Assembly: GCF_900109375.1 (NCBI RefSeq)
Contig: NZ_FOAB01000004.1
Span: 124,001-188,000, forward strand
Length of the DNA stretch: 64,000 nucleotides
Direction: 5' to 3'
From: Aquimarina amphilecti
GTDB lineage: Bacteria > Bacteroidota > Bacteroidia > Flavobacteriales > Flavobacteriaceae
In this document: one piece after another, positions 1-64,000 of the stretch
Numbering within the stretch: the stretch's first letter is position 1
How the letters are laid out: each line of letters opens with the position of its first letter
Program-made: the position numbers and the translations under genes
The notes under the pieces: generated by a model
Told to the model about the DNA's origin: nothing
Databases searched by the model: none
Seen by the model: the letters and a program-made list of their open reading frames with translations, nothing else

Positions 1-1469
1 CTTCCATCATTTAGATCAACTTCTAATCTATAATTTCCTGTGGTTGTAATGTCTAGAAAATAAGGAGTATTTGTGACTGCTACATCATTGATATACCAAG
101 TATATGTGGCTGTAGAGATATCTTGATATTCAAGTCTAAATGTGTCTCCTTCACAAAGTAAAAGGTTTACATTATTTACATCACCATTATTTATGATATC
201 AATTGACTGGGCAAAAATAGATTGGATAAAAGGAGGAAGGCCTATTCTGGATCCTCTTCTTCCATCTGTGTTAACTAATAACCCTCTATCACTATAGTTG
301 ATATTTATTGCTAATTCTTCTGGGTTTTCAATAACTCCAAGATAATTTCCAGTTCCCGAATCAAAATCATATAAGGCTCTGTAGATCCTACCATCTGGTC
401 CTAATTGTAATGCTCCTGCACTAAAATTAGAATTGTCTTGCCCATTTTCATTTAAAATTCGAGTGCCACTAGCGGCGATTTGGTTGTCGGGTAATGTAAG
501 ATCGAATTGCATAAGAAAACCATTGCCAAATCCTCCGTCTCCAATACCAACTGTAGTATATAAACGTTGACCACTTTGTGAAAATTCAATACCGTAAGGC
601 GCATCACCATTATATAATTCTATCTCATTACTTACAGTTCCTGTATTGTTATCAAAATCATAAAACAGTACTTTACCAGGGCCATCACCTCCAGTTACGG
701 TAGTTAATCCAAAATGAACTACAGCTAATTTATCACCTTCTGGAGAGGCTTTTAGGTAACCTAATGCATTACGACGGTATCCAGAAATAGGAACAGTAAC
801 TCCAACCTGTGATGTAACGGGAGTAGTGTTAACACCTGTTTGATCAACACTAAATGCATAATAGGTATCAATAAAATGAGTAATTACCCAAAAAGAATCA
901 CAATCGTCACTTTTTACCGCTGTTATTTTTTCTGAACATCTGTATAAGCTTTCTAAAGAATCAGAAGTATCATACGTTATTAGCGGAAGATTTTTTTGAC
1001 CAGAAATTACAGCCCCATTTCCTCCATCTAACGACATATCTACTACCGAATATAATAGTCCATCATTTACTCCATCTCCATCATTGGTGTTGGAATCCCC
1101 ATCTGCATTAAAATGATGGGGCTCATCTACAGTAAAAACAATATAAATATTAGGCGTATTTGGTTGTGGAACAATCAATGCAGATGAAGTACTCGAAGTA
1201 TCTCCTCTTAGATCTTCTCCATTTAACATTATCCCGTGATTCCGTGTGTAAATAGTTGAACCATCTGTATAAAAAAGAAGATTTCCAGTAGCATCAGATA
1301 TTGTTGTACATCCTTCCAAAGTACTTATCCTACCATCTGTAAGTGGAGTAGGAGGTGTAGTACTAAAGTTGACTCCCGCATTTTGTCCAAAATACCAGTT
1401 ATTAGCTTCTCCTTGCGAAAATACTGAAGCTCCTAATAAAAGGAAAAAGATGAACGATATGTGTTTCAT
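1..1469 (-). CDS. Secreted T9SS-associated protein, N-terminal part (runs off the window)
   Basis: This minus-strand frame is open from an ATG at 1469 to the window edge, giving about 489 residues with no stop. It begins with a clear signal peptide (MKHISFIFFLLLGASVFSQ) followed by GEANNWYFGQNAGVNF. The next few hundred residues repeat motifs such as LLFYTDGSTIYTRNH, IVFTVDEP and YGIEFSQSGQRLYTT, which look like beta-propeller blades. This N-terminus is characteristic of large flavobacterial exported proteins that end in a gliding-motility-associated (type B) T9SS sorting domain. That C-terminus is outside the window, so the sorting class is inferred. The substrate and role are unknown; surface adhesion or recognition is a reasonable guess. 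Confidence 0.75.
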   Translation of the reverse strand, partial: MKHISFIFFLLLGASVFSQGEANNWYFGQNAGVNFSTTPPTPLTDGRISTLEGCTTISDATGNLLFYTDGSTIYTRNHGIMLNGEDLRGDTSSTSSALIVPQPNTPNIYIVFTVDEPHHFNADGDSNTNDGDGVNDGLLYSVVDMSLDGGNGAVISGQKNLPLITYDTSDSLESLYRCSEKITAVKSDDCDSFWVITHFIDTYYAFSVDQTGVNTTPVTSQVGVTVPISGYRRNALGYLKASPEGDKLAVVHFGLTTVTGGDGPGKVLFYDFDNNTGTVSNEIELYNGDAPYGIEFSQSGQRLYTTVGIGDGGFGNGFLMQFDLTLPDNQIAASGTRILNENGQDNSNFSAGALQLGPDGRIYRALYDFDSGTGNYLGVIENPEELAININYSDRGLLVNTDGRRGSRIGLPPFIQSIFAQSIDIINNGDVNNVNLLLCEGDTFRLEYQDISTATYTWYINDVAVTNTPYFLDITTTGNYRLEVDLNDG

Positions 1470-1496
1470 GAGTTGATTTGCAAAAACTCAAAGATA

Positions 1497-2336
1497 TTAT
1501 AAATCTCTCTTTTTAAGAAGATAATATGAAAGTCTAACAAATATTGCAATCCAGATTAACACAATTAATATCTCATACCAGTGTACAGCATAGTCTCTTT
1601 GGAAGTTTTCTCCAAGTTGGTTAGCAGCAGATTGTATAACATTTAATCGAGTTACTGGTTCATTAATTAGATTAGACATACTGTCTAAAGGCAAGAATGG
1701 AATGATTTTATCTATAATGTCAGAATCAAACTTCCACTTAATTAAACCAGAGAACAATCTAAAAGCACCCTCGATAAGTTGCCAAAAAATCAAAAAACCA
1801 AGAGCGAAAGCAGAACGCTTAATAAGTATTCCTAAAAACATACAGAAAGAAAAGAATCCAACTAGTTTTATAAAGTATGCCAAAATAAATTCTAAATCAG
1901 AAAATATAATCGAAACCTCATTATAATCAGAAAATACTAATCCTAGAATTAATGATACTACGAATAAGAAAATAGTAGATATTAAAGAAAAAACTACAAC
2001 TGTAAGAAACTTAGAGGCTAGAAATTCTTTTTTACTTAAACCATCTATTAGGTTTTGTTTTAATGTTCTATTGGAATATTCATTAGCCATAATGGATACA
2101 ATAACAATAGCAAGAAAAAGTTTTAGCCAGGCAGCGATCCAAGAGTTTACGTGCCATATATATGGGAAATTAAATATCCCTTGATCCGCTAATCTAAAGT
2201 TTACTCCTCCAAAACTGAATTCATAAGATGCTATGAGAGAAATAAGCAGTATTAGAACAAAATAGGTAATGGTTAATACTTTTGCTGACTTATTATATCG
2301 TAATTTTTGAAATTCTATATTGAGTAATCGTAACAT
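1497..2336 (-). CDS. ABC-2 type transporter permease
   Basis: This 279-residue integral membrane protein has about six hydrophobic segments: near residues 20-38, 65-85, 110-133, 150-170, 175-195 and 255-273. That layout is typical of ABC-2 family permeases with one domain. It lies 4 bp downstream of the ABC ATPase gene on the same strand, so the two almost certainly form one export unit in the inner membrane. The substrate cannot be read from the sequence. The closest familiar layout is the Bcr/Nos/bacitracin-type exporter, in which one permease pairs with an ATPase of about 300 residues. Confidence 0.85.
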   Translation of the reverse strand: MLRLLNIEFQKLRYNKSAKVLTITYFVLILLISLIASYEFSFGGVNFRLADQGIFNFPYIWHVNSWIAAWLKLFLAIVIVSIMANEYSNRTLKQNLIDGLSKKEFLASKFLTVVVFSLISTIFLFVVSLILGLVFSDYNEVSIIFSDLEFILAYFIKLVGFFSFCMFLGILIKRSAFALGFLIFWQLIEGAFRLFSGLIKWKFDSDIIDKIIPFLPLDSMSNLINEPVTRLNVIQSAANQLGENFQRDYAVHWYEILIVLIWIAIFVRLSYYLLKKRDL

Positions 2337-2340
2337 GGCT

Positions 2341-3240
2341 TTAGTTTAAGTTGTTGGTTAATTGTAAGAACTGTTCTTCTAAGCTTTCTTTACGCTTTAC
2401 AAGATGTGTAAGCGTAATACCAGCATCATATAACTGCTTGTTCAGACTTTCGGCATCTAATTCATTATTCAAAAAAGCGATTAGTTTACCATCTTCTTCT
2501 TTAATATTACCAAAAGTGCTCTGTTCAGATAACCACTTCTTTAATATGCTATTTTGATTACTATTTAATTCAAAGAAACCATGACTTGCATTCATTTCAT
2601 CTACCGGTCCAGAATATAGTTTTACTCCTTTTCGGATGATGACCACATGGCTGCATACTTTTTCTACTTCATCTAAAAGGTGAGAAGCTAAAAGAATAGT
2701 GGTTCCTTGTGAAGCAATTACTTTAATAATCTCTCTTATTTGATGAATTCCTTGAGGATCTAAACCATTTGTAGGCTCGTCAAGAATAAGAATTTCTGGG
2801 TCATTAAGCAAAGCAGATGCGATTGCTAACCGCTGTTTCATTCCTAAAGAAAAGGTTCTAAATTTACTGTCTTTCCTGTCTAAAAGACCAACAAGTTCTA
2901 ACTTTTCTTCGATTTTATCTGTAGGGACATCTTTAATCTGACAAACCAATTTTAGATTTTGAGCAGCTGTCATATATGGATAAAAATTAGGACGCTCTAT
3001 AATTGCTCCTACTTTTTTAAGTGCTTCGTGTGTAGAAGTAGATCCGTCAAACCAGGTAAAGTCTCCAGAAGTCCTATTGACAACATTAAGAACAATTCCT
3101 AGAGTAGTCGATTTACCGCTTCCATTAGGGCCTAGAATACCGTATACATTTCCTTTCTTAATAGTGAAGGAAAGATCATTGACAGCTGTTATTGATCCGA
3201 ATCTTTTGGTAAGATTCTTCAAAGTTAGAATGGTTTCCAA
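2341..3240 (-). CDS. ABC transporter ATP-binding protein
   Basis: This is a 299-residue ATPase. The nucleotide-binding domain occupies about residues 5-225, with Walker A GPNGSGKST near residue 38, signature FSLGMKQRLAIA near 130 and Walker B ILILDEPTNGLDP near 150, followed by the switch histidine in LLASHLLDE. The last 75 residues form a C-terminal extension common in drug- or peptide-exporting ABC ATPases of the CcmA/BcrA type. It is the first gene of a two-gene unit with the permease at 1497. A divergent intergenic region separates it from the gene at 3381. Confidence 0.93.
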   Translation of the reverse strand: METILTLKNLTKRFGSITAVNDLSFTIKKGNVYGILGPNGSGKSTTLGIVLNVVNRTSGDFTWFDGSTSTHEALKKVGAIIERPNFYPYMTAAQNLKLVCQIKDVPTDKIEEKLELVGLLDRKDSKFRTFSLGMKQRLAIASALLNDPEILILDEPTNGLDPQGIHQIREIIKVIASQGTTILLASHLLDEVEKVCSHVVIIRKGVKLYSGPVDEMNASHGFFELNSNQNSILKKWLSEQSTFGNIKEEDGKLIAFLNNELDAESLNKQLYDAGITLTHLVKRKESLEEQFLQLTNNLN

Positions 3241-3334
3241 TTGTGATTATTTTTGGTGGTTATATTAAACTAGACGATCGGTATTAAGTTTTGTTACAAT
3301 AAAGTTATGGTTTGTTAGTAATTGAATATTGTAT

Positions 3335-3364
3335 TTAGCAACCTTTTCTTTTGTAAATTGCTAA
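3335..3364 (+). promoter_or_regulatory. Inverted repeat in the leader of the gene at 3381
   Basis: TTAGCAA at 3335-3341 is repeated inverted as TTGCTAA at 3358-3364, with a 16-base spacer, 16 bases before the ATG at 3381. It could be an RNA hairpin near the start codon or a protein-binding dyad. The short arms make this tentative. Confidence 0.35.
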
Positions 3365-3380
3365 CTGAAAGCAGCTGAAT

Positions 3381-4448
3381 ATGGAAGAAAAGTTAATGTC
3401 TAAGAAGAAACCTACCTATCCAATTAATGATAGTTTGGATAGTTATTTAAAGGAATGTAATCGTAAAATTAAGATTCCTGTGTTTTATGATGATTTGTTG
3501 AGGTTTTCGGGTTCCATAGTTGTTTATGATAGTAATGATGAAGATACTTTGTGGGTTCGAGTATATTATGAAGAACACGAAAGGCCAGAAATTGAATCTA
3601 GTTTAAAAAAAGTATATACCATATTACATTCTGATGGTAATGAAGATGCGATCGAATTTCTTAATATAGATGCGATTGATTATTGCACCTTTGGAAACTC
3701 GAAGCCTTTTCGAGTTAGAGTAAGAAATATTCTTAATGATAACTATACTTATATTTATGTTAAGAAAGCTGATGCTTCTCGTATTTATGGATTGGAGTTA
3801 GAGCATATGTTCTCGCCCAATAGAATTAACTTTTTGGTATATAAAAATACATTGATAGAAGAGCATATTGCTGGGATTCCTGGCGATGTATTTATTAAAG
3901 ATTTTTTGCCAGATTTAAGTGACCAGGCTAAATCTCAGATAGCCAAAGAGTTTGTGAAGTTCAATGAACGTTGTCAGATGCGTTTGTTAGGGGATATGAG
4001 ATCTTATAATTACGTTATAATCCCTATTCATGATTTTGATCATGTAGAGTATAAAATCAGAGCTATCGATTTTGATCAGCAATGTTTTGAAGGGAAGTTA
4101 AAAGTATATCAACCACAATTTTTTAAGGAGAATTTTGATATGGTAGATATTGTAATGAATAAGCTTCAGCCTAGTTCTATAGAGCAGTATAAAAAAGAAG
4201 AACGTTCTATTCTTGCAAAGCGAATATTGAATTCTAGATCCCGTTATGAGACATTGGTAAATTGCATGTGTGAAGACACGATTTCTACAGAAGAAAATCT
4301 AAAAGAATTACGAGAGCATTTGTATAATTTTACGTTGGATTTAAAATTTAGAAGAAGTAAGTCTATGGGGGAAGTTTTAAAAACTGCCTTGGATTTTGTA
4401 AAACGTAATTATGAAAATGTAAATATGAAACGATTGTTGGAGGGTTGA
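3381..4448 (+). CDS. Uncharacterized protein with a divergent kinase-like motif order
   Basis: This 355-residue soluble protein has no signal peptide. I do not recognise a named family, but the motif order resembles protein kinase or aminoglycoside-phosphotransferase folds. TYIYVKK near residues 123-129 could hold the beta-3 lysine and YGLELEHM near 136-143 the helix-C glutamate. LIEEHIAGIPG near 158-168 looks like a hinge. LLGDMRSYN at 202-210 offers a catalytic-loop Asp and Asn, and IRAIDFDQQ at 227-235 resembles the DFD metal-binding motif. These assignments are inferred from pattern only. The start could also be the in-frame ATG at 3396. It stands alone on the plus strand, divergent from the ABC exporter. 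Confidence 0.7.
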   Translation: MEEKLMSKKKPTYPINDSLDSYLKECNRKIKIPVFYDDLLRFSGSIVVYDSNDEDTLWVRVYYEEHERPEIESSLKKVYTILHSDGNEDAIEFLNIDAIDYCTFGNSKPFRVRVRNILNDNYTYIYVKKADASRIYGLELEHMFSPNRINFLVYKNTLIEEHIAGIPGDVFIKDFLPDLSDQAKSQIAKEFVKFNERCQMRLLGDMRSYNYVIIPIHDFDHVEYKIRAIDFDQQCFEGKLKVYQPQFFKENFDMVDIVMNKLQPSSIEQYKKEERSILAKRILNSRSRYETLVNCMCEDTISTEENLKELREHLYNFTLDLKFRRSKSMGEVLKTALDFVKRNYENVNMKRLLEG

Positions 4449-4554
4449 TATTAGTTAGATATTATATGGACTAATAACATAAAGTCTAAATTTTGCAAAT
4501 TTTTAAATTGTAACATTATTTTCACCAGTAATATTTATGACTAAAATTTAGTTA

Positions 4555-5250
4555 ATGAAAGTAAATCCATGGACTTTCGGAGGTCTGTTTTTATTAATGT
4601 CCTGTATTTGGATGTGGAATAACTTTGAACTTCCGAAATTTTATCCTTTTGAAAAAACGGCAAAAGTAGAGGCAGTAGTTTTTCATTCAAGACCAGTCCA
4701 ACCAAGACTTCCTGATTTTAGAGGTGGAGTAAATGATCTAATGGTGAAATTTGTTTATCAAGTGGATAACATAACTTATGTATCAAAGTATAGAGCTCAT
4801 AAAACTGGGCAATTTCAACGTTCAGGAGATTCATTACTAGTTGAATACAGTATTCATAATCCGCAAAGAACAAAACCTATTCTATACTACTATAACGTTT
4901 CTGGTAAACCTAGACATGAGGTTTTTGTAAAAAGTTTTCTGCATACAAAACCTAATGGATATAAGGCATTGGATTTAAGAGAAAATATATTTACTTATGA
5001 GGACTATGGAGAATATGGTGAACGTTTTATCAAAACTACTGGAACATATATTAAAGAAAGTGGAGTAATTAAATTATCACCATTAATTTATTATCAAAAT
5101 AGATTGGTAGGGGATTCTATAATAGAAGAACCAAAACCTATTAACAAAGATGATGAGAAAATCTTCCTAAGTGATTTTATTGAAAATTCTGATAAATCAA
5201 TTATAGAAGTAAATACAGCCCTTATTTTTAGGGCAAAAAGTTCTAGATAA
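4555..5250 (+). CDS. Uncharacterized membrane-anchored protein, DUF3592-like N-terminal half
   Basis: This 231-residue protein has one N-terminal hydrophobic stretch (about residues 8-22, GGLFLLMSCIWMW), so it is anchored in or exported across the inner membrane. Residues 36-110 alternate beta-strand patterns (VEAVVFHSR, MVKFVYQVDNITYVSKYRAHKT, LLVEYSIHNPQRTKPI) that resemble DUF3592. The C-terminal half is predicted mixed and has no motif I recognise. It follows the gene at 3381 after 106 bp on the same strand and converges on the gene at 5276. Function unknown. Confidence 0.65.
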   Translation: MKVNPWTFGGLFLLMSCIWMWNNFELPKFYPFEKTAKVEAVVFHSRPVQPRLPDFRGGVNDLMVKFVYQVDNITYVSKYRAHKTGQFQRSGDSLLVEYSIHNPQRTKPILYYYNVSGKPRHEVFVKSFLHTKPNGYKALDLRENIFTYEDYGEYGERFIKTTGTYIKESGVIKLSPLIYYQNRLVGDSIIEEPKPINKDDEKIFLSDFIENSDKSIIEVNTALIFRAKSSR

Positions 5251-5275
5251 TACTTAACCTAGCACTAGCACTATA

Positions 5276-6334
5276 TTAATCCTTCTGTTCCTTATTGAAA
5301 TATACTAGGTAATAATACATTTGTTTTTCTTCGTCCCAGCCTTTTTCTACGAATTTTTCTGCAGATTCTGGATTGATGAAATCCATTTTAATTTGGATAT
5401 TGGTGTCTAAATTAATGGTGTTTTTAATCTTCTTTCTTGCTGCAGAAACCGCGGTATTAGCAATAGGGAATTCTGTAAGGTCTTCTATGTGATATTTTGG
5501 AGCTTTTTCTGTCTTATAATGTTTAAATTCCGGAATAAGATCTGGATTATCTATAACCTCATTAAGGAAAGCAGATTCTTCGAAAGTGTCATTTTTAGCA
5601 AAGTGATTTACCGCTCGATTCATGAACATCACTTCTTCTTTTTTGTCTTCTGCAGGTAATACTACATCCTTTGCAAAATCTTGACAAAACTTCATGTATT
5701 TTTTGGTATAGAAGTTTTCATCTTCAAAAGCTTCTACTCCTAAGAAATGTTCTAACCAATATTTAGTATCGTAACGATTAGAGTCTACGGAAAGAATTTT
5801 ATAACCCTCTTCTTTTTTATGGTTAAAAATCAAACAACCTTTATCTAATTTATTAAGATTAACTCCTTGTTGGTGGAGTAAGCCTATATTAGTTCCTTTT
5901 TCTTCAAACTGAAGAAAATCATATTTTAATTCTGATTTAAAAATTCCAACGGCAGAGGTCTTTTCATTATCTATCGTAAGGTTATCTAGATAAACAATAT
6001 ACACTTCACCACTTTTGATATGTGGGTGTTGCGATTGTTCATATAACAAAGAAGCAATTCTTTTCGATTTTTCGTGTGCAGATGAGGGATTGTTAAAAAT
6101 TTCGGTAACTATTTTATATAGCGGATTAAATTCTACATCAACTTCGTTAGTAAATTGGAAATAGTTTTCTTCTTTTTCTCTAAAAGGTTTAAAAAAGTAT
6201 TCCTTTAGTAATGCAGTTAATTCATCATTAAGTGCATATGGAGTGTCAGAAAGAAATATATTTTCGTTTCTACTTTTGTTCCCTATTTTGTGAATCGAAA
6301 GGGATTCAATTTGAGTGCTATATAAGTTGATCAT
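5276..6334 (-). CDS. Nucleoid-associated protein (NdpA/YejK-like family)
   Basis: This 352-residue soluble protein matches the layout of the 37-kDa nucleoid-associated family (PF04245). It opens with ESLSIHKIGNKSRNENIFLSD, has a central HIKSGEVYIVYLDNLTIDNEKTSAVGIFKS core, and a later LSVDSNRYDTKYWLEHFLGV segment. Members bind the nucleoid in proteobacteria; the role in Bacteroidota is not established and may include defence or DNA maintenance. It lies 12 bp after the gene at 6347 on the same strand and is probably co-transcribed with it. Confidence 0.8.
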   Translation of the reverse strand: MINLYSTQIESLSIHKIGNKSRNENIFLSDTPYALNDELTALLKEYFFKPFREKEENYFQFTNEVDVEFNPLYKIVTEIFNNPSSAHEKSKRIASLLYEQSQHPHIKSGEVYIVYLDNLTIDNEKTSAVGIFKSELKYDFLQFEEKGTNIGLLHQQGVNLNKLDKGCLIFNHKKEEGYKILSVDSNRYDTKYWLEHFLGVEAFEDENFYTKKYMKFCQDFAKDVVLPAEDKKEEVMFMNRAVNHFAKNDTFEESAFLNEVIDNPDLIPEFKHYKTEKAPKYHIEDLTEFPIANTAVSAARKKIKNTINLDTNIQIKMDFINPESAEKFVEKGWDEEKQMYYYLVYFNKEQKD

Positions 6335-6346
6335 ATTCTTTTAGTT

Positions 6347-6856
6347 TTAATTCCAATGTTCGTCAAATCCTAATTCATCATAATCATCAAGGTCTAAGAA
6401 ACCTTCATCATCACTATTTTGGTCTAAATCATCAGCTTTAAATTCTTTATCTGGAGCATTGTCAGGAATTTGTCCGTGAACGAACATAACATTCGGGTAC
6501 TCTCGTCCATTTTCATATTCTGCAATTTCGGCAAGCTCTACTAAAAACGTCCACATACTTAAAAAATCATATATGTAAATTAATCGAGGAGAAGCTTCAT
6601 GAACTACATCGATTAGAGATGTCTCATTCATTAGTTTTACAGGCTGGTTGCCATCACTCATATCGAAGAGAGATATTTCTTCTCCTTGACTCCATTGTTC
6701 ATCACTAATATAAAAAGAAGCCATTTCCATACCATCAAAACCAAAAGATTGGTTAATAACATTGTGGAACTGCTCTAAAGTCGCATCTTGTTCTATTTCG
6801 ATATCTCTAAATACATCTTCTTCTGTATCTAGGATAATTCTGAAACGGTAAATCAT
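6347..6856 (-). CDS. Plasmid pRiA4b ORF-3-like family protein
   Basis: This 169-residue acidic protein begins IYRFRIILDTEEDVFRDIEIEQDATLEQFHNVINQSFGFDGMEMASFYI. That is the characteristic opening of the pRiA4b ORF-3/TnpR-associated family (PF07929): a ubiquitin-like beta-grasp strand order followed by FxxxD/H and YxY motifs. The C-terminal 45 residues are very acidic (DDLDQNSDDEGFLDLDDYDELGFDE). No biochemical function is known for the family. A TATCTTTG -7 box sits about 20 bp upstream, so it probably starts a two-gene unit with the nucleoid-associated gene. Confidence 0.8.
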   Translation of the reverse strand: MIYRFRIILDTEEDVFRDIEIEQDATLEQFHNVINQSFGFDGMEMASFYISDEQWSQGEEISLFDMSDGNQPVKLMNETSLIDVVHEASPRLIYIYDFLSMWTFLVELAEIAEYENGREYPNVMFVHGQIPDNAPDKEFKADDLDQNSDDEGFLDLDDYDELGFDEHWN

Positions 6857-6876
6857 TCTTGAATAATTTGGATTGG

Positions 6877-6884
6877 CAAAGATA
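6877..6884 (-). promoter_or_regulatory. Candidate -7 promoter element (TATCTTTG)
   Basis: On the minus strand this reads TATCTTTG, an exact fit to the Bacteroidota -7 consensus TAnnTTTG. It lies 21 bp before the ATG at 6856, which implies a short leader for the 6347 and 5276 pair. I see no strong -33 TTG at the usual spacing. Confidence 0.5.
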
Positions 6885-6912
6885 CAAACTTGTTTGTGAC
6901 TATTTTAGAATT

Positions 6913-7941
6913 TTAAGCTTCAATAACTTTATTTTTAAACACCTCTAGTATGATGTAAAACTGTACACCGAACAATAATGATGATAGAACTAAATGTAAA
7001 GGTTGTGATAGAAAAGGAAAATCAAAATAGTACATTAATATGCCTGTTAATGCTTCTAACCCTATTAAGCCTATAACCCAATTTAATTTGGATACTCTTA
7101 GTAGCATTTTTTTGTTGTACCAAAGTAGCCAAATGTTTATTAAAACAATCAGTATAGAAAATGATCTATGGACATAAAAAGTAAAGGTAGGAGGATTTAA
7201 CCATTCCGATTTTGTTTGCTCCCCTACAATTTTAATTTGTTCGTCAACATATTGTCTTACTTGGGTTCCTAATGCTACTTGTACCAATGTTAGGACAGCA
7301 GAAAATAACAGCATTGTTTTAAATGTTTTGCTAAATTTAATAGATGTTATTTTGTCTCTTGTTAAAAACAACACATATAATAATATTGCTAGAATAATGA
7401 AAGCAACAAGCATATGAACCGTAATCCTAAGTGGTAGTAAATTAGAGTCTACCACAATTTTTCCTAACCAAGCCTGAAACGCCATTGCGATAATTGTGAT
7501 ACCAGCATAAATTGGTATTTTCCGGTTACTTTTCCAGAACCATAGAGATATTATAAACATTAATAGAATAGGTATTCCAGAAAGCACAGTAACAAGTCTA
7601 TTTATATATTCTATCCAAGTATGCCATACATTAAATTCTGCATAATCGTGTTTGGTATAAGGTTCCCAATTATCAGGGTTATATGCTGTGGTGGATGAAA
7701 AATCTTTGGTTGCAATTCTTAATTCTTTACCTAAGATTACTATAAATCCCTTTTGGTATTCGTGATTAGCTTTCCATTGAATTTGTGCCTCTTCGGTTGG
7801 AGGGATGTAGTAGCCAAAGCATTTAGGCCAGTCTGGGCATCCCATTCCAGAACCTGTCATTCTAACAACCGCTCCAGCAATTATAATTAAATATATAAGT
7901 ACGACAGATGTTATAACAAGTGGTCTGAAATATTTTTTCAT
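6913..7941 (-). CDS. ctaA: Heme A synthase, COX15/CtaA family
   Basis: This 342-residue protein with about eight membrane spans oxidizes the C8 methyl of heme O to a formyl group, making heme A for aa3-type cytochrome oxidase. The N-terminus holds the conserved VVRMTGSGMGCPDWPKCFG motif at about residues 26-44. Candidate heme-ligand histidines lie in WHTWIEYINRL, ITVHMLVAF, YVHRSFSIL and PLHLVLS, and the catalytic glutamate would be in EYINR. The length suits the bacterial family. It is separated from the upstream cca gene by 25 bp, so co-transcription is likely, although heme O synthase (ctaB) is not next to it. Confidence 0.93.
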   Translation of the reverse strand: MKKYFRPLVITSVVLIYLIIIAGAVVRMTGSGMGCPDWPKCFGYYIPPTEEAQIQWKANHEYQKGFIVILGKELRIATKDFSSTTAYNPDNWEPYTKHDYAEFNVWHTWIEYINRLVTVLSGIPILLMFIISLWFWKSNRKIPIYAGITIIAMAFQAWLGKIVVDSNLLPLRITVHMLVAFIILAILLYVLFLTRDKITSIKFSKTFKTMLLFSAVLTLVQVALGTQVRQYVDEQIKIVGEQTKSEWLNPPTFTFYVHRSFSILIVLINIWLLWYNKKMLLRVSKLNWVIGLIGLEALTGILMYYFDFPFLSQPLHLVLSSLLFGVQFYIILEVFKNKVIEA

Positions 7942-7966
7942 ATAGTTAATGTATAAATTCTAATCC

Positions 7967-9391
7967 TTAGCTACTCTTTAATCCTAGTTCTTCTCCTTTC
8001 TTGATCATAAATTGATATGCCGCATCATGTTCATTAGATATTTCTCCGTCTAATATAGCCTCTTTAATGGCCTCTTTAATGATTCCAATTTCACGTGAAG
8101 GCTTTATATTAAAAGTTTGCATTATTTCTTCTCCACTTACTGGAGGTTGGAAATTACGGATATGATCACGTTCTTCTACCTCTACCATTTTCTGTCGAAC
8201 AATTTTGAAATTGTTGTGGTATTTTTTAAAACGTTTAGGGTTTTTTGTTGTAATATCTGCTTCGCAAAGCGTCATTAATTCTTCGATGTAATCACCTGCG
8301 TCAAATACTAATCTTCTAACCGCAGAATCTGTTACATCTGATGCGATAACAATTGGGCGAGAACTCATCAATACCATCTTTTGAACAAACTTCATTTTGT
8401 CATTTAAAGGCATTTTTAGGCGCTTAAATAATTTGAATACCATTTTAGAACCTACAAATTCATGACCATGAAATGTCCATCCTACTTTTTTACTAAATCT
8501 TTTAGTTGGTGCTTTGCCAATATCATGTAATAACGCAGCCCAACGTAACCATAAGTCATCAGTGTTCTCGGATATGTTATCTACAACTTCTAGAGTGTGA
8601 TAAAAGTTATCTTTATGCTTTTGGCCCTCTACTTCATCAATCCCTTTTAGAGCAACCAATTCAGGTAGTATATATGGTAATAAACCAGTTTTTTCCAATA
8701 GTAGAAAACCGACTGATGGTTTTTCACTAAGCATAATTTTATTTAATTCATCAACAATACGTTCTTTAGTGATGATTTTGATTCGATCCTTATTTTTTGA
8801 TATAGCTTCTAATGATGTAGACTCAATCTTAAAATTTAACTGAGTTGCGAAACGAATTGCTCTCATCATTCGTAGAGGATCATCGGAATAAGTGATATCT
8901 GGATCTAATGGAGTACGAATAATTTTGGATCTTAAGTCTTCCAATCCGTTAAAAGGGTCTGAAATATTACCAAAATTATCTTCTGAAAGATCTAATGCTA
9001 GCGCATTAATAGTAAAATCTCTTCGGTTTTGATCATCTTGTAAAGTTCCATTCTCAACAATAGGATTTCTGCTATTTTCTTGATAAGATTCTTTTCTAGC
9101 ACCCACAAATTCAACTTCAATATCACTGGCTTTTAACATTGCCGTTCCATAAGTCTTGAATATCTGAACTTTTGGATTTCCTGGAAGTAGCTTAGAAACT
9201 TCTTTAGCTAGTTCAATTCCACTACCTACGGCTACAATATCAATGTCTTTTGCAGTTCCTCTTTGTAAAATATGATCTCTTACAAATCCTCCAATAACAT
9301 AGCTCTGTAATTCCAGGTTTGCTGCTGCTTTGGTAATTGTATTAAAAACAGAATGTTGTAATGCTTTTTTATAATTTTTCGCTTCCGACAT
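7967..9391 (-). CDS. cca: CCA tRNA nucleotidyltransferase with HD domain
   Basis: This 474-residue class II tRNA nucleotidyltransferase adds or repairs the 3' CCA of tRNAs. The polymerase beta-like head is at about residues 20-160, with [20 protein letters not shown] carrying the catalytic DxD and [13 protein letters not shown] as the base-recognition motif. [12 protein letters not shown] near residue 175 is the classic family signature. An HD phosphohydrolase domain ([12 protein letters not shown]) lies near 288-300 and a C-terminal helical part follows. It ends 25 bp before ctaA and starts 8 bp after the threonylcarbamoyl-AMP synthase gene, within a run of tRNA-modification and glycan genes. 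Confidence 0.95.
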
Positions 9392-9399
9392 GAATCAAT

Positions 9400-9969
9400 T
9401 TACTTCCTGATAATTTTCACTGTGCTATCACCACCTATTTTAATAATCGAAGAAGGCTTAGCATCTTTATTTTTCAACGGCAAATTTACAACATAGTCAA
9501 CGCCTTCCAAAATCTCTTTACTTATTTCTTTCAAGTTGCGAGGCGTTGATTTTCCACTAATATTTGCAGAAGTAGAAACAATAGGTTTTTTAAATTTTCT
9601 AATTAGTTTACTGCAAAATGGATCGCGCGCAACTCTAATTCCAAGTGTATTGTCTTCGGCAATAAGATTTTCAGCCACTCTTAGTGGTCTGTCATAAATT
9701 ATTGTTGTCGCTTTAGTAGCATATTTTAAGATGTCATACGCAACTTCAGGAACTTCTTCTACATATTGTTGAAGCATTTTAAAATCACTTACTAAGCATA
9801 ACATAGCCTTGCTGTCGGCTCTTTGTTTTAAAGCGTAAATCTTATCAACAGCTTCTGCATTGGTGGCGTCACATCCAATTCCCCAAACAGTATCTGTAGG
9901 GTAGAGGATAAGTCCCCCTTTTTTAAGAATATCTATTGTTTTTTGTATTTCTTCTTTGTGATCTTCCAT
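9400..9969 (-). CDS. tsaC: L-threonylcarbamoyladenylate synthase (YrdC/Sua5 family)
   Basis: This 189-residue enzyme makes threonylcarbamoyl-AMP from threonine, bicarbonate and ATP, the first step of t6A37 modification of ANN-decoding tRNAs. Conserved family motifs are visible: KKGGLILYPTDTVWGIGCDATN (15-36), KQRADSKAMLCLV with the KRP-like substrate segment, LGIRVARDPFC, and STSANISGKSTPRN near 130-145. It is the short single-domain YrdC-type form without the extra Sua5 domain. It starts 1 bp after the end of the GT4 gene and ends 8 bp before cca, so all three are probably on one transcript. Confidence 0.93.
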   Translation of the reverse strand: MEDHKEEIQKTIDILKKGGLILYPTDTVWGIGCDATNAEAVDKIYALKQRADSKAMLCLVSDFKMLQQYVEEVPEVAYDILKYATKATTIIYDRPLRVAENLIAEDNTLGIRVARDPFCSKLIRKFKKPIVSTSANISGKSTPRNLKEISKEILEGVDYVVNLPLKNKDAKPSSIIKIGGDSTVKIIRK

Positions 9970-9970
9970 T

Positions 9971-10957
9971 CTAGTTGAATTTTGGAATTATATTTTCCTT
10001 GTCAATAAACTTAGGTACTTCGTTATTCAGGTTTTCCCCTTTTAAAATTTTTTCATAAAGTTGTACATAAGAGGCGGTCATTATTTTTGCATTGAAATAT
10101 TTAGCCGCGTATTCATGACAACGTTTCGGATCATAGTTAAATTCTTTAATGGCCTTGGATATTTCACTAGCATTATTACTGGTAAAACCAACTTCAGAAG
10201 TAATTAATTCTGGCAATGAGCCATTTTCTGTCCCAAAAACAGCACATCCAGCATATAAACTTTCTGTAATGGCTAATCCAAAAGGTTCGTGCCATTTCAC
10301 AGGAAAAACAAGTCCTTTAGAATACTGAATAATTTCCATTTTGGCACTATTATTTACCATACCTCTAAAAATAATTTTAGGATTTAGTATATATTTTAAC
10401 CCTCTTTTTAAATTTCGGAAATTCCATTTTTCTCCTCCAAGAATGTGTAAAGAATTACCTGATTCAAGAGTAATTTTAGCTGCTCCAAATACATTTTTTA
10501 CTTTCCAGGCTGCCTTGCCTAAAAAATGTAGATAATCTCTTTCTTTGTTTAATATAGGGTCAGGATAGTCATCCCAATCTAAACCATTGTATACATACGT
10601 AGACGATCCATATCGTTTTGCGTGATTTTTTGAAATGAATACTGTATTGATATTTAAAACCTCTTCTTTAGGAGGGTTCGTGTGCATGGTAACAATGACT
10701 GGTTTATCAACATCATAAAGCGGTGTATGACTAAAATGCGCGATATCAATATCATCGGGAATCTGTGAATTTAAGTCTTGCTCAGGATTTAGCTCTAATA
10801 CTTTTGCAAAATCACATTGAGATCCAATTCTTACGAGATAAACCACCTCATGCCCGAGTTTATGTAATTCTTTTCCAAGACCCCAAATAACTCGTTCAAT
10901 ACCTCCATAATTAATTGCTGGAATGATCCCTGAATTGTCAACAATCAATACTTTCAT
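9971..10957 (-). CDS. Glycosyltransferase family 4 protein
   Basis: This 328-residue GT-B glycosyltransferase has an N-terminal acceptor domain with the glycine-rich loop NYGGIERVIWGLGKELHKLGHEV near residues 16-38. Its C-terminal donor domain carries the GT4 signature EPFGLAITESLYAGCAVFGTENGSLPELI near 224-252, with the conserved E-x7-E pair that binds the nucleotide-sugar. Its ATG overlaps the stop codon of the upstream GT2 gene by 4 bp (ATGA), which suggests translational coupling. The sugar and acceptor are unknown; LPS or surface glycan assembly is inferred from its glycosyltransferase neighbours. Confidence 0.88.
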   Translation of the reverse strand: MKVLIVDNSGIIPAINYGGIERVIWGLGKELHKLGHEVVYLVRIGSQCDFAKVLELNPEQDLNSQIPDDIDIAHFSHTPLYDVDKPVIVTMHTNPPKEEVLNINTVFISKNHAKRYGSSTYVYNGLDWDDYPDPILNKERDYLHFLGKAAWKVKNVFGAAKITLESGNSLHILGGEKWNFRNLKRGLKYILNPKIIFRGMVNNSAKMEIIQYSKGLVFPVKWHEPFGLAITESLYAGCAVFGTENGSLPELITSEVGFTSNNASEISKAIKEFNYDPKRCHEYAAKYFNAKIMTASYVQLYEKILKGENLNNEVPKFIDKENIIPKFN

Positions 10958-11883
10958 ACTATTGGTTTAATTTTTTGCTTATGTTTTAAGGACCTTGTTA
11001 GGGGCGCTTGTAATAATAACGTGTAAAATAATGGCCAGTATTTTGGTTTTACAATACTGCTAAAGAAATATCTGATTTGTAGATAAGTTAAGAGTATATA
11101 AAAGGGAATGACACCATAATGTTTTTTTATGATATATAGCAGAGATATTTTTAATTCTGTTTTGATAGCTACCGATTTTTCGGTACTTGCCCCGTGATAA
11201 TGAATAAATGTGGCATCTGGAACTAAATATGCTGATTTGTTAATTTTTACCAGACGTTTACAGATATCAGTTTCTTCATAATATAAAAAGATGTTAGTGT
11301 CGAACCCACCAACAATATTGAAATCTTCGGCTCTAAAAAACATAAAACTTCCAGCAATGAATTGTCCTTGTTGGGGTTCTGTATATAACTTTTTACGTTT
11401 AGGATATTTTTTAGAGTTAAGTTTCTCAAGAAACTTTCTTCCTAAAATCTCTCTTCCCAATGATGCAAAATGATCTATAGTGGGCAAAATCTTTTTATCT
11501 TCTGTAAAAGCTTGTGGGCCACATACGCCAACATCTGATCGGTTATCCATAAAATTTTTGAGAGAAGAAAGACAATCACTCTCTAATATGGTGTCATTGT
11601 TAACGAACGCCAAGTATTTTCCGGTAGCTTTTTGTACTCCGATCATATTTCCACTACCGAAACCAGTATTGATATTACTTCGGATTAGCTCTATGGAAAT
11701 ATTATTTTTAATAGATTCAATATAAGTGTTAACGGTTTTATAGCTTTCTTTTTTAGATCCATTATCTACTACAAGATATTGACAAGATAGCTGCTCAGAA
11801 GTATGTTCTAAGAGTGATTTTATACAATTAACAGTATACTCTTCGGAATTATAATTAATGATAATGACAGAGATGTCAAACAT
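10954..11883 (-). CDS. Glycosyltransferase family 2 protein (rhamnosyltransferase-like)
   Basis: This 309-residue GT-A glycosyltransferase opens with FDISVIIINYNSEEYTVNCIKSLLEH. It has a VVDNGS motif near residue 40, the NTGFGSGNMIGVQKATGKYLAFVNNDTIL stretch with an NDD-like metal motif near 95, and FFRAEDFNIVGGFDTNIFLYYEETDICKRL near 177-205, typical of the WbbL/rhamnosyltransferase-like branch. The last 60 residues carry a hydrophobic segment that may sit on the inner membrane. It lies in a tight minus-strand string between two other glycosyltransferases and overlaps the GT4 gene by 4 bp. Confidence 0.88.
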   Translation of the reverse strand: MFDISVIIINYNSEEYTVNCIKSLLEHTSEQLSCQYLVVDNGSKKESYKTVNTYIESIKNNISIELIRSNINTGFGSGNMIGVQKATGKYLAFVNNDTILESDCLSSLKNFMDNRSDVGVCGPQAFTEDKKILPTIDHFASLGREILGRKFLEKLNSKKYPKRKKLYTEPQQGQFIAGSFMFFRAEDFNIVGGFDTNIFLYYEETDICKRLVKINKSAYLVPDATFIHYHGASTEKSVAIKTELKISLLYIIKKHYGVIPFYILLTYLQIRYFFSSIVKPKYWPLFYTLLLQAPLTRSLKHKQKIKPIV

Positions 11884-11886
11884 AAT

Positions 11887-12690
11887 TTAGTTTTTTAGGT
11901 ATTGATCAACTCCTTTTTCTATGTAAGTCACTTTTTTTTCAGTGGTTTCCTTTTCGATTATTTCATTTACATGGATATGACTTTTATCTTGTTCTTTATG
12001 ATAAATATGGTACACAATTCCTTTGTATTTTAATCGTTTTCCTTTAATACCGATGTTAATTAGTCGTTGAATCATTTCGCTATCATCAATACCCCAACCG
12101 GTCAAAGATTCATTAAAACCATTGACTTTGAGGAAATCTTCTCGCCAAAAGGACATATTACAACCTCTTAGTTTAGAAGAACGTTTGTCTTCTGTTTTAT
12201 ATTTATTGGCAAGAAAAGGGATTCGTAATGTGCGTCCTCTTTTTTTGATTCCTTTAGAGAAAAAACCAAAATGGGTTTGCTTTTTCTTAAACAATGTGTC
12301 TAAGTAATCCTCCTGTATGTTCACACGACTCCCATATAGAAATACACTTTTTTCAGCCATGGAAAGATGATCTTTTACAAAGTCTTTATGCATAATAATA
12401 TCGCCATCAATCTCCACAATATATTCAAACTTAGCACTAGCAATGGCTTTGTTCATTATAGCGGGTTTTTGGTTTTTATTATCCTCGTGCCAAATGTGGT
12501 GTAAAGGCACAGGAAAATCTCCTTGCATTCTTTTAATTAACTTACTTGTTTCTTCTCTAGATCCATCATCGGCTATGATTACTTCATTAGGAAGATGTGT
12601 TTGTTTTTTTATGCTTAAAAGTAGTAGCTCTAAGGCTTCTGGCCAGTTATATGTAGGTGTTACCAAAGAGCAAGTAGGATACTTTGTCAT
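11887..12690 (-). CDS. Glycosyltransferase family 2 protein (galactosyltransferase-like)
   Basis: This GT-A protein is 267 residues from the ATG at 12690; an ATG at 12732 would add 14 atypical residues, so I prefer the inner start, where CSLVTPTYNWPEAL follows at once. It has the ADDGS motif near residue 36, IVEIDGDIIMHKDF with DGD as metal ligand, and MSFWREDFLKVNGFNESLTGWGIDDSEMIQRL as acceptor-binding region. It shares the unusual HIWHED segment and overall layout with the gene at 19641, so the two are paralogs of one subfamily. It lies 3 bp before the next glycosyltransferase gene. Confidence 0.87.
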   Translation of the reverse strand: MTKYPTCSLVTPTYNWPEALELLLLSIKKQTHLPNEVIIADDGSREETSKLIKRMQGDFPVPLHHIWHEDNKNQKPAIMNKAIASAKFEYIVEIDGDIIMHKDFVKDHLSMAEKSVFLYGSRVNIQEDYLDTLFKKKQTHFGFFSKGIKKRGRTLRIPFLANKYKTEDKRSSKLRGCNMSFWREDFLKVNGFNESLTGWGIDDSEMIQRLINIGIKGKRLKYKGIVYHIYHKEQDKSHIHVNEIIEKETTEKKVTYIEKGVDQYLKN

Positions 12691-12774
12691 TTTAAAAATG
12701 TTTGTTTTGCAAAGTAACACATTTCTGTGCAAACAATTTTATAGAACGTCTTTCCTTTTAAAAATCTTAAATAC

Positions 12775-12782
12775 TACCTTTG
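12775..12782 (+). promoter_or_regulatory. Candidate -7 promoter element (TACCTTTG)
   Basis: TACCTTTG matches the Bacteroidota -7 consensus TAnnTTTG and lies 18 bp before the ATG at 12801. That position supports the internal ATG over an alternative start at 12780, which would fall inside the promoter. Confidence 0.5.
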
Positions 12783-12800
12783 TTCATTATTCTAAACATA

Positions 12801-13577
12801 ATGCCGAACAGATTTGTAGTACATAATTCTAAGAAGTTGTTAGCTTCTGATATAAAGAATGCTATTGATAACTTTGAAGAATATACAGATATATTAGGAG
12901 ACGCTGAGCGTAATGTGATTAAGATTATTAACCTTAATGATCAAAAATATACCATAAAGTCATTCAAGATTCCTAATATAGTTAATCAAGTAGCGTATAG
13001 GTTTTTTCGGAAATCTAAAGCCGAGCGATCATATATGTATGCCAATAATTTATTGGATTTAGGAATAAAAACACCTTTTCCGATCGCTTATGATACCCGA
13101 GCAACTCCGTTTTTGTTTAAAAAGAGTTTTTATGTTAGTGAATTAGTAGAATGTGATCTTACTTATAGAGAATTAACAACTGATTTTAGCATTGCAGATC
13201 ATGAAGATATATTGAGAGCTTTTACGAGGTTTACATATGAGTTGCATAAGAATGGTGTGAATTTTTTAGATCATTCTCCTGGGAATACTTTAATCAAACG
13301 AAAGGAAGATGGGTATGATTTTTATCTAGTAGATTTAAATCGGATGGAGTTTGGTGAAATGAATTTCGAAACAAGAATTAAAAATTTTGCTCGTTTAACA
13401 ATACACGAATCTATGATTAGGGTAATGAGTAATGAATATGCTAAGTGCACTGATGAAGCTGAATCAGATGTTTTTAGATTAATGTGGCAATACACCCAGG
13501 AGTTTCAGAATCGTTATCATGGTAAACGAAAATTGAAAAGAAAAATCTTTTTCTGGAAAAAGAAATACAGAGATTAG
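12801..13577 (+). CDS. Lipopolysaccharide kinase (Kdo/WaaP) family protein
   Basis: This 258-residue kinase-fold protein probably phosphorylates a sugar of the LPS inner core at the cytoplasmic face. The catalytic loop is LHKNGVNFLDHSPGNTLI (about residues 149-166), the metal-binding motif is FYLVDLNRM near 176, and the beta-3 lysine is in KYTIKSFKIP near 55. These fit the Kdo kinase/WaaP family (PF06293), and the size is right. I chose the ATG at 12801 because the promoter-like TACCTTTG lies just upstream. It is divergent from the glycosyltransferase string at 11887, which supports a role in surface-glycan assembly, and converges on the LytTR gene. Confidence 0.85.
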   Translation: MPNRFVVHNSKKLLASDIKNAIDNFEEYTDILGDAERNVIKIINLNDQKYTIKSFKIPNIVNQVAYRFFRKSKAERSYMYANNLLDLGIKTPFPIAYDTRATPFLFKKSFYVSELVECDLTYRELTTDFSIADHEDILRAFTRFTYELHKNGVNFLDHSPGNTLIKRKEDGYDFYLVDLNRMEFGEMNFETRIKNFARLTIHESMIRVMSNEYAKCTDEAESDVFRLMWQYTQEFQNRYHGKRKLKRKIFFWKKKYRD

Positions 13578-13590
13578 TACGGGTGAAAAA

Positions 13591-14337
13591 TTATAAAGAA
13601 AGCCATTTTTTGAACTTTCCTATTTTTTCTATCGCGACAAAAATATTACTTTCAGAAGTGTCAGGATCTAATGATATTTTTATTCTTGACTTCGAGGTGT
13701 AATACATCTCTCCAATCGATTTTAAATGGATAATATATTTCCTGTTAATTCTAAAGTAATTAGAAGGATCTAATTCTTGTTCTAATTTTTTTAAAGAAAA
13801 ATCCACTGGAGTTTTTTTACCATTCCAAAGTTTTACAAAAGTTAGTTTTTCTTCCGTATAGAAATATGCAATTTGATCAATTTCAATAGTTTTTAAACTA
13901 TTATTCATTTTCACTAAAAATCGTTTTTTATAATCTTTTCCGTTATGAAGAAACAAGTCTTTGTATTCGGGTAACTTGTTTTTATTAAGTCCAAAGAATT
14001 TATCGATGCTTCTTGATAATGAGTTTTTAGCGACTGGTTTTAATAAATAATCAATACTATTTTGTTCGAATGCTTTAATTGCATATTCTGAGTATGCTGT
14101 GGTAAAAATTATTGGAGTATTTATTTCTAGTATTTTAAAGATTTCGAAAGAATACCCATCAGATAAATTGATATCCAAAAAAATTAAATCAGGACTCTCT
14201 GTCGATAAATATTGTATTGATTCATTTATAGAGGTCAGAACCTTAACAATGATTATTTGGTTATTGACTTCTTGAATTAGATTTTGTAATCTAATCGCTG
14301 CAATACTCTCATCTTCTATAATAATAGCTTTGGTCAT
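13591..14337 (-). CDS. LytTR-family response regulator
   Basis: This 248-residue response regulator has a receiver domain at residues 1-120, with acidic pocket EDE near 8-10, phospho-acceptor Asp55 in LIFLDINLSDG, Thr in IIFTTAYSEYA and Lys in LLKPV. A LytTR DNA-binding domain follows at about 145-245 (KTIEIDQIAYFYTEEKLTFVKL, NYFRINRKYIIHLKSI). It starts within the last 4 bp of the histidine kinase gene, so the pair is coupled. It is the last gene of an operon headed by a TonB-dependent receptor, whose promoter region carries a short repeat that could be its target. Confidence 0.92.
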   Translation of the reverse strand: MTKAIIIEDESIAAIRLQNLIQEVNNQIIIVKVLTSINESIQYLSTESPDLIFLDINLSDGYSFEIFKILEINTPIIFTTAYSEYAIKAFEQNSIDYLLKPVAKNSLSRSIDKFFGLNKNKLPEYKDLFLHNGKDYKKRFLVKMNNSLKTIEIDQIAYFYTEEKLTFVKLWNGKKTPVDFSLKKLEQELDPSNYFRINRKYIIHLKSIGEMYYTSKSRIKISLDPDTSESNIFVAIEKIGKFKKWLSL

Positions 14338-15371
14338 ATTTCGGGTTGAATAAGTGGGATAGAGGCTATGTAGTTGTTATTGAAAATGTTAAAAACAGGA
14401 ATTTCAGAATGCAACATCTTGTATTGATTTACTAAGTTCTTTTGTCCGATACCAAGCGATTTTTCATAATCATTATTTTTAGGTTGGAAGTTATTCACGA
14501 CTTTAAGACTTAAATTATCAACAGAAATAGTTATTTTCAAAGGTTTAATGATGTCCACACTGTTATGTTTGATAGCATTTTCAAAAAGTAATTCTAAAGT
14601 CATAGGAGGTAGTAGAAGGTGCAGTTTAGATTCTTCGATATCATTTTGAAAAATAATACTTTCTCCAAATCGAATTTTCTGCAATGACATGTATGAATTA
14701 ATAAGTTCTAATTCTTTTTTTAACGGTACTACTACCTCTTCGCTCTGAGTTAAGTTATAACGGTAAATATTAGATAATTCTTGTAAAAAATGTTCTGCTT
14801 TTTTAGTATCAATACTTATTAGACCAGATAAACTATTAAAACTATTAAAAAGAAAGTGAGGATTTAATTGTTTTTTTAAGGCCAAGTATTGAGCTACTGA
14901 TTTTTCATTTTGATATTGCGTAAGTTTAATTTTGATGTCCTGTTTCTCTTGCTGAGATTCTAAGAAAATTTCAATAAAATATACGAAAGCGATGACTGCG
15001 AAATTGATTAATAAAACGAGCCAGAACACCAAGTCAAAAAAAGATCTTTCAATTTCTTTATCATTTTCAAATGTATAAGCAACTGTCTGCCAGATAAATG
15101 TTAGTGTAACTGTTTTTATTATAATAACGGTAGTCCAAACACTTAAGAACTGAGATCTATTTTCTATATTTATTATTTTTGGAATTAGTTTGTTTTTTAA
15201 ATAAACTCTAGACCAAAAAATAAACAAAGTATAAATGAAACTTACAGGTAATAATATAATAGTTTCGGAAAGCCCTTCTTTTAGATCAGCAGTATAAATT
15301 TCACTAATAAGGTGAAAAGCATTAAACAGAAGAATAATGAATAAATAAAAATAAATCCTGTTAGTTTTCAA
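14334..15371 (-). CDS. LytS-type sensor histidine kinase (His_kinase family)
   Basis: This 345-residue inner-membrane kinase has four hydrophobic segments in the first 130 residues (near 5-22, 36-54, 75-95 and 112-132), a short coiled region, and a His_kinase domain (PF06580) from about 158. KKQLNPHFLFNSFNSLSGLI holds the phospho-acceptor histidine, and LLPPMTLELLFENAIKHN is the ATP-binding N box. It has no extracellular sensor domain, so the signal is probably sensed in the membrane or passed by a partner. It starts 4 bp after the DUF4249 gene and overlaps the response-regulator gene by 4 bp. Confidence 0.9.
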   Translation of the reverse strand: MKTNRIYFYLFIILLFNAFHLISEIYTADLKEGLSETIILLPVSFIYTLFIFWSRVYLKNKLIPKIINIENRSQFLSVWTTVIIIKTVTLTFIWQTVAYTFENDKEIERSFFDLVFWLVLLINFAVIAFVYFIEIFLESQQEKQDIKIKLTQYQNEKSVAQYLALKKQLNPHFLFNSFNSLSGLISIDTKKAEHFLQELSNIYRYNLTQSEEVVVPLKKELELINSYMSLQKIRFGESIIFQNDIEESKLHLLLPPMTLELLFENAIKHNSVDIIKPLKITISVDNLSLKVVNNFQPKNNDYEKSLGIGQKNLVNQYKMLHSEIPVFNIFNNNYIASIPLIQPEI

Positions 15372-15375
15372 TTTA

Positions 15376-16242
15376 TTAGTTTTCTATGATTGTTATGGTG
15401 TCTTCTTCGATGTCTACTGCATAAAAGTATCCTAATGCTCTATTATTGGGATTGCTTAAATTTATTAAATTTCCACGTATTGAAGCTGGTGGCGGGTTAC
15501 CAATTATTGGATTACCTAAATTCCCTGTTTGTATAAACAATTCGTTTAAGAAATCGAAATAGTCTTCAGATATTGAAAGTTGTTGTGCTGTAGCAATATC
15601 TCCGATTTCAAAAGGCACTTCATCATTTGGATTTACACCGATACGTTGTCTACCATCAAAGAATTCATCTGAAACAATTAAAACTTCACTATTTCCTGGG
15701 TCCGGAACAATAATAAACTCGTTATTTTTGAAAAGACGATAGTAATAAAAATTAACAATATCTATAGGGTCTGTGGTATCAAATTTAACAAAGTATCCAG
15801 CATCTGTTGCTATTGTTTCTTCTTCAAATTCAAAATAAAAATCATCAAAAGATGGCACTTCGCTTATGGAATCTGACCCTTCGTAGGTTTCTCCATTCCA
15901 GTTTATTGTAATGGTGTATGTGTTTCCGATTTCTGGGATGATTTCAGAGTTTTCGTAAATTCCATTAGATGTATGTGTAAATGTCCAGGAATCTGTATTA
16001 CTTGTCACAACGACAGATGCGTCACTTATAGAAGGCAATTCTTCTGTGGATAGAAATGAAGCAGTAGTCATTAACTGTATGCGTTGTGCCGTTAATGGAG
16101 TGATAGTATTTCTTTCTAATCCTCCGTTGATTACTAATCTTGGAGTGCTTTCGTTTAAAGTGATATCACTAGTTACATCGGTTTCACAGGATAGAAAGAG
16201 TGATGAGATGATTATTACGGATGTTATAAATAAATTTTTCAT
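15376..16242 (-). CDS. DUF4249 family outer-membrane lipoprotein
   Basis: This 288-residue lipoprotein has signal peptide MKNLFITSVIIISSLFLSC, with the lipobox cysteine followed by ETDVTSD. The start at 16242 leaves 10 bp after the receptor gene; an in-frame ATG at 16269 would overlap that gene and bury the signal peptide. The body shows the DUF4249 layout: LVINGGLERNTITPLTAQRIQLMTTASFLSTEE, a beta-rich Ig-like part with VVVTSNTDSWTF, then GYFYAVDIEEDTITI at the end. DUF4249 genes regularly follow TonB-dependent receptor genes in Bacteroidota and may act as a surface or periplasmic partner. Its substrate is unknown. Confidence 0.87.
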   Translation of the reverse strand: MKNLFITSVIIISSLFLSCETDVTSDITLNESTPRLVINGGLERNTITPLTAQRIQLMTTASFLSTEELPSISDASVVVTSNTDSWTFTHTSNGIYENSEIIPEIGNTYTITINWNGETYEGSDSISEVPSFDDFYFEFEEETIATDAGYFVKFDTTDPIDIVNFYYYRLFKNNEFIIVPDPGNSEVLIVSDEFFDGRQRIGVNPNDEVPFEIGDIATAQQLSISEDYFDFLNELFIQTGNLGNPIIGNPPPASIRGNLINLSNPNNRALGYFYAVDIEEDTITIIEN

Positions 16243-16252
16243 TTGATGTTTT

Positions 16253-18628
16253 TTAAAATTTGAACTCATAGGATATGCTTGGGACTATACCAAAGAAAGA
16301 CAATTTGGTTGCTTGCGTCATTCCGGTAGCAATTTCTTGATCTCCCACTTCTCCCACTTCATTGAAGTAGATAGAAGCTGCATTTTGCCTGTTATATACA
16401 TTCACTAGACTAAATACCCATTTACCGTTTTTCCCTTTTTTTGGGTTTAATGTAGCTGATATATCTAATCTGTGATAGGCAGGTAGTCGATTTCCATTTC
16501 TGTTGTTATAATCAGCAACGACTAATCCATTTTGTTCGTATCGTCCGGTAGGATAGGTTACTGGTCTTCCTGAACCAAAAACAAAATTAGCTCCAAAATC
16601 CCATCTTTTATTTAGTTTATAGAATCCAACTAGGTTTAGTTCGTGTAATTGGTCACTGTTGGACGGATAATATTCATTATTGTTAATTCCGAGAACTTTA
16701 GTTTCTGATTTGGCAAGTGTATAACTTAACCAACCGGTTAATCTACCTTCATTTTTATTCAACTGCACTTCTAATCCGTATGCTCTTCCATCTCCTTGTG
16801 CAATTTGCGTTTCTATTTCTTCAGTAAATATTAGATCTGCTCCATCAATAAAATCAGTAACATCATTGAGTTTCTTGTAATATGTTTCGAGACTTAGATC
16901 ATATTTTCCTTCATTAAATGATTTGAAGTATCCTAATGCTAATTGATCTGCATATTGTGGTTTGATGTAGGTGCCACTTGGAGACCATACGTCTAAAGGA
17001 GTAGGAGAGGTAGTGTTGGAGATTAGATGCAAATACTGATACATTCTATTGTAACTTAGTTTAAGAGAATTAGAATCGTTTAATAAATACCTTGCTGATA
17101 CTCTAGGCTCTAATCCATTAAATGATTTTATATTTTCCCCAGAACCATATTGTGTGGTTCCTATCACTTCATTCTCTTCATAAATATCTTGTTCGGCATT
17201 ATAGGTTAATGGACTTCCTGTTTCATATTGATTTATTTCTTGGGATCCTAGTCTAAAAAAGTTAGACCATCTTAGTCCATATTGAACACTAAGTTTATCG
17301 GATAGTTTTTGTTTTAAGTCTACGTAAATTCCATTTTCTAAACCAAACTTATCACTAAACTCTTCTTCATTAATGCTAGATCCATTTAGAGAAGATATTT
17401 TTCCTGGTTTGAATTGATAATAAGTCATATCAATTCCTGTTTTAAGCGTGTTGTTATTGTTAATGTACCAAGATAATTTTGGCTTTAAATTGTAATTGGT
17501 GATACTGGATTTCCATCTAAACTCGGAACCAGTTCTGAGATTATCTAAGTTATATTCGTAATTACTAAAAATAGCAGAGGTTTGTAAAAATAGCTTTTCA
17601 TTGATAACGCTTGTCCAGCGAAGTGTTCCAGATGAGTTTCCCCAGGTTGTCCCTAGTAATCCATCGAGTTCAAATGTATCTCTACCGAAATACCCTGAAA
17701 GAAACAATCGATTGTTTTTATTGAGGTCATAATTTGCTTTTAGGTTGAAGTCATAGAAAAATAGTGAACTATCTTTGAAATCTTCTAGAAGGAAAGAAAA
17801 TAGATCTATATATGACCTTCTGCCAGCTAACATGTAACTGCCAGAAGCTTCTTCTTTATCTCCTTTTAGAATAGGCCCTTCAATTAATGCTTTGGCAGAA
17901 ATAAGACCTATTCCGATGTTTCCTCCGAACTTTTTGGTATTTCCTTCTTTTTGCTTTATATCGAGTACAGAAGACAATCTTCCTCCATATGTTGCGGGAA
18001 TTCCTCCTTTATATAATTTTGCATTTTTTATAGCGTCAGAATTGAATACTGAGAAGAAACCAAATAGATGTGAAGCATTATAAATAGTGGCTTCATCGAG
18101 TAATATTAGGTTTTGATCAACAGAACCACCTCTTACATTAAATCCAGAAGAGGCTTCGTTTACGCTAGATACTCCGGGTAGTAACTGTAATGATTTTAAT
18201 ACATCAGGTTCCCCAAGAATAGCAGGCATTTTTTTTATAGTTTCTCCTTGCAATGAGATAACACTCATCTCAGTTGATTCTATTTTTTTTCTGGTGTTAT
18301 TAGATGAGATGATAATTTCATCTAATTGAGCTAATTCTTCCGTTAGGTCAAAATCTATTTTTTGGTTATTTGTGATTTGAATTTCTTTAAGAATAGTTTT
18401 ATACCCTAAATAACTGATTTCTATTTGATGGCTTCCTTTTTCTATGTTTATAGAGTAGAAACCATAATCATTTGTTGTGGTTCCTATAGAATTATCAATA
18501 ATGATATTAACTCCAAGTAATTTTTCTCCGGAACTAATATCTTTTATATATCCACTTATGGTAAGTTTTTCTTGTCCAAATGTTCCAAGTGCATATAAAA
18601 AGAGCAGGTATACAAATTTTTTAGTCAT
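16253..18628 (-). CDS. TonB-dependent receptor with carboxypeptidase-like regulatory domain
   Basis: This 791-residue outer-membrane transporter has a signal peptide (residues 1-18, ending in FGQ) and a CarboxypepD_reg-like beta-sandwich at 19-105 (LTISGYIKDISSGEKLLGVNIIIDNSIGTTTNDYGFY). The plug domain is at about 120-230, with LKSLQLLPGVSSVNEASSGFNVRGGSVDQNLILLDEA, and a 22-strand barrel ends in ISYEFKF. It is shorter than SusC proteins and lacks a SusD partner; instead a DUF4249 lipoprotein follows. It heads a four-gene operon with a LytS/LytTR two-component pair. The cargo is unknown; siderophores, peptides or small glycans are all possible. Confidence 0.92.
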   Translation of the reverse strand: MTKKFVYLLFLYALGTFGQEKLTISGYIKDISSGEKLLGVNIIIDNSIGTTTNDYGFYSINIEKGSHQIEISYLGYKTILKEIQITNNQKIDFDLTEELAQLDEIIISSNNTRKKIESTEMSVISLQGETIKKMPAILGEPDVLKSLQLLPGVSSVNEASSGFNVRGGSVDQNLILLDEATIYNASHLFGFFSVFNSDAIKNAKLYKGGIPATYGGRLSSVLDIKQKEGNTKKFGGNIGIGLISAKALIEGPILKGDKEEASGSYMLAGRRSYIDLFSFLLEDFKDSSLFFYDFNLKANYDLNKNNRLFLSGYFGRDTFELDGLLGTTWGNSSGTLRWTSVINEKLFLQTSAIFSNYEYNLDNLRTGSEFRWKSSITNYNLKPKLSWYINNNNTLKTGIDMTYYQFKPGKISSLNGSSINEEEFSDKFGLENGIYVDLKQKLSDKLSVQYGLRWSNFFRLGSQEINQYETGSPLTYNAEQDIYEENEVIGTTQYGSGENIKSFNGLEPRVSARYLLNDSNSLKLSYNRMYQYLHLISNTTSPTPLDVWSPSGTYIKPQYADQLALGYFKSFNEGKYDLSLETYYKKLNDVTDFIDGADLIFTEEIETQIAQGDGRAYGLEVQLNKNEGRLTGWLSYTLAKSETKVLGINNNEYYPSNSDQLHELNLVGFYKLNKRWDFGANFVFGSGRPVTYPTGRYEQNGLVVADYNNRNGNRLPAYHRLDISATLNPKKGKNGKWVFSLVNVYNRQNAASIYFNEVGEVGDQEIATGMTQATKLSFFGIVPSISYEFKF

Positions 18629-18656
18629 ATGAATACAGTTTTAAATAATTTTTACT

Positions 18657-18664
18657 CAAAACTA
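18657..18664 (-). promoter_or_regulatory. Candidate -7 promoter element (TAGTTTTG) of the TonB receptor operon
   Basis: On the minus strand the bases read TAGTTTTG, an exact TAnnTTTG match 29 bp before the ATG at 18628. No clear -33 TTG is present, which would fit a promoter that needs an activator. Confidence 0.45.
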
Positions 18665-18670
18665 TATGAG

Positions 18671-18707
18671 AAGCCTTGCTATGTTTTAGAAATTTGGATA
18701 AGCCTTG
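18671..18707 (-). repeat. Paired CAAGGCTT repeat upstream of the TonB receptor promoter
   Basis: AAGCCTTG occurs at 18671-18678 and again at 18700-18707 (CAAGGCTT on the coding strand). The copies start 29 bp apart, and the nearer one is 6 bp upstream of the candidate -7 box. Flanking bases are also similar. Direct repeats in this position are typical of LytTR binding sites, although the usual spacing is about two helical turns, so this is only a candidate. Confidence 0.35.
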
Positions 18708-18810
18708 AAAAAACCTGATAAACCATTATTTTTTTGAATAAACAAATAGTTAATCAGTACTTAGTTTTAATAAACGTCTAGCAATGATATGTTTGGGCTG
18801 GTTGGCTTAA

Positions 18811-19569
18811 CTACCTTTTTTGTTTAATCAATTCTCTAAGTTTAGAATATTTTAGAAAAGTAATGTTGGCAGTTTGTATACATATAACAAAACCATTAAA
18901 ACCATCTAGAAAACCAAATCTTAAAAAATAGGCTTTAAAAAATGCCCAAGTTGGATTAAGAATGATTTTCCAAATGGGAGCTTTTTTACCTAGTTTATAA
19001 TAAGATTGTGCAGATATTGTGGAGAATTTATCAGTTTTAAGATTAAATTCTTGATAGGTTGCGTAGTTCCAATGTAGTATATCTCCTTTTAATTTTGAAG
19101 ACCCTTTTGGATTTACCAGTTTAAAGGAATCATGCGGATTTATGCCTTTCCACTCCCCTCTTCCTTTTATAAAAACTCTTAGTTTTTTATCGGGATACCA
19201 ATCCGAATATTTTATCCACTGTCCACAAAAGTTATTATAACGATTCATATAATATCCTTCATGAATCCAATTTGATTTTAATTTAATTAAAGAATCCTGA
19301 AGCTCACAGGATAAAGCTTCATCACCATCTAAAGATATAATGTGATTATTAGAAGCTTGGGCAATAGCAAAGTTCTTTTGTTCTATGTATCCTAAAAACT
19401 CCTGTTTAATAAATTTTACATCAAATTGTTTGCAAATTTCTTCTGTTCTATCTGTAGAAAAAGAATCTACAATGACAATCTCATCAACGACACCTACTAA
19501 AGATGAGAGACATCGCTCTATTTTTTTTTCTTCATTGTAAGTGATGATAACAGCAGATAGTTTAACCAT
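18811..19569 (-). CDS. Glycosyltransferase family 2 protein (LPS core, WaaE/KdtX-like)
   Basis: This 252-residue GT-A enzyme has N-terminus KLSAVIITYNEEKKIERCLSSL, VVDEIVIVDSFSTDRTEEIC near residue 27 and IISLDGDEALSCEL near 74, the arrangement typical of WaaE/KdtX-type beta-1,4-glucosyltransferases acting on the LPS inner core. GEWKGINPHDSF near 135 and a hydrophobic tail near 200-225 also fit. A TATTTTTG box on the minus strand at 19618-19625 could be its promoter. It is divergent from the glycosyltransferase at 19641. Confidence 0.87.
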   Translation of the reverse strand: MVKLSAVIITYNEEKKIERCLSSLVGVVDEIVIVDSFSTDRTEEICKQFDVKFIKQEFLGYIEQKNFAIAQASNNHIISLDGDEALSCELQDSLIKLKSNWIHEGYYMNRYNNFCGQWIKYSDWYPDKKLRVFIKGRGEWKGINPHDSFKLVNPKGSSKLKGDILHWNYATYQEFNLKTDKFSTISAQSYYKLGKKAPIWKIILNPTWAFFKAYFLRFGFLDGFNGFVICIQTANITFLKYSKLRELIKQKR

Positions 19570-19617
19570 TCAGATGTTTTAAGATTGATTGACGCCTTAT
19601 TTATATAAGGTATCTTG

Positions 19618-19625
19618 CAAAAATA
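19618..19625 (-). promoter_or_regulatory. Candidate -7 promoter element (TATTTTTG) for the gene at 18811-19569
   Basis: The minus strand reads TATTTTTG, an exact consensus match 49 bp before the ATG at 19569, in the short divergent region shared with the gene at 19641. Confidence 0.4.
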
Positions 19626-19640
19626 GTTATTTTTACGGCA

Positions 19641-20462
19641 ATGCAATCACCAGAAATAACAGTAATCATTAGTACTTATAACCAACCTGATTGGTTGGGT
19701 AAAGTGTTGTTTGGATATGACTGTCAGAGTATCAATAACTTTCAGGTGATTGTTGCGGATGATGGTTCGGCAGAAGACACTAAAAAATTGATACAAGAAT
19801 TTTCTAAAACAGTTAAATATTCTTTGAAGCATATCTGGCATGAGGATCAAGGGTTCCGAAAAACAGTAATTTTAAATAAAGCTATTGTGGTTGCTGATTC
19901 GGATTATTTATTATTTACTGATGGGGATTGTATTCCTAGAGAAGATTTTATTGAAACCCATTTACGGATGAGAAAATCTGGTTGGTTTTTGTCAGGAGGT
20001 TATTTTAAACTACCTAAGGATATTTCGGAACTAATTTCCGAAAAACATATAAGGAACCAAGAATGTTTTGATGTCGATTGGTTAATTAATAAAGGATTAG
20101 AGTCTTCGTTTAAATTAAATAAATTAACAGCTGAAGGCAGGAAAGAACGTTTTCTTAATTTTATAACTCCTACCAAAGCTACTTGGGATGGGATGAATGT
20201 TTCTGGTTGGAAAAAAGATGTAATGTTGGTTAATGGTTTTGATGAGCGAATGCAATACGGAGGAGAAGATAGAGAGATCGGCGAAAGATTATTTAACTTA
20301 GGAATTAAGGCAAAACAAGTACGTTATAGTGCTGTTTGCATACATTTACACCATGAAAGAAGCTATGTTCATCCAGAAATGATTACTAAAAATAAAGCCA
20401 TAAGGAAAGTTACTAAGCGAGATAATGTAATCAGAACTCCTTTTGGAATTGAAAAAGATTAA
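19641..20462 (+). CDS. Glycosyltransferase family 2 protein (galactosyltransferase-like)
   Basis: This 273-residue GT-A enzyme opens with PEITVIISTYNQPDWLGKVLFGY. It has the ADDGS motif near residue 40, LLFTDGDCIPREDFIETHLRM with the DGD metal ligand near 93, and GWKKDVMLVNGFDERMQYGGEDREIGERL near 192-220. It is paralogous to the gene at 11887 and shares the HIWHED segment. The last 3 bp plus stop overlap the end of the convergent heptosyltransferase-like gene by 4 bp. A role in surface glycan or LPS assembly is inferred from the neighbours. Confidence 0.87.
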   Translation: MQSPEITVIISTYNQPDWLGKVLFGYDCQSINNFQVIVADDGSAEDTKKLIQEFSKTVKYSLKHIWHEDQGFRKTVILNKAIVVADSDYLLFTDGDCIPREDFIETHLRMRKSGWFLSGGYFKLPKDISELISEKHIRNQECFDVDWLINKGLESSFKLNKLTAEGRKERFLNFITPTKATWDGMNVSGWKKDVMLVNGFDERMQYGGEDREIGERLFNLGIKAKQVRYSAVCIHLHHERSYVHPEMITKNKAIRKVTKRDNVIRTPFGIEKD

Positions 20463-21523
20463 AGATTCAGGTTTTGAAGATATGATCTAAGCTTTGGAAT
20501 GATTAATTCTGAAGAAAGATTTTTGTATAACTCTATTGCTTGGTCTTTCATCTCTTTTGGAGTTTTATCCCAATATAATTCTGGTTTAGTGTCATAGAGA
20601 TGTACTGATTCATGCGTAATGCCATCTTCAAACATATTCCAGTCTTTTTTAAGAATCCAAGGAGAAAAAATGGTAAATGTAGGTTTATCTAATGCCTTAG
20701 CCATATTGACTGCGCCACCTTCATTCCCGATTAATGCATCACAATGGGAGAGTATTGCTATAAATTCGCGTAAACTTTTTCCGAATACATTGAAATGAAT
20801 ATGTTTCTGAGTGTTTTGTGTTGTTAGATTATAAATAGCTTTAGCATCCTTTTCTTGATTCGGAATATAATTAAATAGAATATTCGCAGAAGTTGTAGTT
20901 ACAATTTCATCAATAACTTTCGCCATATAATCGAAAGGCAACGTTTTTCTCATTTCACTACCTAAAACACTAATCATGATTAGAGGTGTTTCCGGTGTTA
21001 TTTTGTGCTGTTCCAGATATGTTTTTGAAGTATTTTTTTCTTCTTCAGTTAAGAATATTTTTGGTCGAATAATATTAGTAGCAATTTTATCCTCAGGATA
21101 TACTAATCTTAATCTATTTTCAATTGCAATAGAAGCATTCGTAATAGGTTCGGGATTTCTGTAAATTACTTTAGAGTACAGGAATTGAGTATACCATTTA
21201 TGAAAAGATATTTTCTTCGGAGCTTTAGAAAAATAGGAGATGAGGTTGCTTTCTAGTTTCCCATAAGCATCAACAACTAGATCGTATTTTGATTTTTTGA
21301 TTTCTTTTAAAAAAGAATAGAATGCTTTTTTGTTATTACGATATTCATTTTTGAACTCTACAATAGTATTGAAAAATGGATTTCCAAGGATTACTGGTTT
21401 TGTATTAGAGTTTACTAGATAGTCAATAGTAGCATCAGGATATTCTTTTCTTAATGCTTCGCAAATAACAGTGCTTGTTAGGACATCACCGATCATTTTT
21501 TGTTGAATGACTAATATTTTCAT
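20459..21523 (-). CDS. Glycosyltransferase family 9 (heptosyltransferase-like) protein
   Basis: This 354-residue GT-B protein of the ADP-heptose:LPS heptosyltransferase family (GT9) has N-terminus MKILVIQQKMIGDVLTSTVICEALRKEYPDA with the family's conserved GD acceptor loop. The C-terminal donor domain has MISVLGSEMRKTLPFDYMAKVID near 180 and CDALIGNEGGAVNMAKALDKPTFTIFSPW near 265-293. Sequence alone does not tell whether it transfers heptose or another sugar in this organism. It is convergent with the glycosyltransferase at 19641 and lies 77 bp downstream of dapD. Confidence 0.9.
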   Translation of the reverse strand: MKILVIQQKMIGDVLTSTVICEALRKEYPDATIDYLVNSNTKPVILGNPFFNTIVEFKNEYRNNKKAFYSFLKEIKKSKYDLVVDAYGKLESNLISYFSKAPKKISFHKWYTQFLYSKVIYRNPEPITNASIAIENRLRLVYPEDKIATNIIRPKIFLTEEEKNTSKTYLEQHKITPETPLIMISVLGSEMRKTLPFDYMAKVIDEIVTTTSANILFNYIPNQEKDAKAIYNLTTQNTQKHIHFNVFGKSLREFIAILSHCDALIGNEGGAVNMAKALDKPTFTIFSPWILKKDWNMFEDGITHESVHLYDTKPELYWDKTPKEMKDQAIELYKNLSSELIIPKLRSYLQNLNL

Positions 21524-21544
21524 TTACTAAACTATTGATTAAAA

Positions 21545-21580
21545 GAATGAGCTTGCCTAAAAAAAAGACAAGCTCACAAG
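21545..21580 (-). terminator. Rho-independent terminator of dapD
   Basis: TGAGCTTG at 21548-21555 pairs with CAAGCTCA at 21569-21576, giving an 8-bp stem with a 13-base loop. On the minus strand the stem is followed by a T-rich stretch (TTCTTTTAAT). It separates dapD from the GT9 gene. Confidence 0.6.
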
Positions 21581-21600
21581 TATACATATTTTATTTGTAA

Positions 21601-22416
21601 TTAGACAGCTACATCGTGCTCTCTAAGCGCATCGTTAAGTGAAGTTTTTTTGTTTGTACTCTCTTTGCGTTTTCCTATAATTAAAGCACAAGGAACGTTG
21701 TATTCGCCAGCTGGAAATTTCTTTGTATAACTACCCGGAATTACAACAGATCTTGCAGGTACAACTCCTTTTCTTTCTACAGGAGTATCTCCAGTAACAT
21801 CAATAATTTTAGTAGAAGCAGTTAATACTACATTAGCTCCAAGTACGGCTTCAGTTTCTACACGAACACCTTCTACTACAATACATCTGGATCCAATAAA
21901 AGCATTATCTTCAATGATAACTGGAGCGGCTTGTAATGGTTCTAAAACACCACCAATTCCAACACCACCACTAAGGTGAACATTTTTACCAATTTGCGCA
22001 CAACTTCCTACAGTTGCCCAGGTGTCTACCATGGTACCTTCTTCTACGTGAGCACCAATATTTACATAACTTGGCATTAAAATGGTGCCAGGAGAAATAT
22101 AGGCTCCATGACGAGCTACCGCATTAGGAACTACTCGAATACCTTTTGCTTCATATCCTTTTTTTAATGGAATCTTGTCGTGGTATTCGAAAATACCTGC
22201 TTCTAGTGTTTTCATTTTTTGAATTGGAAAATAGAGTACAACCCCTTTTTTTACCCATTCATTTACCTGCCATCCACCTTCTATAGGTTCTGCTACACGA
22301 AGTTCTCCAGAATCTAATAAGTCTACAACTTTTCTGATAGCATCCTGAGTACTCGTTTCTTTTAAAAGCTCTCTATTATCCCAAGCTTTTTCTATGGTCT
22401 CTTTTAGTTGGTTCAT
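21601..22416 (-). CDS. dapD: 2,3,4,5-tetrahydropyridine-2,6-dicarboxylate N-succinyltransferase
   Basis: This 271-residue left-handed beta-helix acyltransferase of the succinylase branch of diaminopimelate and lysine synthesis transfers succinate from succinyl-CoA to tetrahydrodipicolinate. The N-terminal helical part (1-95) is followed by hexapeptide repeats, including ARHGAYISPGTILMPSYVNIGAHVEEGTMVDTWATVGSCAQIGKNVHLSGGVGIGGVLEPLQ (95-160) and IGSRCIVVEGVRVETEAVLGANVVLT. Length and motifs match DapD closely. It is a single gene with its own terminator. Confidence 0.97.
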   Translation of the reverse strand: MNQLKETIEKAWDNRELLKETSTQDAIRKVVDLLDSGELRVAEPIEGGWQVNEWVKKGVVLYFPIQKMKTLEAGIFEYHDKIPLKKGYEAKGIRVVPNAVARHGAYISPGTILMPSYVNIGAHVEEGTMVDTWATVGSCAQIGKNVHLSGGVGIGGVLEPLQAAPVIIEDNAFIGSRCIVVEGVRVETEAVLGANVVLTASTKIIDVTGDTPVERKGVVPARSVVIPGSYTKKFPAGEYNVPCALIIGKRKESTNKKTSLNDALREHDVAV

Positions 22417-22472
22417 TTATTAAAAAATTTTGGTAAATATAAAGATTGTCATATAATATTAACTCGTATCGT

Positions 22473-23156
22473 TTATTTTTGTAACGAAGTTTTATGAATT
22501 TCAAGAATCCTGATAAGTTCATAAATGAAAAGAGTAATACCAAGCATCTCCATAAACTCTTCTATTGTATAGAGAATAAAAAACCTTGGTATGATTCTTA
22601 TCTCCTGTTGGGCATATTCGTTTTGACCAATATACCAGCCAGATATCATTTCTAATCCAATAGCTCCTGCAATAAATATTGTACCTGAGCTAATAAACAT
22701 AAATAATGTTCTCCTAGGAAGTTTAAAAATAGGTTTAAGATATAATAAACCAATTACCGTGGTAATAATCCCATATGGAATAACCCAAGCATAATGAAAA
22801 ATACCTGAAGTGTTTTCTAAAAAAGAAAACTGAGGTCCAATTTTTTCGTGAATGCGGAGAAGTTCATCAAGAGAAAGAAATAAAAATAGAATACTTAACG
22901 AAGTCCAGAATGTTTTTTTGATATTAATGAATGAATTGTTAAAAGCAATTTTTAATAATAATGCAGATGCGAAAAAAAGAAGAAAACTAGAAAAAATGGA
23001 AGGCACATTTTTTTCGTTGTCAAAATTAAATTTTTTAAAAAAGAAATCATTTTGATCTAGTTGATTATTGTATAAATTCCAATAACTCGTTATATTAAGA
23101 ACTAATAAGGTGACAATTATCCCTACTAATATATATAAGTATTTTTTTGAATTCAT
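22473..23156 (-). CDS. Uncharacterized multi-pass membrane protein
   Basis: This 227-residue protein has about six or seven hydrophobic segments (near residues 7-25, 53-72, 82-98, 118-140, 152-172 and 193-215). Two acidic motifs in or next to membrane helices stand out: FLSLDELLRIHEKIG near 96-110 and TIEEFMEMLG near 195-204. I know no function for this family; membrane-embedded Glu and His residues could suggest a hydrolase or metal site, but that is a guess. It is divergent from ruvX and lies 56 bp upstream of dapD on the same strand. Confidence 0.7.
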   Translation of the reverse strand: MNSKKYLYILVGIIVTLLVLNITSYWNLYNNQLDQNDFFFKKFNFDNEKNVPSIFSSFLLFFASALLLKIAFNNSFINIKKTFWTSLSILFLFLSLDELLRIHEKIGPQFSFLENTSGIFHYAWVIPYGIITTVIGLLYLKPIFKLPRRTLFMFISSGTIFIAGAIGLEMISGWYIGQNEYAQQEIRIIPRFFILYTIEEFMEMLGITLFIYELIRILEIHKTSLQK

Positions 23157-23263
23157 TAATCAATATGGCTTTAGGTAGATGAAAATGCTGTTTGAAGTTG
23201 AAAATAATATCTAAGTAAATATATGTAATAATAATAAGTGTAGAAGTTTTTATAATAATATCA

Positions 23264-23271
23264 TACTTTTG
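23264..23271 (+). promoter_or_regulatory. -7 promoter element (TACTTTTG) of the ruvX-def operon
   Basis: TACTTTTG is an exact TAnnTTTG match 13 bp before the ruvX ATG at 23285. This predicts a very short leader for the ruvX, def and DUF5606 genes. Confidence 0.6.
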
Positions 23272-23284
23272 CACAAAATTGATT

Positions 23285-23695
23285 ATGGCAAGGATTTTAG
23301 CAATAGATTATGGAGGAAAAAGATGCGGGATTGCAGTTACCGACGAATCCAAGATTATAGCCTCTGGTTTAACGACCGTAGATACTAAAGAGTTGTTAAG
23401 TTGGTTGAAGGAGTATGTTTCGAAAGAAGAAGTGGAATTGTTCGTAGTTGGTGAACCAAAGAGATTGCACGGAGAAGCTTCGGAGAGTGAAAAATTAATC
23501 CAACCGTTTTTAGAAAAATTAGAAAAATTATTGCCGGATATTCCTGTAAAAAGAATTGATGAACGATTTACATCTAAAATAGCTTTTGATACTATGATTG
23601 CTAGTGGTATATCCAAAAAGAAGCGAAGAGATAAGGCATTAGTAGATCAGATTAGTGCTACTATCATACTCCAGGATTATCTTTATAATTTATAG
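23285..23695 (+). CDS. ruvX: Holliday junction resolvase-like RuvX (YqgF)
   Basis: This 136-residue RNase H-fold nuclease is linked to Holliday junction processing and to 16S rRNA 5' maturation. Conserved motifs are ARILAIDYGGKRCGIAVTD at the N-terminus (first catalytic Asp), FVVGEPKRLHG near residue 60, VKRIDERFTSKIA near 90 and KKKRRDKALVDQISATIILQDYL at the end (last catalytic Asp). I use the ATG at 23285 rather than a TTG two codons upstream because the protein then begins MARILAIDYGG, as in homologs. It is followed by def after 46 bp on the same strand. Confidence 0.94.
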   Translation: MARILAIDYGGKRCGIAVTDESKIIASGLTTVDTKELLSWLKEYVSKEEVELFVVGEPKRLHGEASESEKLIQPFLEKLEKLLPDIPVKRIDERFTSKIAFDTMIASGISKKKRRDKALVDQISATIILQDYLYNL

Positions 23696-23741
23696 AAGTA
23701 TTTTTAAAAATAAGAGAATAAAAACAGAGAATATTAATAAT

Positions 23742-24332
23742 ATGATTATACCAATTGTTGCGTACGGTGATCCGGTATTGAAGAAAAAAGCAAAGGAGAT
23801 TAATAAAGAATATCCAAAGCTTTCAGAGTTACTAGAAAATATGTTTGAGACTATGTACAATGCACATGGTGTTGGATTGGCTGCTCCCCAAATTGGACTT
23901 CCAATACGATTATTTTTGGTAGATGCTGAGCCCTTTGCGGATGATGAGGAACTTTCTGAAGAAGAAAGAGAAGTGCTAAAAGGGTTTAGAAAAGTTTTTA
24001 TAAATGCTAGGATTATAGAGGAAACAGGAGAAGAATGGGCATTTACAGAAGGATGTCTTAGTATTCCTGAAGTTAGAGAAGATGTATTCAGAAAAGAAAC
24101 AATTAAGATTAACTATTTTGACGAGAACTTTGTTGAATATACAGAGACATATACGGGGCTTGCCGCACGAGTGATTCAGCATGAATACGATCACATAGAA
24201 GGAGTTTTGTTTACAGATAAACTATCCAGCCTTAAAAAACGTTTAATTAAGGGGAAACTTACTAATATATCTAAAGGAAAGATTAGTGCTGATTATAGAA
24301 TGAAGTTTCCTTTAGCCAAAAAAGGACGTTAG
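23742..24332 (+). CDS. def: Peptide deformylase
   Basis: This 196-residue metalloenzyme removes the formyl group from nascent N-termini. All three family motifs are present: GVGLAAPQIG (motif 1), EGCLSIPE (motif 2, metal-binding Cys) and IQHEYDHIEGVLF (motif 3, the two His ligands and catalytic Glu). There is an insertion (EPFADDEELSEEEREVLKGF) between motifs 1 and 2, usual for Bacteroidota members. The start at 23742 (MIIPIVAYGDPVLKK) fits the family; upstream in-frame codons overlap ruvX and are not conserved in type. It belongs to the ruvX transcript. Confidence 0.96.
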   Translation: MIIPIVAYGDPVLKKKAKEINKEYPKLSELLENMFETMYNAHGVGLAAPQIGLPIRLFLVDAEPFADDEELSEEEREVLKGFRKVFINARIIEETGEEWAFTEGCLSIPEVREDVFRKETIKINYFDENFVEYTETYTGLAARVIQHEYDHIEGVLFTDKLSSLKKRLIKGKLTNISKGKISADYRMKFPLAKKGR

Positions 24333-24444
24333 AAAAGATTTTCAATACATTCTTAAAGTAAGAATTAAATAAATAATTTATGTTGGTTAATGTTTGATTT
24401 TTAAAAATGAACTACTGATATTTGCCAACTTTGAATGTAAATTT

Positions 24445-24864
24445 ATGAGCTTAGACAAAATATTATCAATTTCTGGAAAACCAGGTTTATATGAATTAAA
24501 GGCACAAACTAGAAGTGGTTTTGTAGCAGAATCATTAGCGGATGGAAAAAAACTATCTGTTAGTATTCAAAATAATGTTAGTATTCTTAGTGAAATAGCA
24601 ATTTATACTTTTACGGAAGAAGTTCCGTTAAGAGAAATTTTTAAGAGAATCCAAGAAAAAGAGAACGGAGAAAAAGCTATAAGCCATAAAGAGTCTAAGA
24701 ATAAATTAGAAGCTTATTTTAGCGAGATATTACCAGATTATGATGAAGATAGGGTGTATGTTAGTGATATGAAGAAAGTAATACAGTGGTATAATATTTT
24801 ACAAGCTAAAGGAATCACTGATTTTGAAGAGCCGGAAGAAGTAACTTCTGATGAAGAAGAATAA
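24445..24864 (+). CDS. DUF5606 family protein
   Basis: This 139-residue soluble protein starts MSLDKILSISGKPGLYELKAQTRSGFVAESLADGKKLSV, which matches the DUF5606 proteins found in Bacteroidota after def or ruvX. The N-terminal half is a small beta-rich domain, and a helical part follows with DRVYVSDMKKVIQWYNILQAKG near 105-126 and an acidic tail. Its function is unknown, but the stable linkage to def suggests a translation- or growth-related role. I use the ATG at 24445, since the 17 upstream residues look non-coding. A strong terminator follows. Confidence 0.85.
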   Translation: MSLDKILSISGKPGLYELKAQTRSGFVAESLADGKKLSVSIQNNVSILSEIAIYTFTEEVPLREIFKRIQEKENGEKAISHKESKNKLEAYFSEILPDYDEDRVYVSDMKKVIQWYNILQAKGITDFEEPEEVTSDEEE

Positions 24865-24881
24865 AGAGTTTTTAGATAAAT

Positions 24882-24912
24882 AAAAAACCCATCTCAAGTA
24901 GATGGGTTTTTT
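24882..24912 (+). terminator. Rho-independent terminator after the ruvX-def-DUF5606 unit
   Basis: CCCATCT at 24888-24894 pairs with AGATGGG at 24900-24906 around a 5-base loop. The stem is extended by a six-A run on the left and a six-T run on the right, giving about 13 bp ending in T. It lies 18 bp after the DUF5606 stop codon. Confidence 0.9.
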
Positions 24913-25021
24913 GTTTTCATACTTTAATAATTCATTTTCAGTTTTTTACACTGTTAAAGAATTATGGATAAGTTGCATAAATATTGCCTTATTTTCAATG
25001 CTTTGTTTGGGTTCTTCTTTG

Positions 25022-25029
25022 TATTTTTG
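25022..25029 (+). promoter_or_regulatory. -7 promoter element (TATTTTTG) of pyrG
   Basis: TATTTTTG matches the Bacteroidota -7 consensus exactly, 40 bp before the pyrG ATG. TTTG repeats at 25002-25009 could provide the -33 element, at slightly short spacing. Confidence 0.55.
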
Positions 25030-25063
25030 CGCAAAATTTAAACACAACCGAACAAATAGTTAA

Positions 25064-26704
<1,641 letters not shown>

Positions 26705-26754
26705 TACCTTGAACTGGCTAGATAATTGAAAACAAAAAAGTAATATAATTTTAG

Positions 26755-26790
26755 AAAGCCTCTTTTAACTAAAGGTTTGGAGGCTTTTTT
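26755..26790 (+). terminator. Rho-independent terminator between pyrG and yidC
   Basis: AAAGCCTC at 26755-26762 pairs with GAGGCTTT at 26780-26787 across a 17-base loop, followed by a T run to 26790. It sits 50 bp after pyrG and only 13 bp before yidC, so it may act as an attenuator, letting some transcription continue into yidC. Confidence 0.7.
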
Positions 26791-26802
26791 ATACACATAT
26801 CA

Positions 26803-28686
26803 ATGGAAGAAAAGAAGTTTGACCTAAATACAGTAATTGGATTTGTACTGATATTTGGAATTTTTGCTTGGATGTTTTGGGTTAATAAACCCACAGCAGA
26901 AGAGATTGAGGCACAAAAAGCAGAACAAGAACAAGTTGAAGCCGAAGAAAAAGCTGAAGATAATAAGACTGCGGAGTTTGTTGAACAAAGTAAGGCTATT
27001 GTGGTAAACCCTCAGGATTCCTTAGCTGCAGTTGCGGCAAAATCTCAATTAGGAGCCTTTGCATATTCTGCCAGCTTGCCTTCCGCAAAAGAGAATATTA
27101 CAAAAATAGAAAATGAAGTTTTAAGCTTAAAGATTAATAATAGAGGAGGTTATATTGAAGAAGCACTGCTTAAAAACTTTAAAACATATGATTCAGTTCC
27201 TCTTTATTTAATTAAAGATGGTAAGAATGCTTCTTTTAATCTGAATTTTGGAACTACGGATAATAGAATTTTAAATACAAAAGATCTGTTTTTTGAACCT
27301 ACTGTGTCTAAAAATGGAGAGAATACTGTATTGTCAATGAAGCTTAAGGTTTCGGATTCTAAATTTTTAGAATATCGTTATGAGTTGAAACCTAATGAAT
27401 ATATGTTGGACTTTTCAATCAGATCACAAGGTTTACAACAGGTGTTTAATACAAGTCAGGTTGTTAATTTGGATTGGAAATTACAAGCTATAAGGCAAGC
27501 TAAAAGTGCTTCATATGAAAATCGATATACAGATATTCATTATGAATATGAAGGTGATAAGGATGATTTTACGGGTCAAGGGGATTTTGATGAAGACAAA
27601 GAAGAACAAGTAAATTGGGTTGGATTTAAACAACATTTCTTTACATCTATCTTACTAACAGATACTCCGTTTAAAACAGCTACTCTAGCTTCTAAAAATA
27701 TTGCTAACTCAAGTGAATTGGATGATAAAGATATTACAGTTACCAAAGAGTTTGCGGCCTCTTTACCTTTAGAACTTCAGGGAGGTGAATTAAATTATAA
27801 TATGAATTGGTACTATGGTCCAACAGATTATAAAATTCTAAGTTCTTATGATCGTAATCTAGATGAAATTGTACCTCTAGGATGGGGGATTTTTGGTATA
27901 ATAAATAGGTATATATTTATTCCATTTTTTGCCTTCTTAAGTGGTTTTCTTCCATATGGTATAGCTATTGTTGTTATGACTATTGTAGTTAGAATTGTAT
28001 TATCTCCTGTGACATATAAGTCTTATGTTTCTCAAGCTAAAATGAAGATATTAAAGCCTGAGATTGCTGAAATTACTGAAAAGTATAAGGATAATGCTAT
28101 GAAAAAGCAGCAGGAAACAATGGCTTTATATAGTAAAGCAGGTGCCAGCCCTATGAGTGGTTGTTTACCTGCATTGATGCAGATTCCAGTTTTTTATGCA
28201 TTGTTTAATTTCTTTCCAAGTGCTTTTGATTTAAGACAAAAGAGTTTCTTATGGGCAGATGATCTATCAAGTTATGATACCATAGCGAAATTGCCGTTTG
28301 AAATACCATTTTATGGAGATCATATTAGTTTATTTCCGATCCTAGCGTCGATCGCTATCTTTATTTATATGATGATGACTACAGGACAGACAATGCAACA
28401 GCAACAACCTGGGATGCCTAATATGAAATTTATAATGTATCTATCCCCATTAATGATGTTGGTGTTTTTTAATAACTATGCGAGTGGATTATCATTATAC
28501 TATTTCATTTCTAATCTAATTACGATTGGTATTATGTTAGTGATAAAGAATGTAATTATTGATGAAGATAAAATTCATGCAAAGATTCAAGAGAATAAGA
28601 AGAAACCTAAGAAACAAGGTAAGTTTCAAAAGAGAATGAAGGAACTCATGGATCAAGCGGAACAACAAAAAACGAAGAAGAAATAA
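26803..28686 (+). CDS. yidC: Membrane protein insertase YidC
   Basis: This 627-residue Oxa1/YidC-family insertase helps place proteins in the inner membrane, with or without SecYEG. It has the gram-negative layout: an N-terminal membrane anchor (residues 9-27), a large periplasmic beta-sandwich domain (about 60-350), then five membrane helices from about 365, including KYKDNAMKKQQETMALYSKAGASPMSGCLPALMQIPVFYALF and SLYYFISNLITI. The C-terminus is very basic (KKKPKKQGKFQKRMKELM), as expected for ribosome contact. It follows pyrG and ends at a strong palindromic terminator. Confidence 0.97.
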   Translation: MEEKKFDLNTVIGFVLIFGIFAWMFWVNKPTAEEIEAQKAEQEQVEAEEKAEDNKTAEFVEQSKAIVVNPQDSLAAVAAKSQLGAFAYSASLPSAKENITKIENEVLSLKINNRGGYIEEALLKNFKTYDSVPLYLIKDGKNASFNLNFGTTDNRILNTKDLFFEPTVSKNGENTVLSMKLKVSDSKFLEYRYELKPNEYMLDFSIRSQGLQQVFNTSQVVNLDWKLQAIRQAKSASYENRYTDIHYEYEGDKDDFTGQGDFDEDKEEQVNWVGFKQHFFTSILLTDTPFKTATLASKNIANSSELDDKDITVTKEFAASLPLELQGGELNYNMNWYYGPTDYKILSSYDRNLDEIVPLGWGIFGIINRYIFIPFFAFLSGFLPYGIAIVVMTIVVRIVLSPVTYKSYVSQAKMKILKPEIAEITEKYKDNAMKKQQETMALYSKAGASPMSGCLPALMQIPVFYALFNFFPSAFDLRQKSFLWADDLSSYDTIAKLPFEIPFYGDHISLFPILASIAIFIYMMMTTGQTMQQQQPGMPNMKFIMYLSPLMMLVFFNNYASGLSLYYFISNLITIGIMLVIKNVIIDEDKIHAKIQENKKKPKKQGKFQKRMKELMDQAEQQKTKKK

Positions 28687-28698
28687 TAAGTTTTTATT

Positions 28699-28744
28699 AA
28701 AAAGAGAGCCCCATTTTTCAATTGAAAAATGGGGCTCTCTTTTT
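28699..28744. terminator. 46-bp perfect palindrome, bidirectional terminator of yidC and the fasciclin gene
   Basis: The arms (28699-28721 and 28722-28744) are exact reverse complements over 23 bp, with the core GAGAGCCCC and a CAATTG centre. The plus strand ends in a T run after the stem and the minus strand likewise. Convergent genes end at 28686 and 28764, so one element can stop both. Confidence 0.92.
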
Positions 28745-28763
28745 TTGAGTTTATTGATAGTAG

Positions 28764-29756
28764 TTAATTAGGATCTATTGATGGTAGATCCAAAACAACT
28801 TTATCTATGACGTGGATAATTCCATTTGTTGCTTGTACATCGGTAAAAATGATTGTACTAGCACTTGCAGGATCATTTCCTTCTAGTCTTATTGTTTTAG
28901 CAGCAACATCAATCGTAATTTCTTTTGACAAAGTTGTAAGATTTCCGTCTACTAAATCAGCTTCTCTTACATTACTACTTGGCACAACATGAAGGTTTAA
29001 AGCATTTGTTAATACAGTTTCTTCAATATCTCCAGGAACGGTCCAATTATTATTAACATCTAATAAAGCATCAAAAGCAGTATTATTTGGTGCGAATACT
29101 GTAAAAGGACCTTCTCCTTGTAAAGTAGTAACATAATCAAAACTGTATGCAGTTAGGGCTTCTACTAGTCTTGAAAAATTAGGATCTGCTGTAGCAAATG
29201 TAGTTACATCTGGTAATTCAATGACCGCATCAATTTTGTGTATTATACCATTAGAAGCAGCAATGTCTGGTGTGCTTACGGTAGCTCCTCCATTAAAAAC
29301 TACTCCATTAGCAGTATTGTAATAAATACTAATAGTAGATCCATTAGGGCCAGCTGTTGAAGAGGTTTCGGCATAACCAGCTACATTATTTGTAAGAGTT
29401 GTCGAGCTAATTTCTCCCGGAATAACATGATTTAATAAAAGTTGTTGTAATTCATCTGTTGGAATAGCATTAATATCCGCATAATTGTTTGCTGTAAGAA
29501 ATGCCTGCATAGCAGTATCTGTGGGAGCTAAAACTGTAAATGGACCGGTTCCATTAAGAATTGAGACTAAATCTCCATCTGCAGCAGCAAGAGCGGTTAC
29601 TAATAATGAAAGATCAGAATCTCCAGTGGCAATTGCGACTATATTATCATCTGTTGGTATAATAACATTACCATCATCATCGTTCCCGCAGGATGAAGCT
29701 GTTAAAATTAATGCTACAATAATAATAGCATTGGTGATTTTTGAAATAATTTTCAT
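28764..29756 (-). CDS. Lipoprotein with two fasciclin (FAS1) domains
   Basis: This 330-residue exported lipoprotein has signal peptide with lipobox LTASSC at about residues 18-23 followed by GNDDDGN. Two FAS1 domains follow. The first (about 45-180) has LVTALAAADGDLVSIL, GPFTVLAPTDTAMQAF and SNGIIHKIDAVI; the second (about 190-325) has LVEALTAYSFDYVTTL, GPFTVFAPNNTAFDAL and TNGIIHVIDKVV. FAS1 domains usually mediate adhesion or protein contacts at the cell surface. It has no T9SS tail, so it is probably anchored by lipid. It converges on yidC at a shared terminator. Confidence 0.93.
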   Translation of the reverse strand: MKIISKITNAIIIVALILTASSCGNDDDGNVIIPTDDNIVAIATGDSDLSLLVTALAAADGDLVSILNGTGPFTVLAPTDTAMQAFLTANNYADINAIPTDELQQLLLNHVIPGEISSTTLTNNVAGYAETSSTAGPNGSTISIYYNTANGVVFNGGATVSTPDIAASNGIIHKIDAVIELPDVTTFATADPNFSRLVEALTAYSFDYVTTLQGEGPFTVFAPNNTAFDALLDVNNNWTVPGDIEETVLTNALNLHVVPSSNVREADLVDGNLTTLSKEITIDVAAKTIRLEGNDPASASTIIFTDVQATNGIIHVIDKVVLDLPSIDPN

Positions 29757-29828
29757 GTTTTTGAGTTTTAAAAGTTAAAATTTGTTCAGATAAGCTAACG
29801 TGGTATTTATTTCATATATTTTTAATTG

Positions 29829-29862
29829 TTTGTTAAACAAAAGTTAACAGTACCTACTTTTG
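29829..29862 (+). promoter_or_regulatory. Candidate promoter with inverted repeat upstream of the YwqK-like gene
   Basis: TACTTTTG at 29855-29862 matches the -7 consensus, with a TTTG at 29829-29832 that could be the -33 element, 22 bp away. AACAAAAG and CTTTTGTT arms near 29837-29844 and 29858-29865 form an inverted repeat over the promoter. The start codon is about 150 bp downstream, so the assignment is tentative. Confidence 0.35.
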
Positions 29863-30014
29863 TTATCAGTTAGTTGTTTTTTTGGAAGTTTTAATGTTTT
29901 TTTTGTAGGACTTTTTTTATATAAAAAAAGTAAAATATTTTCTTTTGATTGTATTTTTATTGAATATTGGTACGCTTTTTGGATTAATTAGTTACTTAAA
30001 AATGAAATAAAACC

Positions 30015-30701
30015 ATGCGAAATAGATTTTTATTTTTCGTTTTTGTTTACATGACTACGATTGGATATACCCAAAAGTTTAATTCCTTTGACGGGGAAGG
30101 GAAGAGACATGGAAGATGGCAAAAAAAATATGTAAATAGCGATCAACTTCGTTATGAGGGTACTTTTGATCATGGAAAAGAAATTGGTGAGTTTAAGTTT
30201 TATAAACCAAATAGTGGAACAATACCAACAGCTACTAAAATGTTTTCTTCTGACTCAGATAGTGTTCAAGTAAAATATTTTACTGCGAAGGGTAAAGTTA
30301 TTAGTAAAGGGAAAATGATAGGTAAAGAAAGAGTTGGGCTATGGACATACTATCATAAAGGATCTTCTAAAATAATGATGACAGAAGACTATAAAGCGGG
30401 AAAACTTCATGGAGAACAGAAAACATATTTTGAAAATGGTCAGTTAACCGAAAAAATTATTTACGTAAGAGGTGAAAAACAAGGTAAACGTATTGTGTAT
30501 TCTGAGAAAGGAGTTCTAATTAAGGAGTTTACTTATGAAAATGATCAATTACATGGTATTACCAAATACTATGATGTTAAAGGAAGAGTTAGAATAGAAG
30601 GTAATTATAAGAGAGATCGTAAAGATGGTATATGGAGTTATTATGAAAATGGAAAATTATTGGAACAAAAAAGATTTCCTATTGGAAAAACAGGTTCATA
30701 G
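30015..30701 (+). CDS. Secreted YwqK/MORN-like repeat protein
   Basis: This 228-residue protein has a signal peptide (MRNRFLFFVFVYMTTIGYTQ) followed by MORN-like repeats of the type NGQLTEKIIYVRGEKQGKRIVY, KGVLIKEFTYENDQLHGITKYYD and GRVRIEGNYKRDRKDGIWSYYENGKLL. Such proteins are often labelled as YwqK-family antitoxins, but a signal peptide makes a toxin-antitoxin role unlikely here; the cargo and function are unknown. It is a single gene ending at a clear terminator. Confidence 0.82.
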   Translation: MRNRFLFFVFVYMTTIGYTQKFNSFDGEGKRHGRWQKKYVNSDQLRYEGTFDHGKEIGEFKFYKPNSGTIPTATKMFSSDSDSVQVKYFTAKGKVISKGKMIGKERVGLWTYYHKGSSKIMMTEDYKAGKLHGEQKTYFENGQLTEKIIYVRGEKQGKRIVYSEKGVLIKEFTYENDQLHGITKYYDVKGRVRIEGNYKRDRKDGIWSYYENGKLLEQKRFPIGKTGS

Positions 30702-30737
30702 TATAAGTTTTTAGAATCGACATATAGAAAAAACCTT

Positions 30738-30765
30738 AAGGCAATGCATAAGCATTGCTTTTTTT
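30738..30765 (+). terminator. Rho-independent terminator of the YwqK-like gene
   Basis: GCAATGC at 30741-30747 pairs with GCATTGC at 30752-30758 around an ATAA loop, extended by a G-T and two A-T pairs and followed by seven T. Confidence 0.85.
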
Positions 30766-30771
30766 ATTTAT

Positions 30772-30779
30772 TATTTTTG
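30772..30779 (+). promoter_or_regulatory. -7 promoter element (TATTTTTG) of mnmA
   Basis: TATTTTTG lies just after the upstream terminator and 67 bp before the mnmA ATG, and matches the TAnnTTTG consensus exactly. Confidence 0.5.
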
Positions 30780-30846
30780 CAGATAATTTTTAAATTAAAA
30801 TATCTTCATTTTGTTTTGAAGATATTAAGTAAATAAAGCATTGATA

Positions 30847-32034
30847 ATGAAAAGGGTTATTGTAGGTTTATCAGGAGGAGTAGATTCGAGTGTAGCGGCG
30901 TATCTATTAAAAGAACAGGGTTATGAAGTGATAGGTCTTTTTATGAAAAATTGGCATGATGATTCTGTGACCATTTCTGATGAATGCCCTTGGTTAGATG
31001 ACAGTAATGATGCGTTGCTTGTAGCAGAAAAATTAGGTATACCTTTCCAAACGGTTGATCTCAGTGAAGAATACAAAGAGCGTATAGTAGATTATATGTT
31101 TAATGAGTATGAAAGGGGAAGAACACCTAATCCAGATGTTTTATGTAATCGAGAGATTAAATTTGATGTTTTTTTAAAAATAGCTTTGTCTTTAGGAGCA
31201 GATTATGTTGCTACAGGACATTATTGTAGAAAAGATACAATATTAAAAGAAGGAAAGGAAGTCCACAGATTATTGGCGGGTAAAGACCCTAATAAAGATC
31301 AATCTTATTTTTTGTGTCAATTATCACAGGATCAATTATCGAAGACACTTTTTCCTGTAGGGGAGTTGTTAAAACCAGAGGTGCGGGAGATAGCAAAAGA
31401 ACAAAATCTAGTTACTGCAGATAAGAAAGATTCTCAAGGATTGTGTTTTATTGGGAAAGTTAGACTTCCAGAGTTTCTTCAGCAAAAATTACAACCTAAA
31501 CAAGGTGATATCATCGAGATTTCTTCCACAGAAGAAATGTATAATAAAACCATTCCAAATTTTAATTCAAAAGAAGAAGAATTAGAGTTTCTCTCTTTAA
31601 AATATCAATATGGTGTTAATAATGGGAAAATTGTTGGAAAACATCAAGGAGCACATTATTATACTAAAGGTCAACGAAAAGGTTTAGCTGTTGGAGGTAC
31701 TCCGGAACCATTGTTTGTTATCGAAACCGACGTTAAAACTAATGTGATTTATACCGGGCAAGGTAAAGAACACCCGGGTTTATATAGAAGAGGTCTTTTT
31801 ATTAGTAATGATGAATTGCACTGGGTACGATCAGATCTTAAGTTACAGGTGGATGAGAAATTAGATGTTATGGCAAGAATACGATACAGACAATCATTGG
31901 AAAAAGCGACCTTACATCAGGTAGATTCCGGTATGTATATTGTTTTTGAAAATCCTCAGAGTGCAATTATGGAAGGTCAGTTTGTTGCTTGGTATAAAGA
32001 TGAAGAATTAGTTGGGTCGGGAGTAATTTCTTAA
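30847..32034 (+). CDS. mnmA: tRNA-specific 2-thiouridylase MnmA
   Basis: This 395-residue enzyme thiolates U34 of tRNA Lys, Glu and Gln. The ATP pyrophosphatase P-loop is [20 protein letters not shown] at the N-terminus, and the first catalytic Cys is in [12 protein letters not shown] near 100. ATGHYCR and [13 protein letters not shown] follow, with the second catalytic Cys in [13 protein letters not shown] near 200. A C-terminal beta-barrel domain with [15 protein letters not shown]-like residues completes it. I use the ATG at 30847 ([11 protein letters not shown]). The gene is intact; the odd orphan sorting tail starts right after its stop. Confidence 0.96.
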
Positions 32035-32222
32035 CTTATATTAGTTTTGTTACTATTGAATCTATTAAAATTCGCATCTTTACTGCAGAGGGCAAATTAG
32101 TAAAATCAGAATCTGTGACGAATGGAAAACTTGTTTCATTGAGCAATCTATCTAATGGTCTATACTTAGTGGAATTAATTTCAGGAACCTCTCGTCATAC
32201 ATTGAAGATATCAAAATATTAA
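32035..32222 (+). pseudogene. Orphan T9SS type A sorting-tail remnant
   Basis: The frame ending in TAA at 32220-32222 is open back into the end of mnmA (from 32004) and reads as a type A T9SS C-terminal domain: IKIRIFTAEGKLVKS, then VSLSNLSNGLYLVELI, then RHTLKISKY and stop. This is the last 55 to 60 residues of a secreted protein with no ATG, signal peptide or catalytic domain before it. The stop overlaps the ATG of the next gene as TAATG. The simplest reading is an internal deletion that removed the body of a secreted protein that once lay between mnmA and the next gene. Confidence 0.75.
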
Positions 32223-33166
32223 TGAATAAAATCAAAGGACTTTTTAAAATTCAATATCCCATTGTTCAAGGTGGGATGATTTGGGCAAGCGGATGGAAAC
32301 TTGCAAGTGCAGTTAGTAATTCAGGAGGTTTAGGAGTTATAGGAGCTGGTTCTATGTATCCTGAGGTGTTAAGAGAGCATATACAGAAATGTAAAAAAGC
32401 TACGGACAAGCCATTTGGTGTAAATGTTCCTATGCTATATCCAAATCTTCAAGAAATTATTGAAATTATAATCGAAGAGGATGTAAAGATAGTTTTTACA
32501 TCGGCCGGTAATCCTAAAACATATACTTCTTATCTTAAAGAAAAGGGTATTACTGTTGTACATGTAGTAAGCAGCTTAAAATTTGCTTTAAAAGCGCAAA
32601 ACGCGGGAGTAGATGCGATCGTAGCTGAGGGTTTTGAAGCAGGAGGTCATAACGGAAGAGATGAGACAACTACTTTGGCGTTAATTCCTATGGTCAAAGA
32701 AAAAATAAGTATTCCTTTAATTGCTGCTGGAGGTATTGCAACAGGTTCTTCCATGTTTGCTGTAATGTCTTTAGGAGCTGATGGAGTTCAGATTGGTAGT
32801 AGGTTTGTGGCTAGTGAAGAAGCTTCTTCTCATAAGGATTTTAAACAAATGGTCGTAGATGCTAAAGAAGGAGATACACATCTTACTTTAAAAGAATTAG
32901 CTCCAGTTAGAATGTTGAAAAATAAATTTTATAATGATGTTGCGGAGTTATATGTCAAGGGACCATCAATAGATGAGTTAAAGACATTGTTAGGTCGTGC
33001 AAGAGCGAAAAAAGGAATGTTTGAAGGGGATCTTATAGAAGGTGAATTAGAAATAGGACAAGTATCTGGTTTGATTCACGATATCAAGCCTGTCGAGCAA
33101 ATAATAAACGATTTGATAATTAATTTTAATGAAACTCAAAAACAAATGAATAGAATTGATTTTTGA
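32222..33166 (+). CDS. Nitronate monooxygenase / 2-nitropropane dioxygenase-like flavoprotein
   Basis: This 314-residue TIM-barrel FMN protein starts IKGLFKIQYPIVQGGMIWASGWKLASAVSNSGGLGVIGAGSM, the class I nitronate monooxygenase opening. FGVNVPML near 61, VDAIVAEGFEAGGHNGRDE near 130 (family motif with the catalytic His) and LIAAGGIATGSSMFAVMSLGADGVQIGSRF near 165-195 follow. The physiological substrate is uncertain; related proteins also reduce enoyl-type substrates. Its ATG overlaps the stop of the orphan T9SS tail, which suggests the ancestral gene was translationally coupled to a lost upstream gene. Confidence 0.92.
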   Translation: MNKIKGLFKIQYPIVQGGMIWASGWKLASAVSNSGGLGVIGAGSMYPEVLREHIQKCKKATDKPFGVNVPMLYPNLQEIIEIIIEEDVKIVFTSAGNPKTYTSYLKEKGITVVHVVSSLKFALKAQNAGVDAIVAEGFEAGGHNGRDETTTLALIPMVKEKISIPLIAAGGIATGSSMFAVMSLGADGVQIGSRFVASEEASSHKDFKQMVVDAKEGDTHLTLKELAPVRMLKNKFYNDVAELYVKGPSIDELKTLLGRARAKKGMFEGDLIEGELEIGQVSGLIHDIKPVEQIINDLIINFNETQKQMNRIDF

Positions 33167-33167
33167 T

Positions 33168-34454
33168 TTATGAAGATACAAGATCTATAATGTGTTTTTC
33201 ACAAATGTCAAGAGTGTTATAGGAATTTAAAGTTTTTTGTACTTTTTCTACATTGTCATAGTATATTTCTGAGTTTAATATCTTGTTAACAGCATTTTGT
33301 AATGAAATTGATCGAGGTCTTTCTGTTTTTAGATCTATACCTAATCCGCAATAATCAATACGTGCACAAATTTCATTTTTACCTTCATTGATTCCTGCAG
33401 TGACCATAGGTACTCCATGTTTAATGCTAATCATGCTACTTCCATATCCGCCATTAGTGATAAAAACATTTGTTAACGGCATTACAATATCATAGGAAAT
33501 AAAGTCTTCAATATGTATGTTTTTATGAGGGTACTTTTTCCGTAATAGCTCGGTTTCATTGTATCCAGTAGCTACTAAAACATTATAATTGGTATTTTTA
33601 AAAGCGTCTAATGCAGGTTCGATAAGCTTTTTACTGTTTTTTTCTACTGTTCCTTGAGAAATTAGAATAGTTTTTTTTCCAAGGTCTAATATGTTTTTCC
33701 AATCTTTAACTAGACTATTTTTATGGTTATTCCAAGTATGTAAAGCTCCAACATATCGTATAGTTTTTGGGGTGAAATGTCTAGGATAATCCATTTCTGG
33801 CACTCCGTTTTGTAAGAAAACAGAGGAATTTAGTGGAGCAATATCAAAAATGTTATGTTCTTCCTTGGGTAAATTTAGATTTTCCAACAATTCATTGTAT
33901 GCTTCTTTAGTTTCCTTAAAAAGTAACTTTTCTGCCATGAGCTTGATGAAATTTTGTTTTCGTTTACTTATGAAATTAGTTGCAGGTTGATGTCCCAAAC
34001 CATATTGAGGTATATCAGATGCGGATAAAGCTAATGGAACGACGCCAATACCAACAACTGGAACATTTAATTTATCTTTTACAATAGTTCCAGGAAACAT
34101 ATTGTCGTATACTAATATATCAAAGGAGAAAGATGAATATAACTCTTTAACATCGATATAATAGTTTTTCATTCTATGTATAAATAGATTTATGATGTCA
34201 AATTTTATATGGGAAATTCCTTTTAGTTTTTTACGTTCTGGATATGCCTCATCTAATTCAGAAACTTTGATTTCTTCAGCTTTTTTAAACGGTATATATG
34301 GAACTTCCATCTGCTCCAATTTTTTTTTATACGTTTTTCCTGTGTACCATCTAACGTCATGCCCTTTTTCTCTTAGATGTACTGCTAATTGAGTCATCGG
34401 ATTAAAATGTCCATCTGCAGGAATACAAGCGAAAAGAATTTTTAGGGAGGACAT
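33168..34454 (-). CDS. UGT-like (GT1) glycosyltransferase
   Basis: This 428-residue GT-B enzyme has N-terminus LKILFACIPADGHFNPMTQLAVHLREKGHDVRWYTG with the catalytic-type His. The C-terminal donor domain includes KTILISQGTVEKN near 263 and VFITNGGYGSSMISIKHGVPMVTAGINEGKNEICARIDYCGLGIDL near 345-390, the UGT/MGT signature region. Such enzymes glycosylate small lipophilic acceptors such as carotenoids, macrolides or flavonoids; the target here is unknown and no pigment or secondary-metabolite genes lie next to it. It converges on the monooxygenase gene with a 1-bp gap. Confidence 0.88.
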   Translation of the reverse strand: MSSLKILFACIPADGHFNPMTQLAVHLREKGHDVRWYTGKTYKKKLEQMEVPYIPFKKAEEIKVSELDEAYPERKKLKGISHIKFDIINLFIHRMKNYYIDVKELYSSFSFDILVYDNMFPGTIVKDKLNVPVVGIGVVPLALSASDIPQYGLGHQPATNFISKRKQNFIKLMAEKLLFKETKEAYNELLENLNLPKEEHNIFDIAPLNSSVFLQNGVPEMDYPRHFTPKTIRYVGALHTWNNHKNSLVKDWKNILDLGKKTILISQGTVEKNSKKLIEPALDAFKNTNYNVLVATGYNETELLRKKYPHKNIHIEDFISYDIVMPLTNVFITNGGYGSSMISIKHGVPMVTAGINEGKNEICARIDYCGLGIDLKTERPRSISLQNAVNKILNSEIYYDNVEKVQKTLNSYNTLDICEKHIIDLVSS

Positions 34455-34549
34455 ACACAGAATTTTGTTATTACATAAGCCTCAAAGCTATACTTTTTTT
34501 GGAGAAAAATACTTTTATTATCAAATTAATAAAAGGATGATATTATCCG

Positions 34550-34557
34550 TATTTTTG
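34550..34557 (+). promoter_or_regulatory. -7 promoter element (TATTTTTG) of mazG
   Basis: TATTTTTG fits the TAnnTTTG consensus, 15 bp before the mazG ATG at 34573. Confidence 0.5.
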
Positions 34558-34572
34558 AAATAAAATGATAGG

Positions 34573-35346
34573 ATGAATTCTAGAGAAAATAAATTAAAAG
34601 CTTTTGATAGATTGCTTACGATAATGGATGAATTGCGAGAGAAATGTCCGTGGGATAAAAAGCAAACATTACAATCTCTTAGACACCTTACTATTGAAGA
34701 AACCTATGAATTGGGGGATGCTATTTTAGATAATGATCTTAATGAAGTTAAGAAAGAACTTGGAGATTTACTTTTACATATTGTATTTTATTCTAAAATA
34801 GGGAGTGAAACTAAACATTTTGATATTGCCGATGTAGCTAATGAAATATGTGAAAAATTAATAAGTCGTCATCCCCATATTTATGGTGATGTAGAGGTAA
34901 CGGACGAAGAAGATGTAAAACGAAATTGGGAGAACTTAAAGCTTAAAGAAGGAAAGGAAAGTGTTCTTGAGGGTGTTCCTAAATCTTTACCGGCTTTAGT
35001 GAAAGCAAGTCGTATCCAAGATAAAGTGGCTGGAGTAGGATTTGATTGGGAAGAGCCACAACAGGTTTTCGAAAAGCTAGAGGAAGAATTGGCAGAGCTC
35101 CAAGATGAAATCAAAAAAGATGATACTGATAGAATTGAATCTGAATTTGGAGATGTATTATTCTCGATGATCAATTATGCTCGTTTTCTAAATATTAATC
35201 CAGAAGATGCTTTAGAAAGAACTAATAAAAAATTTATTAAGCGATTTCAGTATTTAGAGAAGAAAGCGAAAGAAAAAAGTAAAAGTTTACAGGATATGAC
35301 ACTTGCGGAGATGGATGTATTTTGGGAAGAAGCCAAAAAAATATAA
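34573..35346 (+). CDS. mazG: Nucleoside triphosphate pyrophosphohydrolase MazG
   Basis: This 257-residue all-alpha NTP pyrophosphatase has two MazG repeats. The first (about residues 22-115) has CPWDKKQTLQSLRHLTIEETYELGDAI and ELGDLLLHIVFYSKI, with the ExxE-x(12)-ExxD metal site. The second (about 150-240) has FEKLEEELAELQDEI and ESEFGDVLFSMINYARF. It probably removes aberrant dNTPs or NTPs. Length and motifs match the E. coli-type two-domain form. It is transcribed alone and followed by a weak terminator-like hairpin. Confidence 0.96.
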   Translation: MNSRENKLKAFDRLLTIMDELREKCPWDKKQTLQSLRHLTIEETYELGDAILDNDLNEVKKELGDLLLHIVFYSKIGSETKHFDIADVANEICEKLISRHPHIYGDVEVTDEEDVKRNWENLKLKEGKESVLEGVPKSLPALVKASRIQDKVAGVGFDWEEPQQVFEKLEEELAELQDEIKKDDTDRIESEFGDVLFSMINYARFLNINPEDALERTNKKFIKRFQYLEKKAKEKSKSLQDMTLAEMDVFWEEAKKI

Positions 35347-35392
35347 GTTTATATTATTTTATTTCTTAAGTGCTTATCATTTTATTATTATT

Positions 35393-35420
35393 AAAAAGAA
35401 TCTCAAGTTGAGGTTTTTTT
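35393..35420 (+). terminator. Probable terminator after mazG
   Basis: CTCAA and TTGAG form a short hairpin at 35402-35412, extended by A-T and G-T pairs and followed by seven T to 35420. The loop is very tight, so the structure is weak. No other feature is evident before 35600. Confidence 0.5.
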
Positions 35421-35628
35421 GCTTTTTCAGGTTTTTTTTCAATGAATTTTATTGATATTTCGCAAGTATTTTACGGTATAACCATATTTTTTAAAAATAT
35501 TTTTTTATTCTTAAAGTATTGATTTTACTGGTTTTTTGAGTAAGATATTATCGGGATATGCTCTGTTATGAAAAAATTATGAAAAAGTTGTCGTAAATTA
35601 GGAAGTATAATTATTTAGTAATAATTGT

Positions 35629-37140
35629 GTGGCTAACTCAAAAAAAAATATAAAAATATCTTTACTGGGTATCTTTATTTTATTCTCTATTACTTCCACT
35701 GTATATAGTTTTGGAAATAATAAGATAATAGATAAGGAGAGCAATTCTTTATATATCCAGGAAAAGTTCGATACTAAAGAACAATACCAATCGGTTATTG
35801 ATAGATATCTTAATGCCTTAGAAGAAAAACGTTCAGATTCCTTATCTGTATTTCAGAAATTAGCTTTTACCTATTCTGAAATGAAAGAACCTGAATTAGC
35901 GGTTCAGTATATCAATAGATATGTGAAAGCAAGTTTAGATATTTCTTTTGTTGGTCATAGTTTCTTTGATAATATTAGTGATTCTGAACCTTATGAATTA
36001 TTAGCAAATAAATATTTAAAAAAAGTTGATTTATGGTCAATTTTTTGTTTGTATACTGGTTTTATTGGTTTTTTTGTAGCTCTTGTGTTAAACCTTAGAA
36101 AGCGTTCTGATAAAGTTGCTAATCTTTTAATGAGCTTTTTTGTTTTACTGCATTCCTTTTTTATTCTCCATATTTGCGCATTATTGACAAATTATCAATA
36201 TTACTTTTCTGATAGTCTATATATATCCACGTCGTTTTCATTTCTATATGGTCCATTGATTTATTTTTATTTTAAAAGAGTAATAAATAAGTATGTTTTT
36301 AGGAATATCGACCTTTTGCATTTAGTTCCGACATTATTATTGATTGTATTCTTATTATTACCGGTTTATTTTTTGTCAGCAGAAGAAAAACTAAAAATGA
36401 TGTTAAATGGTACTGTCCCACATGGTACCTTAATTACAATTGTGAAATTAATATCACTTATAGTTTATGGTGGTTTGGTACTAGTAATTTATATAAAATC
36501 TATAAAGAGTAAGAAACCTGTTTTACGTATGCAATCTATCTGGCAAAGAAATATTGTAATTTTTTGTTCTTTATATATAGTTACCTATAGTATTTATGCT
36601 TTTTTAATTATTTCAAAAATTTACAGTGGTATTCTATTTAATACGCAAGTTGGTTTAATGGCTTTTTTAGTATTGTATGTTAGTTATACCGCTTTTGTTC
36701 AACCGAGTATTTTTGGAGGCTTAAAAGTAATTAAGACTAAACCAAAAAATAAAGTGCCAGTTCCTAAGTATGTTAAATCAGGATTAACGGAAGGCTTGTC
36801 AGTAGAGTTAAAGGAAAAATTATTATACTTATTAAATGAAGAAAAAATTTATAAGCAAAATAATATAACACTTCAAGTACTTTCGGAGTTAATGGATACT
36901 ACAAGGCATAATACTTCGCAAATTATAAATGAGCATTTTAATTTGAACTTCTTTGAGTTAATAAATAAATATAGAATCGAAGAAGCAAAAGAACTTTTAA
37001 AAGGTGAAAAACATAAGAACTTTAATATTATTGATATCGCTTATGAGGTTGGATTTAATAATAAAGTAACCTTTAATAAATCTTTCAAAAAATATAATCA
37101 AGTAACACCTTCTGAATACCTAAAATCATTAGTAGCTTGA
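35629..37140 (+). CDS. Membrane-spanning AraC-type transcriptional regulator 1 of the PUL
   Basis: This 503-residue regulator starts at GTG; no in-frame ATG lies between the upstream stop at 35608 and the signal sequence. Order: signal peptide (about 9-27), a TPR-like helical segment (about 45-135, EKFDTKEQYQSVIDRYLNALEEK), seven membrane helices (about 138-360, from LWSIFCLYTGFIGFF to LMAFLVLYVSYTAFV), then a cytoplasmic AraC HTH_18 domain (about 395-500, with RHNTSQIINEHFNLNFFELINKYRIEEAKELL and IIDIAYEVGFNNKVTFNKSFKKY). It resembles a SusR-type sensor and is about half identical to the gene at 37627. The start region carries an inverted copy of the leader box seen before the SusC genes. 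Confidence 0.9.
   Translation: MANSKKNIKISLLGIFILFSITSTVYSFGNNKIIDKESNSLYIQEKFDTKEQYQSVIDRYLNALEEKRSDSLSVFQKLAFTYSEMKEPELAVQYINRYVKASLDISFVGHSFFDNISDSEPYELLANKYLKKVDLWSIFCLYTGFIGFFVALVLNLRKRSDKVANLLMSFFVLLHSFFILHICALLTNYQYYFSDSLYISTSFSFLYGPLIYFYFKRVINKYVFRNIDLLHLVPTLLLIVFLLLPVYFLSAEEKLKMMLNGTVPHGTLITIVKLISLIVYGGLVLVIYIKSIKSKKPVLRMQSIWQRNIVIFCSLYIVTYSIYAFLIISKIYSGILFNTQVGLMAFLVLYVSYTAFVQPSIFGGLKVIKTKPKNKVPVPKYVKSGLTEGLSVELKEKLLYLLNEEKIYKQNNITLQVLSELMDTTRHNTSQIINEHFNLNFFELINKYRIEEAKELLKGEKHKNFNIIDIAYEVGFNNKVTFNKSFKKYNQVTPSEYLKSLVA
35630..35642 (-). repeat. Inverted copy of the TTGAGTTAGCC box at the start of regulator 1
   Basis: TGGCTAACTCAAA is the exact reverse complement of TTTGAGTTAGCCA at 37315-37327, and its first 11 core bases also match the box at 44525. 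It overlaps the GTG start and the first codons of the regulator gene. Confidence 0.6.
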
Positions 37141-37195
37141 TGCATATGTGTTTTAGTAAACATTCTTCGGAATAAAGTAAATCTTTTTCGGTAAA

Positions 37196-37218
37196 GGTAA
37201 ACCTTGATAAGGGTTACC
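37196..37218 (+). promoter_or_regulatory. PUL leader dyad, copy 1 (GGTAA-N13-TTACC)
   Basis: A 23-bp dyad with half-sites GGTAA and TTACC at both ends and inner arms ACCTT and AAGGG. Copies 2 and 3 have the same length, half-site spacing and flank (TCGGtAA just upstream), which marks it as a likely operator. Confidence 0.7.
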
Positions 37219-37314
37219 CGACTTTATATTTTCTATCACTTCTTTTACATTGTAATCATAAATAGGATGTGCATTTTCTATATAGACTTTGTTCAAGTTT
37301 TGTGAAATTTAATA

Positions 37315-37327
37315 TTTGAGTTAGCCA
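37315..37327 (+). promoter_or_regulatory. TTGAGTTAGCC leader box, copy 1 (orphan)
   Basis: TTTGAGTTAGCCA lies 120 bp after the start of dyad copy 1. It is shared with leaders 2 and 3, and is perfectly complementary over 13 bases to the start region of regulator 1. Confidence 0.6.
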
Positions 37328-37453
37328 TCAAAATATTAGTGCCATCCTCTTGTGATTGCATTGTTTTTAAACAATTGCAATAGTTACTTTTTCAATTCAT
37401 AATTTGTTAATTAACATTTTATTAAAACTATTAATTAACAAATTATTTGGTTT

Positions 37454-37461
37454 TATTTTTG
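37454..37461 (+). promoter_or_regulatory. Candidate -7 promoter element (TATTTTTG) for regulator 2
   Basis: Exact TAnnTTTG match 166 bp before the ATG at 37627, beyond the orphan leader. Its position suggests that regulator 2 has its own promoter with a leader of about 155 bases. Confidence 0.4.
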
Positions 37462-37626
37462 CCAAACATATTGATTTTATGAACATAATATGTTGATAAT
37501 CATGTTTTTAAACTGTTTGTTTGTAGTTGTGAAAGCTCTTTTTCAACGAATAAGTTATTCGATTAATTTTATGAAAATAATAATAAACATATAGTATTTT
37601 TATCTGCACAGATTTTTCAAAATATT

Positions 37627-39150
37627 ATGCGGCAAACTCAACTAAACGTAAAATCTGCTTGTTTTCAGATATTCTTATTTTGTTTTCTTTATAGTGCAAG
37701 TTTACTAGGAAAGAATAATAAAGTAGTTTTAGAGGTAAATTTTATTTCAGACACTATTAGTGTTTTGAGTAAAGCGAATACACTTTTTAATCAAAGAAAA
37801 TATGATAAAGCAATTTCTGAATACAAAGCTTTACTAGACAATAATTATAGGGATTCCACCTATTTATATAAAAGACTGGCTTTTTCTTATGCTAAGTCTA
37901 ATCAACCTAATATGGCAAGTGTCTTTATAGAAAAGTACATTTTGAAGACTCTTGATGTTTCATTTGTTAATCATAGCTACTTTGATCCGATTAAAAAAAA
38001 TGATAGTTTCAAAATATTACAGAAAAAGTATCAACGAAAAATTAATGTGTGGGCTTTGTTTTGTTTATATGTTGGATTTATAGGTGTTTTTATTTCTACT
38101 ATTTTAATATTTAAACCAGCTAAGGACCGAATTGCTAATCTTTTAATAGGCTGTTTTCTATTATTACATTCTTTTTTTATTCTTAGAATTAGCATTCTGA
38201 TTACTAATTATGAGTTTTATTTACCGCATTCATTATATGTGTCTGCATCTTTTTCTTTTTTATATGGGCCGTTTATTTATTTCTATTTTAAAAGAATTGA
38301 TCAGGAATATCAACTTAAAAAAGGAGATATAATACATTTATTACCTACGGTTTTGTTTCTTGTTTTTATGATACCTATTTATTCTTTGTCTGGAGATGAG
38401 AAATTGTACATGATTGTTCATAACGCACGTCCTTATACTATTTTAATAATGTTAGCTAAACTAGTTTCCTTAATAATTTATGGTTCTTTGTTAATGGTTA
38501 AATATTTAGGTAAAATAAAATTAGATGAGACTTTTAATAGATCAGAAAAAAATTGGCGAAGAAACTTGATAGTTTTTTATAGTCTTTATACCATGTTTTA
38601 TGGTACTTACGCATTTGTATTTAGAAAATATGAGTTGGGTAGTTTACTTTTTAATCTTCAAATTTTTCTGATGACTTTATTGGTCTTGTATGTGAGTTAT
38701 AATACATTTTTTAACCTAGCACTTGTTAGAGATAAGAAATGGAAAACTGTAAGTATAGATAAATTGGATGCGTATAAATATAGCTCTTCAAGTTTAACAT
38801 CAGAATTATCTATTGAATTAAAAGATAAATTGGTAGATCTAATGGATGAAAGAAAAGTATATAGAGATAATGATATTACTTTACAAAAGATTGCAGATCT
38901 TTTAAATACGAATAGACATAATACCTCACAGATTATAAATGAGCATTTTGGACTTAATTTCTTTGATTTAATTAATTCATATCGGATTAATGAAGCTATG
39001 TCTATTTTAAAAAATAACAAATCTGGGGTTGTTAACATTATTGATGTTGCTTATGAAGTTGGATTTAATAATAAAGTTACTTTTAATAAATCTTTCAAAA
39101 AGTATAATCAAATTACTCCATCAGAATATTTAAGAAGTTTTAGTATTTAA
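37627..39150 (+). CDS. Membrane-spanning AraC-type transcriptional regulator 2 of the PUL
   Basis: This 507-residue paralog of the gene at 35629 has the same layout: signal peptide (about 10-28), TPR-like segment (about 45-140, NTLFNQRKYDKAISEYKALLDNN), seven membrane helices (about 143-365, INVWALFCLYVGFIG onward) and a C-terminal HTH_18 domain (about 400-505, RHNTSQIINEHFGLNFFDLINSYRINEAMSIL and IIDVAYEVGFNNKVTFNKSFKKY). The DNA-recognition helices are nearly identical to regulator 1, so both may bind the same site, while the outer segments differ and may sense different glycans. It sits just before leader 2 and the first SusC/SusD pair. Confidence 0.9.
   Translation: MRQTQLNVKSACFQIFLFCFLYSASLLGKNNKVVLEVNFISDTISVLSKANTLFNQRKYDKAISEYKALLDNNYRDSTYLYKRLAFSYAKSNQPNMASVFIEKYILKTLDVSFVNHSYFDPIKKNDSFKILQKKYQRKINVWALFCLYVGFIGVFISTILIFKPAKDRIANLLIGCFLLLHSFFILRISILITNYEFYLPHSLYVSASFSFLYGPFIYFYFKRIDQEYQLKKGDIIHLLPTVLFLVFMIPIYSLSGDEKLYMIVHNARPYTILIMLAKLVSLIIYGSLLMVKYLGKIKLDETFNRSEKNWRRNLIVFYSLYTMFYGTYAFVFRKYELGSLLFNLQIFLMTLLVLYVSYNTFFNLALVRDKKWKTVSIDKLDAYKYSSSSLTSELSIELKDKLVDLMDERKVYRDNDITLQKIADLLNTNRHNTSQIINEHFGLNFFDLINSYRINEAMSILKNNKSGVVNIIDVAYEVGFNNKVTFNKSFKKYNQITPSEYLRSFSI
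37631..37641 (-). repeat. Inverted copy of the leader box at the start of regulator 2
   Basis: GGCAAACTCAA matches regulator 1's GGCTAACTCAA at 10 of 11 bases, but in a different codon frame relative to the start codon, so conservation is at DNA or RNA level and not protein level. Confidence 0.5.
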
Positions 39151-39284
39151 CTAAAAGACTCCTCAGTTTTAATTTTTTATTCCTCAAAATTATAGATGTA
39201 AAATACTATGATTTTTGATTTCTGTTAAAATCAAACCTTTATATGCGAAAGGTAGGTAAAGAAGTAAAATTTCATCGGTAAAAG

Positions 39285-39307
39285 GGTAAAGCTTGATCAG
39301 TTTTAAC
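39285..39307 (+). promoter_or_regulatory. PUL leader dyad, copy 2 (GGTAA-N13-TTAAC)
   Basis: 23-bp element with half-sites GGTAA and TTAAC; the right half-site differs at one base from copies 1 and 3. It follows TCGGTAAAAG and lies 212 bp before the SusC ATG. Confidence 0.65.
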
Positions 39308-39416
39308 TCTTTGAAGCCCTATAATCAGTTGTTTTGTCAAAAATTGCTGGAAAGAGAAATAGAGTTTTTTTATCTACAGAGTACATTGTACATTTTATAA
39401 AAAGTCAATAGATAAA

Positions 39417-39427
39417 TTGAATTAGCC
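39417..39427 (+). promoter_or_regulatory. TTGAATTAGCC leader box, copy 2
   Basis: One base differs from copies 1 and 3. It lies 132 bp after the dyad start and 80 bp before the ATG. The TTG with a downstream TATTCTCTTT could also be read as a -33/-7 promoter pair. Confidence 0.55.
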
Positions 39428-39482
39428 ATCATTACCAATATTCTCTTTCTCTTTTCGCAATTTCTAACTGAGGTTTAATTTT

Positions 39483-39500
39483 ATGAAATTTAATTTATGA
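39483..39500 (+). other. Five-codon mini-ORF overlapping the SusC start
   Basis: An ATG at 39483 opens a five-codon frame, MKFNL, whose TGA at 39498-39500 overlaps the SusC ATG at 39497 as ATGA. It may be a start decoy or a coupling device; a real function is unproven. Confidence 0.3.
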
Positions 39501-42500
39501 AACAAATTAATTACAAATTACTGTTGTTTGTGTTTTTTGTATCCAGTATTTCTTTTGCGCAACAAAAGAAAATTACTGGTACAGTTACAGATGACAATGG
39601 ATTACCTTTGCCAGGGGTTAACATCATTGTTAAAAATACTTCCGAAGGTACTCAAACTGATTTTGATGGAAATTATAGCATTGCTGCTTCATCCGGAGCG
39701 GTTCTAACTTATAGTTATGTTGGTTTTGAAACAAAAGAATTAGTAGTAGGAAATAGAAATAATATTAATGTTAGCCTACTAGTGTCTAGAGCAACTTTAG
39801 AAGAAGTTGTAGTTGTTGGTTTTGGAGAACGAGCGAGGAAATCTCTATCAACTTCTATTGCTACGGTCGAAGTAGATGATATTGTTAATATTGCTACACC
39901 AACTGTTTCTGGTGCCTTACAAGGAACCGTTACAGGTCTACAGGTAAATCAAAATTCAGGAACACCTGGAGCTGGTTTTTCAGTTAGGATTCGGGGAGCT
40001 AGTTCTATTCAGGGTTCTAATGAACCTTTGTACGTCTTGGATGGAGTACCTTTATTAAATGGTACACCTGGTGGGGGTAACTTTGGAGGTCAAGATAACG
40101 ATATTTTATCATCATTGAATTTTTCAGATATTGAATCTATTCAGGTCTTAAAAGATGCTTCTGCTACAGCGATTTATGGATCTAGAGCGGCAAATGGAGT
40201 AGTTTTAATTACAACTAAGAGAGGGAAAACAGGAAAACTTAAAGTAGAAATTAATTCTTATTTAGGGTTTCAAGATGCTATAGAAAGATTTGACCCAGCA
40301 CCATTAGGAGAATCCCTTAGATATGCAGATATAGCTTGGGATGAAGCAATAGGTGTTCCTTCAGGTACTGGATTGTTTTCTACAGGAGGTATTCTAGGGT
40401 TTAACTTTTTAGATGCTAGCGGATTGACAACTCTAGATGAATTATACGCTTCAGATTCTGATGTAAACTATGTAGATGAAATATATAGATCGGAGGCCGT
40501 TGTTAGGCAAACAGATATAAGTTTATCTGGAGGAAGTGAAAATGCAAGATACTTTTTGCAGTATTCCGATTTTAATCAAGAAGGAGTTATAATAAATCAA
40601 GATTTTGCTAGAAGAACACTTAGGCTTAATGTTGATTTTAAAGCAAGTAAATCTATTGATATTGACGCTGGAATTTCAATTTCTGAAACAGATGTTTCGA
40701 GAATTAATTCAGATAATAATATTTTTGGAGCTTTGACAACATCTTTATTGGAATATCCAGGACTTCCATTAAGAGATGAATTTGGGGAACTTACGCGAGA
40801 CAATTTTTTGTTTTCTAATCCTATTCAAAATGCATTGTTAGAAAGTTCTGATGAGGTTTCTTTGCGATATATTACTAATCTTGGATTGAGAGTTAAATTA
40901 TTAGAAGGTCTATCATTATACTCTAAAATAAATTTAGAAAGATTAGATTTTAGACAAGATCGTTTCTTCCCGGCTGAAACAGCACAAGGAGCAGGTGCAA
41001 ATGGAGATGCATTTACATTCCAGAATTTATTTACAAATTGGGTGTCTAATACTACACTTAATTATAATAAAAAGTTTGGAGATTGGGGATTAACAGCTTT
41101 AGCCGGTTTTTCTTTTGAAGGTAGTGATACAAATCAAACTACTATAAATACACAAAATTTTCCTGAAGGATTTAATCAGCCAGCAAATGGATCAACTTTA
41201 ATACAGGCTGATAATTTTAATACAGAAAGAAGACTATTCTCTTATCTGTCTAGATTAGGTGGTTCTTATCAGGATAAAATATTTATAGAAGGTACATTAA
41301 GAGCAGATGCTTCATCTGTTTTTGGACAAGGAAATCAAATAGGTTATTTCCCAGCGGTTTCTGCAGCCTATATTATCTCTGAAGATTTCCAAAGTGAAGC
41401 AATAACGAACCTTAAAGCTCGCGTATCATGGGGGCAGCAAGGAAATCAATCTGGTTTAGGGAATTTTGCCTCTAGAGGATTAGTAGGAGCTGTTAATGTA
41501 GCTGATGTTCCAGGTACTTCGATTGTTCAAGTTGAAAACCCTAATTTAAAATGGGAGATTACAACACAAACTAATTTTGGACTCGATGTATCATTATTTA
41601 ATAAAATAAATCTTACTTATGATTATTATATTAAGAATACTACAGATCTATTGTTAAATAGAACATTTAGAAACTCTACAGGTTTCCTTGCGATTACAGA
41701 TAATATTGGTTCTATAGAAAACATTGGACATGAAATAGGTCTTAGTGCTGATATAGTTCGTAATGATTCATTTAGTTGGAATTCTCAGGTTAACTTGACT
41801 TTTAATAAGAATGAAGTAACTGCATTGGTTCGGGATGCAAATGGTGATTTCTTACCGATTGATAGTGGTTTTGCGTCTAGAGTATCTGTAGGGCAATCAT
41901 TGGGATCATTTTTTGGTTTGGTGTTTGACGGTATTTATGGACCTGGTGATGAAATCCCAGCAGCTTTACAAGCTAGAGGAGTTTCAGAAGGAGATGTTAG
42001 ATATGTAGATGTTAATGGAGATGGTAACATCACTCCAGATGATAGACAATTTATAGGAGATCCAAATCCTGAATTGATTGGGAATTTTAGAAATTCAATT
42101 ACTTATAAAGGCTTTGATTTAGCGGCCAATGTACAATTTGAATTGGGTAAGGATATCTATAATAATTCCCTCGCTTTTGCAGGGCCAGGAAGTAGAACTA
42201 TCTTTGGTAAAACTAGAGAAGGTATATCAGATTATTATACAGCGGATAATACAGATGCTACACAACCACGACCAAGAGAAGGATCGTTACAAGTTTTTAA
42301 TGCACAAGATTCTAGTCAGTATGTTGAAGAAGGAGATTATGTAAGGTTGAAAGAAGTTGTTTTAGGATACACCTTTAATACTACTTTGTTAGGAGTTAAA
42401 AATACTTCACTAAGGATATATGTAGGAGGAGATAACTTATTAACCTTTACGGATTATTCTGGTCTTGATCCAGAAGTAAATACTTTTGGTAGCGATAATG

Positions 42501-42574
42501 TTTCAAGAGGGACAGATTTCTTTACCCAAGGATTAAATAAAACATACAAGTTTGGAATAAACTTAAAATTTTAA
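39497..42574 (+). CDS. SusC-like TonB-dependent outer-membrane transporter 1
   Basis: This 1025-residue SusC/RagA-type transporter has signal peptide MKQINYKLLLFVFFVSSISFA and a CarboxypepD_reg-like domain (24-100, KKITGTVTDDNGLPLPGVNIIVKNTSEGTQTDFDGNYSI). A TonB-box-like stretch EEVVVVGFG is followed by the plug (about 115-235, VRIRGASSIQGSNEPLYVLDGVPLL and SIQVLKDASATAIYGSRAANGVVLITTKRG). The barrel ends in KYFGINLKF-like residues (TYKFGINLKF). It imports oligosaccharides with its SusD partner, encoded 5 bp downstream. Leader 2 with dyad and box lies upstream. An alpha-glucan cargo is inferred from the neighbouring amylase. Confidence 0.94.
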   Translation: MKQINYKLLLFVFFVSSISFAQQKKITGTVTDDNGLPLPGVNIIVKNTSEGTQTDFDGNYSIAASSGAVLTYSYVGFETKELVVGNRNNINVSLLVSRATLEEVVVVGFGERARKSLSTSIATVEVDDIVNIATPTVSGALQGTVTGLQVNQNSGTPGAGFSVRIRGASSIQGSNEPLYVLDGVPLLNGTPGGGNFGGQDNDILSSLNFSDIESIQVLKDASATAIYGSRAANGVVLITTKRGKTGKLKVEINSYLGFQDAIERFDPAPLGESLRYADIAWDEAIGVPSGTGLFSTGGILGFNFLDASGLTTLDELYASDSDVNYVDEIYRSEAVVRQTDISLSGGSENARYFLQYSDFNQEGVIINQDFARRTLRLNVDFKASKSIDIDAGISISETDVSRINSDNNIFGALTTSLLEYPGLPLRDEFGELTRDNFLFSNPIQNALLESSDEVSLRYITNLGLRVKLLEGLSLYSKINLERLDFRQDRFFPAETAQGAGANGDAFTFQNLFTNWVSNTTLNYNKKFGDWGLTALAGFSFEGSDTNQTTINTQNFPEGFNQPANGSTLIQADNFNTERRLFSYLSRLGGSYQDKIFIEGTLRADASSVFGQGNQIGYFPAVSAAYIISEDFQSEAITNLKARVSWGQQGNQSGLGNFASRGLVGAVNVADVPGTSIVQVENPNLKWEITTQTNFGLDVSLFNKINLTYDYYIKNTTDLLLNRTFRNSTGFLAITDNIGSIENIGHEIGLSADIVRNDSFSWNSQVNLTFNKNEVTALVRDANGDFLPIDSGFASRVSVGQSLGSFFGLVFDGIYGPGDEIPAALQARGVSEGDVRYVDVNGDGNITPDDRQFIGDPNPELIGNFRNSITYKGFDLAANVQFELGKDIYNNSLAFAGPGSRTIFGKTREGISDYYTADNTDATQPRPREGSLQVFNAQDSSQYVEEGDYVRLKEVVLGYTFNTTLLGVKNTSLRIYVGGDNLLTFTDYSGLDPEVNTFGSDNVSRGTDFFTQGLNKTYKFGINLKF

Positions 42575-42579
42575 ATCAG

Positions 42580-43971
42580 ATGATTATGAAGAATAAATTT
42601 TATATATCAACATTTTTGATATCATTTTTGATATGTATGTCTTGTGCAGATGAATTTGTTGATACTGAATCAGAAAACAATGTTCAAGGAGTCGATAACC
42701 AAATAGTAGATGCTTCTACAGCTGAAGATGCACTAGTTGGAATGTATAATGATCTACAAGATGCTGATTTGTATAGTGGAACTATGAACTATTATTTAGG
42801 AATGTGGGCTGATGAACAAGTGCACTCAGGTTCTTTTCCAGCATTTAGTCAAATATTCGGTAATGATCCGGATTCCGAGAATATTAACAATAACAATATG
42901 TGGGATGCATTTTACAATACGATTTTTGCAGCCAATAACTTAATTAAAGTTGTTAATACAGATTTACAAGCAATAACAGAAGATGATGTGGCACGTATTA
43001 CAGGACAAGCTTATGGTATAAGAGCTTTAATGTATTTTAATTTAGTGCGCATATACGGTCCAGTACCTTTAGACTTAGAAGCCAATCAAATATCAGGTGA
43101 TTTAGACGCTGCGTCTTCTTTACCAAGATTCTCTGAACAAGATGTGTATGATCAAATAAATAGTGATTTATTACAATGTATTTCCTTATTGGATGGAATC
43201 TTGGATAGAAGTGTAGATCGATTCAGTCGTGATGCGGCAAGAACACTACAAGCTCAAGTGGCATTACAGCTTGATGATTTGGTAACAGCGCAAACTGCAC
43301 TAGAGTCTTTATTAAATGCGGGTTATGGATTAGCAACAAATGTAAGTGACTTATATGGAGGAGCAAATAGTGGATTAGTCCTTTCTCCAATAGAAACTAT
43401 TTTTGGAATACCGTATTCAGCTACAGACGGAAGTACTATTGCATTCTTCTTTTCGGATCAACCAGATGGAGGAAGAGATGAGGTTAGATTTTCAGGATCT
43501 CTTTCTGCAGCTTTCGAACCTGGTGATGAAAGAGCTGGTTCATTAGTAAACCCATCTTCTGGGATTTCTAGAATAAGTAAATATACTCAAGCAGGTACTG
43601 GAGATGATGACGTTTATGTCTTTAGGTATGCAGATGTTTTATTAATGCTGGCAGAAGTATATGCTAAACAAGATGATGCTAGAGCATCAGGTTTAATAAA
43701 TCAAGTTAGGGATAGAGCTGGTTTGCCAGATGTCTTGTTGGATTCAGGAAATGTTAATACTTTAATTCCACGAGAAAGGTTCGTAGAGTTTTTTGCGGAA
43801 AGTGGTGACAGGTATCATACTTTAAAACGTTTTGATTTATTGGATGTAGTTGTTCAGAATAAAGGTAATGCAGTGTTTATTGCAGAGAGAAATAACCTTT
43901 TTCCAATCCCACAAAATGAATTAGATAATAATACAGCGTTATCAGGGAGTGATCAGAATGCTGGATATTAA
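42580..43971 (+). CDS. SusD-like RagB/SusD nutrient-binding lipoprotein 1
   Basis: This 463-residue surface lipoprotein has signal peptide and lipobox FLICMSC (Cys near residue 22), then ADEFVDTESENNVQG. Typical SusD helices follow (AEDALVGMYNDLQDADLYS, GQAYGIRALMYFNLVRIYGPVPLDLE near 145-170), with the C-terminal RVRDRAGLPDVLL and RFVEFFAESGDRYHTLKRFDLLDVV and PIPQNELDNN motifs. It caps the SusC transporter and binds the glycan at the cell surface. It is shorter than most SusD proteins. Another ATG at 42586 would drop two residues and is equally possible. A strong terminator follows. Confidence 0.92.
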   Translation: MIMKNKFYISTFLISFLICMSCADEFVDTESENNVQGVDNQIVDASTAEDALVGMYNDLQDADLYSGTMNYYLGMWADEQVHSGSFPAFSQIFGNDPDSENINNNNMWDAFYNTIFAANNLIKVVNTDLQAITEDDVARITGQAYGIRALMYFNLVRIYGPVPLDLEANQISGDLDAASSLPRFSEQDVYDQINSDLLQCISLLDGILDRSVDRFSRDAARTLQAQVALQLDDLVTAQTALESLLNAGYGLATNVSDLYGGANSGLVLSPIETIFGIPYSATDGSTIAFFFSDQPDGGRDEVRFSGSLSAAFEPGDERAGSLVNPSSGISRISKYTQAGTGDDDVYVFRYADVLLMLAEVYAKQDDARASGLINQVRDRAGLPDVLLDSGNVNTLIPRERFVEFFAESGDRYHTLKRFDLLDVVVQNKGNAVFIAERNNLFPIPQNELDNNTALSGSDQNAGY

Positions 43972-44008
43972 TTAGATCTTAAACAATTAGATAATTATTT
44001 CTAATTTC

Positions 44009-44053
44009 AAAAAAGGTCATCGTGGACATAATATTGTCTATGATGACCTTTTT
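44009..44053 (+). terminator. Rho-independent terminator after SusD1
   Basis: A 19-bp stem (with two G-T pairs) joins AAAAAGGTCATC at 44009-44020 to GATGACCTTTTT at 44042-44053 through a TAATAT loop. It separates the first SusC/SusD pair from the second, so each pair probably has its own promoter. Confidence 0.88.
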
Positions 44054-44395
44054 ACTTACCCTAAGCAAAACGCATTATTTTATAGTTCTGGTCTATAATT
44101 AAATAGAAAGGAATATAATACTTAAAGTTATCGATTCTAGTTTATTTAGGAATCTAGATAGAACTTTTTTGTAGTAAATTCAATATCATATTTTATAATC
44201 AGGATTATATGTTTTATAGAAAATATACAGCTTTGTAATAAAATTAATAAGGGGAATTTTATTTATTTTTTTGATATTAAGAAAGCTTTCTTAACTTTTT
44301 TAGATTCTTCTCGAAATACTTAGTATGATAGTATAGTAGGTTCGCATTCTCTTAAAATACAGCCTTTAGTTACGTTGGGAAATTTTTATCGGCAA

Positions 44396-44418
44396 GGTAA
44401 ATGTTTATAGGCTTTACC
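44396..44418 (+). promoter_or_regulatory. PUL leader dyad, copy 3 (GGTAA-N13-TTACC)
   Basis: 23-bp element with AGGTAAA and TTTACCT arms, the best symmetry of the three copies, preceded by TCGGCA. It lies 210 bp before the SusC2 ATG. Confidence 0.7.
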
Positions 44419-44524
44419 TATTTTTTTTACTTCTATAACTTCCTTTACAACTCAATCATTAAAAGAACGGGCAAGAGATTACCAGTAATAATCGTGTAGT
44501 TTATTCATATTGGTGATGTTATTA

Positions 44525-44535
44525 TTGAGTTAGCC
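44525..44535 (+). promoter_or_regulatory. TTGAGTTAGCC leader box, copy 3
   Basis: Identical over 11 bases to the orphan box in leader 1. It lies 129 bp after the dyad start and 81 bp before the SusC2 ATG. A near-consensus TACTCTTG lies just after it, so the box may include the -33 TTG of a promoter. Confidence 0.6.
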
Positions 44536-44605
44536 TTCAATATACTCTTGCCTCCTTTTATGTTATCAGTAAATATTGGAGTATAAATCTTGAAAAATTT
44601 CACTT

Positions 44606-47600
44606 ATGAAAGTAAATCATTACAAACTATTGATACTCGTTTTTTTTATATCGAGTATTGCGTTAGCGCAGCAAAGATCTATATCTGGAACTGTAACAGA
44701 TAGTAACGGATTACCTATACCGGGAGTTAATGTAATTATTAAGAATACTAATCGAGGAACGCAAACAGATTTTGATGGCGTTTATTCGGTAGAAGCTGCG
44801 AATGGAGAAATTATCATGTATTCTTTTCTTGGGTATGTTTCACAAGAAATAAGCATTACTAGTCAAAACAAGATCGATGTTATTCTTAAAGAAGATGTGA
44901 GTGCTTTAGAAGAAGTTGTAGTAGTTGGGTTTGGTACACAATCCCGACGGAAAATTACTGCTAATATTGCTTCTATCTCTTCAGATAAAATTAATGAAAT
45001 ACCAACACCAAGTTTACAAAGTACCTTGACAGGTAAAGCTGCAGGTGTACAAGTAACACAATTAAATGGTAAAGTCGAAGGAGGAGTAAAGGTAAGAGTG
45101 AGAGGGATATCAACAATTTCTTCTTCTCAAGAACCTTTATATGTGGTGGATGGTATTCCTATAACTAATTCTGATGAGTCAATTAATGATTCGCCTATAA
45201 ACCCCTTAATAGCATTAAATCCTAATGATATAGAATCTATTGACATCTTAAAAGATGCTTCTTCTGCCGCCATTTATGGAGCAAGAGGTACAAATGGAGT
45301 TATCATTATTACAACTAAACAGGGAAAACAAGGAAAGACAAAGGTGTCGCTTAATTCTTCCTATGGAATAAGTAGTGCTACTAATACTAGAGATTGGCTT
45401 AATGCTGAACAGTATGTGGAATTGGTTACAGAGTCTGCTTTAAATGTTGGATTTACTCAAGCAGGAATAGAAGGACAGTTTGATTTCTATGCAAATGGAT
45501 TAGACTGGAGAAATGGAGATGTAGATACAGATTGGCAAGAATTAGCGTTGGTAGATGGATCAGTACAAGATTTTGGGGTATCGGTTTCTGGAGGAAGTGA
45601 AAAAACAAGGTTTTTTATGTCTACGGCCTATAATAATACAGATGGTATTGTACGCGGGAATCAACTAGAAAGATATTCTTTTAGAACAAACATAGATCAT
45701 ACACTCTCAGAAAAATTCAGAGTAGGAACTAATTCAAGTGTTTCGAAATCTATAATTGATAGAATTTCTAACGATAATGCTTTTGCAACACCATTGCAAG
45801 CTATTGCACAAACACCTTTGTCACCAGCTTATTTGGCAGATGGTGTAACTCCCAACAATGAGTCTACAGAGTATTACAATTTTTTAACAGATGAATTTAA
45901 TGGAAACTTTAAAACTAATATTTGGCGAGTATTAGCGAATGTCTATGCAGAGTACAAAATTTTACCTGAATTAAGTTTTAGATCAGAAATTGGATATGAT
46001 TTCTTATCTCAAGTTGCAGAGCGTTTTTCAGGAAGTTTAACAGAATCAGCTTCTGTAGGAGGTTTTGGTACTGCTAATGCTGTCCAGACGGAAAAATATA
46101 ACTTGAATAATTATCTCACATATACTAAAAGATTTAACGAGATTTTTGATTTTGAAACTACACTAGGTATGAGTTATGAAGATAGTCAAAGAAGATTGCA
46201 GTTCGCTCAAGGTCAGGGATTTCCTTCAGATGATTTGCAGACATTAAATAGTGCAGCAGAAATTACTGCGGGGGGATCGAGTCGTACAAGATTTAATTTT
46301 CTCTCTTACTTTGGTAGAACTACATTTTCAATTGCCGATAAATATTTATTCAATGCTAGTTTACGATATGATGGTTCTTCGCGATTTGGAGACGAAAATA
46401 GATTCGGATGGTTTCCAGCGGCATCGGTAGGTTGGATAGTTTCAGAAGAATCATTTCTTAATAGTTCAGAGGTAGTTTCATTACTAAAACTGAGAGGTAG
46501 TTGGGGAATAACTGGTAATGCTGGTATAGGAAATTTTGCTAGTTTAAGTTTATTTCAGGGAACTCCATATAACCAAAGAGCAGGATTGGCTCCTACTCAG
46601 TTAGGAAATCCAGCATTAAAATGGGAAAAAACAACTCAAGTAGATATAGGATTAGACTTTGGTTTTTTAAATAATAGAATTTCAGGAGAAATTGATTATT
46701 ATGTAAAAGACACAGATGATCTTTTATTAAACGAGCCTGTTCCAGGAACTTCAGGTTTCCCAAACATTACTAGGAATGTTGGTGAAATGAAGAACAGAGG
46801 ATTTGAATTTATTATTAATACAAAAAATATTGTTTCTGCAGATGGTAGTTGGAGTACATCACTAAATCTTTCAACTATCGATAATGAGGTAACTAAATTA
46901 CCTGGCGGAGATATTATTGCAGGTAGAAATATTGTTAGAGAAGGAGAAACAGTTTCTTCATTTTACGTAGTAGAATTTGCAGGAGCTGACCCAGCTAATG
47001 GAGATGCTTTATTTATAAGAAATACTGTAAACGCAGATGGTACTATTGATAGGAGTACTACCAATAATTTTAATGAGGCTGATAGGATTATTGCAGGTAG
47101 CCCATATCCGGATTTTATAGCAGGGCTTACTAACAATATATCTTATAAAGGAATTGATTTTGCATTTACTTTTCAAGGAGAATGGGGTGCTTCATTATAT
47201 AATAATGGAGGAAGGTTTCAATCTGGAAATGCAAGATTCTTTGACAATCAAACAACTGATCAATTAAGAAGGTGGCAACAACCAGGTGATATTACAGATG
47301 TACCACAAGCTAGATTGTTTGCAACAAATGGACAACAAGCTTCTACCAGGTATCTCCAAGAATCTGATTTTATAAGATTAAGAAACTTGACTTTGGGGTA
47401 TACCATACCACAGGATGTAACAAAGAAATTTTATATGGAACGTGTAAGAATTTATTTTACAGGATTCAATCTGTTGACTTTTACGGATTATGATGGTTAT
47501 GATCCAGAATCTACTGCAGATTTTAACGGAGATTCTAACATTCAGGTTGGAGAGACTTTTTATTCTGCGCCTCCTGCTAAAACATATACTCTAGGTATAA

Positions 47601-47614
47601 ATATTGATTTTTAA
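44606..47614 (+). CDS. SusC-like TonB-dependent outer-membrane transporter 2
   Basis: This 1002-residue SusC/RagA transporter has signal peptide [22 protein letters not shown] and a CarboxypepD_reg-like domain (24-100, [39 protein letters not shown]). [11 protein letters not shown] is followed by the plug ([54 protein letters not shown]), and the 22-strand barrel ends in [10 protein letters not shown]. It is a paralog of the gene at 39497, with closely similar signal and regulatory domains but a clearly different barrel, so it may take a different chain length or linkage. It is followed by its own SusD gene after 12 bp. Confidence 0.94.
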   Translation: [1002 protein letters not shown]

Positions 47615-47626
47615 AAACGTATTGAT

Positions 47627-48988
47627 ATGAAAACATTAAAATATATAAAATTTATAGTAATTGTATTAGCGATCTCTTTTATAGGGTGTGAAGACAATCT
47701 TGAGTTAGCACCAGAACAAAGTCTGTTACCAGAGGTGGCAACATCCAATCCAGCTAATTTACAAAACATATTAACTGGTATTTATGATGAAGCAGGACAA
47801 ACTGTTTCTTATGGAGGACAAATAAATCTGGCATCAGAATTACTTGGAAATGATACAGATCTTTCTTGGAATGGAACCTTTGAGCAACCAGCCCAATTAA
47901 TAGAAAAACAATTAGTACCAGATAATACATTTGTAAGAGATTATTGGTTAAATGCTTATGAGGTTAATAATCAAGCTAATATTGTCTTAGCAAACTTAGA
48001 TGTATTTGAAGATGAATCTGAAAGAAATAGGGTAGAAGGAGAGGCTAAGTTTCTTCGCGCTCTTGTTTATTTTGATCTAGCCCGATTATTTGGTCAGTCA
48101 TATAATGTAGGAGGAGGGAACTCTCAGCTTGCTGCTCCTATTGTACTTGAAGCTATACTAAATCCTAGTGATATTACTTCTCCTTCTAGAAGTTCTGTGG
48201 AAGATGTGTATAGTCAGGTAATTTCAGATCTTCTAAGTGCTTATAGTTTACTCCCTGATTCTAATGGAGTATTTGCTGATAAGTATGCTGCACAAGCATT
48301 ATTAGCAAGAGTATATTTACAACAAGGTAATTTTGCTGGGGCTAGAGATGCAGCTAATGATGTTCTACAAAATAGTGGTCATTCTCTAACTGCAACTTAT
48401 GATGCAGCATTTAATAACGATGGTAATTCTAGTGAGGATATTTTTGCTTGGCAAATTACTAGTCAGGATGGTGTGAATCAGATGAATACTTTTTGGGCTG
48501 GTCAAGCTTTTGGAGGTAGATCAGGAAATCCTGATGTGTCAGTGAACAGTTCTTTCTTTGATATTTTTGATGATGCTAATGATGATCGATCCCAATTTTT
48601 TTATACTACTTCTGGTGGAACCGCTACTACTAAATGGCAATCTCAGTTTGCTAATATTCCATTTTTACGTATCGCAGAAATGCATTTAATAAGGGCTGAA
48701 GCCAATTTTAGATTAACAACAGCAATAGGCTTAGATCCTTTGGCTGAAATAAACGCACTGAGGAGTAGATCAAATGCAGTAGCACTGGGTTCAATTACTT
48801 TGCAGGATGTAATTGATGAGCGCATACGAGAATTGTCGTTCGAAGGTTTTGGTTTGCACGATATCAAGAGATTAGAGGGAACAGTTGGTCCGCTGAATTA
48901 TGATGATGACTTTTTGGTGCTGCCAGTTCCACAAAGAGAAAGAGATGCAAATCCAAATTTAATGCAAAATCAAGGATATGGGAGTTAA
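47627..48988 (+). CDS. SusD-like RagB/SusD nutrient-binding lipoprotein 2
   Basis: This 453-residue surface lipoprotein has signal peptide with lipobox AISFIGC (Cys near 21) followed by EDNLELAPEQSL. SusD helices are visible as NLQNILTGIYDEAGQTVSYGG, EGEAKFLRALVYFDLARLFGQSYN near 140-165 and DKYAAQALLARVYLQQGNFAGARDAANDVL. The C-terminus has FLRIAEMHLIRAEANFRL, INALRSRSNAVAL, DERIRELSFEGFGLHDIKRLEG and LPVPQRERDANPNLMQNQGY. It is the partner of SusC2 (12-bp gap). It differs from SusD1 in most of its binding face. Confidence 0.93.
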   Translation: MKTLKYIKFIVIVLAISFIGCEDNLELAPEQSLLPEVATSNPANLQNILTGIYDEAGQTVSYGGQINLASELLGNDTDLSWNGTFEQPAQLIEKQLVPDNTFVRDYWLNAYEVNNQANIVLANLDVFEDESERNRVEGEAKFLRALVYFDLARLFGQSYNVGGGNSQLAAPIVLEAILNPSDITSPSRSSVEDVYSQVISDLLSAYSLLPDSNGVFADKYAAQALLARVYLQQGNFAGARDAANDVLQNSGHSLTATYDAAFNNDGNSSEDIFAWQITSQDGVNQMNTFWAGQAFGGRSGNPDVSVNSSFFDIFDDANDDRSQFFYTTSGGTATTKWQSQFANIPFLRIAEMHLIRAEANFRLTTAIGLDPLAEINALRSRSNAVALGSITLQDVIDERIRELSFEGFGLHDIKRLEGTVGPLNYDDDFLVLPVPQRERDANPNLMQNQGYGS

Positions 48989-49011
48989 TTGTTGAGTTTT
49001 TGTACTTTTCC

Positions 49012-49091
49012 AAAACTGCCTAGAAATTGGATTAGAGGATATCTAAGGAATGGGCAATAATCTAATTCAAAATAATTTTCTGGGCAGTTTT
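49012..49091. repeat. Long imperfect inverted repeat after SusD2
   Basis: AAAACTGCC plus a following AGAAA-type stretch at 49012-49028 returns inverted at 49074-49091, with one extra base. Inner bases (GGATTAGA near 49029 against TCTAATTC near 49060) also pair, so the whole 80 bp can fold into one long hairpin. It lies just after SusD2 and could be a terminator, an RNA-stabilising element or a miniature element remnant. Confidence 0.5.
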
Positions 49092-49146
49092 AATCTTTAA
49101 AAAAATAGAACCGAAGATTGTACATATCTTTTTGTACCCCAAAAGT

Positions 49147-49180
49147 TCACCCACTTAAATACGATGGTTTAAGTGGGTGA
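49147..49180. terminator. Bidirectional terminator between SusD2 and the amylase gene
   Basis: TCACCCACTTAAA at 49147-49159 pairs perfectly with TTTAAGTGGGTGA at 49168-49180 around an 8-base loop. Convergent genes end at 48988 and 49212. The following T run is weak on both strands. Confidence 0.7.
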
Positions 49181-49211
49181 TTTGTATGTAATAAAAATTA
49201 TAATTGAGCAG

Positions 49212-52200
49212 TTACCTTTTTAAAATCTTCCTAGTAGAAGATTTGCCGTCTACTGTAATTTTACAGAAATAAATACCACTTGCTAAGGATCTTTCTCCAA
49301 GTCTGTATTGGTGCAGTCCTTGATTTACTTTTGTATTGATAATAGTTTGGGATGCCCCATATAGATTAATAAATTCTATTCTAACATGACTTTTATCTTT
49401 GACGATTTCTAGTTGTAATATTGAGTTTTCTGTTATAGGATTTGGAAAAACTTTAATATTACTAAAGGTTTCATCTTTTATGGTAGTATCTTTTAATCTT
49501 ATCGTATCAGGGTTTTGATCGTACCAAGTTCCATTGTAATACCATCCATCTTGACAGCGATTAAGATCAGAAGTTTGAGAAGCTCCACTATTACTGAAAA
49601 TAAAATTAGAACAAGAAGTATTTGATAATGTATATTGATACCAGCCATTTGTATCCAAGGTCATATATTCTCCAGGCCAAGTAGTCGTAGTTCCTGGTGC
49701 TTCTGTGCTCCAAAAATAAATAGTAGGAGCTGTATATGAGTCAGATTTAAAATACACAGTTAAGTCCTGATTTTCTTCAGGTTTACGATCATACCAAGTT
49801 CCATTGTAATACCATCCGTCTCCACATCTTTGAAGATCTAATGTTTGCGACGCACCATTGTTACTAAAAATTATATTAGTGCAATTAATGCCTTCAAGTT
49901 TGAAAGAATACCATCCATCACCTAAGTTAGTCATGCTAGTGCCTGGCCATGAAATTGTAATGTCAATTGGGGTTGTATTCCAGTAATAAATATTTGGATT
50001 AGCTAATGGTCCTTTATAATATATAGTCATTGAATCGGATGTCCCTTCTGAGAAAGTAAATGAATTACTTATAACTTGTGACGGTAATCCTTCAGCATCA
50101 TAGGCAATAGCTCTTATTGTGATATCTGATGTGATAGCTATTGGAGAAGTATACCTATTCGAAGAAGTAGAAGGTTCATCACCATTAAGTGTATAATAAA
50201 TTTCTATTCCTTGAGGGTTGTTATCTGTGGCGCTTAATGATATATTAACAGTTTCATCGATAATAAATGATCCGCCATTTGGTGATATTGATATTGTTGG
50301 AGGAGTGTTTTCTGTTATTCTTGGATCAGTGTCATACCATACGCCATTATCAAACCACCCATCACTATTCCTACTTAAATCATCAGTTTTAGCACCGCCA
50401 TTATCGTTAAATAATAAGTTAGTACTTTGTACTCCTTCAAAAATATATTCATACCATTCTGAGTTGTCGATCTGATTCATTTGCGGTCCTGGCCAATTAC
50501 TGGAAGGTAATATATCTGGGGATTCATTCCAATAATGCACATTTGCCTGTGACCATGAAGATGGTTTTTTAAAATAAACGTGTAACCCTTCTATTGGACC
50601 AATTCGATAGTTTTTTGTAATAATATCAGAAGCAGTACCATCTCTATCAAAAGCAATTGCCTTTATTATAGTGGACTGTGTAATAGTAAATGAATTAGTA
50701 TAAGCTATGCTAGAAGCACTAGGGTTTGATCCATCGGTTGTATAATAAATGCTGTAAGGAGCTCCTGCACCACCTATTCCGTCTATGATAACCTGAATAG
50801 GATCCTCAGAGTTTGTAGTGTTGGGGTTGATAACTACTACTGGATTGCTAGGACCATTTACACAGTTTTCAAAGAAACCACCTCCACAGCCTCCAATAAG
50901 TCCAGGTCCATTTAATACATAGATTCCTGCCGATCCAGAAGTTACTGAAAAATTTAGCACTCCATTTTGTGCTGCAATTTCACGACCAGTAACGGCATCT
51001 CTATATAAACCATTTGTCATACCGGAAATACTGAATGATGCGCCTCCGTCTTTTGCTAACCCAACTGCAACCTCATTATTTTGATGTACTCTGCGATAGG
51101 ATACAGCATTTCCTGGAGCTTCTTTCCAATCCCAACTTCCTTTTTGTAACGCTGGGACTGCTTTTCTTATAGCGTTTAGCTTTTTAATATGTTGGTATAT
51201 TTGATGATTAGAAGCTTGATCAATAACTTCTCCATAATAAGCCCTGCCAGTCTCATTAATAGATTTTTCAATTCCTGATGCATCATGGATATCATTAAAC
51301 TCTCCGGCTTTAAATCGCATTTCTGTTCCGTAATATACTGTAGGAATTCCTCGCCAAGTAAACATAAAGTTCATACAAGCAGCTAGATTTTCGTCGGAAC
51401 CACCATAACGTCTATTCCAGTCATTATTTGGTCCAAAATCATGATTGTCTAACCAAGTAACTAATGTTGATGGATCACTATATAGATTGTCATATCGAGC
51501 GGCAGCTTTTACAGTAGGAAAAGATTGTCCTTCTTCAAAAGTTCCATGAAAGGTAGCTTCTCCAAAGAAATCAATTACAGCTAGATCTAGAGGGGCCGAG
51601 TTATTAACTTCTCCTCTCCAAGTATAGTAATGTGGATTAGTTTCTTCTACAGGATGTAATTCGTGACGTTTTTGTGCTACTTCTCCAAAAATGAATAGAT
51701 CTGGATTGATAGCTTTAAAAGCATCATAAAAATATATAATATCCTCTCTACTCATATGTTTAACAGTATCCCAGCGAAAAGCGTCTACTCCCATATTAAT
51801 GTACGTTGAATAGGCATTTACGAGATAATCTCTAACAACCTGACTTCCTGTGTTAAGATCAGGTGTATCACCAGCTAAGGCTCTATTTTGTAAATTTTCT
51901 ACATCATCAAAACCTTGTGCAAAACCGTTTCCAGAATGATGATACCAATCTGGATTTGAAGTATCAACATAACTTTCTTTACCTGGAAAATTGTATGCTG
52001 ATAGGTCTTGATTATATGGTGGAGGCATCTTTTCTAGATTAGCTCTACTCCATATTAATCCATCTTCTGGATTGGGAGTTAATCCATCATACTCCCAGTT
52101 GGGATTGTCAGCAGCGTACCAGGGTTTTGTTGGATCTGTATTATATTTTATTTCGGCTACGTCTTTTATTCCGAAACGCCCTGCATGATTGGTTACCACA

Positions 52201-52655
52201 TCGAGAACTATTTTCATATCACGAGCGTGAATTTCATTTATCAAATCTTGGAATGTAGCTCCGGGAGATTCTAAACGCGGATCAACTTTCGTGAAATCCC
52301 ACGCATGATATCCATGATAATCTAAAGGGCTGCGGTTATGTACGATTGGAGTTATCCAGATAGCTGTAAATCCAAGGTCTTTGATGTAATCTAATTTCTG
52401 AATTAATCCTTTAAAATCTCCTTTCCAGGTTACATCATCTGGATCCGTAATTGTAGGGTTAATAGTTGGATCTGGATTGTAAGAAGACCATTCTGTTGGT
52501 GCATTATTGCTGGAGTCTCCATCAAAAAAGCGAGAAGTCATTAAAAAATAAATTGTTTCTTCTCTAAAGTCCGTCTGTGCAGTTAAAACATGAGAATTGA
52601 GAAATAAGCTCCATAGACATATAATGCCTAGAAGTTTAGGTAGTGAGTTTTTCAT
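49212..52655 (-). CDS. Secreted multi-domain alpha-amylase (GH13) with starch-binding-like modules and T9SS tail
   Basis: This 1147-residue protein has a signal peptide (1-27). A GH13 catalytic domain follows (about 28-590) with DVVTNHAG (152-159), nucleophile Asp296 in DAFRWDTVKHM, acid/base Glu325 in FGEVAQ and NHD at 404-406, so it should hydrolyse alpha-1,4-glucan. Next is a chitobiase/Fn3-like domain (about 600-683), a CBM26-like module (685-775, ending DGWFDNGVWYD), a second Fn3-like domain (780-868) and two more CBM26-like modules (870-950 and 955-1040, both ending DGWYYNGTWYD). A type A T9SS sorting domain (about 1065-1147, FPNPI start, KILKR end) completes it. It is exported to the surface or medium. 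It converges on SusD2. Confidence 0.95.
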   Translation of the reverse strand: MKNSLPKLLGIICLWSLFLNSHVLTAQTDFREETIYFLMTSRFFDGDSSNNAPTEWSSYNPDPTINPTITDPDDVTWKGDFKGLIQKLDYIKDLGFTAIWITPIVHNRSPLDYHGYHAWDFTKVDPRLESPGATFQDLINEIHARDMKIVLDVVTNHAGRFGIKDVAEIKYNTDPTKPWYAADNPNWEYDGLTPNPEDGLIWSRANLEKMPPPYNQDLSAYNFPGKESYVDTSNPDWYHHSGNGFAQGFDDVENLQNRALAGDTPDLNTGSQVVRDYLVNAYSTYINMGVDAFRWDTVKHMSREDIIYFYDAFKAINPDLFIFGEVAQKRHELHPVEETNPHYYTWRGEVNNSAPLDLAVIDFFGEATFHGTFEEGQSFPTVKAAARYDNLYSDPSTLVTWLDNHDFGPNNDWNRRYGGSDENLAACMNFMFTWRGIPTVYYGTEMRFKAGEFNDIHDASGIEKSINETGRAYYGEVIDQASNHQIYQHIKKLNAIRKAVPALQKGSWDWKEAPGNAVSYRRVHQNNEVAVGLAKDGGASFSISGMTNGLYRDAVTGREIAAQNGVLNFSVTSGSAGIYVLNGPGLIGGCGGGFFENCVNGPSNPVVVINPNTTNSEDPIQVIIDGIGGAGAPYSIYYTTDGSNPSASSIAYTNSFTITQSTIIKAIAFDRDGTASDIITKNYRIGPIEGLHVYFKKPSSWSQANVHYWNESPDILPSSNWPGPQMNQIDNSEWYEYIFEGVQSTNLLFNDNGGAKTDDLSRNSDGWFDNGVWYDTDPRITENTPPTISISPNGGSFIIDETVNISLSATDNNPQGIEIYYTLNGDEPSTSSNRYTSPIAITSDITIRAIAYDAEGLPSQVISNSFTFSEGTSDSMTIYYKGPLANPNIYYWNTTPIDITISWPGTSMTNLGDGWYSFKLEGINCTNIIFSNNGASQTLDLQRCGDGWYYNGTWYDRKPEENQDLTVYFKSDSYTAPTIYFWSTEAPGTTTTWPGEYMTLDTNGWYQYTLSNTSCSNFIFSNSGASQTSDLNRCQDGWYYNGTWYDQNPDTIRLKDTTIKDETFSNIKVFPNPITENSILQLEIVKDKSHVRIEFINLYGASQTIINTKVNQGLHQYRLGERSLASGIYFCKITVDGKSSTRKILKR
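49522..49817 (-). repeat. Near-identical DNA repeat within two starch-binding-like modules
   Basis: A 26-base stretch at 49522-49547 recurs exactly at 49792-49817, 270 bp apart. It encodes the WYYNGTWYD end of modules 2 and 3. This points to a recent duplication or gene conversion of a whole module of about 90 residues. Confidence 0.85.
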
Positions 52656-52922
52656 AAGTTTTAGTGTTTGAATTGTGTTTTTGTGAAATTTTATACTTCT
52701 TTCAGAAGTCGATTATTAAATTGTCATATTGATATAATTAATTAAGTATTGTTAATAAGCTGATACTTTTTTAGTATAAAAAGTAATGAATTAGCAATTT
52801 AGGGAATAATCGAGCATTAATTTGAATGTTTTGTCACTCAAACGTTTTCGTGTTAATAAGATTTGTAGATCAGTTTTTAAAGTAGCATAATAAGTGAATG
52901 TTATTACTTGTATTACAGAAAC

Positions 52923-53549
52923 TTACTTTTTGAAGCTAATCAATTTATTGGAAATTAATAGCTCACTAAAATGATACTTATTTTTAATCCAATTCAATGT
53001 TTTTTTTGTGTAGAAAAATACATGGGTAGGATCATTTTTGTACCACCAAGAATTGAAATCAATAGAATCATCATAAAGGTAAGTTTTACAGTATAAGTTT
53101 CCTTTCTCTCGTAACAAGGAGTGTAACAATTTAAATTCATGATTTGGATGGTAAAAATGTTCCATCACTTCACAGCAGGCAATGTAATCATAGGTTTGTT
53201 GTAGTGCTTTTGAGTTAGGATCAAAAAACGGATCATACGTAGAAATAATATAACCAGTATTTCTGAGCATAGAAGTAATTACTGGACCACTGCCACTCCC
53301 AAAATCTAAACCTTTATGTTCCTCTCCATAGTTTTCGATGATGGTGTTCACTATGGGAGAAACAAAGTTTTGATAACCGAGGTCTGTAACATCATTATTA
53401 TGAGTTTCATATCGGTCTTTTTCATCTGTATTAGAAAGAAAATAACTGGGATGCATTCCAATTCCATCACAATTGGTGCACCTATGGTATGCTCTTTTTT
53501 TGGTAACAGAAAATTTTACGGTTTTAGAACCGCAAAGAGCACAATTCAT
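52923..53549 (-). CDS. Class I SAM-dependent methyltransferase with N-terminal zinc-ribbon-like motif
   Basis: This 208-residue soluble protein starts MNCALCGSKTVKFSVTKKRAYHRCTNCDGIG, with four cysteines in two CxxC pairs, a likely zinc ribbon. A Rossmann methyltransferase follows with motif I LDFGSGSGPVI near 96-106, then YDPFFDPN and DYIACCEVMEHFYHP near 135-150. The acceptor is unknown; the layout is that of the Methyltransf_23-like family seen near glycan genes. It ends 9 bp after the DUF349 gene's stop region on the same strand and may be co-transcribed. Confidence 0.85.
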   Translation of the reverse strand: MNCALCGSKTVKFSVTKKRAYHRCTNCDGIGMHPSYFLSNTDEKDRYETHNNDVTDLGYQNFVSPIVNTIIENYGEEHKGLDFGSGSGPVITSMLRNTGYIISTYDPFFDPNSKALQQTYDYIACCEVMEHFYHPNHEFKLLHSLLREKGNLYCKTYLYDDSIDFNSWWYKNDPTHVFFYTKKTLNWIKNKYHFSELLISNKLISFKK

Positions 53550-53558
53550 AAATAGCTA

Positions 53559-55598
53559 TTAGAGTTCTTTGATTTTCTTTAGCTTGTTTTTCCAGACTTG
53601 TAAATTCTCTTTATGTTTTCCGATGTTTTTCTTTACTTCTATTACTAGAGGGTTGTTGTCATCCGCATGTTTAAAGAATTGTAGATTATTTTCTAGCTGA
53701 CGTATTTCGCCATGAACTTCATCTATCTTTTTACGAATGAAATTTTGCTCATTCCTAAGTGCTCTATCATCTGATTGATTAGCAAGAGAACTGAGTTTGT
53801 TCTCATATTTAATCATTTCGATTTGCTGTCTGCTAAGGTTGAGTTTTTCAAAAAAGCCGTCTAAGACCTTGTTGTAATCTGACTCTATATTTCGCTTTTT
53901 ATATGGAACTCGGCCTAAACTCTTCCAAATATTAATATTTTCTTTGATAGTATTAAGATCAGCTTCGGGATCACCGGATAATTTTAGTTCTTTAAGAGAC
54001 TCTATGTGAGCTAATTTTTTTTCGTAAGAAACTATTTCTTCTTTATTAGCTTCATTTTTTTCTGCGTGGATTCGATCGAAATAAGAATTACAGGCATCTT
54101 TAAACCTTTTCCAAATTCTATCACTATCTTTTCTAGGAACGTGACCTATTTTTTTCCAATCTGCTTGGATTTTTTTCATCAATGGAGTGGTAACAGAAAA
54201 GTCATCACTGTCCTTATTATCTTCAGCAATTTTGATAAGTTCCATTTTCTTATTCAAATTTTCGAACTGATCCTTTTTAAGACCTTTATAGAAAGCATTT
54301 TTATTTCTATTAAAATCTCTTACCGCACTCTTAAATTGACTCCAGGTTTCTTCATTTGAATTAGGAGGTACTTTTCCAGCTTGAAAAAACTCTTCTCTAA
54401 GTGCTTCTATTTCTTTAATCTTTTGTTGCCATCCTCCATGATTTTTAGGATGTTCGGAAGCAACAGTGATAATCTTAGCAATGATTTCTTGTTTTACTTC
54501 TAAGTTTTTTTCATAAACTTTATCCTGTATTTTAAAGAAATCTTGACGATTTTCGTGAATCTTTTTAGTAAGCGCACTGAATTTTTCCCAGATCGGTTCT
54601 CTATATTCTTTAGCAACAGGTCCCAAATCTTCTTTCCACATTTTATGAAGAATTTGTAATTCTCTAAATGCTCTATTTACATCAGTTTCCTGCGCTAATT
54701 CTGTTGCGCGTTCTATGATTTTAAGTTTTTGCTCTAGATTGTGCTTAAAATCTAGATCTCTAAAATCTCTATTAAGATGAAGAAAATCATAAAAATTTTC
54801 AGTGTGATGATGGTAGGTGTTCCAAACCGTGTTGTATTTATCTCTAGGGATTGGACCAGCATTATGCCATCTTTCTTTTATATCCTTGAAGTGATTATAT
54901 GTAGTGTTTATATTTTCTTCTACATTTAATAAACCTTTTAACTCTTCAATTATATCTAATCTTTTTTGAAGATTAACTTGAAGGTCTTTTTTAAGGTTTT
55001 GGTAGTAAGCATTCCTTTTTTCTTTATAATCAAAGTAAACAGAATTAAATTCTTTTTTTAGTGGGGTAGAGTAGTAGAAGTCTATTATATTACCACCATC
55101 CGCTAAAAATTCATCTTTTTTCTGTTCTACTTCTTCATTAAATTTGGCATTAAACTCAGTTTTTATTTCTTCAACATGCTCTTTAATTGCCTGTATTTTT
55201 TCACTTTTAACTAGATGACGTAATTCAGATATGAGCTCTTCTTTGCTCATTGCATGATAATCTTTCTTTTCTATATCGTGTCGCTCTAACTTGCTTTCAT
55301 CTTCACTGTCCTTTGCTACAGCTTCATCCATTTCATTTAGGATCTCGTTATCAGATTCAGAAACCACTTCTGTATTATTTGTTTCTTCAGGAACAGTATT
55401 TTCTTCGGTAGAAGACTCTTCAGTCGAAACTATATCTGTACTAACTTTTTCTTCTTCAGTATTTTCTTCAGAAGAGTTATCTTGAGACTCCTGAGAGATA
55501 GGTGCTTCTGTAATTTGATTTGCGGAATTTTCATCTACAGTTTTAGCCTTATTCTCTTCATTTCCATCTGCTTTTGGCAGGTTATCGTGTGTGGACAT
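53559..55598 (-). CDS. DUF349 family protein with acidic N-terminal region
   Basis: This 679-residue soluble protein has a disordered, strongly acidic first 115 residues (EENTEEEKVSTDIVSTEESSTEENTV and similar), then about five or six DUF349 repeats, each about 75 residues, with motifs like YNHFKDIKERWHNAGPIPRDKYNTVW, WSQFKSAVRDFNRNKNAFY and RIWKRFKDACNSYFDRIHAEKN. The last 90 residues form a long coiled coil. DUF349 proteins are widespread in Bacteroidota; the function is unknown, though helical repeats suggest a scaffold. The gene is single with a TATCTTAG-like -7 element upstream. Confidence 0.9.
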   Translation of the reverse strand: MSTHDNLPKADGNEENKAKTVDENSANQITEAPISQESQDNSSEENTEEEKVSTDIVSTEESSTEENTVPEETNNTEVVSESDNEILNEMDEAVAKDSEDESKLERHDIEKKDYHAMSKEELISELRHLVKSEKIQAIKEHVEEIKTEFNAKFNEEVEQKKDEFLADGGNIIDFYYSTPLKKEFNSVYFDYKEKRNAYYQNLKKDLQVNLQKRLDIIEELKGLLNVEENINTTYNHFKDIKERWHNAGPIPRDKYNTVWNTYHHHTENFYDFLHLNRDFRDLDFKHNLEQKLKIIERATELAQETDVNRAFRELQILHKMWKEDLGPVAKEYREPIWEKFSALTKKIHENRQDFFKIQDKVYEKNLEVKQEIIAKIITVASEHPKNHGGWQQKIKEIEALREEFFQAGKVPPNSNEETWSQFKSAVRDFNRNKNAFYKGLKKDQFENLNKKMELIKIAEDNKDSDDFSVTTPLMKKIQADWKKIGHVPRKDSDRIWKRFKDACNSYFDRIHAEKNEANKEEIVSYEKKLAHIESLKELKLSGDPEADLNTIKENINIWKSLGRVPYKKRNIESDYNKVLDGFFEKLNLSRQQIEMIKYENKLSSLANQSDDRALRNEQNFIRKKIDEVHGEIRQLENNLQFFKHADDNNPLVIEVKKNIGKHKENLQVWKNKLKKIKEL

Positions 55599-55737
55599 TA
55601 TATAAAATGTTTTTGTTTGTCTGAGCTTAACGATTGACTAAGATACTAACATCTTATATAAAGTCAAAGCAATTGCTCTGTTTTAGGAGTTACATTTGTA
55701 GGAAATGTAATATAATTTTGATATTAGAAATAAAAAT

Positions 55738-56466
55738 TTATTGATTCCAAATATCCCAAGATTTTTCTGCTTGCAGCACTAACATGCGTAAACCATTACA
55801 AGTTTTTGCTCCATGTTCTTTTCCTTTTTTCATAAAGGTTGTTTCTTCTGGGTTATAAATAAGATCATACAAAACGTGATGTTCACTTAAATATTCAAAA
55901 GGAATATTTGGATGATTTTCTGTATTAGGATGTGTGCCTAATGGAGTGCAATTAATAATTAACTTAAAATCTCTTATAATATCCTCATCAATATCATTGT
56001 AGCTAAGTTCTTTGAAATCAGGATTTCTAGAGACGAAATTGTACTTTATGTTTAATTTGTTTAATGCAAAAGCAATTGCTTTTGATGCCCCTCCTGTCCC
56101 TAAGATTAAGGCTTTTTTAATCTTTTTATTTAATAATGGTTTTAGAGATTCAGTAAAACCGTAATGATCACTATTGTATCCAGTTAGTTTTCCATCTTTA
56201 CCAAACTTAATTACATTAACTGCACCAATTTCTTCTGCAGTTGGATCTAATGAATCTAAGAAAGGTATTACTTCTTCTTTATACGGAATAGTTACATTCA
56301 TTCCTTTGATTCCTTTATCTTGTATTATAGTTTTTAATTCTTCAATTGTTTTAAGATCAAAATTTTGATAGGAACAGTCTAAATTTTCATTTTTGAATTT
56401 ATTAGAAAAATAGTTTCTAGAAAATGAGTAACCAATATCTCTACCTAATAATCCGTATGTATTCAT
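55738..56466 (-). CDS. aroE: Shikimate dehydrogenase
   Basis: This 242-residue NADP-dependent enzyme reduces 3-dehydroshikimate in aromatic amino acid synthesis. N-terminus MNTYGLLGRDIGYSFSRNYF carries the shikimate-binding S-x-S-like site, KGMNVTIPYKEEVIPFLDSLDP near 60 holds the catalytic Lys, GAVNVIKF is the Asn ligand and ALILGTGGASKAIAFAL near 125 is the NADP Rossmann loop. The start is the ATG at 56466, which overlaps the TGA of the DUF368 gene as ATGA; a longer frame from 56502 is not conserved in type. It is the last gene of a three-gene unit. Confidence 0.93.
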   Translation of the reverse strand: MNTYGLLGRDIGYSFSRNYFSNKFKNENLDCSYQNFDLKTIEELKTIIQDKGIKGMNVTIPYKEEVIPFLDSLDPTAEEIGAVNVIKFGKDGKLTGYNSDHYGFTESLKPLLNKKIKKALILGTGGASKAIAFALNKLNIKYNFVSRNPDFKELSYNDIDEDIIRDFKLIINCTPLGTHPNTENHPNIPFEYLSEHHVLYDLIYNPEETTFMKKGKEHGAKTCNGLRMLVLQAEKSWDIWNQ

Positions 56467-57491
56467 GTTGGTTTGGTTTTTAGTGTTTTTTTTCCATACC
56501 ATTCCAACCAGAGGACAATTCCTATACCCACTAACACAAAAAAGAAAGCAGCATAGGTTGGTATTATTGTGAGATCAGGAAGATAACGATCGTAATTATC
56601 AAGTATTGGATTTCCTTGTGCATCTATCAATATTTCTCCTAGATTATTTTTTTTATACATTTTGTGCTTCCAAGGCCAAACAACTCCTAAAGACCCAGTA
56701 ATAAAACCGATAATAGCGGCAAAGGTTGCATTTTTATAGTGTTTTAAAACATAGCCTAAAAAATGAGATAATGTAACTAAACCAGTAATGGAGCCTAGAC
56801 TGAATACAACAAGTACCTGTAATAATCGTAATCTTTTAGCATTTTCTATAAAAGATAAATCCCATTGTATGAGGTCGGCTATAGTATCATATAGAGCGTT
56901 AACTGCATCCACTAGTAATAACACATAGTTACCAAATAGGATTAAGATAAAAGAACCTGATAACCCCGGTAATGTCATTCCCGAAACTCCTATGATACCG
57001 CAAAAGAATACAAAGAATAAATTATCATTCTCCTTGGCAGGCTCCAGTAAGCTAATACTTATTCCTACAATAGTCCCAATGATAATAAAACAAATATTGC
57101 GTTTACTCCAATCATCAAAATCTTTTACTATATAATATATAGATCCAATGATCATTCCGAAAAATGCTGCCCAAACATATAATTCATAATGAATGATTAG
57201 ATAATCAAGGATTTTGGAAACACTAAAATAACTGATTAGCATTCCCAATATCAAAAGGGCGAGAAATCTACCATTTATATACCTCCAAAAACTCTTAAAC
57301 CTAAAATTGATAAACAGCTTAAATGCTTTCAGGTTTATTTTCTGAAGAGAATGAATAAATTCTTCATAAAAACCAGCAACAAAAGCTACAACTCCTCCAG
57401 AAACTCCAGGTACTTTATTAGCTGCTCCCATAGCCAAACCTTTTATGACTAGAAAAAACTTATCACTAAACGTTCTGGTGTTTTGAGCCAT
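56463..57491 (-). CDS. DUF368 membrane protein (polyprenyl-phosphate transporter family), copy 2
   Basis: This 342-residue protein has about nine or ten membrane segments. It shows the two inverted-repeat signatures of DUF368: KGLAMGAANKVPGVSGGVVAFVAGFYEEFI near residue 13 and GVSGMTLPGLSGSFILILFGNY near 168-190. DUF368 proteins were recently linked to undecaprenyl-phosphate recycling across the inner membrane. It lies between a paralog (3 bp upstream) and aroE (4-bp overlap). The pair could form a heteromer or serve different carriers; this is inferred. Confidence 0.88.
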   Translation of the reverse strand: MAQNTRTFSDKFFLVIKGLAMGAANKVPGVSGGVVAFVAGFYEEFIHSLQKINLKAFKLFINFRFKSFWRYINGRFLALLILGMLISYFSVSKILDYLIIHYELYVWAAFFGMIIGSIYYIVKDFDDWSKRNICFIIIGTIVGISISLLEPAKENDNLFFVFFCGIIGVSGMTLPGLSGSFILILFGNYVLLLVDAVNALYDTIADLIQWDLSFIENAKRLRLLQVLVVFSLGSITGLVTLSHFLGYVLKHYKNATFAAIIGFITGSLGVVWPWKHKMYKKNNLGEILIDAQGNPILDNYDRYLPDLTIIPTYAAFFFVLVGIGIVLWLEWYGKKTLKTKPT

Positions 57492-57494
57492 ATA

Positions 57495-58460
57495 TTAATC
57501 CTCTTTTTTTGTAGCGAGTCGTTCTAACATTAGAATTAAGAAAAACCCAACAGTAATAAAAAGAAGTACCAATATAATTCTTGGATCGCCATCAAAATTT
57601 GAAGGGAATATACTTTTCTCGATAAAAGGGACTTCAATACCTTCTGAGTTAGTTCTCCAAGAAAGCACTTTTTTCCAAGGCCACAATTTATTTAATGAAC
57701 CTATCATGAATCCTGTTAGTAAAGCTAAGGTCATATTCTTATGGTTATTAAACATCCAGTTCAATATTTTTGAAAAAAGTTTTAAACCTGCGATTGCACC
57801 AACAGCTATAATAAGTATTTTGTAGAAAGCTTGCCACATTAAATTAAAATCTAAGGATGTCAGTCCTTCTCTAAATTGATTTAGTATGCCAATGAATGTT
57901 TCATATGCTCCAAGAATTAATAGGATGAACGCTCCAGAAACTCCTGGTAAAATCATTGCAATTATGGCTATGAAACCACAAAAGAGCAAGTACCAAAGGC
58001 TTTCTGGTGATGCTATTGGTTCTGCAATAGTTATGAAATAAGAAATAACTGCCGCCAAAATTATACTTATAAGAACCTTAGGATTCCAAGTTGTTATTTG
58101 TTTTCCGATATAAAGTATGCTGGCCAAAACTAATCCAAAGAAAAAGGACCATAATAATAAAGGTTCGTTGTGTAATAGCCATTTGATGATTTTGGCTAAT
58201 GAAAGAATACTAATCGCAATACCACAGAATAATGCTAACAAAAACGAAAGATTGTATTTTTTCCAAGAGGTTACGAATCCTTCATTTTTCCATGTCTTGA
58301 AAAAATTGAGATCTAGATTATTGATTGTAGAAATTAGTTCTTCATATATTCCAGAAATGAAAGCTATGGTTCCTCCTGAAACTCCAGGAACAACATCTGC
58401 AGCTCCCATGGCAATTCCTTTGACCGAAACTACCAAATAGTCCTTAAGACTTCGTTGCAT
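57495..58460 (-). CDS. DUF368 membrane protein (polyprenyl-phosphate transporter family), copy 1
   Basis: This 321-residue protein has about nine membrane segments with DUF368 signatures KGIAMGAADVVPGVSGGTIAFISGIYEELI near residue 14 and AMILPGVSGAFILLILGAYETFIG near 164-187. It is paralogous to the next gene and heads the DUF368-DUF368-aroE unit. A TACATTTG -7 element lies about 30 bp upstream. Its predicted role is flipping the lipid carrier undecaprenyl phosphate for cell-wall and LPS cycles. Confidence 0.9.
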   Translation of the reverse strand: MQRSLKDYLVVSVKGIAMGAADVVPGVSGGTIAFISGIYEELISTINNLDLNFFKTWKNEGFVTSWKKYNLSFLLALFCGIAISILSLAKIIKWLLHNEPLLLWSFFFGLVLASILYIGKQITTWNPKVLISIILAAVISYFITIAEPIASPESLWYLLFCGFIAIIAMILPGVSGAFILLILGAYETFIGILNQFREGLTSLDFNLMWQAFYKILIIAVGAIAGLKLFSKILNWMFNNHKNMTLALLTGFMIGSLNKLWPWKKVLSWRTNSEGIEVPFIEKSIFPSNFDGDPRIILVLLFITVGFFLILMLERLATKKED

Positions 58461-58489
58461 TATTTTTGATTTAGCATGTGTTATACAAA

Positions 58490-58497
58490 CAAATGTA
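58490..58497 (-). promoter_or_regulatory. -7 promoter element (TACATTTG) of the DUF368-aroE unit
   Basis: The minus strand reads TACATTTG, an exact TAnnTTTG match 30 bp before the ATG at 58460. Confidence 0.5.
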
Positions 58498-58583
58498 TGT
58501 ATTTTTTGTTGTAAATTTTATTGTTACTGTAAGGAAATTAAAGTAAAGGATTTGATTTGCAAAATCAACAAAAAGTAGGTTGT

Positions 58584-59981
58584 TTACCTTTTATATTCCG
58601 AAATTATATTCTGAACTAGTGTAAGATTAAATACTTGTTCAAATAATTCTTCTAAAATAATGGTAAATTCTAAATCTAACTCCAATGCTTTTCTTAGATG
58701 AAATTCACCTTTAGTAAATTCTTGCTTTTCATAAAATAAACCTGCTAGTCTATATTGTATTTCGGCATTTTCCGGATAAAACTCAATAGCCTGCTGTATA
58801 TTCTGAATGGCAGCATCAGATTCACCAATAAATTTTAAGATGTCTGATCGATTCAACCAAGTTTCTAATTCGTAATTACCTAGCTCTAAAGCTTTTCGGT
58901 ATCCTCTTTCTGCTTCTTCGAAAAAGGCCAAACGATTATTAATCTTAGCATAACGTTTCCAATACAAAACATTTTCAGAATCTATACTAATAGCTTTGTT
59001 GGTATAGTATAAAGCTTTCTGATAATTACGCTTTCTCAAATAGAAATCAGTGATCGCAATCCATCCTTTATCTAATAATGGATCTTCGTGTACTGTTTTA
59101 GAAAAATGTTGGATAGCCAAATCATCACTACCTAATTTTTCGAAACATTTTCCAATTCTTAATAAAGCAAAAGAAGTAGGATCATCTAATTCTAAAGTGA
59201 TACGATAATTTTCTATAGCTTCATTGTAGCGTTTTAATTTTTCTAAAACTTTTCCTTTTTCTAGATAAGCGCCAATAAAATACTCGTCACTAATAATTGC
59301 AAAATCAAATGCTGCTAACGCTTTTTTGTAATCTTTAAGATCAAAGTATTGCTTACCTACTTGATGCCAAGCTACTTCACAATATGGGTTTTTATCTAAA
59401 AACATATTGAGATAATTGATCGCTTCTTCGTGCTGTTCAAGGAAATCAAAACAGTATATGATATTATATAACGCTGAGTAATCTTGATTGTCACTTTCTA
59501 GACATCTCATAAAGTTCACTTTTGCATTTTCGAAATCATCCATGAAAAGGTATTCCATTCCTATAAGTGAATATACATCTGCATCATCCGCAGTGTACTG
59601 AAGTGCCGTACTTAATAATTCAATAGCTTTTAAGTGATCGTTTTGTTTAGAAAGAATATTTGCTTTTTGAATATATATTTCTTCATTTTCTGGTTCCAGC
59701 GCGTGGAGTTGAGCAAGAAGATTATCAGCTTTGTCTAAACGATCTTCAAAAACAAGAATTTCAACTTGTAATAATTTTAGATTAACGGAAGAAGGGTGCT
59801 GAGAAAGTCCTAGAGAAATCGCTTTTTTGGCTTTAGCGATTTTTCCATTCTCTAGATAATGATGAATAATAGATTCAAACTCATCAGAGTCAAAAAATTT
59901 AACATCATTAGATCTCAGCATAGACTCGTATCGAGTAATTGAGAAATTATTTTCTTCGAATTCTTCGTGGTTAAATTTCAT
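58584..59981 (-). CDS. Tetratricopeptide repeat protein
   Basis: This 465-residue protein is made of about eleven TPR motifs, such as EIYIQKANILSKQNDHLKAIELLSTAL, ADVYSLIGMEYLFMDDFENAKVNFMRCLE and AWHQVGKQYFDLKDYKKALAAFDFAI. It has no signal peptide or membrane segment, so it acts in the cytoplasm. The partner is unknown. It is transcribed alone, upstream of the DUF368 genes and separated from them by 120 bp. Confidence 0.9.
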   Translation of the reverse strand: MKFNHEEFEENNFSITRYESMLRSNDVKFFDSDEFESIIHHYLENGKIAKAKKAISLGLSQHPSSVNLKLLQVEILVFEDRLDKADNLLAQLHALEPENEEIYIQKANILSKQNDHLKAIELLSTALQYTADDADVYSLIGMEYLFMDDFENAKVNFMRCLESDNQDYSALYNIIYCFDFLEQHEEAINYLNMFLDKNPYCEVAWHQVGKQYFDLKDYKKALAAFDFAIISDEYFIGAYLEKGKVLEKLKRYNEAIENYRITLELDDPTSFALLRIGKCFEKLGSDDLAIQHFSKTVHEDPLLDKGWIAITDFYLRKRNYQKALYYTNKAISIDSENVLYWKRYAKINNRLAFFEEAERGYRKALELGNYELETWLNRSDILKFIGESDAAIQNIQQAIEFYPENAEIQYRLAGLFYEKQEFTKGEFHLRKALELDLEFTIILEELFEQVFNLTLVQNIISEYKR

Positions 59982-60291
59982 ACACGTTGATTAAAGATGC
60001 TCATAAACCATAAATGTGTTGTAAATCTTTTTTGTTTTCCCCAACAATTAAGAGTAATACAAAACACCTTACCTAATTTATTTTAGCATTATTGATTTCC
60101 TCTGTATTAAAATTACAAATGAATTGGTATAATACTACTTCGGAAATCATTTGTTTGTTAACAAACTAATTAACAAAATGCGTACCATTTATAAATGAAT
60201 GGTTTACAGTTTTGTTATATAAAAGCCTTTAAATACTATTGGAAGTGTGATGCGGTGAGATAGCTTACTAAAGATAAGGAATTTATATGAA
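59982..60291. other. Intergenic region with a 14-bp palindrome
   Basis: This 310-bp AT-rich gap separates two minus-strand genes. GTTTGTTAACAAAC at 60153-60166 is a perfect 14-bp palindrome and might be a regulator site. An ACCAT / ATGGT pair lies near 60184-60201. I see no gene and no clear terminator. Confidence 0.3.
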
Positions 60292-61500
60292 TTAAATATT
60301 ATCATTATTAGAACTTTTAAAATCTAGAATTCCATTCAATACTTCGAGGATTGTTTGGCAACCGATATGAATTTCTTCCTCTGAGATCGTTAAAGGCGGT
60401 GTAATACGTACAGCTTTTGGTTCAAAAAGTAACCAAAAAAGAATAAGTCCTTTGTCTTGACACCTTAAAACAATTTCATTTGTTATATCAGCAGAGGTCG
60501 TTATAATAGCTAGCATTAATCCTGTTCCTCTTATTTCTTTTATTAATGGATGTATTAATAAGGATCTAAATAATTTTTCTTTTTTTAACGTTGCTGCCAT
60601 TAAGTCACTTTCTGTAATTTCCTGTAATGTTGCCAAAGCGGCAGCCGCAATGACAGGATTGCCTCCAAAAGTAGTAATATGACCAAGTTTAGGGTTGTCT
60701 TGTAATTGATCCATCATTTCGGTAGAAGCTGTAAAAGCACCTATTGGTAATCCTCCTCCCATTCCTTTTCCCATAACTACTATATCCGGTACGATATCAT
60801 AATTTTGAAATCCAAAGAGTTTACCTGTACGACCAAATCCAGGTTGAATTTCATCAAGAATTAGTAAAGCACCAACTTCATCACAACGTTTCTTAACTTC
60901 TTTTAGATAACCGTTTATTGGTTCTATAAAACCTGCGCCTCCTTGTATAGTTTCTAGAATTACACCGGCGGTCTTATTCGTTATATGTTGTAAATCTAAT
61001 TTTTTATTAAAGGTAATAAAGGAAATATCTGGAATCAATGGTCTGAAAGCTTGTTTTCGCTCTTCAAAACCCATTACGCTCATTGATCCCATTGTATTAC
61101 CGTGATAAGCTAGTTTAGCTGCTATAATTTGACTTCTTCCAGTAACCCTTCTTGCTAATTTTAAAGATCCTTCTATTGCTTCGGTTCCTGAGTTGGTTAA
61201 GTATGTTTTTTCTAAAGGGTCGGGTAGAAGAGAAGCTAGTAATTTAGTGAGTTCTACTGCTGGTTTTTGAATATATTCTCCATAAACCATTACATGAAGA
61301 TATTTATCTAGTTGTTCTTTTATAGCATTTACAACTCTAGGATGTTTATGTCCGAGACTACAAGCAGATACACCTGCAACAAAGTCCAAGTATTTTTTGT
61401 TTTCTGCGGAAAAAATATAGCTTCCTTCAGCATGTGAAATTTCCATAGCCAAAGGATGTGGAGTAGTTTGGGCCTGATATGTAAAAAAATCTTTTTTCAC
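60292..61500 (-). CDS. Class III (fold type I) PLP aminotransferase
   Basis: This 402-residue enzyme of the acetylornithine/4-aminobutyrate aminotransferase family has N-terminal EISHAEGSYIFSAENKKYLDFVAG, the phosphate-binding TNSGTEAIEGSLKLARR near 100, ILDEIQPGFGRTGKLFGFQ near 218 (the PLP-ring Asp) and the PLP Schiff-base lysine in VVMGKGMGGGLPIGAF near 255. The substrate cannot be decided; the gene usually lies beside an OstA-like gene in flavobacteria, as it does here (98-bp gap), which does not define a pathway. Confidence 0.9.
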   Translation of the reverse strand: MKKDFFTYQAQTTPHPLAMEISHAEGSYIFSAENKKYLDFVAGVSACSLGHKHPRVVNAIKEQLDKYLHVMVYGEYIQKPAVELTKLLASLLPDPLEKTYLTNSGTEAIEGSLKLARRVTGRSQIIAAKLAYHGNTMGSMSVMGFEERKQAFRPLIPDISFITFNKKLDLQHITNKTAGVILETIQGGAGFIEPINGYLKEVKKRCDEVGALLILDEIQPGFGRTGKLFGFQNYDIVPDIVVMGKGMGGGLPIGAFTASTEMMDQLQDNPKLGHITTFGGNPVIAAAALATLQEITESDLMAATLKKEKLFRSLLIHPLIKEIRGTGLMLAIITTSADITNEIVLRCQDKGLILFWLLFEPKAVRITPPLTISEEEIHIGCQTILEVLNGILDFKSSNNDNI

Positions 61501-61598
61501 CTGGGTTAAGTTAAGTCAATCTAATAGACACATTTAAAAACTTGATAGCTTATTTTGATTGTCTGAAAAAAAATAATTTAGAAAAACGGTAGGGTCTT

Positions 61599-63488
61599 TT
61601 ATTTCTTTTTTTGAATACTATCTAAAGCTTTTTGATTTTTTAATGTCGTTACCGTAATACTATCTCGTTGTCTTGCACTTCGATTAAGGTCATGATCTAC
61701 AAAAGCTACTTTTTTAGGCAACTCTTTTTTAGAAGTTGAATCCTTTTTCTTTTCCGCTTTTATATTTTCTTTACTCCTTTTTTTTGGTTTTAGAATTTCA
61801 TCTAGCTCTTCATTAGTTTCTTTTAATTCTGCATCTTCTAATTTTTGCTCTAATAATCTAGAACCTTCAGATTTGTTTTCTTCTAAACGTTTTATAGTTT
61901 CTTCATCAAAGAAGTCATCATCTTCTTTAGGAAGTGGTATCCCAGTTATTTTTGTCAGCTTGGGAGGTGTTTCTCCTCTAAAAAGATCTTTTTTGCTAAG
62001 TATTTGTTCTTCTCCTCTCCACTTAAAACCTGACAATTCTCTGGCGTTCTCAGGTAGATCAATTTCTCGATACAATGTTCCGTCTACATTTTGGTAATAG
62101 TAGACATCTACAATTTCTCGTTGTTCTAATAATAATTTAATAGAACTAGATAATACTTTGTTGATACCAATTAGCTTAAGTTCACCTTCACTTTCTCTTT
62201 GATAAAATATAGTTTCTGTATTCTTATCGATATCTACTTGATAAATTTCATTGTCTTTAAATAATCCATACAGCGTTTGACCTTTTACCTGATTATATCC
62301 AGCTTTTAGGGTATCTTCTTGGACTAAAAATGCATTCTGATATACGACTAATGAATCAAGTTTTTCAGTTTCCGTATTTGAAATAATTTTTATAGTATCT
62401 CCAGTCATCTGATTTCGTTGAGACCAAATAATGGGCTTACCAATCATTTTCGTATATCCAGTGGTTTGATCAACATTAATAGAATCACTCTTACCACTCA
62501 TATTACTTTTAAAAATTCGAACATCATAAAAACCATTCATAATTCTACGCTCCGGTTTTCCTGTTACCATTAAGGTATCACTATGGATATAAATAGAATC
62601 TTTCTCTTGTAATGTTGCAGCTAGAGCTCTCTTAGTAATAAATACAGAATCTTTATCTTTAAAAACTTCCGCGTAATGCCCTGTTATTACAGAGTTGTTA
62701 GCTGTGTCTAATACTTTAATATTATTGGTTGCGGATGCAAATTGTATGGCACTATTATAAAATATACTATCACCAAATACAGTACGATTGTCATAATCGA
62801 TTCGTGCATTTTTAATAGCATATCCAGTTTTTACCTTTGTGTCATAAAAACCGCGCTCGCAATAAAGTGTGCTTTCTTCTCCTTTTACCGTAGATGGTCC
62901 ATATAAATAGGCATGTCCATTATCCGTATAATAATCTAAACGATCAGAATCTATTGTATTTTCTGGATTAACAATTTTTACTTTTGTATTAAACGAATAT
63001 TGTTTTCTATCCATAAAATACCTACCTATTATACTGGTCAACGTATTCGATGAATCTCTTACCGTTCCCCCACTTCTATAATAAGCTTGTTGTCGTAAAC
63101 GATCAAAAAATAGCGTATCTGTGGTTAATGTATTTGATGGAGTTTCTAACAAGACTTTCTCTCGCGCATAGGCAAATTTACTATTACCATTGTATTCTGC
63201 ATAAGCACTGGTCATGGTTAGGGTGTCTCCCTGTTTCATTTTTACGTTACCAAGAGCTTTAATGAACTTATCTTCTCCATAATGAATCGCTTGATCACAC
63301 CAAATTTCAATACCTTCATGTTCGATATAAACTTGTTTGTTCACCTTGGCTAGAATTGTTGCTCCAGGAAAACGTCCTTCATTTTTAATAGTACGATCTG
63401 ATTGAACCCTGATTTTTTTACCTTCTTGAGCAAAGGAGATGGTAGAAAAAAGTAATATAAAAGTTATATAGAAAAATGTATTTTTCAA
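61599..63488 (-). CDS. OstA/LptA-like outer-membrane biogenesis protein
   Basis: This is about 629 residues from a TTG at 63488 that gives a normal signal peptide (KNTFFYITFILLFSTISFAQ); an ATG at 63551 would add 21 residues and a long charge-poor lead, and a TATTTTG box at about 63507-63513 makes the inner start more likely. The body is OstA-like beta-jellyroll repeats (YIEHEGIEIWCDQAIHYGEDKFIKALGNVKMKQGDTLTMTSAYAEYNGN, LTTDTLFFDRLRQQAYY), so it probably shuttles LPS in the periplasm. The last 110 residues are lysine- and glutamate-rich. The upstream aminotransferase is a common neighbour. Confidence 0.85.
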   Translation of the reverse strand: MKNTFFYITFILLFSTISFAQEGKKIRVQSDRTIKNEGRFPGATILAKVNKQVYIEHEGIEIWCDQAIHYGEDKFIKALGNVKMKQGDTLTMTSAYAEYNGNSKFAYAREKVLLETPSNTLTTDTLFFDRLRQQAYYRSGGTVRDSSNTLTSIIGRYFMDRKQYSFNTKVKIVNPENTIDSDRLDYYTDNGHAYLYGPSTVKGEESTLYCERGFYDTKVKTGYAIKNARIDYDNRTVFGDSIFYNSAIQFASATNNIKVLDTANNSVITGHYAEVFKDKDSVFITKRALAATLQEKDSIYIHSDTLMVTGKPERRIMNGFYDVRIFKSNMSGKSDSINVDQTTGYTKMIGKPIIWSQRNQMTGDTIKIISNTETEKLDSLVVYQNAFLVQEDTLKAGYNQVKGQTLYGLFKDNEIYQVDIDKNTETIFYQRESEGELKLIGINKVLSSSIKLLLEQREIVDVYYYQNVDGTLYREIDLPENARELSGFKWRGEEQILSKKDLFRGETPPKLTKITGIPLPKEDDDFFDEETIKRLEENKSEGSRLLEQKLEDAELKETNEELDEILKPKKRSKENIKAEKKKDSTSKKELPKKVAFVDHDLNRSARQRDSITVTTLKNQKALDSIQKKK

Positions 63489-63710
63489 GTATCTGTAATT
63501 TGTCTGCAAAATAACGAAAATTGTATGTAATGATTGTATGGGTTCATGCATAAATACTTAAGCAATTAAGTTTTGTTGCATTTTTGATATAAAATCAATT
63601 GATCCTTATAATTTTCTATTAGTCGTTATTAAGTTTTATAGCATTATATTTTAGGAATAGGATTTTTATATAAAGAGCACCCCTAATTTTGTAATCTAAG
63701 TTAAATAAAA

Positions 63711-63739
63711 ATCCTCAATTACATCTTGTAATAGAGGAT
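63711..63739 (-). terminator. Rho-independent terminator of fabV
   Basis: ATCCTC-A-ATTACA at 63711-63723 pairs with TGTAAT-A-GAGGAT at 63727-63739 around a 3-base loop, a 12-bp stem with one mismatch. On the minus strand it is followed by a T run (TTTTTATTT), 28 bp after the fabV stop. Confidence 0.85.
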
Positions 63740-63766
63740 CATTGTTTTATTAAAAATAAAATTGAA

Positions 63767-64000
63767 TTAAGATTGTAATCCTGGAATTTCAACTACTTCA
63801 TTTACTTCCTGGGTATAATCGATTCCATCTACTTTAAACCCAAATAAGTTAAAGAAATCGTTGCTGTACCCTTCTAAATCACCAATAGTACCTAGGGTTT
63901 CAGTGGTAGCACTATCCCATAATTCTTTTATCTTTGCTTGGATATCTTCACGCATTTCCCAGTCATCAACACGTATTCTTCCTTTGTCATCAGTTTTAAT
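63767..64000 (-). CDS. fabV: Trans-2-enoyl-CoA/ACP reductase FabV, C-terminal part (runs off the window)
   Basis: The frame is open to the window edge and gives 77 residues of C-terminus: KGRIRVDDWEMREDIQ, then IKELWDSATTETLGTIGDLEGYSNDFFNLFGFKVDGIDY and stop. RIRVDDWE-MRED and the YSNDFFNLFGF stretch are hallmarks of FabV-type enoyl reductases, which finish each round of fatty-acid chain extension. The catalytic Tyr-x8-Lys and NAD-binding parts are upstream, outside the window. An internal ATG at 63955 is not the start. Confidence 0.9.
   Translation of the reverse strand: MKTDDKGRIRVDDWEMREDIQAKIKELWDSATTETLGTIGDLEGYSNDFFNLFGFKVDGIDYTQEVNEVVEIPGLQS

Follow-up and report, generated by a model that had tools for sequence, protein, structure and literature searches.

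A predicted structured RNA family beside AraC-type regulators in Flavobacteriaceae and the complementarity of its loop to the regulator start region

The window analysed here is a stretch of 64,000 nucleotides of the Aquimarina amphilecti genome (contig NZ_FOAB01000004.1, positions 124,001 to 188,000, forward strand). It contains two paralogous regulator genes followed by two SusC/SusD pairs, with a putative operator and a structured RNA behind regulator 1 and in front of each SusC gene. The features, in window coordinates, are the following.

35629..37140, plus strand: regulator 1, 503 aa, GTG start, C-terminal AraC helix-turn-helix (open reading frame; HTH_18, E 4e-15)
35630..35642, plus strand: target element that spans the regulator 1 start codon and complements box 1 in 13/13
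37177..37211, plus strand: putative operator 1, direct repeat GTAAATCTTTTTCGG / GTAAACCTTGATAAG, spacing 20 (PWM 33.9, where 99% of shuffles score <6.8; exact pattern match)
37250..37361, plus strand: RNA1, structured RNA 3' of regulator 1 (CM R2 32.9 bits, best of 11 kb; folding z -5.6)
37315..37330, plus strand: box 1, the P3 hairpin with its apical loop (TTTGAGTTAGCCATCA)
37627..39150, plus strand: regulator 2, a paralogue of regulator 1 (47% identity)
37631..37641, plus strand: target element of regulator 2, 10/11, a weak target
39264..39300, plus strand: putative operator 2 (PWM 30.7)
39338..39467, plus strand: RNA2, SusC leader, box 39417-39431 (CM R2 28.8 bits; z -4.6)
39497..42574, plus strand: SusC-type receptor (TonB plug, CarboxypepD_reg-like)
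42580..43971, plus strand: SusD-type lipoprotein
44378..44411, plus strand: putative operator 3 (PWM 31.4; exact pattern match)
44450..44572, plus strand: RNA3, leader of the second SusC, box 44525-44539 (CM R2 31.6 bits; z -4.1)
44606..47614, plus strand: second SusC-type receptor (TIGR04056, E 1e-256)
47627..48988, plus strand: second SusD-type lipoprotein (SusD model, E 7e-21, below cut-off)

The N-terminal part of regulator 1, which has no Pfam match, looks from its sequence like a TPR-like and membrane region. Convergent with the SusCD pairs lies a minus-strand gene (49212-52655) for a protein of the alpha-amylase type that carries three CBM26 stretches as well as a Por secretion tail, a neighbour that hints at a polysaccharide utilisation locus (PUL) for alpha-glucan.

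According to the original prediction, the start of regulator 1 is perfectly complementary to a leader box over 13 bases, matches the box of the second SusC leader over 11, and recurs at the start of regulator 2 (10/11) in a shifted codon frame. All of this was confirmed. Bases 35630-35642 (TGGCTAACTCAAA) are the exact reverse complement of 37315-37327 (13/13), and a repeat search extends this inverted pair to 24 nt at 83%. The 11-base core agrees with the leader box of the second SusC at 44525-44535 in 11/11 and with that of the first at 39417-39427 in 10/11, and regulator 2 carries GGCAAACTCAA at 37631-37641 (10/11 to the core), in another codon register than regulator 1. Three mismatch-free copies of the box TTGARTTAGCCNTCA are present in the organism's own 5.3 Mb genome, all within this cluster. 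The pattern GGCTAAYTCAA has 16 genome copies versus 7 for a reversed control pattern, and four of the 16, the three boxes and the start of regulator 1, are in the cluster. The window holds 12 perfect 13-mer inverted pairs no more than 2.5 kb apart, versus 11.85 expected under a second-order Markov model; with at least 5 G+C there is 1 versus 0.95 expected (20 random sequences, largest 6). Since this count is at the chance level for 64 kb, the 13-base match by itself proves nothing, and it is the RNA context, the conservation in relatives and the covariation that give it meaning.

Homologues of regulator 1 at E <= 1e-80 are found in 61 of 299 family genomes, its own genome counted. After removal of duplicates, 67 regulators were examined; the duplicate loci L097, L098, L099 and L070 were left out, as were regulators in L001, L002 and L051 that were truncated at a locus end or counted double. 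The box occurs within ~900 nt downstream in 43/67 regulators, two boxes (L032 and L050) being added by hand, and box-like matches in L031, L052 and L094 were excluded as boxes from the start-region scan. A named set of 76 loci was taken from the best 80 of 397 relatives, among which the nearest homologue is that of Aquimarina latercula (88%); 31 of the 76 loci (L197-L227) are Aquimarina or Aquimarina-like. Where a SusC gene follows closely, the box is ~60-115 nt 5' of the SusC start. In other loci no SusC follows the element, or a gap of ~450-630 nt intervenes; a second operator-like sequence is frequent there. Absence from relatives had been named beforehand as grounds for rejecting the pairing, and the arrangement was found to be conserved.

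The box is part of a predicted structured RNA of ~110-150 nt, which takes the picture beyond the original prediction. The fold consists of a basal stem P1 and hairpins P2 and P3, with the box as the apical loop of P3 and UUGARUUAGYY as the loop core. When 44 elements were folded singly, a P1 of at least 10 pairs enclosed the box in 42, and in 32 the box formed the P3 hairpin with the UAG of the UUAG core in its loop; RNA2 of the window, whose minimum-energy fold lacks P3, is among the remainder. Because a MAFFT alignment of 40 elements was poor at the 5' stem, with only 5 pairs then given by RNAalifold, two class alignments were used. Alignment A2 (21 sequences, 29 pairs) has 83.5% of its cells paired versus 41-55% when slid by 1-3 columns, and alignment A3 (13 sequences, 26 pairs) has 83.4% versus 33-47%, a comparison in which both structures, derived from the same sequences, are hence favoured over the slid versions. 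The covariation score of A2 is 0.173 versus <=0.109 slid and 0.120 shuffled and was matched by 0/500 shuffles; that of A3 is 0.222 versus <=0.137 slid and 0.178 shuffled (3/500), and further pair types in A3 were not above the shuffles. An alignment of the Aquimarina elements, with its 5' arm misaligned, was left out of the pair counts.

A covariance model built without the window (CM R2) gave the three window elements as its top three matches (32.9, 31.6 and 28.8 bits; next 16.3) in a scan of 11 kb with filters off. At E <= 0.001, R2 matched 38/299 family genomes and a second model, R1, 22/299; in these filtered whole-genome scans neither model reported the window's own genome. A draw of genomes at the level of the order gave 1 match in 246. 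Run on 41 loci of the named set of 76, R2 yielded 40 matches at E values up to 1, of which 37 are on the strand of the regulator and the remaining 3 overlap plus-strand matches, and in 12 fetched loci a second RNA copy lies 5-8 kb 3' of the first. A comparison of 10 loci with Rfam release 15 gave no match at any E value up to 1, and 35-45 kb of the window gave only two snoRNA matches, far below the cut-offs and off the elements. As judged from these searches, the RNA family is one that recurs in Flavobacteriaceae beside homologous AraC-type regulators.

Several further properties of the elements were seen. Class B elements contain in their P2 loop a strongly conserved stretch, TAAACTTTGNTTT (e.g., L061:2739-2886, minus strand, alignment A2), which appears as AAACTTTGTT in many Aquimarina elements; perhaps it is a protein site or a second pairing site. 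In L031, on the minus strand and about 520 nt past the regulator stop, a stretch with a box precedes a hairpin of 10 bp (GACGGTCAGT/ACTGACCGTC) and a run of T, an arrangement that looks like a standalone sRNA with an intrinsic terminator. Members of the RNA family are present before SusC genes, too, where the cluster has a different regulator or none nearby (L160-L177), mostly without the operator. The conserved TTTG of the box prompted the idea of an internal promoter with TTTG as the -7 element, which was rejected: the TA of TAnnTTTG is not conserved in position, as judged by eye, and both arms of P1 covary.

The relation of the loop to the regulator was studied by searching each regulator, over the range between -150 and its stop codon, for the best complement of an 11-nt core of the loop. 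This complement falls within -60..+20 in 21/43 regulators (17 outright and 4 ties) where 4.9% are expected, a placement with a binomial probability of 1e-16, ties counted. In the other 22 of the 43 regulators with a nearby RNA it lies outside the start region, and many of these have the target in the SusC 5'UTR instead. A perfect CTAAYTC is present in -60..+20 of 20/43 regulators with a box versus 3/24 without one (Fisher p 0.007), and in 1.8% of random windows. The three regulators that have this perfect match but no nearby box (L036, L082 and L054) have an RNA elsewhere in the genome: for L036 and L082 it is downstream in the same cluster (loci L192 and L179), and for L054 it is on the same contig at a distance of ~1.1 Mb, its box GAATTAGCC standing against the regulator's GGCTAATTC. 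Outside Aquimarina, the target is mostly 15-40 nt 5' of the annotated first ATG, whereas in Aquimarina it is on the start codon.

Among the 31 Aquimarina-type loci, 25 have GGCTAAYTC at the regulator start. It is read as VANS in 7 and as (M/V/L)(R/W/G)L(T/I) in 17, the frame in L226 being ambiguous, and since a start-codon element is read in two frames it is the nucleotides and not the peptide that are conserved, as had been proposed from regulators 1 and 2 alone. The box was found downstream in 21 of the 31, and 18 have both target and box; a few of the counted boxes (second matches, L204, L216, L220) fall within a SusD-like coding sequence or give no fold, and in the downstream DNA examined of the other 10 no box was found. 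The Aquimarina regulators (L197-L223) often also have a conserved GTAAATTAG ~30-40 nt before the start (~35593-35603 in the window). Folding of the start of regulator 1 predicts weak pairing between the target's CTAA and the upstream TTAG of GTAAATTAG, possibly an alternative fold of the regulator start.

Pairing between cognate partners was then compared with reshuffled partners. The register was fixed by CTAAYTC, which anchored 33/45 loci, and the best RNA copy per locus was taken, L036 and L047 entering through second RNA copies; the 12/45 unanchored loci include L087 and L095, with the box CC and a target (GGCTATTC) lacking one base. Over 11 positions, cognate pairing was 305 versus 291.9 (sd 2.7) on reshuffling, and for the flanking dinucleotide 46 versus 34.9 (sd 2.5), with 0/10,000 reshuffles as good in both cases, counts that are not probabilities because the sequences are related and kinship is ignored. 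The single Y position of CTAAYTC had no cognate effect (3434/10,000 as good). On a quick tree of the 33 regulators, box CC and target GG take 4 changes each and are found in the same 5 rows, and sister loci differ in both: L048 (CC/GG) versus L066 (TC/GA), and L086/L096 (CC/GG) versus L090 (TC/GA). Independent tree pairs for CC/GG gave 3 concordant and 0 discordant (p 0.25, too few for significance); when a C in the box of any RNA copy is set against target G, there are 5 such pairs, averaging 4.4 concordant to 0.1 discordant, with a median p of 0.125. Compensatory changes are exemplified by L048 (TCGAATTAGCC/GGCTAATTCGA, with an additional compensated pair TCG/CGA), by the window itself (TTGAGTTAGCC/GGCTAACTCAA, where G-C stands in place of A-U, GAGTT/AACTC) and by L071 and L090 (TTGAATTAGTC/GACTAATTCAA). 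The predicted pairing of the loop with the regulator start is well supported, and the suggestion that the leader RNA pairs with this start is supported by a conserved RNA structure, the position in the start region, the antisense orientation and the compensatory changes.

Two observations stand beside this comparison. Many of the loci L182-L193 have a second RNA copy at the cluster end, mostly with its own operator and with no close SusC behind it, and the box of this copy (GAATTAGCT, e.g., L183:8597-8711) fits targets like AGCTAATTC better than the GAATTAGTC of the first copy. In L169 (5379-6718), an unusual box GAATTAGTA stands opposite TACTAA upstream of a different AraC-type regulator, possibly a further compensated pair, as seen by eye.

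Predicted duplex energies in the window separate the two regulators. The duplex of RNA1 with the regulator 1 start has -22.3 kcal/mol, reached by 0.04% of 5000 random windows, and that of RNA3 -20.6 kcal/mol (0.14%); RNA2 gives -14.8 kcal/mol. With regulator 2, RNA1 and RNA3 reach ~-14 kcal/mol, which 3.0% and 6.3% of random windows equal or better, and RNA2 -7.4 kcal/mol (67%). Values near -14 kcal/mol mean little, because duplexes of -14 to -16 kcal/mol are also predicted for RNA2 and RNA3 with the start regions of the unrelated genes mnmA and yidC. Part of the pairing stretch is occluded by the P3 hairpin. By these energies, regulator 1 would be a clear target and regulator 2 at most a weak one, and the predicted complementarity of the RNA to its activator's start region goes beyond chance for regulator 1 and weakly so for regulator 2.

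A putative operator was described by a matrix of two tandem half-sites with a spacing of 17-23, made from 16 seed loci of the same locus collection with the window excluded. It replaced a first regular expression that had found 20/44 in the first set and 9/49 in the second. The matrix score exceeds the 99th percentile of shuffles upstream of 59/81 distinct RNAs and the highest of 410 shuffles upstream of 49/81; with the seed loci left out, these are 43/65 and 34/65. All three RNAs of the window are preceded by such a direct repeat (33.9, 30.7 and 31.4), and in front of RNAs in clusters without a close regulator homologue it is mostly absent, a distribution that fits activation by the regulator. 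Just 5' of operator 1 is a third GTAAAC-type half-site (GTAAACATTCTTCGG, 37156-37170), with which operator 1 may be a triple repeat; similar GTAAA sequences are visible upstream in relatives.

In the reading that we consider probable, the regulator activates the cluster together with the RNA, and the RNA pairs with the start of the regulator mRNA and represses the regulator. The AraC-type regulator, probably membrane-anchored, would bind tandem GTAAANNTTNATCGG-like half-sites and switch on transcription of the RNA, either alone (RNA1) or as the leader of a SusC operon (RNA2 and RNA3). The RNA would fold into its basal stem and two hairpins, and the P3 loop (UUAGCC with the opened 5' side UUGAG) would pair with GGCUAACUCAA, the stretch of the regulator mRNA that spans its start codon. 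This duplex would block ribosome entry and so exert negative feedback on the activator, the level of which would be limited once the PUL is on. The RNA structure, its conservation, its antisense placement and the covarying pairing come from the computations above; operator binding by the regulator, transcription of the RNA, its action in trans and the repression are steps that we infer.

It is rather unlikely, though it deserves weighing, that the main action of the RNA is in cis, through pairing of the P3 loop with the downstream SusC 5'UTR in an H-type pseudoknot that controls SusC, with the element at the regulator as a decoy that frees SusC or as a secondary target. CTAAYTC occurs in 7/7 at -19..-37 of the SusC start in 28/50 RNA leaders directly before SusC, counted from 51 rows in which the first SusC leader of the window stood twice, versus 1.8% of random 80-nt windows, and SusC and regulator targets tend toward mutual exclusion (1/7 versus 14/21, p 0.029, from a table of 28 loci made by hand and uncorrected for kinship). 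The covariation with SusC is weak, however, with 95/5000 reshuffles as good for the flanks and 308/5000 for all positions, the SusC genes of the window have partial targets (6/7 and 5/7), and RNA copies without an adjacent SusC exist. By these matches SusC 5'UTRs can apparently carry the same target as the regulator start, which the original prediction did not include, and a cis pseudoknot on SusC is plausible in some lineages. A tentative possibility is that one loop serves two branches, a cis pseudoknot on the SusC start and trans pairing with the activator mRNA start, the target shifting between transporter and regulator in evolution and each PUL having its own feedback brake, addressed by the RNA through a locus-specific loop/target code.

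The sign of the regulation is left open by pairing as such, and the predicted CTAA/TTAG fold at the start could be opened by it; positive feedback, in which the mRNA is stabilised or the start opened and the regulator activated, is nevertheless improbable, as in the window and in the Aquimarina-type loci the start codon itself would lie within the duplex. An sRNA duplex over the start codon generally blocks initiation. Very improbable is the suggestion, raised along with the pairing, that one protein binds both the box and the start element as DNA. Such sites would co-vary between loci too, but there is a separate conserved, putative tandem operator of direct repeats upstream, the box is inside a structured RNA whose stems covary and which shares the strand of the regulator in 40/40 linked genomes, and the target shifts from the 5'UTR to the start codon yet remains antisense. 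A chance match, although the window should by chance hold about one such pair, is extremely unlikely in view of the conservation in relatives and the covariation seen there. DNA inversion of the regulator segment, to which inverted 13-mers at a distance of 1.7 kb had also pointed, is scarcely credible: regulator and linked RNA match are on one strand in 40/40 genomes (assemblies, compared by eye), no recombinase family was found among the 15 window proteins scanned, and the repeat is short and no more than chance would give.

Marine Flavobacteriaceae rank among the major degraders of polysaccharides, and the literature found on RNA control of polysaccharide utilisation loci is that on gut Bacteroides. 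A search of the open-licence PMC literature (preprints outside its scope) and of Rfam found no description of the RNA family. A conserved, apparently unlisted RNA family that links a PUL to its own activator would be a shared and directly testable brake, the covarying loop/target pair would aid the prediction of PUL regulation from sequence, and the family would supply natural orthogonal RNA pairs. Feedback-sRNA logic and RNA brakes on susC are already known; this RNA is undescribed in the literature covered, as far as the text available from those sources goes.

OmrA and OmrB, acting on ompR, are feedback sRNAs that repress their own activator. They and OppZ/CarZ have the same circuit logic as proposed for the RNA family here, an RNA made by the regulon that feeds back by base pairing. 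OppZ and CarZ are described as autoregulatory and as arising from 3'UTRs by RNase E cleavage (PMC7398697). The feedback sRNAs in the accounts available are from enterobacteria and Vibrio, whereas the RNA here can double as a SusC leader. In Bacteroides thetaiotaomicron, the bile-salt-induced sRNAs FopS and GibS, ~65-70 nt long with a 5' R1' seed, are described as pairing near the start codon of PUL mRNAs (susC) and blocking translation (PMC11697453). The likeness is that of a small RNA on a PUL start region with several copies per genome; the available account (PMC11697453) describes no link to a cognate AraC activator, whereas the RNA here would have the PUL's own regulator as its best target. 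The RNA here is also set apart, by description, in being ~110-150 nt, loop-seeded and a leader or embedded in the PUL. Another flavobacterial structured sRNA with a stem-loop seed is Rfp18 of Flavobacterium psychrophilum, likened here by description; its predicted targets are metalloproteases and an adhesin, and no link to a PUL regulator is described in the available text (PMC9723704). The antisense RNAs of Bacteroides PULs are likewise RNA brakes on a PUL, but in their available description (PMC10994844) they are divergently encoded and cis-antisense to PUL operons, whereas the RNA here is same-strand, short-seeded and structured. A cis-antisense PUL RNA lies on the opposite strand, and the elements of this family share their strand with the regulator and SusC.
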